Positions 1 to 44,174 of a stretch of 44,174 nucleotides of DNA are shown piece after piece. The stretch is from the NCBI GenBank assembly GCA_021161905.1, contig JAGGZT010000015.1, positions 1 through 44,174 on the forward strand. The letters run 5' to 3'. The translations under genes were made by a program, and so were the position numbers. This DNA is from Acidobacteriota bacterium (GTDB lineage Bacteria > Acidobacteriota > B3-B38 > Guanabaribacteriales > JAGGZT01). The first letter of the stretch is position 1, and every line of letters begins with the position of its first letter. The notes below the pieces were generated by a model. The model was given only the letters and a program-made list of their open reading frames with translations. It ran no database searches and was not told where the DNA came from.

Positions 1-33
1 GCCCACCCCCGGGAGAAGAGTAAAGCGCAAAAC

Positions 34-2178
34 TCAACGCTCAAACCTGAAACTTATTACGAGCCTGCGCCCCGGCATCGGGAAGCCAAATAGCTCCTCA
101 TAACGCGTATTAGCGATGTTCTCCACCGAGCCGGATAAAACCCCCCGCATCCCCTTGAAAACGAAGAGAGGATAATTCGCCCGGATATTTATCAGGGTGT
201 AGCTCTTAAGGGAAAGAAGCTCGGCACCACCGGGTACCGCCAGATTCCCCGCTACCACCTTCCGTTCACCAACAAACCGAAGGGAAAAAGAAAGAAAGAT
301 GTCCCGGGGAAGATCGAGAAACGCCCGAAGGAAAAGCTGATGGTTAGGTAGCTCTACCAGCTCGTCGCTCAGCTCGTTCGTCGTATCGAGGATGTCTCCC
401 ATCTTCTTCGTCTTGAGCCAGCTATAACTTCCGGATAGGATGAGCGAGGAGAAGGGTTTTAGGCTTCCTTCAAGCTCGGCTCCGGTAAACTCTGCCCGGT
501 CGATGTTGTAGACCACCCGACTTGGTCTATAGCCGAAGATCGTCCGGATGTAATCCGAAACGCGGTAGTGATAGAGGGAGAAGCGGAGCTTTCCCTTATC
601 GCCGAAGTCCTTAGAGACCCCCCCTTCGTAATGAAGACCCGATTCAGGAAGGAGATCACGCCCTGTTTGATACCCGTTGTTCCACCAGTAGAACTCGGGG
701 ATCAGAGGAAAGCGGAGAGCCCGATTTACCGTGAAGTAAGAGGATAGGGAAGAGGAAAGGCCATACCGCAAAATAAGCTTAGGGCTTATACCGCTTCTGG
801 TGAGGATGTTCCCGAGGTAGCCAACCGGGACCGCTCGATAATAATCGTAGCGGAGACCAGCGCCAAAAATGAGCTTCGGGGTAAGGGAGAAATTCCCCTG
901 AACGAAGCCGGAGAATATGCGGATGAGCGAATAGTCCTCATAATTCCGAGGAAGCGCCCAAGCAGGGAAGTATTTGGGGTTTGCGGTTGTCTCTCCTACC
1001 CCATCGTAGGTGAGCCACCTTCCTTCGCCCCCCCACTCGATGCTGTATCCCTTTCTAAGCTCCGTACTTACGCTCCCGATTAAGCCGGAACTTCTGTCAA
1101 CCTTTATCGTCCGCTCGAGTATCAAATTTTTATCACTTGAGCTGTCGAAGTAATGCTCCTCTCTATCTGCCCGGTTCATATATAGATGGAGGTTCACCAG
1201 GTTCTTCTCTCCGATAGGCTTGCTCGCGATGAGATCGTATCTTCCCGCCCGCATTTTGTAATAGCTTCCATCTCCTACCGAGTAGCCGGGGAGAAGGTTC
1301 ACCCCGGCGAACCAATCGCCACTCGCCGCCGGGAAGGAGGGATCGAGCGGTTCGTTGAATAATGGGGAATGAGGATCGATCGAGCACCTATTCGTAATGA
1401 TAAACCCTCGTTTGATACGACTGAAGGAGGTGGAGAAGGAGAGATGGAGGTCGGAGAACAGGGTGGTGCTTGCTTTACCGAAGAAGCTTTCAGCAGAAAA
1501 GTCGTTGTTTCGGAGGTAAGGATCAGCAGTCCTTTTCCCTAAGGAGAGGAAGTAGTAAATTCCTCCTAAATGGTAGGAGTGGGTTAGGAGGTAGTGTCCG
1601 CTCTTCCTTTTCCCGTCGGTGATTACCCCTAAGGAGGAAGCAAAGGAGAAGTGGGGGATCTCGCTTCCCTCCTTGGTGACGATGTTTATCATTCCCCCTA
1701 AAGTGCTTCCATATTTGGCGGAACCCGCCCCGCGGATGACCTCTATCCGTGCTATTCCTTCATTGGGGATGGTTGAGAAATCGACGAAAAAACCGCCGTA
1801 AACACCAGCACCTCCTATTGGACGACCATCAACCATAATCAGGGAACGGGATTCGTTGAACCCCCGAATCTGGATCGCTCCGGGACCCCCCACTGCAGAG
1901 GTTGTACCGCCAATTACCCCCTGACGGGAAATTGTCACCCCAGCTACTCCTTCGAGGAGGCCAGCTACCGTCTGGCTCAGCTGAGGGAGTTTGATCTCAG
2001 CAGGGGATATGGTAGTGGTTGCCGGGTTCTGGATATCACTCTCCGCTTTGGCGGTTACCACGATCGTTTCGCTGATCTTAATTTTCTTCTTTTGTCCATC
2101 GTTAGGTTCCTCTCCCCTGAGAAGGAAGAGGGGAACGGTAAGAATAAGGAATAGTAGAATAACCGCCTTTTTTCGCAT
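34..2178 (-). CDS. TonB-dependent outer-membrane receptor
   Basis: A ligand-gated outer-membrane transporter powered by TonB-ExbBD. The protein is 714 residues from the ATG at 2178, which has an AAGGAGAT ribosome site; an in-frame start 13 codons upstream lacks one. An N-terminal signal peptide is followed by a TonB-box-like ETIVVTAK, a plug domain (GAIQIRGFNESRSLIMVDGR, RIEVIRGAGSAKYGS, GGMINIVT) and a long barrel with alternating aromatic strands ending in a C-terminal arginine after FRF. The substrate is not readable from sequence. The tungstate transporter genes lie directly upstream on the same strand, so an oxyanion or its chelate is one guess, but the gene has its own promoter and leader. 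Identity as a TonB receptor is firm; substrate is unknown. Confidence 0.93.
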   Translation of the reverse strand: MRKKAVILLFLILTVPLFLLRGEEPNDGQKKKIKISETIVVTAKAESDIQNPATTTISPAEIKLPQLSQTVAGLLEGVAGVTISRQGVIGGTTSAVGGPGAIQIRGFNESRSLIMVDGRPIGGAGVYGGFFVDFSTIPNEGIARIEVIRGAGSAKYGSTLGGMINIVTKEGSEIPHFSFASSLGVITDGKRKSGHYLLTHSYHLGGIYYFLSLGKRTADPYLRNNDFSAESFFGKASTTLFSDLHLSFSTSFSRIKRGFIITNRCSIDPHSPLFNEPLDPSFPAASGDWFAGVNLLPGYSVGDGSYYKMRAGRYDLIASKPIGEKNLVNLHLYMNRADREEHYFDSSSDKNLILERTIKVDRSSGLIGSVSTELRKGYSIEWGGEGRWLTYDGVGETTANPKYFPAWALPRNYEDYSLIRIFSGFVQGNFSLTPKLIFGAGLRYDYYRAVPVGYLGNILTRSGISPKLILRYGLSSSLSSYFTVNRALRFPLIPEFYWWNNGYQTGRDLLPESGLHYEGGVSKDFGDKGKLRFSLYHYRVSDYIRTIFGYRPSRVVYNIDRAEFTGAELEGSLKPFSSLILSGSYSWLKTKKMGDILDTTNELSDELVELPNHQLFLRAFLDLPRDIFLSFSLRFVGERKVVAGNLAVPGGAELLSLKSYTLINIRANYPLFVFKGMRGVLSGSVENIANTRYEELFGFPMPGRRLVISFRFER

Positions 2179-2208
2179 AGCACCATCTCCTTCTTTTTTT
2201 GAACAAAT

Positions 2209-2266
2209 AAAAGCCACGAGGCTTCTTCTCCGAATTCGTTCGGAGGATTAAGCCTTCGTGGCTTTT
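2209..2266 (-). promoter_or_regulatory. Strong hairpin with U-tract in the TonB-receptor leader (attenuator or terminator)
   Basis: On the minus strand AAAAGCCACGAAGGCTT pairs with AAGCCTCGTGGCTTTT, one bulged A, enclosing a second perfect stem CTCCGAA-CGAA-TTCGGAG. It is followed by TTTTATTTG and then, within about 25 bases, by the ribosome site of the receptor gene. It lies downstream of a strong promoter for that gene, so RNA polymerase must read through it to express the receptor. It may equally terminate the tup/DUF3842 transcript. No known riboswitch consensus was recognised in the leader. Confidence 0.7.
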
Positions 2267-2328
2267 TATTACTCGCTTCTCAGCTTCGGCTTACCCTAAG
2301 GGGTTCCTCCCCTTAATTCCCGAAGGGG

Positions 2329-2357
2329 ATTGTATCTTTCTTACCCTCTCCTGTCAA
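2329..2357 (-). promoter_or_regulatory. Sigma70-type promoter for the TonB receptor
   Basis: TTGACA (2352-2357) and TACAAT (2329-2334) on the minus strand are separated by exactly 17 bases. The -35 box overlaps the TGA stop of the upstream DUF3842 gene. Predicted transcription begins near 2322, giving an untranslated leader of roughly 145 bases with two hairpin regions before the receptor ATG. Confidence 0.75.
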
Positions 2358-2794
2358 GGGGAGACTTCACCCTCTTTGAGATATCGCCGGACCTCGGATA
2401 CCAGCTCTTCGATAAGCTTGGGAATGGGTTCCTTGCTTTCCCCGACGATGGAAACCCGGCATAGGTTTTTCATCGGGATGAGGAATTTTACCGCCTTTGA
2501 GGAGGTTATTGCCTCCGCCATCTTGGGGGTGATCTCACCAAGCATCGAATTGGCAAGGACTATGCCTAAGGTACCCACGATGATATCGACATTTCTCGAG
2601 TTGAGGACGATAGCGTTTTCTCCTGAAGCTCCTTTATCTCCCCCTGCTTTAAGCATTGCCTGGGTGGCGGTAGCGTTGGTTCCCAAGGCGAGTATCTCCA
2701 CCTCTTCGCCTAAGGTTCCCTTGAGTGCTTTTATAATGGCGCACCCTATCCCTCCGCCGAGGCCATCGATCACCGCGATAACCGATTTTCCCAT
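2354..2794 (-). CDS. DUF3842 family protein
   Basis: A 146-residue soluble protein that begins MGKSVIAVIDGLGGGIGC, a glycine-rich turn after a hydrophobic strand as in nucleotide- or cofactor-binding folds, and contains ALGTNATATQAMLKAGGDKGA and a GTLGIVLANSMLGEITP segment. These match the DUF3842 family as I remember it; its function is not established. It follows the tungstate ATPase gene by 54 bases on the same strand and is probably the last gene of that transcript, which makes a role linked to the oxyanion or its cofactor plausible but unproven. The stop codon is embedded in the promoter of the next gene. Confidence 0.75.
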   Translation of the reverse strand: MGKSVIAVIDGLGGGIGCAIIKALKGTLGEEVEILALGTNATATQAMLKAGGDKGASGENAIVLNSRNVDIIVGTLGIVLANSMLGEITPKMAEAITSSKAVKFLIPMKNLCRVSIVGESKEPIPKLIEELVSEVRRYLKEGEVSP

Positions 2795-2848
2795 AGCATC
2801 TCAAATTTTAGCATATAAATTGAGCGAAATAGTCCCTTTCTGCCAGAA

Positions 2849-3868
2849 TCATAAGATTCTTACCGCCGAGGCTTTGAAGGTGAGGTACATCTTAGAGCCG
2901 ATCTTGATCCCGAGTTGATGGTAGGACCGCTTGGTGATGATTGAGGTGAACTCGATACCGGAGACATCGAGGACTACCCTCACCTCTTCCCCCTCTTCGA
3001 TCAGCTTCGTTACCCTCCCCAGGAAGGAGTTCCTTGCACTTGAGTCAAGGGGCTTTTTTGAGAGGATGATCTCCCGGGGGGAAATGGATATAAGGAGCTT
3101 ACCCTCTCTTTTTTCCCCGCTGAGGGCAATTCTCGTGCCAGTAGGCAGGGCGAGAAACATCTCTTCCCCCTCAATTACTCCCTCGCCGACGAGCAGGTTA
3201 TCCGGGATGAACCTTCCCATCTTACCATCCTTGAGAGATATGATCTCGTCGGATAGCCGGTAGGCTTGAGAGAGATCGTGGGTGGAGAGAATGACCGTCA
3301 CCCCCTGCTCTTTCAATCCTCTGATGAATTTTTCTACCAGCCCGATATTTCCTCTGTCTATGTTCGCCATCGGCTCATCGAGGAGGAGAAGGGAAGGCTC
3401 AATGATCACTGCCCGGGCGAGTGCCACCCTTTTTCTCTCCCCTGCGGAGAGCTCCCTCGCCTTCTTATTGACGAGGGGGGAGATGCCCAGTGCTGAGAGG
3501 ATAGGGAGGATCTTTTTTTTCATCTCCTTTTTCTTCATCCCCCGGATGCGAAGGCCATAGACGACATTGTCGAAGACCGTTCCCCGAAATAGATAGGGTT
3601 CTTCGTGGAGGAACGATATTTTTTGCCTTAATTTCGTTCGTTTCCCCGCTGGTACTCGGTATATATCCTCTCCGAAGAGATATATATGTCCTTCATCGGG
3701 GGGGATGAGGAGAGCGCCCAATTTGAGAAGGGTGGTTTTCCCGGAGCCGTTAGGACCGACGACGGCGTATATCTTTCCTCCCTCAAATATGAGGTCGTCG
3801 ATTTCAAGGGAGAATCGAGGGGAATAGTGCTTTTTTAAGTTTTTAAAGGCTAAGATCGAGCTTCCCAT
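2849..3868 (-). CDS. tupC: Tungstate/molybdate ABC transporter, ATP-binding protein
   Basis: A 339-residue ATPase that energises tungstate or molybdate import at the inner membrane. The nucleotide-binding domain shows Walker A (GPNGSGKTT, about residue 38), the ABC signature LSAGERKRVALARA, Walker B LLLLDEPMA and the switch histidine in LSTHDL. The C-terminal third (from about residue 240) is a TOBE-like oxyanion-binding regulatory domain, as in ModC/TupC. The ATG abuts the stop of the permease gene and has a GAGGTAG ribosome site. Placement behind a TupA-type binding protein favours tungstate over sulfate or general molybdate transport. Assignment to an oxyanion ATPase is firm; metal preference is inferred. 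Confidence 0.88.
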   Translation of the reverse strand: MGSSILAFKNLKKHYSPRFSLEIDDLIFEGGKIYAVVGPNGSGKTTLLKLGALLIPPDEGHIYLFGEDIYRVPAGKRTKLRQKISFLHEEPYLFRGTVFDNVVYGLRIRGMKKKEMKKKILPILSALGISPLVNKKARELSAGERKRVALARAVIIEPSLLLLDEPMANIDRGNIGLVEKFIRGLKEQGVTVILSTHDLSQAYRLSDEIISLKDGKMGRFIPDNLLVGEGVIEGEEMFLALPTGTRIALSGEKREGKLLISISPREIILSKKPLDSSARNSFLGRVTKLIEEGEEVRVVLDVSGIEFTSIITKRSYHQLGIKIGSKMYLTFKASAVRIL

Positions 3869-4558
3869 CTACCTCTTCCCCTCGAGGTAGCGGAGGAGAA
3901 AGTTTATGACGAAGGCGGTGAGAAGTAGAATGATGCCCAAGGCGATGCCTAAGGCGAACTCCCCTTTTCCCGTCTCGAGAGCAATGGCGGTGGTGATGTT
4001 TCTCGTATACCAGCGGATGTTTCCTCCCACCATCATCGATATTCCCACCTCGGAGAATACCCTGCCAAAACCGGCGGCGATGGCAGCAAGGAGGGCAAAT
4101 CGCTCTTCCAAACCTATTCCGATCGCCACCCGCATATCACCTCCGCCGAGAGCGAGAACAGTCTCTTTTATCCGTGGGTCCGCCCCCCGTATAGCGGAAA
4201 GGGAAAAACCGGTGATCAAAGGAAAGGCTAAGATCGCCTGTCCGATGACCATCGCCCACGGGGTATAAAGGAGGTTGGTGAAGCCAAGTGGTCCCCTTCG
4301 GGAGAGGAAGGAGTAGAGGAGGAGCCCGATTACCACCGTGGGAAGGGACATCAGGGTGTTGATGAGGGTGATGAGAAGCCTCTTTCCGGTGAATTCGCGA
4401 AGGGCGATGGTAAACGCTATCGGAACGGAGATGATGGTGGCGATCGTGGTGGCAAGGGTGGATACCTTAAGAGAGAGAAAGACGATCGCCACCATCTCCC
4501 TGTCGAGCCCGATTATGAGGGAAAAGGCGTTTTTTATCCCCTCAGCTATAAACTCCAT
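3869..4558 (-). CDS. tupB: Tungstate ABC transporter, permease
   Basis: A 229-residue inner-membrane permease with about five to six hydrophobic segments, the first at residues 25-50. The cytoplasmic coupling loop contains EAA-type features (GADPRIKETVLALGGGDMRV) that dock on the ATPase. FSEVGISMMVGGNIRWYTR is typical of TupB/WtpB-type permeases. The gene lies between the binding protein (9-base gap) and the ATPase (immediately adjacent), forming a compact three-gene importer. No defects were seen. Confidence 0.88.
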   Translation of the reverse strand: MEFIAEGIKNAFSLIIGLDREMVAIVFLSLKVSTLATTIATIISVPIAFTIALREFTGKRLLITLINTLMSLPTVVIGLLLYSFLSRRGPLGFTNLLYTPWAMVIGQAILAFPLITGFSLSAIRGADPRIKETVLALGGGDMRVAIGIGLEERFALLAAIAAGFGRVFSEVGISMMVGGNIRWYTRNITTAIALETGKGEFALGIALGIILLLTAFVINFLLRYLEGKR

Positions 4559-4567
4559 CTTACGAGC

Positions 4568-5401
4568 CTATTTCTCACAGGCTGTTGGATGGAATAAGAC
4601 CTCGCCCTTAACCTTGAACTCTCCGATCATCTTCTGGCATTTGGGCGAGGTGATCCAACCGATGAAAGCCATTGCATAGACATAGTTGACCTCAGGATGG
4701 AGGCAGGGGTTTACCGCGATGACTGAGTAGCGATTGATGAGCTTGGGGTCTCCTTGCACCAGGGGGATAAGTGAGATCCTATCCCGATAAGCTAAATATG
4801 TTCCCCGATCGCAGAGGACATAAGCCTTTTTCTCATCAGCCATCATCAGGGTTGCTCCCATCCCTTGCCCTGCCTCCAAATACCAATCTCCCTTAGGGGT
4901 GATCCCCGCCTTTTTCCACAACGATTTTTCCTTCTTATGGCTGCCGGAATCATCACCCCGGGAGATGAAGGTGGCTTTATTCTCGCTGATCATCCTGAAG
5001 GCTTTGACCGCGTCTTTCCCCTTTATTCCGGCAGGGTTTTCCTTTGGTCCGAGGATGAGGAAGTCGTTCCGCATCAGCTTCCGCCGGTTCACCCCGAAGC
5101 CATTCTTTATAAACTCCTTCTCCGCTTTCGGGGCGTGGACGATGACGACATCCACATCTCCGTTTTCCCCGAGTTTAAGTGCTTTTCCCGTTCCCACCGA
5201 GATAACATCCACTTTTACCCCAAGATCCCTTTCAAATGGGGGGAGGATGACATCGAGAAGACCGGAGTCGTTGAGCGAGGTGGTGGTGGCGAGACGAAGA
5301 TGAACGATTTTTTTCTCAAAATTAGCTTCCTTCTTCCCGCAGGAAGGAAGGAAAGAGAGAAGAAGGAAGAGGCTCAGATATAAAATCGTTGCCCTCCGCA
5401 T
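4568..5401 (-). CDS. tupA: Tungstate-binding lipoprotein
   Basis: The periplasmic substrate-binding component, tethered by lipid: a hydrophobic leader ends in a lipobox (SFLPSC). LRLATTTSLNDSGLLD near the N-terminus of the mature protein is the hallmark of TupA, the threonine/serine cluster being where the oxyanion binds. DVISVGTGKALKLGENGDVD and DVVIVHAPKAE follow, also TupA-like. The ATG at 5401 is preferred: AAGGAG lies six bases upstream, whereas the in-frame ATG at 5407 directly abuts it. About 277 residues, a normal family length. TupA-type proteins have very high tungstate affinity, so tungsten enzymes such as aldehyde:ferredoxin oxidoreductase or formate dehydrogenase are probably encoded elsewhere. 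Confidence 0.9.
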   Translation of the reverse strand: MRRATILYLSLFLLLSFLPSCGKKEANFEKKIVHLRLATTTSLNDSGLLDVILPPFERDLGVKVDVISVGTGKALKLGENGDVDVVIVHAPKAEKEFIKNGFGVNRRKLMRNDFLILGPKENPAGIKGKDAVKAFRMISENKATFISRGDDSGSHKKEKSLWKKAGITPKGDWYLEAGQGMGATLMMADEKKAYVLCDRGTYLAYRDRISLIPLVQGDPKLINRYSVIAVNPCLHPEVNYVYAMAFIGWITSPKCQKMIGEFKVKGEVLFHPTACEK

Positions 5402-5411
5402 CTTCATCTCC

Positions 5412-6056
5412 TTAGAAGCTATATTTTATATTGCTTATTATTATATGGAACCGCTCCCAGTTATCCCCCTTCTTTACATACTTGAAGAGGTAGGATAGCT
5501 CAAGGGAAAAACCCTTTCCTAAAGCGGTACTTCCTCCAAGATAGAACCTGTTTTCCTTGAATCCGGTACCCTTAGTATAGTAGAAGATCTCATCCGCTAC
5601 AAACAGGGTGAACTTTCTACCCCAAAGGATTTTCGGATGGGCGAGCTTGGTGAGGTTCCTTATCTCGAAGGAGCTGGTGGCAAAAAGCCGTCCTACCCGG
5701 AAGCGGTTGCTCAAAGCAAAATCGCCGAGTTTTACCTTTGGCACCGCATCAAAATAGAGGATGTTTTCCCCCTGCCAGCCGCCCCCTTTCTCCACGGTCT
5801 TACGGCTGTAGTAGATCCCGGCTGAAAAGTTGTCTGATACCTTGTAGCTTCCTCCGAGGTAGATCCTTACATGATAGAGGTCGTTCGCATGATGGAAGCG
5901 AAGTTCAGTGGGAGTAATGCCGATAGATAGTCTCTCCGATACCGGGATGGTCAGGCTCAACCTCTGCCAGTATTCCCAATCGTCCCCCATTCCGAGAGGT
6001 ATAATTAGGAAAAGGGTAGAAACAGCTATCATCAGGCTTATGAAGAGCTTTTTCAT
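5412..6056 (-). CDS. DUF2490 family outer-membrane beta-barrel protein
   Basis: A 214-residue exported protein: signal peptide (MKKLFISLMIAVSTLFLIIP, cleavage near residue 24) then WEYWQRLSLTIPVSERLSIG and alternating amphipathic strands ending in a C-terminal phenylalanine, as expected for a barrel inserted by the BAM machinery. The pattern matches DUF2490, whose function is unknown. An AGGAG ribosome site precedes the ATG. It lies just upstream of tupA on the same strand and probably heads that transcript from a TATAAT-containing promoter at about 6105. A role in passing oxyanions across the outer membrane is possible but only contextual. Confidence 0.75.
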   Translation of the reverse strand: MKKLFISLMIAVSTLFLIIPLGMGDDWEYWQRLSLTIPVSERLSIGITPTELRFHHANDLYHVRIYLGGSYKVSDNFSAGIYYSRKTVEKGGGWQGENILYFDAVPKVKLGDFALSNRFRVGRLFATSSFEIRNLTKLAHPKILWGRKFTLFVADEIFYYTKGTGFKENRFYLGGSTALGKGFSLELSYLFKYVKKGDNWERFHIIISNIKYSF

Positions 6057-6104
6057 TTCGAACTACTCCTTTCTTCACAAGATAGTTTAATAAAAGAGCC
6101 ACTC

Positions 6105-6110
6105 ATTATA
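6105..6110 (-). promoter_or_regulatory. -10 box of the DUF2490/tup promoter
   Basis: A perfect TATAAT on the minus strand about 48 bases upstream of the DUF2490 ATG. The matching -35 is poor (TCGCAA at 6128-6133). It would drive DUF2490-tupA-tupB-tupC-DUF3842. Confidence 0.45.
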
Positions 6111-6243
6111 ACGCAAGAAGTCCTGTTTTGCGATAGATTTCAGCTGTTTCCCCTTTTTTATCTGGATCAGGGCATCCAGAGCATAGCTTCCTCAAGATGG
6201 TTTTAAAGCGGTTTTTCTGGTTGCCGATGCGGTAAGCCTTTTG

Positions 6244-6252
6244 TGATATAAT
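6244..6252 (+). promoter_or_regulatory. Extended -10 promoter of the methyltransferase at 6302
   Basis: TGATATAAT is an extended -10 (TGN plus TATAAT) about 50 bases upstream of the methyltransferase ATG; no good -35 is spaced correctly. Confidence 0.4.
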
Positions 6253-6301
6253 TTCAATAAGGACGAAAGGACCCATCTTCACCTTTGGACAGGGAAATCT
6301 A

Positions 6302-7021
6302 ATGGACGAGTTGATTGATATTCATATTGAGCAATATCGTGCCTGGCGGAGGGAGTATGAGGAGCTGAAGGGCATACCTACCTCGAAGCGCCTGAAACCG
6401 GCGAGGGCGGTTTCTTATTTCATCGACTTTTTAAGGGAGAAAGCTTTCCCCTTCAAAGGACGGGTTCTTGATGTCGGTTGTGGGAAGGGGAGAAATGCCT
6501 TTCCCTTTCTTAAGCTCGGCTTCTCAGTATATGGGCTCGATATAGTGGAGAAGGCGCTTTCCGATTTCCGGGTTGAGGCTGAAAAGCGAGGTTTTTCAGA
6601 AAGGGTGTTTCTCTATCGGAAAAGCATTGCCGAACCTCTTCCCTTTCCCGCTTCCTCCTTCGATCTCGCCCTCGATATCACCGTGCTTGATAATCTTCTC
6701 ATCGACGATCTCGCCCACGGATATGCCGCTGAGTTGGCAAGAACGATGAGGAAGGGAGGATATTTCCTCATCTACTTCTTCCTCAGGGAAGACCCTTATT
6801 ACGCTTCTTTGCTTGCTACCTCACCAGAAGGAGCGAAGGGGATCCTCATCGATCCGAAAAACGGCATCCGTACCCGGGTAAGAACCCCTGAGGAGATAGC
6901 CTCTCTCTTTGCTCCCTTTTTCGTTATCGAGGATGAGCGGAGATTTAGGTTCTCCTGCTCGATGTATGGAAGGGTCTATCCTCGCCGTTTCGCCTCCTTC
7001 ATTATGAGAAGGAAGGGGTAA
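6302..7021 (+). CDS. Class I SAM-dependent methyltransferase
   Basis: A 239-residue soluble Rossmann-fold methyltransferase. Motif I is VLDVGCGKGRNAF (about residues 56-68), the acidic end of strand 2 is GLDIV, and motif post-I/IV is SFDLALDITVLDNL, where other enzymes have the DxV(F/L)xxxxL stretch. The substrate cannot be read. N-terminal residues 1-45 are charged and helical and may form a substrate cap. The gene is monocistronic, divergent from DUF2490 and convergent with the next gene, whose stop is only 3 bases away. Confidence 0.8.
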   Translation: MDELIDIHIEQYRAWRREYEELKGIPTSKRLKPARAVSYFIDFLREKAFPFKGRVLDVGCGKGRNAFPFLKLGFSVYGLDIVEKALSDFRVEAEKRGFSERVFLYRKSIAEPLPFPASSFDLALDITVLDNLLIDDLAHGYAAELARTMRKGGYFLIYFFLREDPYYASLLATSPEGAKGILIDPKNGIRTRVRTPEEIASLFAPFFVIEDERRFRFSCSMYGRVYPRRFASFIMRRKG

Positions 7022-7024
7022 ACC

Positions 7025-7489
7025 TCAGGGATATCTCAACCCTTTTCCCGGTGGGGTAAAGCCATATTTCTGTTGGAGTTTCTTTAACAGCTTCTCTTCA
7101 AGTTTTATCCGTTTGATTACCTCTCTGCCGTCGGTTATACCCCATCTTCTCTTCACCGAGGTGGGGTCTCGGTCGGGGATGAAGACCAGTTTTTTGGTAA
7201 ACCCCTTTTCCTTTTTTACATAGTCACCGATTCGCTGTACCGCCCATCTTATCACATTGGTTTCAATGGTTATCACTTCTCCAGTAAGCGTTTTCACCCG
7301 GAAATGGCGGGATAGGATCTCCTGGTTCGAGTATATCTTCTCCTCCTTACCGATGATAAACCCCTCGTAGCCGGGATACTTCTTGTGATAAATGAGGGAG
7401 GCGAGGATGAAGAGATTGAGGACGATCGTCCAGAGGACCCCCATCGCCTTATCATTTGAGAGGAACACCTTGACGAACCAGCCGATCAT
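7025..7489 (-). CDS. Hypothetical protein with one N-terminal membrane helix
   Basis: A 154-residue protein I do not recognise. Residues about 15-36 (MGVLWTIVLNLFILASLIYH) form one membrane segment; the rest is a basic, soluble domain rich in lysine with strands around HFRVKTLTGEVITIETNVI. It probably faces the cytoplasm or periplasm as an anchored domain. An AGGGGATAT ribosome site precedes the ATG. It follows the chromate-type transporter gene by about 54 bases on the same strand and may be co-transcribed with it. Confidence 0.6.
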   Translation of the reverse strand: MIGWFVKVFLSNDKAMGVLWTIVLNLFILASLIYHKKYPGYEGFIIGKEEKIYSNQEILSRHFRVKTLTGEVITIETNVIRWAVQRIGDYVKKEKGFTKKLVFIPDRDPTSVKRRWGITDGREVIKRIKLEEKLLKKLQQKYGFTPPGKGLRYP

Positions 7490-7543
7490 AGGATATCCCC
7501 TTAAATAAATTATATGATGACTAATAGTTGAGATAAAGCCCTT

Positions 7544-8722
7544 TTACGGATTGAGGATGAAAAAGGAGACTGCAGTTCCAAGAACTACAACCAGTAATAT
7601 ATCCACCTTGAGAAGTAAGGCGACCAGAGCACCTGAAAGAAGAATGACCCGGGGGATATCCCAGGGGATGAAAGAGGCGAACTTAACCACTGCAAAGAGG
7701 AGGAGACCGATGAACGAAGCGAGCACCCCCCGCATCATCCGGCGAAATAGGAGAGAGCGTTTCAGTCTTTCGAAGTAGGGGGCGATGGTGATAAGGATGA
7801 TGAAGGAGGGGCTGAACACGCTCACCGTGCCCACTAAGGCGCCAGCGAGACCGTAGAGAAGATAGCCCACGAAGGTGGCGGTGATGACGATGGGACCTGG
7901 CGTCACCTGCCCTAAAGCGATCCCATCCATAAAGGTGGCACCGTCAAGAAGGCGCTTCTTTCCAACCACTTCGTTGAGCATTAGAGGCACCGAGGTATAA
8001 CCTCCTCCCATAGCGAAGAGATCTATCTTAGCCATAATCAGGGAGAGGGAGGCGAGCTCCTCGTCGATAAGAAACAATAAGGATATTCCCAGAAGGAAAA
8101 GAAACGTCAAAATGAAGCCGGGTTTCAAGCCACCCTTCACCTTTGGAAGGCGATGGGGGGTAAAGTGAGGAGACTCCTTCCGGTTTTTTCCCTGATAGAT
8201 AATGATCCCCATAATCCCGGAGAGGATGATGGTTAAGAAGGGATTTATCCCGAAGAAGAAAAGAAGGAAGGCAAAGACTGCTGGTATGATGTCCCTTCTT
8301 TCTTTGAGGTACGATCTTAGGAGAGAGAAAAAGGCGTTTGCCACCAGTGCCACTACCACGACCTTGAGCCCGGCGAAAAGTGAGGAAAAAGCAGGAAGAG
8401 ATCGCGACTTGGCGTAGAGGATGGTGAGACCGAGAATGAAGAAGAAACTGGGCGAGCCAAATCCGATGAAGCTTGAAAGAGCACCAAGGATTCCCCTTGC
8501 CTTGAGCCCTATATAAGCGGAAACTTGCATCGCAGTTGCCCCGGGTATTGTCTGGCAGAGGGATATCCCGTCGGCGAATTCATCCGAAGAGAGCCACCCC
8601 TTTTTCTCCACCGAAAGCTCGCGGATATAGGCGATTATTGCCGGACCGCCAAAGGCGGTGAGCCCAAGCCTTAAGAAGGAGAAGAAGAGATCCCTTGCTG
8701 AGTGCTTACTTTTTTGCTCCAT
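7544..8722 (-). CDS. chrA: Chromate transporter (CHR) family protein
   Basis: A 392-residue inner-membrane protein with two homologous halves. The first contains FLRLGLTAFGGPAIIAYI and the second AMGGGYTSVPLMLNEVV followed by ALGQVTPGPIVITATFVGY; the FGGP and TPGP motifs in equivalent places are diagnostic of the long-chain CHR family. About 10-12 hydrophobic segments are visible, with a basic linker near residues 175-200. Characterised members export chromate by proton antiport, but many relatives in anaerobes have no demonstrated substrate, so chromate resistance is only nominal here. Ribosome site AGAGGAG is six bases before the ATG. Confidence 0.88.
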   Translation of the reverse strand: MEQKSKHSARDLFFSFLRLGLTAFGGPAIIAYIRELSVEKKGWLSSDEFADGISLCQTIPGATAMQVSAYIGLKARGILGALSSFIGFGSPSFFFILGLTILYAKSRSLPAFSSLFAGLKVVVVALVANAFFSLLRSYLKERRDIIPAVFAFLLFFFGINPFLTIILSGIMGIIIYQGKNRKESPHFTPHRLPKVKGGLKPGFILTFLFLLGISLLFLIDEELASLSLIMAKIDLFAMGGGYTSVPLMLNEVVGKKRLLDGATFMDGIALGQVTPGPIVITATFVGYLLYGLAGALVGTVSVFSPSFIILITIAPYFERLKRSLLFRRMMRGVLASFIGLLLFAVVKFASFIPWDIPRVILLSGALVALLLKVDILLVVVLGTAVSFFILNP

Positions 8723-8865
8723 CTCTTTCGCTCCTCTGTAGATTTTAGCCCCAATGGAGGGAAATTGGAACCGATATCCTACGATAAACTCATTGAACCC
8801 TTTCCCCCTTTTTGTTAACTTTGGGTAAGAGGTGGATGATCAATCTTATAAAAGGAGAGGGGATA

Positions 8866-11058
8866 ATGGCAAAAAGGGGTTGGATTATCTTAACCGTTCT
8901 CGTTTTGTTCCTTGCCTCGGGGGCGATCGCCGCCGATAAGTTTGTCAGGACACCTCTCAAAGGAAAACTTACCATCGAGAAGCGGTTCTCTCGTCCCTTC
9001 ATCTGGGGTACCGCTCCCTCCTCCATCAAGTGGTCGAAGGATGGGAGGAAACTCGCCTTCCTCTGGAACGAGAAAGGGGAGCGTTTCTTGGACCTTTACC
9101 TCATCACCTTTCCCGGAAGAAAGAGGGTACGGCTGACCGAAATGAAGAAATTCCCCAAGCTCAAGATGGAGGAGGATAAGAGGACGGAGGAAGAAAAGAA
9201 GGAGGCGGAACTCCTTGACCGAGGGATAAGCGGCTTCAATTTCTCTCCCGATGGCTCAAGGATAGTCTTCACCTATCGCGGAGATATATATCTGGTGGAG
9301 GCGAGGGAAGGGGGAAAGGTGAAACCAGTGATAAGGAGCCTCGAGGGCGAGGGAAACGCCCGCTTCTTCCCCGACGGGAAGGGCATCGCTTACATCAAAG
9401 GGGGGAATCTCTACCGCTTCGATCTGGAAAAAGGAGAACTTATCCAGCTGACCACCCTCCCTCGGGGGAAGGGGACGATCGATGACTACCTCATCTCCCC
9501 GGATGGGAAATGGATCGCTTGCTTCGTGGTCGATCGCAGTATGTGGAAGAAGGTCAATGTCCCTGATTATTACCCCAAGGAGGTGAAGGTGAGGAAGGTG
9601 AGAAGGCAGAATGTAGGAGAGCCCCTTCCCATTTCCCGGCTCGGCTTCATCCCCGCTTCTGGCGGTTTGATGAAGTGGGTGGATTTTGGAGACAACCGCT
9701 ATTATCTAAGGGATTGGGAATGGCTTCCCGATAGCTCAGCGCTTGTTTTTAACTGGAATGATAAAAGCTGGCAGAAATGGAAGGTTTATCTCATCGATCC
9801 GAAGAAGGGGAAGAAGAAGGTCGTCTATCAGGAGGAGCAGAAGCCTTGGTTCTGGACGATCGAGACCGAGCCAAACGGGGATGGGAAAACCCTCTTTTTC
9901 ACCTCAGAGAAAAGTGGTTTCCGCCATCTCTACGCCCTTTCTCTTGCCACTGGTGAGGTGAAGCAGTTAACGAAGGGCACCTTCGATGTTCTCTCCTTCA
10001 CCGTTTGTCCCAAGGGGGATAGGATCATCTATACTTCGAGCGAGGTCCATCCCCTGGAGCGCCACCTATTTTCTCTTTCTCTTACCGATATGAGGAAGAA
10101 GAGGCTCTCCCGTGTTCCCGGGACCTATCGCGAGTTTCCTTCGCCTGATGGGAGGCTCATCACTTTCGATTATTCAAGCGTTACCTCGCCGAACGATCTC
10201 TACCTGCTTGGAAAACAAGGGAAGATGAAACCGCTTACCCACTCACCGCTTCCTGCCTTTGACGAGATGGAAAAGGTAAAGCCCCATTACTTCACCTTCA
10301 AGAACGAAGAGGATGGGAGGACAATATACGGATACATCCTATTCCCTAAAAACTTTGATAAGAGGAAGGAGTACCCTGCGGTCCTCTCCTGTGTTTATGC
10401 CAACATCGGGAAGAATGGATGGGTTCGGTATAACCCGCTTGATTTCTATATGACTACTGAGATGGGCTATATTATCGTTCGGGTAGATTTCCGGGGAAGT
10501 GTGGGCTATGGGAAGGATTTCCATTACGGCTACTATAAACGGCTCGGCATCGTGGATGCCAAGGAGGCGGTGAGTTGTGCCAATTATCTAAGGAGCCTCC
10601 CCTATATCGATGGAGACAGGCTGGGCATCTGGGGCGGTAGCTATGGTGGTTTCCTTACCCTGATGGTGATGTGTGACCATCCCGGGGTGTTCAACACCGG
10701 CGTTGCCTGGAAGCCGGTAACCGACTGGCACAACTATTGGGATAGCTACACCTCCCAGCGACTGGGAAGGCCCAAAGAGGATGATAATGAAAAGGTCTAT
10801 CGGAAGACCTCTCCCCGCTTCCACGCTAAGGGCTTCAAAGGGAACTTACTCCTCGTTCACGGGATGCAGGATATAAATGTCTTCTTCCAGGATACGGTGT
10901 GGATGATTCAGGAATTCATAGACAACGGGAAGTATTTCGATCTGATGATCTACCCCCGGGACAACCATATGATGACCCTACATGATCCCGATCTTCCTGA
11001 TCTGATGAAGCGTATCGCCCGTTACTTCGAGGACCACTTAGGGGTAGGGGGAAGATAA
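8866..11058 (+). CDS. Exported S9 family (prolyl oligopeptidase/DPP-IV-like) peptidase
   Basis: A 730-residue serine peptidase. The ATG at 8866 is chosen because it follows AAAGGAGAGGGG and starts a clear signal peptide (hydrophobic core then GAIAAD); the open frame extends 18 codons further up without support. Residues about 30-460 are a beta-propeller of WD40-like/PD40 repeats (SPDGSRIVFTYRGDIYLVEA). The C-terminal alpha/beta-hydrolase domain has the nucleophile in GIWGGSYGGF, the aspartate in VHGMQDINVFF and the histidine in YPRDNHMM. It probably trims peptides outside the cytoplasm for uptake, consistent with an amino-acid fermenter. A terminator follows directly. Confidence 0.92.
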   Translation: MAKRGWIILTVLVLFLASGAIAADKFVRTPLKGKLTIEKRFSRPFIWGTAPSSIKWSKDGRKLAFLWNEKGERFLDLYLITFPGRKRVRLTEMKKFPKLKMEEDKRTEEEKKEAELLDRGISGFNFSPDGSRIVFTYRGDIYLVEAREGGKVKPVIRSLEGEGNARFFPDGKGIAYIKGGNLYRFDLEKGELIQLTTLPRGKGTIDDYLISPDGKWIACFVVDRSMWKKVNVPDYYPKEVKVRKVRRQNVGEPLPISRLGFIPASGGLMKWVDFGDNRYYLRDWEWLPDSSALVFNWNDKSWQKWKVYLIDPKKGKKKVVYQEEQKPWFWTIETEPNGDGKTLFFTSEKSGFRHLYALSLATGEVKQLTKGTFDVLSFTVCPKGDRIIYTSSEVHPLERHLFSLSLTDMRKKRLSRVPGTYREFPSPDGRLITFDYSSVTSPNDLYLLGKQGKMKPLTHSPLPAFDEMEKVKPHYFTFKNEEDGRTIYGYILFPKNFDKRKEYPAVLSCVYANIGKNGWVRYNPLDFYMTTEMGYIIVRVDFRGSVGYGKDFHYGYYKRLGIVDAKEAVSCANYLRSLPYIDGDRLGIWGGSYGGFLTLMVMCDHPGVFNTGVAWKPVTDWHNYWDSYTSQRLGRPKEDDNEKVYRKTSPRFHAKGFKGNLLLVHGMQDINVFFQDTVWMIQEFIDNGKYFDLMIYPRDNHMMTLHDPDLPDLMKRIARYFEDHLGVGGR

Positions 11059-11080
11059 GAGCCTTTCTTGCTGCCTAAGA

Positions 11081-11108
11081 AGCCCCGGAGTTCTCCGGGG
11101 CTTTATTT
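11081..11108 (+). terminator. Rho-independent terminator after the S9 peptidase
   Basis: Perfect stem AGCCCCGGA-GTTC-TCCGGGGCT followed by TTATTTTC, 22 bases after the stop codon. Confidence 0.9.
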
Positions 11109-11310
11109 TCTCTTCCCCGCTTGCTTTCCAAGATAGGAAATAAGGGTTGAAATTGGGAGAAAGTTGGCTCATATTATCAACTGGGAGAGAGGGATTGGTT
11201 TTATTGTTTTTTTGGAGGATGTTATGGTAAAATATTGAAGAATTGGTTATTTGGAGTTAGATAAAATCATCTTGAGCGAAAGCTCGTTTTATTAAGGAGG
11301 CAATGATATT

Positions 11311-12597
11311 ATGAATAAAGTAAGCAAAGCTAAAAGAGAAAATTCGGAAACGAGCCTCTATGAAATGGTAATGAAGCGGTTTGATCGGGTAGCAGAGATG
11401 ATCGGGCTCGATCCGGGGATCCACGCCGTTTTACGGAAGCCGGAGCGGGAGTTGACGGTGGCTGTCCCGGTGATAATGGACGACGGTCATATTGAGGTCT
11501 TCACCGGTTTTAGGGTTCAGCATTCGAGCGCACGCGGTCCTTGTAAGGGAGGGATCAGGTACCATCCCGAATGTACCCTTGATGAGATAAAAGCGTTGGC
11601 TGCCTTGATGACTTGGAAATGTGCCTTGGTCAACATCCCCTTTGGCGGGGCAAAGGGTGGGGTGGTTTGTGATCCTCTAAGGCTGTCCAAGGATGAGATA
11701 AGAAAGCTTACCCGGCGTTATACGGTGATGATAATGCCCATCCTTGGCGGCCGTCGTGATATCCCTGCCCCTGATGTTGGTACCAACGAGGAGATTATGA
11801 GCTGGATAATGGACACCGTCAGTATGCTCGAGGGAAGGACGGTGTTCGATATCGTAACCGGAAAGCCGATCGATCTCGGCGGCTCGCTCGGGCGGAAAGA
11901 GGCAACTGGAAGAGGAGTGACCGAGGTTACCCTTCATCTGCTAAGGAAGCTGGGAAAGAATATCGAGGGGACGAGGGTGGCGGTTCAGGGATACGGCAAT
12001 GTGGGATCGGTAGCAGCAAACCTCCTTGCTGAAGCTGGCTGTAAAGTAGTGGGAATAAGTGATGTAAGTGCCGCCTTTTACAACCCGAACGGCTTGGACC
12101 TTTCGGCGGTAAACGACTACCTGGCTAAATCCGAGGAGAAACTTCTTAAGGGGTTCCAAGGAGAGGCGGATTCCATCTCCAATCCCGAGCTTCTCCTGCT
12201 TGATGTCGATGTCCTTGTCCTGGCTGCTATCGAGAATCAGATCACCGAGGAAAATGCGGATAAGGTAAAGGCGAAGTTTATCATCGAGGGGGCGAATGCG
12301 CCGGTTACTCCTAAGGCGAGTGATATCCTTCGCGATAAAGGAGTGATCGTTGTGCCTGACATCCTGGCGAACAGTGGAGGGGTGATTGTTTCTTACTTCG
12401 AGTGGGTTCAGAGCACTCAGAGTTTCTTCTGGGACCTCGAGGAGGTTAACACCAACCTGAAGAGGAGGATAACGAGGAGCTTGGAGGAGGTATGGAAGAT
12501 AGCTGAGGAGGAAAAGGTAGACCTTCGCACTGCCGCTTACACCATCGCGGTGAAGAGGGTAGCGAACGCTATAGCCCAACGGGGTATCTTCCCCTGA
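11311..12597 (+). CDS. gdhA: Glutamate dehydrogenase
   Basis: A 428-residue cytosolic hexameric dehydrogenase interconverting glutamate and 2-oxoglutarate plus ammonia. Visible motifs: the substrate-binding GPCKGGIRYHPE, the catalytic lysine region PFGGAKGGVVCDP, the DIPAPDVGT segment, and the Rossmann dinucleotide site VAVQGYGNVGSVAA. The length and lack of the roughly 20-residue N-terminal extension of E. coli-type enzymes fit the short class shared by archaea and Firmicutes, often NAD-linked and catabolic. An AAGGAGG ribosome site lies upstream. A 200-base leader region precedes it with a small GAGC-GAAA-GCTC hairpin; no regulator site was recognised. Terminated by its own hairpin. Confidence 0.95.
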   Translation: MNKVSKAKRENSETSLYEMVMKRFDRVAEMIGLDPGIHAVLRKPERELTVAVPVIMDDGHIEVFTGFRVQHSSARGPCKGGIRYHPECTLDEIKALAALMTWKCALVNIPFGGAKGGVVCDPLRLSKDEIRKLTRRYTVMIMPILGGRRDIPAPDVGTNEEIMSWIMDTVSMLEGRTVFDIVTGKPIDLGGSLGRKEATGRGVTEVTLHLLRKLGKNIEGTRVAVQGYGNVGSVAANLLAEAGCKVVGISDVSAAFYNPNGLDLSAVNDYLAKSEEKLLKGFQGEADSISNPELLLLDVDVLVLAAIENQITEENADKVKAKFIIEGANAPVTPKASDILRDKGVIVVPDILANSGGVIVSYFEWVQSTQSFFWDLEEVNTNLKRRITRSLEEVWKIAEEEKVDLRTAAYTIAVKRVANAIAQRGIFP

Positions 12598-12624
12598 CGC
12601 CGGAGGCATAGGGAATAATAATAC

Positions 12625-12651
12625 TAGGGAGGGAAAATTTCCCTCCTTTAT
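12625..12651 (+). terminator. Terminator after gdhA
   Basis: Stem AGGGAGGGAAA pairing with TTTCCCTCCT, followed by TTATTTTAT, about 30 bases after the gdhA stop. Confidence 0.85.
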
Positions 12652-12768
12652 TTTATATCTTTTTATACCAATAAGTTGCTAAATTTTTTGTAATAATTTC
12701 AAGATATGGGCTTGTTTTGATAGAAAGCAGGCAGTAGAGGGGTTGTGCTGGGGGAGAGGAGGGATCAG

Positions 12769-12968
12769 ATGGAGGACGAGCTAAGCTTTTCGAGATTGCG
12801 GAGAAGAACTTCGCCAAGGCAAGCCCAAGAAAGGCGACGAAGAGGGCGATCTGTTCCTGCCATTGTGGCAGTAGTGATTGCGATTGCGAAGTAGAGGATG
12901 AACCTGCTCTTACCAGAGCAGGGAAATTCAACTATTGGGCAGGCGATAAGACGGCCGATTGGGGATAA
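12769..12968 (+). pseudogene. Frameshifted Cys-rich RiPP precursor peptide (CxCxC type)
   Basis: A hidden coding remnant. A start ATG at 12769 sits six bases after GGAGGG. Reading from it leaves the coding frame within about five codons; restoring one missing base gives a leader with AKLFEIAEKNFAKASPRK, a basic stretch, then a core with CSCHCGSSDCDC and an acidic tail ending in DWG at the TAA 12966-12968. The frame is open from 12738 to 12968 but has no ATG, GTG or TTG. A helical Lys/Phe-rich leader followed by alternating cysteines is the pattern of ranthipeptide-type precursors modified by CcpM-like radical SAM enzymes. Remnants of such a maturase follow 55 bases downstream. Family assignment is from memory; the frame and cysteines are directly visible. 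Confidence 0.6.
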
Positions 12969-13023
12969 GTATTTAACTGACTAAAAATTAGCCGCCTGGT
13001 GTAACCTCAATCTTTTAAAAGAT

Positions 13024-13847
13024 ATGAGGCTAATAGCTCTGTTCAAAGCCGGTGGCAGATGTTATGTCTATGAAGCAACCGGCAATAAAATATATCAGGT
13101 GGGGGAGGGGATTTATGAACTCATTAAGTGTGGCGGAGATTATCAGGGGAAGGTAAGTGATACCTTCAATAAGTCTCCGGTTAAAGGTTTCCGTTTTTAC
13201 CTTATCGAGCTAAATCGCTTTTTTCCTCCATAGGTATTGGGATTGTTTTTTTCAATGGTTGAGGTATTTGGGATAGGCTTTTGAAGGATAAGCTGGTAAG
13301 GCTCGAAGGGACGAAGTCGCTTGCGGAGAAGTTCAAGAGATTGTGCGTAAAGGGTGTATATAATAGAAACCTCAACCACCCACAAGGAAGATTTGTGCGG
13401 GTTCTTTTCAGTAACACCCTCAGGGTGATCCACAACCGAGAGCTTACCGATGTCTCTGGCAGGTTGCTTTCTTACAGTAGCTTTTGCCTCCCAGGGACAA
13501 CGAAATGCTTTGTGACCTCAGCTGGTGATTTTTTCCCCTGCGAGAAGGTTGCCGGGATCGAGAGGTTGAGGATAGGTGATGTCCGCTCCGGCTTCGATGT
13601 GGAGAGGATTATAGGCCTCCTTGAGGAGGTAACTCAGATAAGAAATGAGTTTTGTTCTGCTTGCTGGGCATTCAGGCTTTGTCGTGCCTGTTTCTATCAT
13701 TTTTATGGTCCTTCTGGGTTTGACAAAGAGAGAATGAGCTATTTCTGTAACGGGATAAGGAGAGAGACGAGAAGCTTGCTCAAGCTCTACTGCTCCATCC
13801 TTGAGGAGAATGAGGAGGCGCTCGATTTCCTCACCCTTTTGTGCTAA
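13024..13847 (+). pseudogene. Radical SAM RiPP maturase remnant (CcpM-like) lacking the radical SAM core
   Basis: Two pieces of one gene in different frames. The piece from 13024 encodes MRLIALFKAGGRCYVYEATG and GEGIYELIK, which resembles the N-terminal domain of CcpM-like peptide maturases. The piece from 13281 (188 residues) is their C-terminal SPASM-type region: VLFSNTLRVIHNRE, CLPGTTKCFVTSAGDFFPCE, FCSACWAFRLCRACF and a final KLYCSILEEN, with the cysteines for auxiliary [4Fe-4S] clusters. The middle of roughly 200 residues, which should carry the CxxxCxxC radical SAM site, is absent, so the enzyme cannot install thioethers. Intact relatives are about 440-460 residues as I recall. The adjacent precursor is also broken. 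Confidence 0.75.
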
Positions 13848-13933
13848 TATAAAAAGAATTCTTTTTCTGGAAGAAGGGATAACTTTGAAGAGAAGAGCTT
13901 TCTGATGTTGTATCTCCAACGAGGTGGGTGACG

Positions 13934-14563
13934 ATGGATTATTCTGAGAGGATGGATGAAGCTGCTTATAGGATGGGTTCTTTTTATCGAAAATGTTTGC
14001 GAGGTCGCTCATTCAAAAGGGTGCTTGAGGTTGGGTGTTCCGGAGGAGGAGTTTTGCTCACGATAGCAGGAGATAAGAAATTTGGGGTAGATATTGATTT
14101 AGATGGGATCAAATTGCTCAAGAGGAGGGGTGGTTATGGAGTGGTAGGGGATGGAGAAAGAGGTTTACCCTTCAGGGATAGCTATTTTGATCTGGTTATC
14201 GCAACTGATTTCTTTGAGCATTTGGTTCACCCAGAAATCGCTATTTTAGAGATAAAAAGGGTTCTTAAGCCTGAGGGGTACCTATTGACCCATGTGCCTA
14301 ACGAGTTCCATTGGCGCAATTTGCTGAAGCTACTCAAAAACGAATCCTTTATTACGACAAACTGGTTTTCCGGATCTTCTGAACATAATTATCCCCATCT
14401 TCGCTTTTTCTCTTTGAAGGGATTCCGTCGGTTTATAGAGGATTATGGCTTTGACATTATTGAAGATTGGACTTACCGGCGCGGAGGGATGTTAGCCCGA
14501 CTGACCAGGCATCAGCTATTTACCCTTGGTCCCACCTATCTCTGTCAACCAAGGGATAAATAG
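13934..14563 (+). CDS. Class I SAM-dependent methyltransferase
   Basis: A 209-residue methyltransferase. The ATG at 13934 follows GAGGTGG; a GTG six bases earlier is also in frame. Motif I is VLEVGCSGGGVLL (residues about 33-45), strand 2 ends FGVDIDLD, the motif IV equivalent is FDLVIATDFFEHL, and VLKPEGYLLTHVPNEFHW is the post-II region, typical of the Methyltransf_11 group acting on small molecules or sugars. It begins 86 bases after the RiPP maturase remnant and 25 bases before a glycosyltransferase, so it could modify a glycan or lipid with the latter. Substrate unknown. Confidence 0.8.
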   Translation: MDYSERMDEAAYRMGSFYRKCLRGRSFKRVLEVGCSGGGVLLTIAGDKKFGVDIDLDGIKLLKRRGGYGVVGDGERGLPFRDSYFDLVIATDFFEHLVHPEIAILEIKRVLKPEGYLLTHVPNEFHWRNLLKLLKNESFITTNWFSGSSEHNYPHLRFFSLKGFRRFIEDYGFDIIEDWTYRRGGMLARLTRHQLFTLGPTYLCQPRDK

Positions 14564-14588
14564 CGGAGTTTTTTGAAAGGGTTGAGAA

Positions 14589-16076
14589 ATGCAAGGAAAA
14601 GGGGAGAACATCAGCTTATTACTTTTTCTTGTCGCCTTTTCCTTTTTTCTAATGAACCTTGTTGGGCTTACCCGAAGTCCGGTGGTCTGGCTCGACGAGG
14701 TTACCCTGAACGATCCGGCGAAGGAGCTGGTGGAAAACGGCATCCTCCGCTCGTCGGTTTTTGCTGGGGAGCGGGGGTTTGAACGGGCGTATTTTTGGCA
14801 ACCCCCTCTTCAACCGTTCATCACCGCGATTTCTTACCGGTTCTTCGGCTTCGGCATCTGGCAGACGCGGATCCCCCCGCTCATCTTCGGGGGAGGGGTC
14901 GTCTTTCTCATCGGCTTGATCACCTTTAAGCTCTTTGGAAGCAGGTTGGGAGCGCTTTTTTCTTCCCTTGTCTTCGCCTTGGAACCTAAGTTCATCCAGA
15001 CAGCTCGTTCTGGGAGGATGGACGCCCAGTGCCTCTTCTTTGCTTTGCTGGGGCTCTATTTTTACCTTCGGTTCCGCGAGGAAAAGAGGTATTCTTTCCT
15101 CGCTCTATCGGGGTTGATGGTTGGTCTCGCTATCATCACCCATCCGGTGGCTTTCTCCTGGGCGATCGGTATAGGGGTGCTCGTTCTTTTTTCTACAGGG
15201 GAGGGGAGGTTGAAATCTTCGCTTTATTTCGTTATCTCCGCCGCTATCCCTCCGCTTTTATGGGTGGGCTATGGGCTTTATTTCTTCCCCCGGTTCTTCT
15301 TCGACCAGTTTATCCTTCATGGGGAGGGGCATTTGGTAACCGGTGGCCTTCTTTCTCGACTCATTGCTGAGTTTCTTCGTTACCTTAGGGCTTATCGCCT
15401 TGTTCCTCTGCTTCTTCTTTCTTACACTATCGCGGTGTTCTTTTTACTTCTTAAATTCAATGACAAGAATCGCTTTTATCGTCTTCTTCTCGTCTTGTTC
15501 GCCATCCTTTTCTTCTTCAACGCTTTTCTTATGGTGAAGACGGTGGGTCATTACTACCTGCATCCCGTATCCATACTCGTCATCGCTCTTGGGATGTGTC
15601 TCTCAGCTTTAGTTTCCGCAAGCGAAGATGCCTCGAGGTGGAGGAGGAGATGGGTCTTTCTTTTCTTATTGCTCCTTTTTGGCAACATAGTAGCTGGGGG
15701 GATCGGAGGAAGATACCTCGCTTTAGCCTATCAGTGGCGGGCTCGTGATTATAGACATCAGGTGGTAGAACCGCTCAAGGAGGTTATCCCGCCGGGAAGC
15801 ATAGTCTGGGGACGGCCCGAGGTGTGGTACGCCTTGAAGAAAGAGGGTGCGGAGCTTCGACTCTTAGGTGAGCCAGATCCGAAGAGACACCATTTTGCGG
15901 TGGTAAAGCCGGGAGGAGCGGAAGAGAAGTTGATAGAAAGCAAGGTGGGATTTACCAAGATAAAGGAGATAGGAAAACCCCTTCCTCCGATTTTGGGAAG
16001 GATAACCCTCCCCTCAGGGGATTACCGTCTTGCCGTCTGGCGCTCGGACTATTTCTTCCCCTCGAGTAGGTATTAA
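14589..16076 (+). CDS. GT39/ArnT-like membrane glycosyltransferase
   Basis: A 495-residue polytopic protein with about ten hydrophobic segments. Its first periplasmic loop carries WLDEVTLNDPAKELVENG, matching the acidic D-E catalytic site after the first helix in dolichyl/undecaprenyl-phosphate-sugar transferases (PMT/ArnT, GT-C fold). ISYRFFGFGIWQTRIPPLIF is the second family segment. It would move a sugar from a polyprenyl-phosphate carrier to a lipid or protein on the outer face of the inner membrane. A soluble C-terminal domain of about 110 residues follows the last helix. Likely co-transcribed with the upstream methyltransferase. Confidence 0.8.
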   Translation: MQGKGENISLLLFLVAFSFFLMNLVGLTRSPVVWLDEVTLNDPAKELVENGILRSSVFAGERGFERAYFWQPPLQPFITAISYRFFGFGIWQTRIPPLIFGGGVVFLIGLITFKLFGSRLGALFSSLVFALEPKFIQTARSGRMDAQCLFFALLGLYFYLRFREEKRYSFLALSGLMVGLAIITHPVAFSWAIGIGVLVLFSTGEGRLKSSLYFVISAAIPPLLWVGYGLYFFPRFFFDQFILHGEGHLVTGGLLSRLIAEFLRYLRAYRLVPLLLLSYTIAVFFLLLKFNDKNRFYRLLLVLFAILFFFNAFLMVKTVGHYYLHPVSILVIALGMCLSALVSASEDASRWRRRWVFLFLLLLFGNIVAGGIGGRYLALAYQWRARDYRHQVVEPLKEVIPPGSIVWGRPEVWYALKKEGAELRLLGEPDPKRHHFAVVKPGGAEEKLIESKVGFTKIKEIGKPLPPILGRITLPSGDYRLAVWRSDYFFPSSRY

Positions 16077-16138
16077 CTCTTCCTGATGCGGGAGCGGACT
16101 TCTTCTCCCTCTTTAGGAAGAGCTAATCTGCGGTAATC

Positions 16139-16318
16139 TTACTTCGACTTTTTCCCAAGAGCTTCGGCAAGGGGGAAGATAATACCGAAGGTTATCCCGA
16201 AGAAGAGTGCTTTTTCGAAGTTGAACGCTCCCTCCCAGAGATAGACCACCACCAGATTGACGACAAAGGCTATAGCAAAGACAACGAAAAAACGAAGAAA
16301 GAAGGTTTTGACGCTCAT
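16139..16318 (-). CDS. Small two-helix membrane protein (59 aa)
   Basis: A short gene with an AGGAG site seven bases before its ATG. The product MSVKTFFLRFFVVFAIAFVV... has one membrane segment at residues 5-27, a short charged loop (WEGAFNFEKA), a second hydrophobic stretch FFGITFGIIFP and a basic tail (LGKKSK). I do not recognise a family. The ATG overlaps the TAA of a fragmentary reading frame upstream (TAATG), suggesting that it was once the second gene of an operon whose first gene has been mostly lost. Confidence 0.6.
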   Translation of the reverse strand: MSVKTFFLRFFVVFAIAFVVNLVVVYLWEGAFNFEKALFFGITFGIIFPLAEALGKKSK

Positions 16319-16422
16319 TACTTACTCCTGGCTGTTTGCCATCTTGGGATCAATATATCCGATTTGATCTCCTCGGTCAAAACCTTTATGAACTCAGCGT
16401 AAGGTTTGCCCTTCTGCGGACA
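16318..16422 (-). pseudogene. Possible 3-prime remnant of a gene
   Basis: The frame immediately upstream of the 59-residue gene reads KPYAEFIKVLTEEIKSDILI then PRWQTARSK and TAA. It has the look of a real C-terminus and overlaps the next ATG by one base, but runs upstream into a palindromic repeat at 16418-16446 with no start. I cannot name the family. Confidence 0.35.
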
Positions 16423-16446
16423 GCCATAAAGGCTGTCCCTACATTT
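16418..16446. repeat. Dispersed palindromic repeat, copy 1
   Basis: GGACAGCC-ATAAA-GGCTGTCC followed by CTACATTT. The same unit recurs at 17574-17602 with one change in arm and loop. Looks like a REP/MITE-class intergenic palindrome; no coding capacity. Confidence 0.8.
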
Positions 16447-16557
16447 CAAGCCTTGTAGGAACAAGAGTTACCCTTTCTTTTTTATTTGGTCCTGTTTGCG
16501 GATGGCGACTGCAAGGGATATCCTGCTAATCCCCTTTTAAAAGAGGGAGCCCACTCC

Positions 16558-17025
16558 TCAAAGCTCCACCAGATATCTCTCAAAATCCACCACCTTGGGG
16601 GGCTTTTTGCCTTTCCCCTCGATCACCTTGTGTCCTTCTCTCTCAAGATAGGCGCGTTGTCCCTCCACCCCGCCGGGAAATTTAGGGTTCAAGCTGCCAT
16701 CATCCTTCACCACTCGCCAGTAGGGGGTGATGTCTTTTGCTCCTTCTCTTCTTTCTTCCTCCGCTGCCTCAGCGATCATCCTCAGGAAGATCCCGGTGGT
16801 TATGGGGCAGGTCACAGTTACCTTGGATTCCTTGGCGAGCTTCTCCCGGATCGCCCTTTGGGTGATGAGTTTTCCCGAAGGGACATTCTTTATAAGTTGG
16901 GCGATGTCGAGGGGTCTCGGGATAAGCATCTTCCCTTCCCCGAACCTTTTTGCCATCTTCGGTGGTATATCGACGATCTGCGCTTCTTTATTAAGCTTCT
17001 CCTTTAAGCTCTTTTTTGTTTTCAT
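16558..17025 (-). CDS. MGMT/alkyltransferase-like DNA-binding protein lacking the acceptor cysteine
   Basis: A 155-residue protein from the ATG at 17025, chosen for its AAGGAGATAATT site; the frame extends 31 codons further without one. The region NVPSGKLITQRAIREKLA is the winged-helix segment of O6-alkylguanine-DNA alkyltransferases, and the C-terminal pattern WRVVKDDGSL...GGVEGQRAYLEREGH is the rest of the domain. Where active enzymes have PCHRV and known alkyltransferase-like proteins have PWHRV, this has PYWRV, so both the acceptor Cys and its His are gone. Such proteins bind alkylated bases and hand them to excision repair rather than repairing them directly. A similar role is inferred. 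Confidence 0.8.
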   Translation of the reverse strand: MKTKKSLKEKLNKEAQIVDIPPKMAKRFGEGKMLIPRPLDIAQLIKNVPSGKLITQRAIREKLAKESKVTVTCPITTGIFLRMIAEAAEEERREGAKDITPYWRVVKDDGSLNPKFPGGVEGQRAYLEREGHKVIEGKGKKPPKVVDFERYLVEL

Positions 17026-17144
17026 AATTATCTCCTTCTCAATCGAGGTAGCTCTTTTCTTAGATAGTTTTTGAGTGAAGATACAATCAATTCTACCGAA
17101 AATATAAAAGGTCATCAAGGAAGAGGAGAGAGGAATAAAACGAT

Positions 17145-17507
17145 TTACTCTGTGATGCTCCCCTTTTCCTTCAGCTCGTCCCAGGCGGAGAAAGCCACCC
17201 TCAAATGGGGAATGGTGATCGAGCCCCCAACGATTAAGCCGATGGTGAGTACCTCCTCAAACTCGGCATCGCTTACCCCCTCTTCATAACAGCGGATGGT
17301 GTGGTATTTGATGCAATCATTACACCGTAGGACGAACGAGGCGACGAGGCCAAGCATCTCCTTTACCTTCGAGGGAAGTGCTCCTTCGCGGTAGACCTGG
17401 GAATCAAGACTGTAGAACCGTTTGATAGGTGTCCCTGCGTATTTCATCACTATCTTGTTCAGTTTTTCCCTCTCCGCTTTAAACTCATCTATCTCCCCTT
17501 TAGCCAT
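17145..17507 (-). CDS. Carboxymuconolactone decarboxylase/AhpD-like protein
   Basis: A 120-residue all-helical protein of the CMD family. LGLVASFVLRCNDCIKYHTI carries the CxxCxxxH redox motif that in AhpD is the peroxidase/disulfide-reductase site; VLTIGLIVGGSI is the second conserved helix. It may act as a small thiol-disulfide or peroxide-handling protein, in line with the stress genes elsewhere in this window. A GGGAGA site precedes the ATG. Upstream lies a 250-base repeat-rich gap. Confidence 0.85.
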   Translation of the reverse strand: MAKGEIDEFKAEREKLNKIVMKYAGTPIKRFYSLDSQVYREGALPSKVKEMLGLVASFVLRCNDCIKYHTIRCYEEGVSDAEFEEVLTIGLIVGGSITIPHLRVAFSAWDELKEKGSITE

Positions 17508-17532
17508 TTTACTCTCCCTTATGCCTTATATA

Positions 17533-17710
17533 GGCACAGAGTTTATCCTTCCCCATTATTCGCCGTATTTTCCGGACAGCCACAAGGGCTGTCCCTACAT
17601 TTTTCTTTATAGAGGAAGGTAGACCTCTTTCTGCCATTTATTCTTTAATTTTCCGTAGGGGCAGGGTTCATCCCTCTCCGTTATTTGGGTTGAGGATTAG
17701 CCACAAGGAA
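17533..17710. repeat. Degenerate intergenic repeat pair
   Basis: Two imperfect direct copies of a unit of about 55 bases: TAGGCACAGAGTTTATCC... (from 17533) and TAGGGGCAGGGTTCATCC... (from 17656). Both continue through CC-TTATT and end in AGCCACAAGG. The first copy contains the GGACAGCC palindrome. The whole gene-free stretch 17508-17760 is made of such elements and holds no gene I can see. Confidence 0.6.
17574..17602. repeat. Dispersed palindromic repeat, copy 2
   Basis: GGACAGCC-ACAAG-GGCTGTCC then CTACATTTTT; same unit and orientation as 16418-16446. Confidence 0.8.
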
Positions 17711-17732
17711 TTTCTCTCTATTTCAGATCCTT

Positions 17733-17759
17733 TGTAGGGACGGGGCTTGTCCCCGTCCG
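17733..17759. repeat. Dispersed palindromic repeat, variant
   Basis: TGTAGGGACGGGGCTTGTCC with a CCGTCC continuation: GACGGGG-CTTGT-CCCCGTC palindrome. It shares the GTAGGGAC lead-in with the reverse complement of copies 1 and 2 and sits directly at the stop of the metallophosphoesterase gene. Confidence 0.7.
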
Positions 17760-17760
17760 T

Positions 17761-18750
17761 CTATCTCTTCCTCGTCATCCTTGAAAAGATCACCAGATAG
17801 GCTAAGACGAATATTGCGATTGATTGCCAGAAGTTTCTCCGGAGAGCGATGTAAGTTTTCATCCATACCGCATAGAGGAAGTTGCTCAAAGCCTCGTATC
17901 TTGGAGGAGAGATCCTCACCACCTGATAGTTGACCCCGTTCTCTCGCACCGTTACCCTTATATAGTGGTAGAAGTAATGTTTTGGATTGCGATCTTCCTC
18001 TAAAGGTGCCCCCGCACCTCCGGTTATGATGTAGGGCGTCTTTCCCCATACCCCTTTGTAATAGCCGTGAATATGGGAGGCGAAGAGCATCGTTATCTCG
18101 TATCTATCAAGGAGGGCGTTGAGCTTCTTTGCGAAGTTGAGGTCTTTAAGGCTATGTCCCCTTTGGTTCTCCCCCCTTCTCGGATCGTATAGGGGGACAT
18201 GCATAAATACAAAGCGGTAGCGATAATCCTTGCTCTTTTCGAGCTCCTTCTTAAGCCAATCCATCTGCCAGGGGTCGATGTTCCTCCAATTAGCATTATC
18301 GAGGAGAATGAAGTAACTATCGCCGACAGTAAAGGAGTAGTAGAATCTTCCGAAGAGGTCATAATAGAGCCCCCTGCCGTTTTTCTTCAACTCGTGGTTG
18401 CCGATGACGATGAGCAAGGGAGTATTCATCTTTTTTATCTGATTTATGAATAGCCGGTAGCGCTCCTTTTCCCCGTTGTCAACGAGATCTCCGTTATGGA
18501 CGGCAAAAAGGGCGTTTTCTTCGTCTACCTTCTTAAGTAGTTTTGGAAATAGTTCTACCGAACCGCGATTATCGCCGAATACGACGAAGGAGAACTCCCT
18601 TTTACTTTTATCTATCCTCTTGAGTTGATGGTAGTTCCACTGGCTTATCTTGGGGAAGGGGGAAAGTTCGGGGTAGATTTTGACCGTGGCGATAAGGGTG
18701 AAGAATATCATAGCGGAGATTACTAAAAGATATCTTGCTATGTTTCTCAT
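17761..18750 (-). CDS. Membrane-anchored metallophosphoesterase
   Basis: A 329-residue calcineurin-like phosphoesterase. The ATG at 18750 follows GAGAGGAG; 23 upstream codons in frame lack support. An N-terminal helix (residues 6-25) and a C-terminal helix (SIAIFVLAYLVIFS) flank the catalytic domain. Metal ligands are all visible: FGDNRG, HNGDLVDNG, VIGNHEL, MHVPLYD and the late ASHIHGYY. Location on the periplasmic face is likely. Related exported enzymes act on phospholipids, nucleotides or phosphoproteins; the substrate is not inferable. Confidence 0.85.
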   Translation of the reverse strand: MRNIARYLLVISAMIFFTLIATVKIYPELSPFPKISQWNYHQLKRIDKSKREFSFVVFGDNRGSVELFPKLLKKVDEENALFAVHNGDLVDNGEKERYRLFINQIKKMNTPLLIVIGNHELKKNGRGLYYDLFGRFYYSFTVGDSYFILLDNANWRNIDPWQMDWLKKELEKSKDYRYRFVFMHVPLYDPRRGENQRGHSLKDLNFAKKLNALLDRYEITMLFASHIHGYYKGVWGKTPYIITGGAGAPLEEDRNPKHYFYHYIRVTVRENGVNYQVVRISPPRYEALSNFLYAVWMKTYIALRRNFWQSIAIFVLAYLVIFSRMTRKR

Positions 18751-18942
18751 TGCTCCTCTCCCCTGTTTTCTACCGAGATGCCTACGCCCTTCTCCCGGTT
18801 TCAACTTTTCCGAACCCAAAAAGCTCCTTATCGAAGGAGTTTACACCTCCTTTTCCCTCTCCGCAACCGCTTTGTTGGTGAGTTTATCTTGATATTGATG
18901 ATAAGCGGTATTGGGGAAGGGGAGTCTTCGTCTTTGATCAAT

Positions 18943-18969
18943 AAAAACTCAGGGAGATAACTCCCTGAG
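18943..18969 (-). terminator. Terminator after hcp
   Basis: On the minus strand CTCAGGGAG-TTAT-CTCCCTGAG is followed by TTTTTAT, about 30 bases after the hcp stop. Confidence 0.9.
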
Positions 18970-19000
18970 AAAATTGATTTTTGTTTTTAGGCGTCCTCTT

Positions 19001-20311
19001 TCAGCCGAGTATCTCCTTGATATCCTCCTCTGGGTCTCCTATCAATCGGAGGTCGTATCTCTCCTTGAGGACCTGTAGTATCTCGTCGTTCACCCAGGCA
19101 GGGATGATGGGTCCTAAATATATCCCCTTTATGTTGAGGGAGAGGAGGCTCCAGAGGATAGCCACCGCCTTCTGTTCCATCCAACTTATTACCAGGGTGA
19201 GGGGTAGCTCATTTACCCCTACCCCGAAAGCCTCGGCGAAGGCGAGTGCAATCTCGATGGCGACGATGGAATCGTTGCACTGCCCGAGGTCGATCAGTCT
19301 GGGGATACCCTCGATATCGCCTAAATCAAGGTCGTTGATCCGGAACTTTCCGCAGGCGAGGGTGAAGACAATCGTATCCCTCGGAAGCCTTTCCACGAAC
19401 TCGCGGTAATAGGTGGCTTTCTTTAGCGGAGAGTCGCAGCCTCCAACGAGGAAGAAATGGCGGATTTTCCCTGCTTCCACTAATTGTTTTATCTTACCAG
19501 CGAGGGAGAGAATGGATGATTTGGAATATCCGGTGGTGAGAACCACCTCTCCGGCTTCTTCGGGGAGTTCGGGGAGGGCCTTAGCCATCTCGATAACCGG
19601 GGAATAGTCGTATCCTGCAATGTGTTTCACTCCGGGGAGCCTTGCCGGTCCGGTGGTGAACATCCGGTCCCGGTAGTCTTCCTTGGGTATCAGTACGCAG
19701 TTCGAAGTACCGAGAATGGCTACCGGATATTTCGAGAAGAGCTGTTTTTGATCGAACCAGGCTTTCCCTAAGTTTCCTACCAGGTGTTTGTATTTCTTGA
19801 GGCCAGGGTATCCATGGGCGGGGAGCATCTCCGAGTGGGTGTAGATGTTTATCCCCGTTCCCTCTGTTTGCTTTAGGAGTTCCCCAAGCGCCTTGAGGCC
19901 ATGTCCGGTTACGATTATCCCCTTTCCCCTTACTGTTCCCGTTTGAACCTTGGTTGGCTCTGGATCACCGAAGGTCTCTATGTGCGCCTTTTTAAGGAGT
20001 TCCATCGTCTTTATATTCATCCTGCCCGCCTCGACGGCGAGCTCAACGAACGATTCTGCATCGAAGTTTACATTGGTGAAGGTGGCGTAGAACACTCGCT
20101 CTAAGAAAGCGTCTATTTCGGGGTCGCTATATCCCAACTCCCGGGCATGGTAGAGATAGGCTGCCATCCCTTTGGAAGCAAATATCAGGTTGTCCTGCAG
20201 GCGGGCGACCGTAGGTAGCTTCCCGCATACCCCCCTTATAGTGCAGCCAGTTCCCCAGGCAGTCTGGGAGCACTGGTAACAGAACATATTCAGTTTTTCC
20301 TTTTCCGCCAT
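19001..20311 (-). CDS. hcp: Hybrid cluster protein (hydroxylamine reductase)
   Basis: A 436-residue cytosolic Fe-S enzyme. The N-terminal [15 protein letters not shown] plus a fourth Cys in GVCGK gives Cx2Cx8Cx5C for the [4Fe-4S] cluster. Ligands of the hybrid Fe-S-O cluster are seen in [27 protein letters not shown] and LGQCNDS. It is shorter than the roughly 550-residue E. coli type and resembles the compact anaerobe class. The reaction attributed to the family is reduction of NO to N2O or hydroxylamine to ammonia, i.e. nitrosative-stress defence. AAGGAGA precedes the ATG; it is monocistronic with a strong terminator. Confidence 0.95.
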
Positions 20312-20391
20312 TTTTGATTCTCCTTAATAAAATATTATCATAGTTTTCAAAAACACAATGTGGACTCTTTTTCGTGGTGATGAGACTTATG

Positions 20392-20682
20392 TTAATGATT
20401 CACAAATCTCTTCTCATAGTTAAGGGAAACACCCACATCAGCGAAAACCGCCTCCCACATTGAGCTCATCGGAGATGATGAGGTAGCCTGCGTATAGCCC
20501 ATCTACCGCGAGGTGAACCACGGTTCCCTATATATCGCAGAGGTATCCCCTTAGGGGCTACCCGCTATTACCTCGCCATCAAGGGGGATCTTTTCCCCCG
20601 GCTTCACCACTTTCAGGCTCTTCTCGATATCTGAAGTGCAAGAGGCACAATGAAGGTTTCTTAAGCGGTATTTTTTGGTCAT
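20392..20682 (-). pseudogene. Remnant of a P1B-type heavy-metal ATPase
   Basis: Three short pieces of one metal-exporting ATPase remain in order. 20554-20682: MTKKYRLRNLHCASCTSDIE, an N-terminal metal-binding domain with the CxxC site, fused directly to VVKPGEKIPLDGEVIAGS, the actuator-domain strand. 20462-20527: GTVVHLAVDGLYAGYLIISD, from the phosphorylation-domain end. 20392-20460: AVFADVGVSL, from the C-terminal membrane region, then a tail and TAA. Membrane helices, DKTGT and most of the nucleotide domain are gone. The start ATG overlaps the stop of the restriction enzyme gene (ATGA). The stretch between this and hcp holds nothing else recognisable. Confidence 0.75.
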
Positions 20683-23600
20683 CTGTTTTTGCTTATTTCT
20701 TGGAACTCGATTGTCTCCTTTTCTACCTCTTGATAGATGTTATCGATCGCCTGCTGGATTTCAATCGTCTTTTTAAGGGCGGTAATAATTTGACAGTAGA
20801 GTTTTATATCGTCAGCGGAGAGTCTTCGTCCCTTTCTATCCTTGAGCCATTTATAGGGGACCTGGTAGCCTCCTATCTGGTACCCCCAGACCTTCTCTTC
20901 CACCTCTTCGAAATACTGCGCTTTGTTGATATATACCCGGGCGGTCTTTTTATCGTAGGCTACCTTCTTCACCAGGTTATCGCCTTTGCCCTGGAACTTG
21001 GCGATCGGTGGGTCGAGTTCAGGCGATTTAAGGAGATGGAGGTCGACCAGTCTTTTGCCATAGTCCCCTATCTTTTTAAACAATTGATGATCGGCGGTGA
21101 AGGGGATTCGGGGGAAGTCGATCTTTAAGAACTCGGCGTAGTTGGTTCGATAGGTGTTGGAATAGAGGACCCCATAAATGTAGTAGAAAATCTCCTCCGG
21201 CGTTGGTTTTACCCCGTAGGTTTTAGCGAGGGCATCGAACAGCTTGGGGTTGATATTTGGTTCTTTCTTGCCTGATGGTACCATCTTCGTCAGCAGGTCT
21301 TTTTCGCCTGTGCTGGGGTAAAGGTAGAGGGGAGAAATATTAGAAATTGAGACGGCAGAAGTTATAGAATGGGCATCTATTATCGAATTTGCTACGAAAA
21401 CAGGTTCTATCCCTGACTTATCCATTTGTCTTGCTGTAATCAGCCCCAGGTTTTCCTTGAGCATATGGCGCATAACATTTTTACGGGGACGCTCAATCAT
21501 TTCATCGTGATAAAAGATCCATTGAATATCAAAGGGTCTATATAAAATCTTTGTTATAGAATCTTCCCACTTATCATCCTTTCTCACATTTTCTCGGACA
21601 TCTTTGAGTATCCAGTTTGGTTTGTCCTTTAAGTTGAATGTCTGCCTAATAGATTCATCGGAGTTTTTTTTATCATCGCGAAACATCCTAAGGCGTCTTT
21701 TAAGTGTTTCTTTATTAAAATCAATTACAAATCTGTCTCTCCCGGTGACTATCCCCACACTATTTACCGGGAGGATTTCAGTTATTTTGGGATATTGGGC
21801 GTATTTTTCTAAAAGCCGTTCATCTCTCGGCTTGAAGAGGTAAAATTCTGATCTCGGCGATAAACTCTGCCAAGGGGTTGTCTTAATATCGTTTCCTGAA
21901 AGCCAGTTATATTTTTTCTCTCTTAATCCCCATATCTCCCAATGATAGACCTTATAACCCGTTTCCCCTTTCTTCTTTATAAAGAGGGCAATCGCCACCC
22001 CCTGCCTTATGTCAAACACATTCTCGTCCTTGGAGCCATCGGGGCATTTCTCCTTCTTTAGGCTATTGCCGTGGAGGTCGAGGAGATAGATTTCGTTAAA
22101 GCTATCCATCAACGACTGCCGCATCCCGCGGAAGGTGGGGTTGTCGAGGTAGCTATGATTGGTGATGAAGCCCAATATCCCCTCGCCATTCTGATCGATC
22201 TTCCACTGGGCAAAGCGGATGAACTTTACATAATCATCCTGTAGCCACTTAGGGTTCTTCTCGCCCAGAGGTTTCCCATCTACCTTGTAGTAGGTTTTGA
22301 TCTTCTCAGATATCCACTCACTTACATTGGCGGAATGGCCCGAATAAGGGGGGTTGCCGAGCACCACCAAGATTGGCTGTTCTTTCTTCACCTTGCCTGC
22401 CAAATGTGATTCCTCAGCGAGGGAAGACATCCCGGGAAGGGAGCTTTTGGCGAGTTCTTCCATCTCCAGCGTATTGGTGAGATAGAGTTTAAACCTATCG
22501 TCCTCCTGCAGTCTATAGCCCAGCTCCTCAAGGAGAAACGACATCTTAAGGTGCCCTACTGCATAGGGTGCCATCATCAGCTCAAAGCCGTAGAAGTTCT
22601 TAAGGATGTGCTCTTTTATAAAGTTCTCTTTCCCTCCCTCGCCATATTTCGAGATGAACTCCTCTACTGCCAGCTTCGCTGCTTCCGCCAAGAAGGTAAG
22701 GGTTCCCGCTGCTGGGTCGAGCACGGTAACCGAACTGTCGGCAAAGCCATCCCGCTTGCCAAAACGCTCCTTGAGTATTAGATGAAGGGAGCGGACGATG
22801 TAGGAGACGACCGGCTCCGGGGTGTAATAGACGCCTCTTTTCTCTCTTGTCTCTGGATCGTAGTGAGCAAGGAAGGTCTCATAAAAATGGACTATCGGAT
22901 CCTTCCCTTTCCCTTTGTGGAAATAATCATCCAATATTTTGTTTACATCGGCTACCGAAAGCACCTCGGAGATGTCATCTATAATCCATTCCATCTGCTT
23001 CGGCAGGTCTTCTAAAGAGATGAACCTGAATATCTCCCTTAATATACCGATGGTGTGAGGGATCATATCGTAGGCAAGCTTCCGATTGAACCCATTAGCT
23101 GACCGGGTACGGGCAGCGAAAAGCCCATAAGTGACGGTTTGGGAGTAGAGATCGGCAAAATCCTCCTTTTCGAGGGTGCCGATGAGATATTTCTTAAATG
23201 CCTCGTAAAATCCTAAAATGAAGCCTTTTTCCTTTCTTTCTTCTTCCCTCAGCTCCTCCTTTACCACTGCATCCCGGAGGAAGCGGGTTCTTTTTGCCAG
23301 TTCAATAGCAAGCGATTTCGCATCATATACCTTGGGCAGGGAAAAGGAGAAGAAGCTCTCGAGCAGGTTGAGAAATTCTTTTTCTTTCTCAAGTGGTGGG
23401 GTGGTTTTTAGTTCCTGAGCAATGAAGGGTCTTCCGATTGAGACGCTCTTCATCCTTTCTCCATTGCGGTATAGCCTGAACTCGAAGAAATCGGTCAATA
23501 TTAGGTTGGGAAAGGTGTGGCGGTAGCGCTTAAGCTGTTCGCTTTCTTCTATGTGGTCCAGGTTCTCGCCAGGTTTTTTCGCCTCGATATAGCCTACGAT

Positions 23601-23813
23601 GTGTTCCTTACCATCCCAGACTCGGAAATCCGGATTTCCTGCCTCCGTTTTTTTCGGGAGAACGGTGATCTTAATATTGTCCTTCTTACTGGATCTTGCG
23701 TATTCATTAAGCAAATCCTCCAGCGTTGAATAGTAGCTTTCTTCACGCGCGTCCCCTCGACTGGCTATGTCCCCTATCTTCTTAAGGTATGATTTAAGAA
23801 CTTTTTTATTCAT
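20679..23813 (-). CDS. Type ISP/IIG restriction-modification enzyme
   Basis: A single 1044-residue polypeptide combining nuclease, adenine methyltransferase and DNA recognition. N-terminal PD-(D/E)xK nuclease: NPDF with D62 and EAKK with E77/K79. After a helical linker the N6-adenine methylase appears: motif I VLDPAAGTLTFL (about residue 365) and motif IV VLGNPPYSGH (about residue 485). The C-terminal 350 residues (LYLYPSTGEKD, EEIFYYIYGVLYS, TYRTNYAEFLKIDFPRIPF) match the target-recognition region of type ISP enzymes. There is no helicase domain, so it resembles the short type IIG-like relatives rather than LlaGI. No separate S or M gene is present. It shares an ATGA overlap with an ATPase remnant. 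Confidence 0.9.
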   Translation of the reverse strand: MNKKVLKSYLKKIGDIASRGDAREESYYSTLEDLLNEYARSSKKDNIKITVLPKKTEAGNPDFRVWDGKEHIVGYIEAKKPGENLDHIEESEQLKRYRHTFPNLILTDFFEFRLYRNGERMKSVSIGRPFIAQELKTTPPLEKEKEFLNLLESFFSFSLPKVYDAKSLAIELAKRTRFLRDAVVKEELREEERKEKGFILGFYEAFKKYLIGTLEKEDFADLYSQTVTYGLFAARTRSANGFNRKLAYDMIPHTIGILREIFRFISLEDLPKQMEWIIDDISEVLSVADVNKILDDYFHKGKGKDPIVHFYETFLAHYDPETREKRGVYYTPEPVVSYIVRSLHLILKERFGKRDGFADSSVTVLDPAAGTLTFLAEAAKLAVEEFISKYGEGGKENFIKEHILKNFYGFELMMAPYAVGHLKMSFLLEELGYRLQEDDRFKLYLTNTLEMEELAKSSLPGMSSLAEESHLAGKVKKEQPILVVLGNPPYSGHSANVSEWISEKIKTYYKVDGKPLGEKNPKWLQDDYVKFIRFAQWKIDQNGEGILGFITNHSYLDNPTFRGMRQSLMDSFNEIYLLDLHGNSLKKEKCPDGSKDENVFDIRQGVAIALFIKKKGETGYKVYHWEIWGLREKKYNWLSGNDIKTTPWQSLSPRSEFYLFKPRDERLLEKYAQYPKITEILPVNSVGIVTGRDRFVIDFNKETLKRRLRMFRDDKKNSDESIRQTFNLKDKPNWILKDVRENVRKDDKWEDSITKILYRPFDIQWIFYHDEMIERPRKNVMRHMLKENLGLITARQMDKSGIEPVFVANSIIDAHSITSAVSISNISPLYLYPSTGEKDLLTKMVPSGKKEPNINPKLFDALAKTYGVKPTPEEIFYYIYGVLYSNTYRTNYAEFLKIDFPRIPFTADHQLFKKIGDYGKRLVDLHLLKSPELDPPIAKFQGKGDNLVKKVAYDKKTARVYINKAQYFEEVEEKVWGYQIGGYQVPYKWLKDRKGRRLSADDIKLYCQIITALKKTIEIQQAIDNIYQEVEKETIEFQEISKNR

Positions 23814-23915
23814 TCCCCAATCTAAACTCCATTATTGTTGCTCTTATCAAGACAAAATTAGTCTATCTAAGGAGGGCTCTTTCTGTCAAATTACTATTTA
23901 TGTGGTATGAGAGAG

Positions 23916-24878
23916 CTATTCTCTGGCGGTTATTATCTCCTTTAACTTCTCGATGCCGATATTACTTCCGGAGATGATGAGAGCGATGTTTTGGTTTTTA
24001 AATCGCTTCCTCTCTTTGAGGAGGGCGGCAACAGGGAGGGCAGAAGCCCCCTCGATCACCTTATGATGTTTTTCTAAGATGAGATAGATCGCCTCCTTTA
24101 TCTCCTCCTCGGTTAAGAGGAAGTAGTCATCGACATACTTCTTACAGAGATCGAAGGTTATCGCCCCGGGCTCGATGCCCCCAGCGGTTCCATCGGAGAG
24201 GGTTTCCTCGCTCTTCATCTCGGTGATCCTTCCCGCTTTGACCGATTCATACATCACCGGAGAGGCAAGCGGTTGGCAACCGAAGACCCTTATCTTTTTC
24301 TTTTCCTCCTTCAGGTATCCCCCTATTCCGGAGATGAGCCCACCACCGCCAACCGGGACGAGAACCGCATCCACTTCCGGAAGTTCCTCCAGAAGCTCAA
24401 ACCCTATCGTCCCCTGACCGCCGATTATCTCCGGGTCGTTATAGGGAGGGATGAATATCATCCCCCTTTCCTCTGCCTCCTTCCGGGCATAGGCTTCGGT
24501 CTCGACGCAGTCAGTACCGTAAAATTTCACCGGGGCATCATAGTAGCTTAGAGCTTCGACCTTTGCCCTGGAGGCGTTTTCCGGAAGGAAGATGGTACCC
24601 TTGATACCGAGTTTCTTAAGGCTGTAGGCAACTGCCAAGCCATGATTTCCGCTTGAGGCGGTTACTATGCCCCGCTCCTTCTCCTCCTCGGATAGAGAAA
24701 GGAGCTTGTTCATCGCCCCCCTTATCTTGAAAGCACCGGTCAACTGCTCGTTCTCCAATTTGAGGTAGATGTTGGAATTGCATAGCTTGCTGAGATAGGG
24801 CGAGAACTCAAGCGGTGTTCTTCTGATGTGGGGTCTTATCCTTTTTTCTGCTTTTACGACCTTCTCTTTTACATCCAT
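23916..24878 (-). CDS. Threonine/serine dehydratase (PLP, fold type II)
   Basis: A 320-residue cytosolic enzyme deaminating threonine to 2-oxobutyrate or serine to pyruvate. LTGAFKIRGAMNKL contains the PLP-binding lysine, ASSGNHGLAVAYSLKKLG is the substrate loop and PVGGGGLISGIGGY the phosphate-binding glycine loop. The C-terminal ACT regulatory domain of biosynthetic IlvA is absent, so it is the short catabolic (TdcB-like) or racemase-like type. The ATG at 24878 gives the normal family length; an upstream TTG at 24935 is in frame but lies on the promoter. A role in amino-acid fermentation is likely. Confidence 0.88.
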   Translation of the reverse strand: MDVKEKVVKAEKRIRPHIRRTPLEFSPYLSKLCNSNIYLKLENEQLTGAFKIRGAMNKLLSLSEEEKERGIVTASSGNHGLAVAYSLKKLGIKGTIFLPENASRAKVEALSYYDAPVKFYGTDCVETEAYARKEAEERGMIFIPPYNDPEIIGGQGTIGFELLEELPEVDAVLVPVGGGGLISGIGGYLKEEKKKIRVFGCQPLASPVMYESVKAGRITEMKSEETLSDGTAGGIEPGAITFDLCKKYVDDYFLLTEEEIKEAIYLILEKHHKVIEGASALPVAALLKERKRFKNQNIALIISGSNIGIEKLKEIITARE

Positions 24879-24891
24879 AGTTGCAACGCTT

Positions 24892-24920
24892 ATTATACGA
24901 GGTTCTTCTTCAAATTCCAA
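24892..24920 (-). promoter_or_regulatory. Promoter of the dehydratase gene, near-leaderless
   Basis: TTGGAA (24915-24920), 17 bases, then a perfect TATAAT (24892-24897). The ATG at 24878 is only 13 bases past the -10, so the message would have a leader of about 6-8 bases, and no ribosome site is visible. Confidence 0.6.
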
Positions 24921-25025
24921 GGGCTCTTTTGCCAAAAGGAGCGGATGGGTTCTGCAGTATCTCCTTGAAGGAGACTTACTTATCTGCTACCATCGCTATA
25001 GGATAATATAGCAGAGATCTTGATA

Positions 25026-25916
25026 ATGAAGACAATTTTCCTTGATTCCTGTCCCGTCTGCTCGTCTGATTTCAGGCATTGGAAGACCAAAACCACTTCC
25101 TTTGGAGATTTCAATATTGTTCTTTGTAATGGCTGTGGTTTCGCTTTCGTTAATCCAAGACCTACCCTGGAGTACTTAAGGAGTTTCTATTCCAAGCGGG
25201 GACATGGAGATAGGGGGCATAGATCCCTTGCTGAGGTTTTGAGAAGCGAGGAGGAATATCCAAACTCAACAATCGATGCCAAGAGAATGATCAAAACGAT
25301 CATAGATATTCTGGGGGCTGAACCCGCTAAAGGGCGCAGAAGATTTTTGGATGTTGGCTGTGGCTATGGTTTCTTTTCAAGGGAAGCACTGAGATTTGGA
25401 TTTGAGGTTACCCCCCTTGAGTTCGCTACCACCGAAAGAGCAATTGCAGAAGAGATGACAGGGCTCAAGCCCTTGCCTACCTCATTTGAGGATTTCTCGG
25501 CTGAGAAGGAGAGCTACGATGTTGTCCTGATGAGCCAGATATTGGAACATGCTTGGGATGTTAATCTATGGGTTGAAAAAGCCTATCGCTTGCTCACTGG
25601 TGGTGGAGTGTTGGCGATAGCCCTGCCCAACTTTGCAAGTATCTTTCGCCTTATCCTTCAGGAGAAGGACCCGTACATCGCTCCTCCTTCTCATCTTAAC
25701 TTCTTCACCCCTAAGAGCCTCTCCTTGCTTTTGGGTAAATATGGTTTCATGGTGCGCGAGATTCAATGGGTCTCAAGAATTAGTCCAAGATCGATAGCTA
25801 AGAGACTACCTCTGGGGAAGGGGTTAGCTAAATATCTACCCGTTAAGCCTATATTGAGGTTGCTCGATGTGTTTCATCTGGGGATGATGATAAATGTTTA
25901 TGGGGTAAAAGGTTAG
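25026..25916 (+). CDS. SAM-dependent methyltransferase with N-terminal zinc ribbon
   Basis: A 296-residue protein. Residues about 8-45 contain CPVC...CNGCGFAFVNPRPT, the zinc-binding leader domain common in methyltransferases of sugar and natural-product pathways (the Methyltransf_13-like architecture). The class I core follows: FLDVGCGYGFFSREAL, then VVLMSQILEHAWD and VLAIALPNF. A homologous layout is seen in the gene at 36432. The preferred ATG at 25026 is two codons inside an in-frame TTG; the ribosome site is weak. Substrate unknown; nearby genes give no pathway. Confidence 0.8.
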   Translation: MKTIFLDSCPVCSSDFRHWKTKTTSFGDFNIVLCNGCGFAFVNPRPTLEYLRSFYSKRGHGDRGHRSLAEVLRSEEEYPNSTIDAKRMIKTIIDILGAEPAKGRRRFLDVGCGYGFFSREALRFGFEVTPLEFATTERAIAEEMTGLKPLPTSFEDFSAEKESYDVVLMSQILEHAWDVNLWVEKAYRLLTGGGVLAIALPNFASIFRLILQEKDPYIAPPSHLNFFTPKSLSLLLGKYGFMVREIQWVSRISPRSIAKRLPLGKGLAKYLPVKPILRLLDVFHLGMMINVYGVKG

Positions 25917-25979
25917 CTTGGAATTTATAGTTGGGGTGTGTTTCCATTTGGATTTAAAGGAGATATCAGGCATTTTCTT

Positions 25980-26669
25980 TCACCGGAGGATGCAGCCGAC
26001 ACCGTGTCTGCGGAGCTCCTCCCTCAGTAGTTCCATCTCAGCCATAGGGAAGGGAGATAGCTTTAAGGTCCCGTTTGCCAGGGTCTTTGATGGTACGAAC
26101 CGTTGCAAGATGTAGTTTTTAACGCCCTTGATGGTCTTCCCTATATCCAAGATATCCTGTTTTGACAACAGTGGTTTGACTAAGGTGGTTCTGAATTCGT
26201 AGCTTACCCCTGAAGAGGCAATTATATCTATGCTCTTTCTTATTATCTCTCCATCTATCTCTCTTTCTACCACTTCCCGATACCGGCTGAGGGGAGCTTT
26301 GATATCCATTGCTATGTAGTCAACAAGTCCTTCGCCTATTATCTGCTCTAAAACCTCTGGGTTGCTTCCGTTGGTATCAAGCTTTACCAGATATCCCATA
26401 CTCTTTATCCTGCGAATAAACTCCGTGAGGTCCTCTTGTAAGGTAGGCTCTCCCCCAGTTATTGAGATAGCATCGATCTTCCCCTTTCGCTTTTCTAAAA
26501 AGGAAAATACGGCTTCTTCTGCGATCGGCTGTTCGAAGAATCTTGGGTCAACGAGCTCGGGGTTATGGCAGTAAGGACATCTGAAGTTACAGCCCTGAGT
26601 GAATACAATAGCGGATATCTTGGTTGGGTACTCTATTAACGAGAATCTTTGAAAACCGCCGATATGCAC
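25980..26669 (-). CDS. nrdG: Anaerobic ribonucleotide reductase activating protein
   Basis: A 229-residue radical SAM enzyme that installs the glycyl radical on NrdD. FTQGCNFRCPYCHNPEL contains the CxxxCxxC [4Fe-4S] site (around residues 27-34), and SITGGEPTLQ is the SAM-binding GGE motif. It starts 2 bases after the nrdD stop, so the two are co-transcribed and probably translationally coupled. Slightly longer than E. coli NrdG and similar to the form found in archaea and anaerobic bacteria. Confidence 0.93.
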   Translation of the reverse strand: MHIGGFQRFSLIEYPTKISAIVFTQGCNFRCPYCHNPELVDPRFFEQPIAEEAVFSFLEKRKGKIDAISITGGEPTLQEDLTEFIRRIKSMGYLVKLDTNGSNPEVLEQIIGEGLVDYIAMDIKAPLSRYREVVEREIDGEIIRKSIDIIASSGVSYEFRTTLVKPLLSKQDILDIGKTIKGVKNYILQRFVPSKTLANGTLKLSPFPMAEMELLREELRRHGVGCILR

Positions 26670-26671
26670 GG

Positions 26672-28765
26672 CTACCCCTTTATGTTAAAAGCTTTTCTCA
26701 GTTTGAATTCTTCCTTCTTACCTTCATTCCATTGGTTTATTGGACGGAGATAGCCCACGACGCGGGAGTAAACCTCGCATCGTGCTTCACACTTGGGACA
26801 TCTTTCTTGTTCCCCCGGGAGATAGCCGTGGGCAGGGCAAATGCTGAAAGTCGGGGTGATGGTGAAGTAAGGTAGATGATAATTCTCACATATCTTTCGC
26901 ACCAGGATCTTTACACTTTCGGGGTCCTTGATTTGCTCTCCAATGTAGATGTGTAGGACGGTACCGCCGGTATATTTTCTTTGGATCTCATCCTGCAGGT
27001 CAAGCACCTCGAAGATGTCGTCGGTGTAGTTTACCGGGAGCTGGGTGGAGTTGGTGTAGAAAGGCTCCGCTCCCTTCCTCCACTCCTCCTCGTTGGCGCA
27101 TATTATCCGGGGGTATTTCTCCTTATCTATTTTCGCCAGCCTGTATGATGTTCCCTCAGCTGGGGTTGCCTCGATGTTGTAATTGTTACCTGTCTCCTCC
27201 TGGAAGGAGAGGAGCTTTTCCCGCATAAAATCGAGGACCTTTATGGCGAATCTTCTTCCTTCCTCTTTTCCAATATTCACCCCCAGTAGGTTGAGACAGG
27301 CTTCGTTCATCCCGATTAGCCCAATGGTGGAGAAGTGGTTCTTCCAGTATTCCCCGAACCTCTTTTTCACATTGCGGAGATAGAATCTCGCATAAGGATA
27401 AAGCTCCTTCTCCGTGAGTTTCTCTAAAACCTTTCTTTTTATCTCCAGGCTCCCCTTGGCAAGTATCATCAATCTTTCTAAGCGTTTCATAAACTCGCTT
27501 TCGTCCTTCGAGAGGTACCCCAACCGTGCCATATTTATGGTGACCACACCTATCGAGCCGGTTAATGGATTGGCTCCAAATAACCCACCGCCTCTCTTCT
27601 CCAGTTTTCTAAGGTCTAATCTGAGACGACAACACATTGAGCGTGCATCTTCAGGAGACATATCGGAATTTATGAAATTGGAGAAATAAGGTATTCCATA
27701 TTTAGCAGTGACCTGCCATAGGGTCTTCAAATTAGGATCATCCCAGTCAAAGTCGTGGGTGATGTTATAAGTTGGGATGGGGAAGGTGAAGACCCTGCCC
27801 TTGGCGTCCCCCTCTGAGAGCACTTCGAGGAAGGCACGGTTCAAGATGTTCATTTCCTCTTGGAAGTCCCCATAGGTTGCCCTCTTTAATTCCCCGCCTA
27901 TCACCACAGGTGAGTCGGCGTACATCTTGGGGACCTTTAGGTCCATAGTAATGTTTGTAAACGGTGTTTGGAACCCCACTCGTGTGGGTACATTTATGTT
28001 GAAGATAAACTCCTGCAAAGCCTGTTTCACCTCGGGATAGGACAGGTTATCGTATCGAATAAAGGGAGCGAGGAAGGTATCGAAATGGGAGAAAGCCTGT
28101 GCGCCAGCAGCTTCGCCTTGCAAGGTATAAAAGAAATTTACGATTTGCCCAAGAGCACTTCGTAGATGTTTAGCTGGTTTGCTTTCCACTTTACCCGCTG
28201 CGCCTTTAAAGCCCTGGAGTAGCAGGTCATTGAGATCCCAGCCGACGCAGTAGGTGGAAAGCATATTTAAATCATGGATGTGAAAGTCACCTTCGAGGTG
28301 AGCTTCCCTTATTTCCGGAGGGTATATCTTGTTCAACCAGTAAATCTTGCTTATCTCCGAGGAGATGTAATTGTTCAACCCCTGAAGGGAGTAAGCCATA
28401 TTGCTATTTTCGTTTACCTGCCAGTCCAGCTTCTCTAAGTATAGATCGATCAAGTCCACTCCTGCCTTGGAGACAATTTCCCTTATCTTCGCGTGTTGAT
28501 CGCGGTAGATTATGTAAGCCTTTGCTGTTTTCTTGTAGGGGGATGAGAGGAGGATTTCCTCAACGATATCCTGGATCTCCTCTACCGTGGGGATCCTGTG
28601 AGTGATTATCTGCTGGGCTAAGTTTAGGACCCTAAGGGTGAGCTTTTTAGCGATCTCTTCACCGAACTCCCCGGTCGCCTCGCCCGCTTTTTTTATTGCG
28701 GTAGTGATCTTTTGAGCATCGAATTCAACTACTCGTCCATCTCTCTTCTTTATTTTTGTAAACAT
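26672..28765 (-). CDS. nrdD: Anaerobic (class III) ribonucleoside-triphosphate reductase
   Basis: A 697-residue glycyl-radical enzyme making dNTPs without oxygen. The ATG at 28765 has AGGAGAAAG upstream; the frame extends 19 codons further. Residues 1-90 are the ATP-cone allosteric domain (KIKKRDGRVVEFDAQKI). The barrel includes FPIPTYNITHDFDWDDPN. Near the C-terminus CPAHG...CPKCEARC is the zinc site, and RVVGYLRP carries the glycyl-radical glycine. Formate or a thioredoxin-like protein is the usual reductant. It is driven by a clear promoter and followed by nrdG. No NrdR box was recognised. Confidence 0.96.
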   Translation of the reverse strand: MFTKIKKRDGRVVEFDAQKITTAIKKAGEATGEFGEEIAKKLTLRVLNLAQQIITHRIPTVEEIQDIVEEILLSSPYKKTAKAYIIYRDQHAKIREIVSKAGVDLIDLYLEKLDWQVNENSNMAYSLQGLNNYISSEISKIYWLNKIYPPEIREAHLEGDFHIHDLNMLSTYCVGWDLNDLLLQGFKGAAGKVESKPAKHLRSALGQIVNFFYTLQGEAAGAQAFSHFDTFLAPFIRYDNLSYPEVKQALQEFIFNINVPTRVGFQTPFTNITMDLKVPKMYADSPVVIGGELKRATYGDFQEEMNILNRAFLEVLSEGDAKGRVFTFPIPTYNITHDFDWDDPNLKTLWQVTAKYGIPYFSNFINSDMSPEDARSMCCRLRLDLRKLEKRGGGLFGANPLTGSIGVVTINMARLGYLSKDESEFMKRLERLMILAKGSLEIKRKVLEKLTEKELYPYARFYLRNVKKRFGEYWKNHFSTIGLIGMNEACLNLLGVNIGKEEGRRFAIKVLDFMREKLLSFQEETGNNYNIEATPAEGTSYRLAKIDKEKYPRIICANEEEWRKGAEPFYTNSTQLPVNYTDDIFEVLDLQDEIQRKYTGGTVLHIYIGEQIKDPESVKILVRKICENYHLPYFTITPTFSICPAHGYLPGEQERCPKCEARCEVYSRVVGYLRPINQWNEGKKEEFKLRKAFNIKG

Positions 28766-28798
28766 GTTTCTTTCTCCTGAATCACAGCATCTGCCTTT

Positions 28799-28827
28799 AT
28801 GATATCTTTCCCCATTTACCAAGTCAA
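28799..28827 (-). promoter_or_regulatory. Promoter of nrdDG
   Basis: TTGACT (28822-28827), 17 bases, TATCAT (28799-28804), giving a leader of about 27 bases before the AGGAGA site of nrdD. Confidence 0.65.
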
Positions 28828-28889
28828 CCAGGTAAGGTTCAAAATGGGCCTAAAAATTTGGCTTTCAAGTAAGAAGATGGTTTGTTATT

Positions 28890-29591
28890 TTATAACTTAC
28901 AGAGAGATAGTATAACCCGTTTCAGCGCCCATTCCGGGTCTTTCTTCCCGGGGAACTCCTTAAGTTGAACGATTATAAGCCCCATCCTGCCAATTAAATC
29001 TTTCCATTCAGCTACGGTAAGCACCTTCGATTCTGCCTCGCCTTTGTACTTCCCTTTGAGACTTAAGAAAAGGGTGATAAGGAACGAGAAAATTCTTCCC
29101 CCAAGGGTTCTCCATTTTTCTGGGGCAGCAATATCAGCGATAACGATCTTTCCTTCCGGTTTTAAGACCCTTTTGAATTCGGTTAAAGCCTTTTCCACTT
29201 CCATATGCCGGATGGCAAAGGTGGAGGTTATCAGATCGTAGCACTCATCTTCAAATGGTATATCCTCTCCCTTGGCTTTCACGATGAGAATTATATCTCT
29301 GAGCCCTTCCTTTTCGATGTTTGACTTCGCTCTCTCGAGCATCTCGCCCGAAGGCTCGATTGCCAGTATCCTAAAGTTCCCTGAAAGAGCCCTGGCAAGG
29401 AAGATGCTGGTTAACCCGGTTCCGGCGCCTACATCCAATATCTTCATCCCTGGTTTTAAGGCGCAAATTTCTATGAAAGATGTCATAAATTCATAGTAGT
29501 CAACCTCTGCCTTTTCAAACAGCTTTACTTTGTCATAGTTATAGCTTTCCGCCCATATCTTATACTGTTTGCTTACTTTTTTCTCTTTCAT
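28890..29591 (-). CDS. UbiE/Methyltransf_11-like methyltransferase
   Basis: A 233-residue class I methyltransferase with motif I ILDVGAGTGLTSIFLARAL (about residue 50), AIEPSGEMLERAK at strand 2, DLITSTFAIRHME at motif IV and RVLKPEGKIVIADIAAP after it. The late DIAAPEKWR resembles UbiE/ArsM-type enzymes. Its ATG overlaps the stop of the upstream methyltransferase frame (ATGA), so the two form an operon with the Cys-rich membrane protein further upstream. Substrate unknown; a quinone, lipid or metalloid are all possible. Confidence 0.8.
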   Translation of the reverse strand: MKEKKVSKQYKIWAESYNYDKVKLFEKAEVDYYEFMTSFIEICALKPGMKILDVGAGTGLTSIFLARALSGNFRILAIEPSGEMLERAKSNIEKEGLRDIILIVKAKGEDIPFEDECYDLITSTFAIRHMEVEKALTEFKRVLKPEGKIVIADIAAPEKWRTLGGRIFSFLITLFLSLKGKYKGEAESKVLTVAEWKDLIGRMGLIIVQLKEFPGKKDPEWALKRVILSLCKL

Positions 29592-30148
29592 CTGTACTTT
29601 TCTTGTGGTTTTTTAGCGAGGAAATATCCCATAATATCCCGGTAATCCTCTTTGAGGTTTATAAACCCAGCCCTATTCAAGAGATTGAGGCAGTTTCTCC
29701 TTGAGAGGAACTTCCAAGCCATTCCAGGGGATAATATAAGGGTTAATGGAGTCCGTAGTGGTTCCATTAGCAAGAATTTACCTCCTGGTTTGAGCACCCT
29801 GAGGATCTCGGATAGGGCTTTGGGCCTCTTTTTATTACTTGAGAAAGAAAGCAACGAACCTCCGGCGGTTACTACATCGAAAGAATTGTTCAAGAAGGGG
29901 ATATTAAGCACATTACCGGTCTTGAATTCCACCTTATCCTTTACCGCCTCGATTTCTGCATTTTGGTAAGCCTGTCTGGGCGAGATACCTTTTATATCAA
30001 GCTTATCCCAGATATCGATACCGACTACCCTCCCCTCCGTAAGGAGTTTGGCTACCCCGACGGTTACCTTTCCTAAACCACAGCCTGCGTCCAAGACATA
30101 TTCATCGCCGCAGAAGGAGGGATAAAGTTCAGTTAATCTTCTCTCCCC
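29588..30148 (-). pseudogene. Methyltransferase with no usable start codon
   Basis: The frame encodes a class I methyltransferase: LTELYPSFCGDEYVLDAGCG contains the entry to motif I, then VVGIDIWDK, NSFDVVTAGGSLL and VLKPGGKFLLMEPL. The frame is open from 30148, just after a TAA, and residues before motif I look natural, but it holds no ATG, GTG or TTG until a TTG at 30094 that would cut into strand 1 and give only 168 residues. Either the start has mutated, a rare codon is used, or it is translated by frameshift from the overlapping upstream gene. The C-terminal half is intact. Broken status is likely but not certain. Confidence 0.6.
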
Positions 30149-30656
30149 TTACCGCGCTTCCCGGACAAATAAGCCTCATCCTGCACCTGGTACAACCCTT
30201 TTTCCTGCCGATCGGTCCGTTATAAAACGATAATAAGAGAAGAAGCGATAATACCACCACTTTTGAGGTGGTGAATCTTTGAAATATTGAGAAGACGGTC
30301 AAAATGAGGGGAACAGCCATTAAAAGTCCATAGACAGCCGGGGCAAGTTTCAGTCCGACGCTTTCGTTGAACCCTTCAATATCGCCCCGGCTAAAGAAAA
30401 GAGCGGATAGTTTCCCTCAACCGATGGAGCACCATTTATCGTAGTAGTAACAATTGGTGCAGACCAGTCTTCGGAGCACGATGCCGACCGTCACGATGGC
30501 GAAGGAGAGGTAGATCCAGCCGAGAATGGGATGTATGAAACGACAGGCGATGGTACCCAAGGCGATCAGCAGGATGAAAAGGACATTGTTGAAGACTATC
30601 TCCCCCTTGGGATACTTCTCCAGCCCTTGCTCATAAAGTTTAATTTTGGGGCTCAT
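30129..30656 (-). pseudogene. Cys-rich four-helix membrane protein interrupted by an in-frame TGA
   Basis: One continuous frame of 176 codons with a single internal TGA at 30417-30419. Before it: two membrane segments, then RRLVCTNCYYYDKWCSIG. After it: GKLSALFFSRGDIEGFNESV, two more membrane segments (LAPAVYGLLMAVPLILTVF and a leucine-rich helix), then GCTRCRMRLICPGSAV. The halves mirror each other, each two helices plus a CxxC...C cluster, so they form one redox- or metal-binding protein. The interrupted codon falls where a Trp (TGG to TGA) would read naturally. Gene callers will report a 79-residue and a 63-residue protein instead. A good ribosome site (AAGGAGG) precedes the ATG. Confidence 0.7.
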
Positions 30657-30824
30657 AAATTGTCCTCCTTAAATGTTAAGTTCCGTTTTATATTTTTTAT
30701 AGTATAGAACAAATCTACTTTTAACTCAAACCCCTTGGTTTCGGTTCTGCAGCCGACTCTCATTGCTATTCATTGCGAACACATTTTTTTAATGTATCTT
30801 TTTTTCTAAAACTTTCGAAAAAGC

Positions 30825-30853
30825 TTGACAAAGGGGATATCCGGCATTATATT
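30825..30853 (+). promoter_or_regulatory. Promoter of the oxidative-stress operon
   Basis: TTGACA (30825-30830), 17 bases, TATATT (30848-30853), ending directly at a Fur/PerR-like palindrome and about 35 bases before the regulator start codon. Confidence 0.75.
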
Positions 30854-30870
30854 TGATAATGATTATTATT
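30854..30870 (+). promoter_or_regulatory. Fur/PerR-type operator
   Basis: TGATAATGATTATTATT closely resembles Fur (GATAATGATAATCATTATC) and PerR (TTATAATNATTATAA) boxes. It covers the predicted start point just after the -10, the expected place for autorepression. Confidence 0.7.
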
Positions 30871-30887
30871 TTCAAAAGGAGGAAGGA

Positions 30888-31301
30888 TTGGGAGAAAAAG
30901 AAGAGTTTAGGGTGACAAGACAGCGAAGAGTTATTCTTGAGGAGCTTAGGAAGATGAAAACTCACCCCACCGCGGATGAGGTTTACGAGGTGGTGAGAAA
31001 GAAGCTTCCCCGCATCAGTTTAGCTACTGTGTATCGGAATCTCGAGATGCTCGCCAAGGAGGGAATTATAAAGAAGCTCGAGATGGGAGGTGGTCCCAAG
31101 AGGTTCGATGGTGATATTAAGCCCCATCATCATATCTGCTGTATCCGCTGTGGTCGGGTGGACGATATTTATGTTGACATACCGTTTCCCATTACGGATA
31201 ATGTTCGTAAGGCAACTCCTTACAAGATAATCGGCTACAGATTTGAACTCGTTGGCTTGTGCCCTAAGTGCCTGAAGGAAGGGAAAGGCTCGAAGGAATA
31301 A
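30888..31301 (+). CDS. Fur-family regulator, PerR-like
   Basis: A 137-residue metal-dependent repressor. The TTG at 30888 is chosen because GGAGG lies five bases upstream; the upstream part of the open frame is promoter and operator. The winged helix contains RQRRVILEELRKMKTHPTAD and ISLATVYRNLEMLAKEG; then RFDGDIKPHHHICCIRCGRV with the regulatory histidines, a first CxxC, and GLCPKC, the second zinc-site CxxC. PHHH-ICCIRCG and the two CxxC pairs fit PerR/Fur. Heading an operon of peroxide, superoxide and oxygen defence genes behind its own operator, a PerR-like peroxide sensor is the best reading; an iron-sensing Fur is the alternative. Confidence 0.85.
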   Translation: MGEKEEFRVTRQRRVILEELRKMKTHPTADEVYEVVRKKLPRISLATVYRNLEMLAKEGIIKKLEMGGGPKRFDGDIKPHHHICCIRCGRVDDIYVDIPFPITDNVRKATPYKIIGYRFELVGLCPKCLKEGKGSKE

Positions 31302-31358
31302 TCTTCTTCGTGGTTTGTTAATTACATTTTTAAAAAACAGAGAAAGGGAGGTTTGGTT

Positions 31359-32009
31359 ATGGGAGAGATGGAGAAAAAGATGCCGCTTATTGGGGATAAG
31401 TTCCCCAGGCTTGAGGTACAAACGACCCAGGGGGCTCTCACCCTTCCCGATGCCTTTGCCGGTAAATGGTTCATTCTGTTCAGCCACCCGGCTGATTTCA
31501 CCCCGGTATGCACCACCGAGTTTGTCGCTTTCCAGAAGAGGTATGACGAGTTCAAGAAATTGGATTGCGAGTTAATTGGTCTGAGCGTGGACCAGGTGTT
31601 CTCCCATATTAAATGGGTTGAGTGGATCAGGGACAAGCTCGATGTCGAGATCAAGTTCCCCATCATATCGGATACGGGAAAGGTCTCTTCCCTTCTCGGA
31701 CTTATCCATCCGGGGAAGGGGACGAACACAGTACGAGCGGTCTTCATCGTCGATCCCAAAGCGGTGATAAGAGCTATCCTCTACTATCCGCAGGAGCTTG
31801 GGCGGAATATGGATGAGATACTGCGGATGGTGAAAGGCTTCCAGATATCGGATAAACATAAGGTCGCTATCCCGGCGAACTGGCCCAACAACGAACTGGT
31901 GAAGGACGAGGTTATCGTACCACCTCCGCTCGATGAGAAGACGGCGAAGGAAAGGACTAAGAAGTACACCTGCTTCGATTGGTGGTTCTGCCACAAAAAG
32001 TTAACATAA
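31359..32009 (+). CDS. Peroxiredoxin (Prx6-like)
   Basis: A 216-residue cytosolic thiol peroxidase reducing H2O2 and alkyl peroxides. The peroxidatic cysteine is in [15 protein letters not shown] (about residue 47). The long C-terminal arm with VPPPLDEKT and [11 protein letters not shown], including two late cysteines, matches the archaeal/anaerobe Prx6 group. The ATG at 31359 is two codons inside an in-frame TTG and follows GGGAGG. Second gene of the stress operon, 57 bases after the regulator. Confidence 0.93.
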
Positions 32010-32019
32010 GGAGGAAGTA

Positions 32020-32400
32020 ATGACCAAGAGGTTTCAGATTCATAAATGTGAGGTCTGCGGGAACATCGTAGAGGTGCTCCACCCGGGAAAAGGGCAGCTT
32101 GTCTGCTGTGGCCAGCCGATGAAGCTCTTCGAGGAACAGACGGAGGAGCAGGGTTATGAAAAGCATGTTCCCGTAATTGAGAAAACCGAAAAGGGGCTTA
32201 AGGTAAAGGTGGGGAGCATTCCTCACCCGATGGAGGAAAAGCACCATATCGAGTGGGTTCAGCTGATCGCCGATGATAGGTCCTACCGCAAGTTCTTGAC
32301 CCCGGGCGATGCCCCCGAGGCTATCTTCGAGATCGAGACGGAGAAGGTCTCCGCTCGGGAGTTCTGCAACATCCACGGGTTATGGAAGGGAGGTTCTTGA
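32020..32400 (+). CDS. dfx: Desulfoferrodoxin (superoxide reductase)
   Basis: A 126-residue iron protein reducing superoxide to peroxide with no O2 release. The N-terminal desulforedoxin-type site is [13 protein letters not shown] with VCCGQPM (four cysteines binding FeCys4). The catalytic Fe(His4Cys) centre is seen in [22 protein letters not shown] and [11 protein letters not shown]. The two-centre class I layout is complete. AAGGAGG precedes the ATG 10 bases after the peroxiredoxin gene, and the stop overlaps the ferritin start. Confidence 0.95.
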
Positions 32401-32924
32401 TGATCGGGAAGAGGATGGAGCGTGCGTTTAACGAGCAGATAAAGAATGAACTTGAATCCGCTTACCTCTATTTCTCGATGGCTGCTTATTTCCATTCACT
32501 CGGCTTGGATGGGATGGCGAACTGGATGAGAGCGCAGACCATAGAGGAGATCGTTCATGCGATGAAGTTCTTCAATCACATCAATGAGCGCGGTGGCAGG
32601 GTGGAGCTTCCCGCCCTTTCAAAGCCAAAGAAGGAGTGGGCATCTCCTCTTGAGGCGTTCAAGGATGCTTACGAACACGAGAAGTTTATCACCTCTACCA
32701 TAAACGAGCTGGTCGAGCTTGCCGAAAAGGAAAAGGATTATCCGGCGAAAGCCCTTCTTCAATGGTTCGTTACCGAGCAGGTGGAGGAGGAGGATTCCAC
32801 CTTGAAGGTGGTGCAGATGCTTGAGCGAATCGGCGATTCCGGAAATGGCCTTTTGATGCTCGACAGGGAATTGGGAAAGAGAAAGGCAACCCTCTCCTCG
32901 GATACCGCAGGGGAGGGACAATGA
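32400..32924 (+). CDS. ftnA: Ferritin
   Basis: A 174-residue non-haem ferritin storing iron as ferric mineral. ERAFNEQIKNELESAYLYFSM carries the first ferroxidase Glu; MANWMRAQTIEEIVHAMKFF has the ExxH pair; ALLQWFVTEQVEEEDS has the later Glu residues. The start ATG overlaps the superoxide reductase stop (TGATG) and follows GGGAGG, so translation is coupled. In this operon it would sequester iron that otherwise drives Fenton chemistry. The frame downstream of its TGA remains open into a truncated ferritin-like gene. Confidence 0.93.
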   Translation: MIGKRMERAFNEQIKNELESAYLYFSMAAYFHSLGLDGMANWMRAQTIEEIVHAMKFFNHINERGGRVELPALSKPKKEWASPLEAFKDAYEHEKFITSTINELVELAEKEKDYPAKALLQWFVTEQVEEEDSTLKVVQMLERIGDSGNGLLMLDRELGKRKATLSSDTAGEGQ

Positions 32925-32933
32925 GAACCCTAT

Positions 32934-33239
32934 TTGGATGGGGAGGGAGCGGAGAGGATCATTCAGCTCGGTGGTACCCCTATCATCAATCCCAAAAATT
33001 GGTTTAAACTCTCCAATTGTGGCTACGAGGCACCGGTTGATCCCTCGGTGGTGGCGATCTTAAAGCAGAATGTGAAGGGTGAGCAGTGCGCCATCGAGGT
33101 ATATAACAAGCTCCTCAAGCTGGTAAAGGACAAGGATCCAGTTACCTACCATATGGTATTGAAGATCCTCTCCGATGAGGTGGAGCACGAGGAGGACCTC
33201 CAGGCGATCCTTGAGGACATCGAGATAGCGAAGAAATAA
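32934..33239 (+). pseudogene. N-terminally truncated ferritin-like protein
   Basis: This 101-residue frame matches the C-terminal two thirds of the intact protein at 37444: RIIQLGGTPIINPKNWF against RIIKLGGTPILKPEDWY, then a shared NCGYEAP and QNVKGEQCAIEVY. The first 60 or so residues, including the first helix and the Glu/His metal ligands, are missing. Its only start is a TTG without a ribosome site. It lies in the same frame as the upstream ferritin, separated by that gene's TGA and a few codons, so readthrough would fuse them. Probably a deletion remnant; a residual scaffold role cannot be excluded. Confidence 0.65.
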
Positions 33240-33263
33240 CTGAAAAGAGGAGATTTAAAGAAA

Positions 33264-33320
33264 GGCGGCAACAGGTCTTGACATCGGTTGAGGATAAGAG
33301 GAGAGAAGCCTGTTGTCGCC
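33264..33320 (+). promoter_or_regulatory. Long-looped hairpin within the stress operon
   Basis: GGCGGCAACAGG pairs with CCTGTTGTCGCC (12 bp, one G-U) around a 33-base loop, between the truncated ferritin-like gene and the flavodiiron gene. There is no U-tract, so it may be a processing or stability element rather than a terminator. Confidence 0.5.
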
Positions 33321-33365
33321 TGGATTTCATCAGGAAGATTAGTAAGAAAACCTTGAGGTGTAGGG

Positions 33366-34571
33366 ATGAGTGAAGTTTTTAAAGCGGTTGAGATAAGCGA
33401 GAATGTCTATTGGGTAGGGGCGATCGATTGGGCGATCCGCGACTTTCATGGTTACTCCACTAAAAGAGGAACCACCTACAATGCCTACCTCATTCTCGCC
33501 GACAAGGTGACCCTGATCGATACGGTGAAGGCTCCGTTTAAGGATGAGCTCATCGCCCGTATCGCCTCGGTCATTGAGCCAGAAAAGATAGACTATATAG
33601 TTTCCAATCACTCAGAGATGGACCATTCCGGGGCACTCCCCGAGGTAATAGAGCTGGCAAAGCCGGAGAAGGTATTCACCTCTGCGATGGGGGTGAAGAC
33701 CCTCGCCGAGCATTTCCATTCTCAAGAGAGGCTAGTTCCGGTTAAAGATGGGGAAAGCATCAGTTTGGGCAATATGAAGCTCACCTTTATCGAGACCAAG
33801 ATGCTTCATTGGCCCGAGAGTATGTTCAGCTACCTGGCTGATGAGGGGATCCTCTTCTCTCAGGATGCCTTCGGGATGCACCTTGCCACCAGCGAACGGT
33901 TTGCCGATGAGGTACCAAGCGACATTCTGGAGTTCGAAGGGGCGAAGTATTTCGCCAACATCCTTCTTCCTTTCTCCTCATTTGTGTTGAAGCTTCTTGA
34001 ACGGGTGACGAAACTCGCTCTTGGCATAAAGATGATAGCGCCGGACCATGGACCGATCTGGCGGAAGGATATCGGGCGGATACTCGACTTATATGGGATA
34101 TGGGCAAACCAGAAACCGACGATGAAGGCGGTGATCGCCTACGATACGATGTGGGGTAGCACTGCTCTTATGGCACGGGCTATCGGTGAGGGGATTGCTT
34201 CCTCTGGTGGAAGCATCAAATTGATGCCTCTTCGTTCCTCTCACCGGAGCGATGTCGCCACCGAGATACTTTCTGCTGGTGCCCTGGTGGTAGGTTCGCC
34301 TACTATAAACAACAATATGTTCCCTACGGTGGCGGATCTCCTCTGTTACCTTAAGGGGCTTAAGCCTCAAAATTTGGTGGGGGCTTCTTTTGGCTCGTAT
34401 GGCTGGAGTGGTGAAGCGGTGAGACAGGTCGAGGATATCCTTAAGGCGATGAAGGTGGAGGTGGTGGGCGAGGGCATCAAGGTGAAGTATGTCCCGGATA
34501 GAGATGCCCTCAAGGAGTGCAGATCCTTTGGAGCCTTGATCGGCAAGAGGATAAAGGAGAAGGTGGGATGA
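33366..34571 (+). CDS. fprA: Flavodiiron protein (type A flavoprotein)
   Basis: A 401-residue cytosolic oxidoreductase that reduces O2 to water and/or NO to N2O. The N-terminal metallo-beta-lactamase-like domain has the diiron ligands in [14 protein letters not shown] (HxExDH), SQDAFGMH and APDHGPIW. The C-terminal flavodoxin-like domain (from about 255) has the FMN phosphate loop [16 protein letters not shown] and [13 protein letters not shown]. There is no fused rubredoxin or flavin reductase, but both occur as separate genes downstream, which supplies a full electron path. The stop overlaps the next ATG. Confidence 0.96.
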
Positions 34572-35044
34572 AAAGATGGCGTTGTACCGTATGTGGCTAC
34601 ATCCATCAGGGGGAAGAGCCACCGGATAAGTGCCCCAACTGCGGTGCCCCGCGGGAAAAATTCGTGGAGGTGTCCCCCGATTTTGCGAAGCTACATATGC
34701 ATTACGGAGAGAAGGTCTCTTATGGGGATGAGGTGGATGTAAATCCCTTCTTCGGGGATTACCAGGCTATCGCCCCTTACATCTACAATCTTCCGGTGGG
34801 AAAGAGGGTTCCCCTCCACAAGCATCCTACTACCGATGAGCTCTTCTTCGTTCTTAAGGGAAGGATCAAGTTCAGGGTGGGAGATAAGGAGATAGTAGCG
34901 GTAAAGGGTGATCTTGTTCAGGGGAGGATGGATATCCCCCATTCCTTTGAGAACATCGGGGATGAACCCGCGTTCTTCCTCTCGGTCAAGGGACCAAAGC
35001 CGGTGGACCTGGTAATGCTCGAGGATACAAAGGAGGGGAAGTGA
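34568..35044 (+). CDS. Rubredoxin-like domain fused to a cupin
   Basis: A 158-residue two-domain protein. Residues 1-36 form a rubrerythrin-type rubredoxin knuckle: [10 protein letters not shown] and [12 protein letters not shown]. Residues about 60-150 are a cupin with the metal motifs [15 protein letters not shown] (HxH, Glu) and PHSFEN (His). An iron-binding electron-transfer domain fused to a probable mononuclear metal site suggests a small oxidoreductase or sensor fed by the same reductant as its neighbours. The ATG overlaps the flavodiiron stop (ATGA) and its own stop overlaps the next start (TGATG), so it is locked into the operon. I know no characterised function for this fusion. Confidence 0.85.
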
Positions 35045-35565
35045 TGGAGAATGAGCTGGATCTTAAAGCCTTATGGAGCATAAGCTATGGACTATATGTA
35101 GTTACCTCCCATAGTGATGGTAAGCTGAACGGACAGATAGCGAATACCGTGTTTCAGGTTACTGCCGAGCCCGCTCGTCTTGCGGTGAGTATCAACAAGG
35201 AAAACCTGACCCACGAATACATTGCAAAAAGTGGCGCCTTTGCGGTATCCATCCTTGATGAGGATACTCCGGTGGAATTCATCGGGCTTTTCGGCTTCAA
35301 GTCGGGAAAGGAGGTGGATAAGCTCGCCCAAGTGACCTTTAAGAAGGGGGCTACTGGCTGCCCCTTGGTGACCGATAACGCACTCTCTATCTTAGAGGCG
35401 AAGGTGATAGATAAGCTTGATATGGGCAGTCATACCATATTTGTGGGTGAACTTGTCTCTGCTGAGGTGTTGAGGAAAGGAAAACCCCTTACCTATGCCT
35501 TCTACCACGAGAAGAAGAGAGGCAAGAGCCCGAAGAAGGCGCCAACCTATAGGGGGAATCAATAA
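35044..35565 (+). CDS. Flavin reductase-like FMN-binding protein
   Basis: A 173-residue split-barrel flavoprotein. [20 protein letters not shown] and [20 protein letters not shown] form the FMN-binding face typical of the flavin reductase family and of the N-terminal half of Moorella high-molecular-weight rubredoxin. In that system NAD(P)H electrons pass via FMN and rubredoxin to FprA; here the same parts are separate adjacent genes. The preferred ATG at 35044 overlaps the previous stop. It would be the NAD(P)H entry point of the operon. Confidence 0.87.
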
Positions 35566-35585
35566 ATAAAGAAAAGAGGGAAAAG

Positions 35586-35747
35586 ATGAAGAAGTATATT
35601 TGCGATGTATGTGGCTATGTTTACGATCCTGCGGAAGGGGATCCCGATAATAACATAGCCCCAGGGACCCCATTTGAGGATCTCCCCGATGATTGGGTCT
35701 GTCCCATTTGTGGTGCGGGGAAGGATGAATTTTCGCCTGAGGAGTAG
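35586..35747 (+). CDS. Rubredoxin (53 aa)
   Basis: A short gene easily missed: [20 protein letters not shown], then [20 protein letters not shown] and an acidic end. The two CxxCG pairs bind one iron, and all the core aromatic residues (Tyr4, Tyr11, Phe30, Trp37) are present, so it is a standard rubredoxin. It is last in the operon, 20 bases after the flavin reductase, and is the likely electron carrier to the flavodiiron protein and superoxide reductase. Confidence 0.96.
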
Positions 35748-35774
35748 GCGGCAGATCCATTTTTCCCTGCTGAA

Positions 35775-35802
35775 GGGCTTGACTTTGATTAAGACCAAGC
35801 CC
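35775..35802. terminator. Possible bidirectional terminator between the stress operon and arsC
   Basis: GGGCTTG pairs with CAAGCCC around a 14-base loop, followed by TCTTACTT on the plus strand; it sits between convergent genes. The U-tract is imperfect. Confidence 0.45.
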
Positions 35803-35816
35803 TCTTACTTATAGCT

Positions 35817-36287
35817 TTAAAGGCAAAGCTCGGCAAGTATCTCAGGCAGCTTCTCTACAAATTTCCTTATCTCGTCCCGGACCCGGCGGTAATGAAAGAG
35901 TGCTTCCTCTTCGTCCTTGAGAGAAGAGACAAGTTCAGGAGGATCATCGAAGTAGATATGACATAGTTTGACCCCACCCGGGAAGAGGGGGCAATTCTCC
36001 TCCGCTTCACTGCAGACGGTGATCACATAGTCGAACCCGATGTTTTTAACCTCATCTATAGGTTTCGATCTTTGGTGGGAGATATCCACCCCTGCCTCAG
36101 CCATTACCTTGACTGCAAGGGGATCAAGCCTGTGAGGAGTTATTCCTGCGGAATAAGGTTCTATCTCATCACCCTTGAGGTGACGCGTCCACCCCTCCGC
36201 CATCTGAGAACGGCAGGAATTCTTACCGCATAGGAATAGGATTTTGAGCGTCCCATACAGACTAACATAGAGGGTAATTTGTCTCAA
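35817..36287 (-). CDS. arsC: Arsenate reductase/low-molecular-weight phosphatase family protein
   Basis: About 140-156 residues. ILFLCGKNSCRSQMAEGW contains the P-loop CxxxxCR(S); later cysteines in VITVCSEAEENCPLF are the pair used for thioredoxin-coupled arsenate reduction in the Staphylococcus-type ArsC, and the DP-containing loop is DDPPEL. The thiol relay is therefore complete and arsenate reduction is likelier than phosphotyrosine hydrolysis. The start is uncertain: the only in-frame candidate is a TTG at 36287 with no ribosome site, adding about 14 unusual residues before the conserved strand. Confidence 0.82.
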   Translation of the reverse strand: MRQITLYVSLYGTLKILFLCGKNSCRSQMAEGWTRHLKGDEIEPYSAGITPHRLDPLAVKVMAEAGVDISHQRSKPIDEVKNIGFDYVITVCSEAEENCPLFPGGVKLCHIYFDDPPELVSSLKDEEEALFHYRRVRDEIRKFVEKLPEILAELCL

Positions 36288-36352
36288 GGTTCAACGATCT
36301 GAGATAAAAACGAAATAAAGTGGAGGGCCCTTCCTTGGGTAGAGGTGAAGCG

Positions 36353-36380
36353 TTGGTTTTCTCTCCACATTGAGTATAAT
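36353..36380 (+). promoter_or_regulatory. Promoter of the methyltransferase at 36432
   Basis: TTGGTT (36353-36358), 16 bases, perfect TATAAT (36375-36380), 51 bases before the ATG. Confidence 0.6.
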
Positions 36381-36431
36381 AAAAAAAGTTCGTGTTTTGC
36401 ATTCAATGATCAAGGTTAAAGGAAAGGTTGT

Positions 36432-37325
36432 ATGTCACCAGGAAGCAGGGATTATGTAGTCTGTAACCTATGTGGTGCTGACGAGGGGAGGTTGCTCTTT
36501 CATCTTAGGGAGCTCCCTGATGGACGGAGAGAGGGGATTGTCCGTTGTGAAAGGTGTGGTCTTGTTTATCGGAATATTAGGGAGTCAACTGCCGTTATCC
36601 GTCAGCGTTATGAACAGGAGTATCAGCCAGAGGATCTCTCGGCGAGTAGGAGAGCGCTTTTTCGGCACTACATAAAATTGTTAGATAATTTCCGAAGGCT
36701 AAACCGCCTATTGGATATCGGCGCCGGGCACGGCTTTTTTCTCAGGCTCTGTACCGAACGCTCGTGGGAGTGTTATGGAGTGGAGATCTCGAAGGAGGCG
36801 GTGACTTTCGCCAAGGAAAAGTTCAATTTAGAGATATTTGAGGGCTCTCTTGAGGAGGCTCATTATCCCGATGATTTCTTCGATGTGGTCACTTTATGGA
36901 ATGTCCTTGATCACTTGCCAGACCCAAAAGCCACATTGGTTGAGGTTCACCGGGTGTTGAGGCCCGGTGGCGGTCTTTTTCTTCGTTTTCCTAATGGAGC
37001 CTTCCAAATCGCCTGCCATAAATTCTTTTCCTTCCTCGGCGGTGTATGGGAGAGATTCGGTTCTTTCGACCCCTCTGTTTTTCATCTTTACTCCTTTGAT
37101 AGGAGATCGATAGAGCGCCTTCTTAAGGAAACGGGATTTGTCAAAATTGCGGTGTCGAATTCGGTGTTATCTCTGAACGATCCTTCGGAAGGGAAGTTTA
37201 GCTTCAGGAAGAGGGTTTTTGCTCAACTGGTATATGGTTTTTCCAATCTGGTTGCTTTACTTAGTTGGGGGAGGTGGCTGATCGGTCCTTCTCTGTTCGT
37301 GAGCGCGGAAAAACCTGGCGGTTAA
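36432..37325 (+). CDS. SAM-dependent methyltransferase with N-terminal zinc ribbon
   Basis: A 297-residue protein with an N-terminal zinc site (VCNLCGADEGRL, RCERCGLVY) followed by a class I methyltransferase: LLDIGAGHGFFLRLC, YGVEISKEAV, FFDVVTLWNVLDHLPDP and VLRPGGGLFLRFPNG. The design is the same as the protein at 25026, but the cores differ enough to suggest distinct substrates. Similar proteins are common in O-antigen and natural-product methylation. It is monocistronic with its own TATAAT promoter. Confidence 0.82.
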   Translation: MSPGSRDYVVCNLCGADEGRLLFHLRELPDGRREGIVRCERCGLVYRNIRESTAVIRQRYEQEYQPEDLSASRRALFRHYIKLLDNFRRLNRLLDIGAGHGFFLRLCTERSWECYGVEISKEAVTFAKEKFNLEIFEGSLEEAHYPDDFFDVVTLWNVLDHLPDPKATLVEVHRVLRPGGGLFLRFPNGAFQIACHKFFSFLGGVWERFGSFDPSVFHLYSFDRRSIERLLKETGFVKIAVSNSVLSLNDPSEGKFSFRKRVFAQLVYGFSNLVALLSWGRWLIGPSLFVSAEKPGG

Positions 37326-37345
37326 CAAAATAGGATATTTCCTTG

Positions 37346-37375
37346 TTGCTTTCCCTCTTCTATTTCAGCTACAAT
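37346..37375 (+). promoter_or_regulatory. Promoter of the ferritin-like gene
   Basis: TTGCTT (37346-37351), 18 bases, TACAAT (37370-37375), about 68 bases before the ATG. Confidence 0.5.
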
Positions 37376-37443
37376 GAATTAGAGTAAGAAGACGGATTTT
37401 TTCTTTGTCTTTCATCCCTCTTAAAGATTAAGGAGGTAGCAAG

Positions 37444-37932
37444 ATGGGAACCAAGGGAAGAGAGATAATAGGGGTCAATGTGGACAAGTTGATAGAGCTT
37501 CTGAACAAGGCGCTTGCTGATGAGTGGCTTGCCTATTATCAATATTGGATTGGAGCGAAGGTAGTAGTAGGTCCTATGCGGGGAGCGGTGGTTGCCGAGC
37601 TTGAGGAGCATGCCGGGGATGAGCTTAAACACGCGGGGATGCTCGTTGATAGGATCATCAAGCTTGGGGGGACGCCGATCCTTAAGCCGGAGGATTGGTA
37701 TAAGATGACCAATTGTGGCTATGAAGCTCCTGCGGATCCTTCGGTGAGGAAGGTTTTAGAGCAGAATGTGAAGGGTGAGCAGTGTGCCATTGAGGTTTAT
37801 TCTAAACTGCTCGATATGGTTAAGGATAAGGATCCTATCACCTATAATATGGTTCTTGATATCCTTGAGGATGAGATAGAGCACGAGGAGGACCTCGAGG
37901 CTCTTTTAGAGGATATGAGGCAGATGAGATAA
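37444..37932 (+). CDS. Ferritin-like diiron protein (bacterioferritin/Dps-like)
   Basis: A 162-residue four-helix bundle. LADEWLAYYQYWIGAKVV supplies the first Glu, LEEHAGDELKHAGMLVDRI the ExxH pair, VKGEQCAIEVYSKLL the third helix Glu, and LEDEIEHEEDLEALL the last ExxH, a complete diiron set. An insertion with PILKPEDWYKMTNCGYEAP separates the helix pairs. It is the intact relative of the truncated copy at 32934. An AAGGAGG site precedes the ATG, and a strong terminator follows. A role in iron storage or peroxide detoxification is expected. Confidence 0.87.
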   Translation: MGTKGREIIGVNVDKLIELLNKALADEWLAYYQYWIGAKVVVGPMRGAVVAELEEHAGDELKHAGMLVDRIIKLGGTPILKPEDWYKMTNCGYEAPADPSVRKVLEQNVKGEQCAIEVYSKLLDMVKDKDPITYNMVLDILEDEIEHEEDLEALLEDMRQMR

Positions 37933-37951
37933 GACTGATTTGAGAATACGA

Positions 37952-37988
37952 CTTGAACCCACCCTTCCCGATGGGTTCAAGATTTTTT
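37952..37988 (+). terminator. Terminator after the ferritin-like gene
   Basis: CTTGAACCCA pairs with TGGGTTCAAG, followed by ATTTTTT, 20 bases after the stop. Confidence 0.9.
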
Positions 37989-38419
37989 GGTAGCTCAATT
38001 ACTGTTATCGATCTGCTTGAGGAATATAGCCTCACCAAGGATGAAGACCGACTTCTCTTAGTTTTTTCGTGAACTTCGCATTTTTGCTACCCTTACATTC
38101 ACTATGGCGTTTATGTTTGACAAATGACTTTTTTCTTCGGTATTATCAATTTGAAATTGGGGGTTTTTGAATTTATCAAGGAGAGCCACTGGTACCGAAT
38201 ACTTATCTGGAGGTAATTCCTCTTTAAGTTTCCGACGCTTGCCTGCCCAGATTAAAAGAAGGAAACTTGTTATCCTTCCACCTCACTGGATCATCACCAT
38301 CTTAGAGAGCTCCTCGTGCTAACTTATCTGGCTCCTCAATTTTAGGTGCTTCAGTGTTATCCGGAATGGTTTATCTTTTGTAACCAATAAATGTCTAACG
38401 ATTTAGGGAGGGTGGTACT
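37989..38419. other. Gene-poor interval with a strong promoter
   Basis: No gene recognised. It contains the consensus promoter at 38117-38146 and a few short protein-like but unidentifiable frames (for example minus strand, ending near 38025: KNAKFTKKLREVGLHPW). It could hold decayed genes or a small RNA. Confidence 0.5.
38117..38146 (+). promoter_or_regulatory. Promoter far upstream of the gene at 38420
   Basis: TTGACA (38117-38122), 18 bases, TATTAT (38141-38146). Transcription would start about 265 bases before the next ATG, leaving a long leader or a separate small RNA. Confidence 0.6.
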
Positions 38420-38758
38420 ATGAAGCTATTTGTAGGAGGGATCATTTTAGTAAGCATCGCTGTTCTCAGCCTGATAGGGAACTTTGCCGTGGAGCCGGTG
38501 ACCAATGATCCTGGAGGAGCTATCCTTGGTTTCCTTATGTTTGCTGGCGGTGGTTCATTGATGATCTACTTCGGGAAAAAGGGAATGAATATCAGAAAGA
38601 GGGTCCTCGAGTTTGCCTTTGCGATGTTGCGGAAGGAGGAAGCCATCGATGCTGGCGAGATTTCGGGGAGACTTGGTCTCTCTGAGATCAAGGTAAGGGA
38701 TATTCTGAGGAAGGAGCAGCTCAAAGGGGTGATACCCTTCAAGGCTGAGATAAAGTAA
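38420..38758 (+). CDS. Membrane protein with C-terminal winged-helix-like domain
   Basis: A 112-residue protein. Two membrane segments (residues 4-22, VGGIILVSIAVLSLIGNF, and 34-50, AILGFLMFAGGGSLMIYF) are followed by a basic linker and a cytoplasmic domain, FAMLRKEEAIDAGEISGRLG plus LSEIKVRDILRKEQLKG, which reads as a helix-turn-helix. It may be a membrane-bound regulator or a protein that senses envelope state. No family name recognised. AGGGAGG precedes the ATG, and a terminator follows. Confidence 0.65.
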   Translation: MKLFVGGIILVSIAVLSLIGNFAVEPVTNDPGGAILGFLMFAGGGSLMIYFGKKGMNIRKRVLEFAFAMLRKEEAIDAGEISGRLGLSEIKVRDILRKEQLKGVIPFKAEIK

Positions 38759-38791
38759 CTCATTAACAAAAAGAAATAGTCCTCTTTTTCA

Positions 38792-38813
38792 AAAGGGTGT
38801 ACCCTTTATTTTT
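38792..38813 (+). terminator. Terminator after the membrane-HTH gene
   Basis: AAAGGGT-GT-ACCCTTT followed by ATTTTT, 33 bases after the stop. Confidence 0.8.
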
Positions 38814-38878
38814 GCCCGGTAATTGAGGAGGAGAGGCATCTGGTCTTTTCCTTTGCCTACCGATATATGCGCAGAGTT

Positions 38879-38956
38879 TTATACTCGCTGGACCTCGAAG
38901 TAGAGAAGCGCGTGGTCGGAGTACTTTTTGATTTTATCGGTTGTAACTCCCTCTTT
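38879..38956 (-). pseudogene. Possible C-terminal fragment of an endonuclease/exonuclease/phosphatase gene
   Basis: The frame encodes TDKIKKYSDHALLYFEVQRV and TAA. SDHALL followed by a beta-strand is how the EEP nuclease/phosphatase fold usually ends (SDHxP(L/V)). Only 26 codons survive after an in-frame stop; no other part was found nearby. The assignment is tentative. Confidence 0.3.
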
Positions 38957-38977
38957 TTATTTGTCGTAATTTATCCC

Positions 38978-39007
38978 TTGACAATGTGATTCCCTCTCTG
39001 GTATTCC
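38978..39007 (+). promoter_or_regulatory. Promoter of the small membrane protein at 39030
   Basis: TTGACA (38978-38983), 18 bases, TATTCC (39002-39007), then AAAGGAGGGG and the ATG within 23 bases. Confidence 0.55.
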
Positions 39008-39029
39008 TTTAGCAAAAGGAGGGGTTCAA

Positions 39030-39221
39030 ATGGCTAAAAGATCAAGTGGCGGGCTTATCGTAGCCCATATCTTTTTTGTCGTTGGTTGCTATGTCATTAC
39101 CTGGGGGATAAAGGGCTCGGCAAGCTTTAAGGCAGTCCTCACAGATCCGCTTTTCTGGGGCTTGATTGCCCTCCTCGGGGGCTTCTGTACTATCGCTGTA
39201 TGGCGGAGGGGAGCGAAGTAG
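39030..39221 (+). CDS. Small membrane protein related to the C-terminus of the protein at 41885
   Basis: A 63-residue protein with two membrane helices. AHIFFVVGCYVITWGIKGSA and DPLFWGLIALLGGFCTI align with GHTCIILGCFLITWGI and LPLFWGLFSLMGGIC in the 114-residue protein encoded at 41885-42229, sharing the GCxxITWGI and PLFWGL motifs. It has its own promoter and a strong AAAGGAGGGG site, so it is probably expressed. The function of the family is unknown to me. Confidence 0.75.
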   Translation: MAKRSSGGLIVAHIFFVVGCYVITWGIKGSASFKAVLTDPLFWGLIALLGGFCTIAVWRRGAK

Positions 39222-39288
39222 CAGGATCAATAAATATTATTCTCTGCCTCCTCTAAACAAAGGACGGTGTACTGTTTTTTCTTCCTTA

Positions 39289-39735
39289 TTAGAGGAGCTT
39301 CTCCTTGGGAGGAGGGAGGGAGTTTTTATCCTCCGAGGTATTTTTCTGGGAGAGAAACCAGAGACATTTTTCTCTCCACCCGCACTTTCCGCATATACGC
39401 TCGATATCGGAGCTGTTTTTCAACCTTTCATTGGCAAGATGAAAGATATCTTCAACTTTAACCCTCACCCCTGCCTTTAACCCTAACCGCCTTAAGATAT
39501 ATCCATCTGTCCCCCTTGTCCTCTCATCAGAGTCTGGATTCCGCCTGCATATTCCCTTCTCTTGGTGAGGGCAAGAAGAACAGATAACATCACATTTATC
39601 GATTATCTCTATTTCCAAATGGGGGGAGGAATTTATCTCCTTCACCACTTGAGCCATAGTACCTACGAAATCCCGGCTATATCCATATCCTTGGAACCCC
39701 TGAAGGCATAAGAGGTGATGGGCTCGGATGCGCAT
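39289..39735 (-). CDS. DUF1284 family protein
   Basis: A 148-residue cysteine-rich soluble protein starting MRIRAHHLLCLQGFQGYGYS, the signature of DUF1284. It has cysteine groups CDVICSSCPHQEKGIC and ICGKCGWREKC, suited to an Fe-S cluster or zinc. The function of the family is not established. It starts 4 bases after the bioY stop and is very probably co-transcribed with it; a link to biotin is contextual only. Confidence 0.82.
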   Translation of the reverse strand: MRIRAHHLLCLQGFQGYGYSRDFVGTMAQVVKEINSSPHLEIEIIDKCDVICSSCPHQEKGICRRNPDSDERTRGTDGYILRRLGLKAGVRVKVEDIFHLANERLKNSSDIERICGKCGWREKCLWFLSQKNTSEDKNSLPPPKEKLL

Positions 39736-39739
39736 ATTA

Positions 39740-40387
39740 TCAGTATTTCCGATGGAGGTATTTCGACCTATCCACCTCCCCGTTATACGAAGCCTTGGGA
39801 AGAATAGAGGTACTAACAGCGGCAGCTATAACTGCTTTCACCAGATCGACGAGGATGAAGGGTATCACCCCTTTAACCAGTGCCTCTAAGAAACCAGCTT
39901 TTATAGCAAGTGCCAGAACAGTTGCCCCAAAGAGATAAATGATCCCCACCCCAAGCATCATATACTTCAGCTGAGAGAGGAAGCTACGAGCGGAGATATA
40001 TCTATCTATATATCGCCCGACTATCAGGGGAGCGATGATAAAACCGATGAAATACCCTCCCGTAGGAGAGATGAAGGTGGCTAAGGAGCCCGATGCCCCC
40101 CCGGCGAACCAGGGCATTCCAGCTATCCCCAAACCCACATAGATCATCTGACTGATCGAACCAAACAGTCCGCCACAGATTACCCCACTTAGGAGGACGC
40201 CTAAAACCTGACCGGTGATGGGCACCGGGGTAAAGGGTAAGGGGATGTAGATCCGGGCTAAAAGTCCGGTTAAGCAAGCCATCCCAAATGCGAGTATGAG
40301 CTTATTTGCCGCGGTTAAGCTATAACGCCATTTAAAAAACAGGTATCTTGCCCTTAGATATCTTTCGATTACTGCTACTTCCTGCAT
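39740..40387 (-). CDS. bioY: Biotin transporter S component
   Basis: A 215-residue membrane protein, the substrate-capture subunit of an ECF-type biotin importer. PLPFTPVPITGQVLGVLLSG is the diagnostic BioY segment, followed by GMPWFAGGASGSLATFISPT and GGYFIGFIIAPLIVG. Six membrane segments are visible. No EcfA/EcfT genes are in the window, so it works alone or with a shared module. AGGAGGAGACG precedes the ATG. A 42-base palindrome overlaps its likely -35 (40447-40452). Confidence 0.92.
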   Translation of the reverse strand: MQEVAVIERYLRARYLFFKWRYSLTAANKLILAFGMACLTGLLARIYIPLPFTPVPITGQVLGVLLSGVICGGLFGSISQMIYVGLGIAGMPWFAGGASGSLATFISPTGGYFIGFIIAPLIVGRYIDRYISARSFLSQLKYMMLGVGIIYLFGATVLALAIKAGFLEALVKGVIPFILVDLVKAVIAAAVSTSILPKASYNGEVDRSKYLHRKY

Positions 40388-40423
40388 CGTCTCCTCCTTC
40401 TTTCACTACCAAAAATCGAGTTT

Positions 40424-40452
40424 ATAATACCCCGGAGGTTTTCAAATTTGAA
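40424..40452 (-). promoter_or_regulatory. Candidate bioY promoter
   Basis: TTCAAA (40447-40452), 17 bases, TATTAT (40424-40429) on the minus strand, about 37 bases before the bioY ATG. The -35 lies inside a large palindrome. Confidence 0.45.
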
Positions 40453-40475
40453 CTCCTAAAAGTTTGAAAGCCTCC
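40434..40475. promoter_or_regulatory. 13-bp inverted repeat upstream of bioY, candidate operator
   Basis: GGAGGTTTTCAAA and TTTGAAAGCCTCC are inverted repeats with one wobble, 16 bases apart. There is no U-tract on either strand. The geometry (long arms, about 16-base spacer, overlapping the bioY -35) resembles a repressor site, though the sequence is not the BirA consensus. It also begins 4 bases past the permease stop and could affect that mRNA end. Confidence 0.55.
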
Positions 40476-40478
40476 TAT

Positions 40479-40973
40479 TCATTTGAGGCCGGTGGAGAGA
40501 GCCTCCGCTATCAATCCAGCGATTGGAGGAAAAAAGAAGGTGCTCGCAAGACGGATCAGGGTGAACCTCCAACCTAATATTCCCACTTCCATCGGTAGGC
40601 GACTAACTGCCCACAACGACCATCCGGTGAGGAAGGCAACCATAGTTCCTATGCTTGCGCCAGAACGGAGGAAGACAACCACGGTAGGAAGACTGACATA
40701 GGGTCCCCCCGGGGTTAGCGCCCCAGCAATGGTGCCGATCAGTATCCCCCTGATGCCTGCCTCCGCCCCTATCCACTGTGAAAGGAGCTCTCGCGGGAGA
40801 AGGACCTGCACCATACCAGCCACTATGAAGGCGAGGATAAGTAGGGGAAGGATCTCCACCGTCATATTAAAAGCGAGCCTCATCCCAACAATGTGCTTCC
40901 CTTCCCCTTTGTAATACCCTACGAGGAGAAGAACCAAAGCGAGTATCGCCATTATGATCGTTGGAAGAAACAT
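40479..40973 (-). CDS. DUF318/ArsP-type permease
   Basis: A 164-residue half-length permease. The ATG at 40973 is chosen because GGAGG lies nine bases upstream; in-frame ATGs at 40997 and 41102 are weaker. Four to five membrane segments include LLILAFIVAGMVQVLLP, GILIGTIAGALTPGGPYVSL and PTVVVFLRSGASIGTMVAFL. The TPGGPYVSLP motif is the core repeat of the DUF318 (YraQ/ArsP) family. Full proteins have two such halves, so this probably dimerises. Relatives move organoarsenicals or other thiophilic compounds; the substrate here is unproven. Confidence 0.8.
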   Translation of the reverse strand: MFLPTIIMAILALVLLLVGYYKGEGKHIVGMRLAFNMTVEILPLLILAFIVAGMVQVLLPRELLSQWIGAEAGIRGILIGTIAGALTPGGPYVSLPTVVVFLRSGASIGTMVAFLTGWSLWAVSRLPMEVGILGWRFTLIRLASTFFFPPIAGLIAEALSTGLK

Positions 40974-41086
40974 ATTGCTATTCCTCCGTTTCTTCATCTT
41001 ATTTTGTCCTTCCACGGTCTGCCACACAGAGTAGTTTTCCAAACTCGAACTTATTTTCCTTCCTCCAAACAGTATATCAGAGATAA

Positions 41087-41338
41087 AGGGAGAAAAACAC
41101 ATTCCCTTCCGGTGGTCGGAGTAATCCCGAAAGCCCTTCTTATGTACGGCGTTATGGCTCTCCTACCATCCTGGTCAACGAAGAGGATGTGGCGGGAGTC
41201 GAGCCTTCTGAAGGGGGCTCCTGTTGTCGGATATACACTACCTCTTCCGGGGAGATACGAGGTGTCCCTCCGGTGGAGATGATCGCTTATGCTCTCTCTT
41301 CCGCCAACCAATTAGGCTCTGGTTCCGATTCCAGCTAA
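41087..41338 (+). pseudogene. C-terminal fragment of a thioredoxin-like protein
   Basis: A plus-strand frame with no start reads YVRRYGSPTILVNEEDVAGV, GGSCCRIYTT, then GVPPVEMIAYAL and TAA (41336-41338). GSPT(I/V)xVNxxDV with a later SCCR and GVPP matches small thioredoxin/glutaredoxin-like proteins associated with metal or arsenic genes, as I remember them. The N-terminal half with the catalytic CxxC is missing: the frame meets a stop at 41084 and the DNA becomes the upstream region of the divergent permease gene. Probably a deletion remnant. Confidence 0.6.
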
Positions 41339-41345
41339 AGAAGAG

Positions 41346-41888
41346 TTATTCTGTTTTCCGTTTTACTTTCGAGAAGCTATAGGTCCTTTCGCCCTTTTTT
41401 GATAGCTGGAATAATCCTCCGCTCGTCAGCTGGGACAATATCTCTTTCTCCCTCATATGGTGATCGCTGAAGGAAAGGATGCCGTTAGGCTTCAATACCC
41501 GGTATAGCTCAGCGAGTAGTTCAGTTGGGTTATCTATCTCGTGGAAGGTGTCGTAGAGGAGGATGACATCGATGCTTTCGTCCGGCAAACCCGTTTTGCA
41601 ATCGGAATGGATGGTCTCAACATTGGTAAGCCCTTTCTTCTCGATGATCCTTTGAACCCTCTCAATTGCTAACGGGTTGATGTCAAGGGCATAGACCTTA
41701 CCCTTCTCCCCTACCAATCTTGAGGTGGGGATGATATAGCTTCCCGGTCCTACTCCATAATCGAGCACGCTAAAGCCGGGCTCGATCCCCACCTCTTCCA
41801 AGATCTTCATTCTCGGTAGGAGGAGGTCGCGCAGCTTGAACGAAAGCGCCATAAGTTTAAAACTAAGAGCCGATCCCTGCTTTTTCAT
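41346..41888 (-). CDS. SAM-dependent methyltransferase (ArsM/UbiE-like)
   Basis: A 180-residue class I methyltransferase. The ATG at 41888 overlaps the upstream stop as ATGA; an in-frame GTG at 41903 has no ribosome site. Motif I is VLDYGVGPGSYIIPTSRLVG, followed by VYALDINPLAIERV, DVILLYDTFHEID and VLKPNGILSFSDHHM. YDTFHEI is typical of a group of small methyltransferases in anaerobes and archaea. Translationally coupled to the membrane protein before it; substrate unknown. Confidence 0.8.
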   Translation of the reverse strand: MKKQGSALSFKLMALSFKLRDLLLPRMKILEEVGIEPGFSVLDYGVGPGSYIIPTSRLVGEKGKVYALDINPLAIERVQRIIEKKGLTNVETIHSDCKTGLPDESIDVILLYDTFHEIDNPTELLAELYRVLKPNGILSFSDHHMREKEILSQLTSGGLFQLSKKGERTYSFSKVKRKTE

Positions 41889-42229
41889 CCTTCTCTGACA
41901 CACCGGCAGAATCCGTGGTAGTTAGCGCAAATCCCACCCATCAAAGAGAACAAGCCCCAAAAGAGAGGAAGGCCAAAGATATGAGATATGGTAGGTTTTG
42001 CATAAGGTAGAAGGTATATTCCCCAGGTAATGAGGAAGCATCCGAGGATGATGCAGGTATGGCCAAAGACGAGGAGAGCTGTCCTTCCCCCTCTAAACCC
42101 TAAATAGATGAGTGCTACCCCAATGGATAGCATTACTATTCCTCCGGGGCTTCCTTTCGAGAGATTGATCATCCCGAAAACCGCCAGAACAATCCCCAAT
42201 ATCAAACCAACTAATCCCTTAAGCTTCAT
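41885..42229 (-). CDS. Four-helix membrane protein
   Basis: A 114-residue protein with four membrane segments: LVGLILGIVLAVFGMINL, IVMLSIGVALIYLGF, TCIILGCFLITWGIYLLP and LPLFWGLFSLMGGIC. A short Cys-containing tail (CANYHGFCRCVREG) follows. The second half is homologous to the 63-residue protein at 39030. AAGGAGGACAAC precedes the ATG. It forms an operon with the following methyltransferase through an ATGA overlap. Function unknown. Confidence 0.75.
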   Translation of the reverse strand: MKLKGLVGLILGIVLAVFGMINLSKGSPGGIVMLSIGVALIYLGFRGGRTALLVFGHTCIILGCFLITWGIYLLPYAKPTISHIFGLPLFWGLFSLMGGICANYHGFCRCVREG

Positions 42230-42260
42230 GTTGTCCTCCTTAGATTTGATTCTTACTCGT

Positions 42261-43262
42261 TTACCGCATATATTTGAACGATTTTTTTGACAAAATGGTT
42301 TTAACCTTTGGTTTTTGAAATAGACGGAGAAGTTGGGATTTCCCTATAATCGTGAGACTCATATTTACCGTATGTATCCCATGGCCCCCTTCTTTCAGGA
42401 TCACCTTCTTTTTATTACCGCATTTCCAGTTCTTGAATATCTCTTCGCTTCCGCTATGGTCTATAATCTCGTCTTGTGCTCCGTAGATCAAAAGGAGCGG
42501 TTTTTTGATGAGTTTGGCATTTTCCGCTGATTTATCCATAATTTTTCTCGCGCCTGTGAGGTATCTCATACTGAACTTCTTGACGATAAGGGGATCTTTA
42601 GCTCGCGCTATAGCCTCTTTTCTATCTTCGGGATGCCTTATCTTCCTCGGGTCTCCTTTCATATCCACGGTAAGGGCGGATGGGCGGAAGATGTAGTTGA
42701 AGGCATAATAGATGTAGGTCCAGAAGGATGGTCCAGATCGCTTTGAATAGCGATAGGCAGGATTTATTAGGATGACGCCGGCGATCTCTCTCCCCAGGTC
42801 TGCTCCAAGCTGGATGGCTATAGCACCCCCCAGGCTGTGCCCGAACAAAAATAAAGGCTTTTTCGGGTGTTTTTCCTCAAGTTTTTTGACGAAGTCCCTG
42901 AAGTCTTTTAGGAGTAGATCAAAGTCCGAAATATCCCCTCTTTTGCCTTCGGAGTATCCCGTACCCCGGGGATGGAGGATATAGAGGGCGAAACCTTCTC
43001 CTGAGAGTAACTCACCCAATTTATTGTAATCTCCCTCTCTTATTCCGCCGATGCCCGGGGTGATCATTACTATCCCGCGGATCTCCTTCTTGAGAACAAA
43101 CTCTTTGTAATAGAGCCTTAATCCGTCTCTTGAGAGGAAGTAGTGAGGATCCCTCTCTTTCGGCGAGAATGGAGGCTTAACCATTAACTGACTGAAGGAC
43201 CAAGCAAAAAGCATTAGGCTTATAAGAGAGATTGGTCTTCCCCTTCTATTCTCAGGCGTCAT
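42261..43262 (-). CDS. Alpha/beta hydrolase (monoacylglycerol lipase/lysophospholipase-like)
   Basis: A 333-residue hydrolase with an N-terminal hydrophobic anchor (ISLISLMLFAWSFSQLMV). Serine nucleophile in LFGHSLGGAIAIQLG, oxyanion region MITPGIGGIREGDYN, LHPRGTGYSEGKRG loop, aspartate in LLIYGAQDEIID and histidine in LKEGGHGIHTV: a full catalytic triad. The overall pattern matches lysophospholipase PldB-like/Hydrolase_4 proteins acting on lipids. The start is not firm, as the ATG lacks a clear ribosome site; internal ATGs at the anchor are possible. The basic C-terminal tail is unusual. Confidence 0.85.
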   Translation of the reverse strand: MTPENRRGRPISLISLMLFAWSFSQLMVKPPFSPKERDPHYFLSRDGLRLYYKEFVLKKEIRGIVMITPGIGGIREGDYNKLGELLSGEGFALYILHPRGTGYSEGKRGDISDFDLLLKDFRDFVKKLEEKHPKKPLFLFGHSLGGAIAIQLGADLGREIAGVILINPAYRYSKRSGPSFWTYIYYAFNYIFRPSALTVDMKGDPRKIRHPEDRKEAIARAKDPLIVKKFSMRYLTGARKIMDKSAENAKLIKKPLLLIYGAQDEIIDHSGSEEIFKNWKCGNKKKVILKEGGHGIHTVNMSLTIIGKSQLLRLFQKPKVKTILSKKSFKYMR

Positions 43263-43596
43263 GTTTAATTAAAAATTTTATCCTCGGTCGCATTGCTTTT
43301 ATTTTGCGAAATTCTTTTAATATTACTTAACGGTATGTGGTAATGGCAAGCCAAAGTTCAGATTAAAAACTCCTCCCCTGATTTATTGAACTTACACATA
43401 TACTAAGGAACCATAAAGCAGAAAGTAGCGAGACGGACTACGATCGCTGACCGTAAATTGTGAACCGAATTATTACAGAGGGAAAAGAAAGACTTTTGGG
43501 GGATATTTTAGTATTTGAAGGTTCCATTTTTGGTAGAAAGGTGGATGGGGTGATGTATAACTATAAATCTAGAGGCTTGGAGATTAGATTGACTTT
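43263..43596. other. AT-rich interval without recognisable genes
   Basis: No frame with protein-like character was seen on either strand, and no tRNA or known RNA. It separates the hydrolase gene from the HTH fragment and attC-like site, and would be the left part of a putative cassette region. Confidence 0.5.
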
Positions 43597-43625
43597 TTGC
43601 TTTTCTCTGCCTTATGTGGTATAAA
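43597..43625 (+). promoter_or_regulatory. Promoter before the HTH fragment
   Basis: TTGCTT (43597-43602), 17 bases, TATAAA (43620-43625), 17 bases before the GTG of the HTH reading frame. Confidence 0.5.
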
Positions 43626-43642
43626 TTTTGGCAGTTAGAAAG

Positions 43643-43824
43643 GTGATCCTCGAGGGGACTGTAGAATATTTGGGAAAAGGGAAGTTTACTTTTGATAAGA
43701 TGGCAAGGAAGGCAAAATCTCCGCCGTGAAAATTGCTAATCAATGCAGATTTAGAAAAGATGAAATAGATGAATGGTGGAAGAAAGTAGGAAATAAAGAA
43801 GCTCTTATTAACAAAGGAAAATAA
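43643..43824 (+). pseudogene. Frameshifted excisionase/MerR-type helix-turn-helix fragment
   Basis: From a GTG at 43643 the frame reads MILEGTVEYLGKGKFTFDKM then ARKAKSPP and stops. One base added near 43710 restores KGKISAVKIANQCRFRKDEI followed by DEWWKKV and TAA at 43822-43824. VKIANQxRFRKDEIDEW is the wing and end of the excisionase-family DNA-binding domain (GKIPAxKIGxxWRF in intact members). The recognition helix portion looks shortened as well. It lies about 100 bases upstream of an attC-like site in the same orientation, as a cassette gene would. Confidence 0.55.
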
Positions 43825-43926
43825 TTTCTTCTCTCCTTGTTATTTTACTTCATTTTAAAGCCGAAAGTTTGAGGGCTGGGAACTTTTTGGTATTTATGAA
43901 GATGCTGGCTTCTCCTTATTATTTGG

Positions 43927-44045
43927 TATAACGTTCTGTGGCTATGCGAAGTTGTCCGAAGCTGCTCCCTGCACCTGTCGAAAGGCAGCGTGGGGCAATT
44001 TGGGTGAGGGCAGTACTCACCCGAACCGCATAGCCGCTGTTAGAT
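43927..44045 (+). repeat. Integron attC-like recombination site
   Basis: A 119-base imperfect inverted repeat with attC architecture. The left end TATAACG resembles an R-double-prime box, and the right end GTTAGAT fits the R-prime consensus GTTRRRY. Just inside are perfect 9-base arms, GGCTATGCG (43940-43948) and CGCATAGCC (44027-44035). The centre folds into smaller stems (GGGTGAG/CTCACCC, GCTGC/GCAGC). The length is within the known attC range. No integron integrase is in the window. A different mobile palindrome is the alternative. Confidence 0.6.
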
Positions 44046-44068
44046 GAATTGTGCACTTGGTTCATATA

Positions 44069-44174
44069 TCAACCAAGCATTAAATGTGCTATCCCCAGAA
44101 AAATGCCCGTTCCGATTATATCGGCTAAAGTTGTTATAAGAGGAGTACTCGCTGTTGCAGGGTCTTTCTTGAAC
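44069..44174 (-). CDS. mgtE: Magnesium transporter MgtE, C-terminal fragment (runs off the window)
   Basis: The last 34 codons of a minus-strand gene that enters from beyond the right edge. FKKDPATASTPLITTLADII and GTGIFLGIA form the final membrane helices of MgtE-type Mg2+ channels, where DPA..S.P.ITT.....G is strongly conserved; the protein ends LMLG with TGA at 44069-44071. The gene tail is 24 bases from the attC-like site and convergent with it. Confidence 0.8.
   Translation of the reverse strand, partial: FKKDPATASTPLITTLADIIGTGIFLGIAHLMLG

Follow-up and report, generated by a model that had tools for sequence, protein, structure and literature searches.

Does the low-G+C stretch between gdhA and a glycosyltransferase gene in the genome of an Acidobacteriota bacterium hold a RiPP locus, and could such a locus still make its product? 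The stretch belongs to a window of 44,174 nucleotides (contig JAGGZT010000015.1, assembly GCA_021161905.1), by which we mean the whole of the DNA analysed. A sequence-only reading of this window had described an eroded radical SAM locus comprising a Cys-rich precursor and a maturase without its catalytic core. With a probability of approximately 0.85, we consider it to be a dead two-gene RiPP locus, in which a gene for a Cys-rich precursor was paired with one for a CcpM-like radical SAM/SPASM maturase.

Remains of the precursor and the maturase

The precursor-like frame comprises a Lys/Phe-rich leader-like part, the core CSCHCGSSDCDC, and a tail containing Trp, Tyr and Phe. In translation, the open frame (frame 0) begins at 12738, closes with the stop codon at 12966-12968 after AKLFEIAEKNFAKASPRKATKRAICSCHCGSSDCDCEVEDEPALTRAGKFNYWAGDKTADWG, and contains no ATG, GTG or TTG. 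Three-frame translation confirmed that this frame has no start of its own and that the well-placed ribosome-binding site and ATG ahead of it are out of phase (Table 1). A RiPP precursor would be a short gene with its own start, located beside a maturase and carrying a CxCxC core; here, the core and the position are present and the in-frame start is absent. The pattern CxCxC-x2-8-CxC occurs once in the six frames of the window; when the window was simulated 60 times with a Markov-1 model, the pattern never appeared. Furthermore, codon use in the Cys frame between 12780 and 12965 (0.135) falls among the values of true gene frames and exceeds those of off-frame readings, and codon use indicates that each of the frames described here was formerly coding. 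The peptide had no match among NCBIfam or Pfam models in profile searches, and a search across 396 genomes of the phylum gave, apart from its own genome, nothing better than noise (best value 0.003).

Table 1. Features of the locus and its flanks, in window coordinates.
Feature	Position	Strand	Basis
Terminator-like hairpin downstream of gdhA, bounding the locus upstream	12626..12648	+	Pattern scan; 10-pair stem, T-rich tail; consensus match only
Precursor-like Cys-rich frame, stop to stop	12738..12968	+	Three-frame translation, pattern rarity, codon use
AGGAGGG, RBS-like, 5 nt ahead of ATG 12769	12757..12763	+	Sequence read directly
ORF from ATG 12769, 41 aa, out of frame with the Cys core	12769..12894	+	Translation
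Maturase N-terminal piece, profile positions 17-52; ORF runs on to 13233	13024..13131	+	Family profile, shuffles, TIGR04068
Residue between the maturase pieces; radical SAM core absent	13132..13280	+	No profile match in tested fragments
Maturase C-terminal SPASM piece, 188 codons open, TTG as only start	13281..13847	+	TIGR04068, family profile, Cys alignments, AlphaFold
Class I SAM-dependent methyltransferase, intact, same low-G+C stretch	13928..14563	+	Pfam Methyltransf_11, E 1.1e-16; G+C 43-46%

The stop codon of the precursor frame is followed after 55 bases by the ATG at 13024, at which the first of two maturase pieces begins. Both pieces were compared with a family profile, which was built from 20 related maturases and run against all six frames of the window. 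The N-terminal piece gave a short match (E 0.0065 among 1326 six-frame window segments) within the N-terminal region typical of CcpM-like maturases; none of 500 shuffles of the piece scored as well, and its match to the CcpM model TIGR04068 is weak (positions 2-36, E 0.08, 11.8 bits). The C-terminal piece matches the family profile over positions 352-503 (E 2.6e-40) and TIGR04068 over positions 349-458 of 462 (E 2.8e-24, 85.8 bits). Its SPASM cysteines (C68, C86, C124, C127, C133, C136 and C155) are all invariant in the alignments and reproduce the Cx17C ... CxxCx5CxxC ... C pattern of CcpM-like maturases, and its AlphaFold model has a pLDDT of 83. The two pieces are colinear on one profile, with approximately 300 positions missing between them, and these include the CxxxCxxC radical SAM core, which neither translation nor profile search found in any frame of the locus. 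The claim that two pieces of a single maturase survive without CxxxCxxC therefore stands. Likewise, each element of the eroded locus lies where the sequence-only reading had placed it: the Cys-rich frame with its missing start, the 55-base gap, both maturase pieces, and the ribosome-binding site whose ATG is in a different frame.

For the bases between the two pieces, a search of the rest of the genome for a source gave nothing above chance level. A MAFFT column match and one tblastn extension through a stop had suggested that 13132-13280 might contain additional, frame-shifted parts of the enzyme core; the profile test did not support this candidate reading. Apart from the two pieces, the family profile matches the window at E below 0.01 in one place only, the core region of an unrelated radical SAM gene on the minus strand (25980-26684, CNFRCPYC).

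Before its decay, the locus would have had a maturase gene starting 55 bases beyond a Cys-rich precursor gene. If the relatives are a guide to the intact state, the maturase would have bound the leader of the peptide with its N-terminal part and cleaved SAM with the CxxxCxxC cluster, and the SPASM clusters would have helped to link the cysteines of the core (CxCxC) to one another through thioether bonds. Because the SAM-cleaving core has gone with the middle of the maturase, the remaining pieces lie in different frames, and the start of the peptide is out of phase, the locus cannot give rise to an active enzyme, and the Cys peptide is probably no longer made from it.

Among known systems, CcpM is the one whose model both pieces matched best when searched against radical SAM/SPASM families, and a small Cys-rich frame adjoins them; unlike CcpM, the relic has no radical SAM core, and both pieces score below the curated cut-off of 500 bits. 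The C-terminal piece also matches the sactipeptide maturase RumMC (NF035951, E 5.1e-21) and the ranthipeptide maturase PapB (NF047865, E 1.4e-11), although with scores below that of CcpM and, again, with the core missing from the window. Among solved structures, the family profile comes closest to CteB, the SCIFF maturase (PDB 5WGG/5WHY; E 8.6e-70), which is also the top fold match of the C-terminal piece, at a non-significant E of 0.05; in contrast to the relic, CteB is an intact enzyme with SCIFF peptides as its substrates. The SCIFF/CteB and PapB systems are the characterised relatives on which the analogy of a thioether bridge is based (review PMC8326336). It is from the family names and from CteB as the nearest structure that a thioether, ranthipeptide-like chemistry would be assigned to the locus, and we infer this peptide chemistry, the order of the decay events and the former function of the locus.

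Intact and decayed relatives

In a sample covering the phylum, the C-terminal piece was matched in 35 of 396 genomes, and the five best after that of the window (G059, G153, G119, G386 and G193) all belong to one class, Aminicenantia. With the maturase of Candidatus Aminicenantes JdFR-78 as the query, matches were obtained in 21 of 142 Aminicenantia genomes, in several of which the copies are numerous; the matches in this count that are weaker or partial may be other radical SAM enzymes. Up to 10 maturase-matching stretches occur in a single genome; this number is reached among G470-G476, of family f26 in Aminicenantia, where some of the matches lie beside CxCxC precursors, as in an expanded RiPP family. 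A scan of named genomes, for which the query was a three-row alignment of C-terminal parts, showed that two of the best-matching loci are those of JdFR-78 (L057/L063) and JdFR-80 (L058/L064), and added the locus of a Halothermothrix MAG (L065).

The intact layout in these relatives is a Cys-rich peptide followed by a maturase of approximately 500 aa, often near a beta-propeller gene, and in several of them a propeller-type gene follows. Intact loci with a CxCxC precursor adjoining the maturase were found in JdFR-80, JdFR-78, the Halothermothrix MAG, G386, G415, G475, G442 and G119. The CxCxC frame stands ahead of the maturase in JdFR-80 (WCICGCTCGTVKDSEDPSRGATEWDYAEQP), JdFR-78 (two frames), G386, G415 and the Halothermothrix MAG, and downstream of it in G119 and G442. 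The precursors of the relatives start in phase, and none of those searched matched the NCBIfam models tested. The window locus resembles the Aminicenantes loci in gene order, precursor style and maturase family; it differs in that those loci are intact, their maturases are only 20-34% identical to the window piece, and no propeller gene follows the window locus. The intact homologues in the phylum thus share the gene order of the relic, which bears out its description as a CcpM-like maturase beside a Cys-rich precursor-like frame. Because the intact maturases score 355-377 bits against TIGR04068, below its cut-off of 500, we regard this group as cousins of CcpM and not as members at the curated level.

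Decay is not confined to the window. Two genomes of the same genus carry the same propeller gene: in G153, that of JdFR-80, the locus is intact (L058, G153:C59, 8767-11758), whereas in G193 the maturase is reduced to its last 449 bases, 81.5% identical and broken by a stop (L061, G193:C88, 6101-6583), beside a propeller gene that is still 89% identical. In G416, the open frame of the maturase covers profile positions 84-258 and resumes only with a weak match at 461-496, which leaves it without the SPASM part. In this copy (L098, G416:C241:14500-19500, 2179-2892) the radical SAM core is kept and SPASM is skipped, the reciprocal of the loss in the window. A fragment at a contig end in G119 (L096) was left out of the decayed count. 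Since the copies in G193 and G416 are decayed as well, loss of these loci is recurrent, which fits a dispensable, fast-turning-over peptide and not a core function. Because related Acidobacteriota (Aminicenantes) carry intact and similarly decayed versions, the window locus is a pseudogenised sacti- or ranthipeptide-like pair that has undergone ordinary gene loss, in a family that is little described. By itself the relic is of little weight; its value is as a pointer to an Aminicenantes family that pairs CxCxC peptides with CcpM-like maturases, on which no paper was found in the literature.

Loss, origin and alternative readings

The proposal that the system has been lost is upheld by the absence of an intact copy elsewhere in the genome. 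In the 2.09-Mb draft, no second match to the C-terminal piece and no other full CcpM-like gene were found, the remaining TIGR04068 matches covering only the core regions of other radical SAM genes. The further proposal, that such a system is not expected in this lineage, holds in part: no other copy was found in three genomes of its own order, but the family is present in 21 of the 142 Aminicenantia genomes of the same phylum. The search of these three genomes for a maturase copy had no positive control, and neither gdhA nor the glycosyltransferase gene flanking the locus was matched in those genomes. G+C at approximately 12.5-14.5 kb is 43-49%, compared with 50-56% in gdhA and most of the glycosyltransferase gene, consistent with the acquisition of a cassette of which the methyltransferase is part. 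However, a tree of C-terminal parts leaves the window piece unplaced, so that transfer from Aminicenantes is not established. In addition, no relatives of the C-terminal piece were found in IMG/VR.

An artefact of assembly or sequencing, in which the living genome is intact and the contig has collapsed or has lost the middle of the maturase and one base, is the alternative that survives best, and we consider it unlikely. The genome is a single draft assembly in 72 contigs, and codon use in the peptide frame is still coding-like. However, such an artefact would have to account for three separate lesions inside 0.6 kb, and the approximately 150 bases between the pieces are not a simple join of two halves. 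Moreover, the genome yielded no other full copy that could cause a collapse, and relatives carry decayed copies too.

Under the preferred reading of a dead locus, the loss may be recent, as had been suggested. The terminal branch of the C-terminal piece (0.93) equals the median of its tree. Because the seven SPASM cysteines and a frame of 188 codons survive, either the decay is young or the C-terminal piece is kept for something. The latter would be the case if selection retained it as a stand-alone protein, such as an iron-sulphur partner or an inhibitor-like remnant, working with another radical SAM enzyme, for example, a prophage-borne PapB-like one. The long open frame with all SPASM ligands, the confident predicted fold and the intact PapB-like enzyme that this genome also encodes are compatible with this role, but the TTG start has no convincing ribosome site, the equivalent piece in G193 carries a stop, and no conserved stand-alone form was seen; we therefore judge it to be very improbable. 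Least credible of all is a living locus whose precursor is read by programmed frameshifting and modified in trans by the prophage PapB-like maturase: a good ribosome site and ATG do lie directly ahead of the Cys frame, and the genome has an intact radical SAM gene elsewhere, but inspection by eye found no canonical slippery heptamer at the overlap, the prophage enzyme adjoins its own Cys-rich partner, and the precursors of relatives start in phase.

A prophage-borne PapB-like pair in the same genome

That prophage enzyme lies on another contig of the genome, C13 (32105-35565; locus L062, 4106-7566), in a prophage-like region with a Cys-rich tail gene and a radical SAM gene. The phage-tail-like gene encodes 762 aa, the last 166 residues of which hold 38 cysteines (repeats of the type CETACETGGCETAC), and it overlaps the start of the intact radical SAM/SPASM gene (387 aa). 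PapB is the best match of the latter (NF047865, E 3e-62), at 211 bits against a cut-off of 340; it is also well matched by the phage radical SAM family phrog_1802. Because of this intact PapB-like gene, the organism is not without a thioether-type system. It is possible that the protein is a phage tail protein crosslinked by a radical SAM enzyme, and the pair is perhaps a better lead than the window relic. Searches of IMG/VR and of 59 other genomes of the phylum gave no close relative. The gut phage Phass-1 (OQ749652.1; L119, 4112-5660) carries a radical SAM relative, distant at 30% identity, followed by a frame ending in CNTCNVGCDIQCRTCITCNSCKDRSCSDSD, an arrangement that parallels the pair on contig C13.
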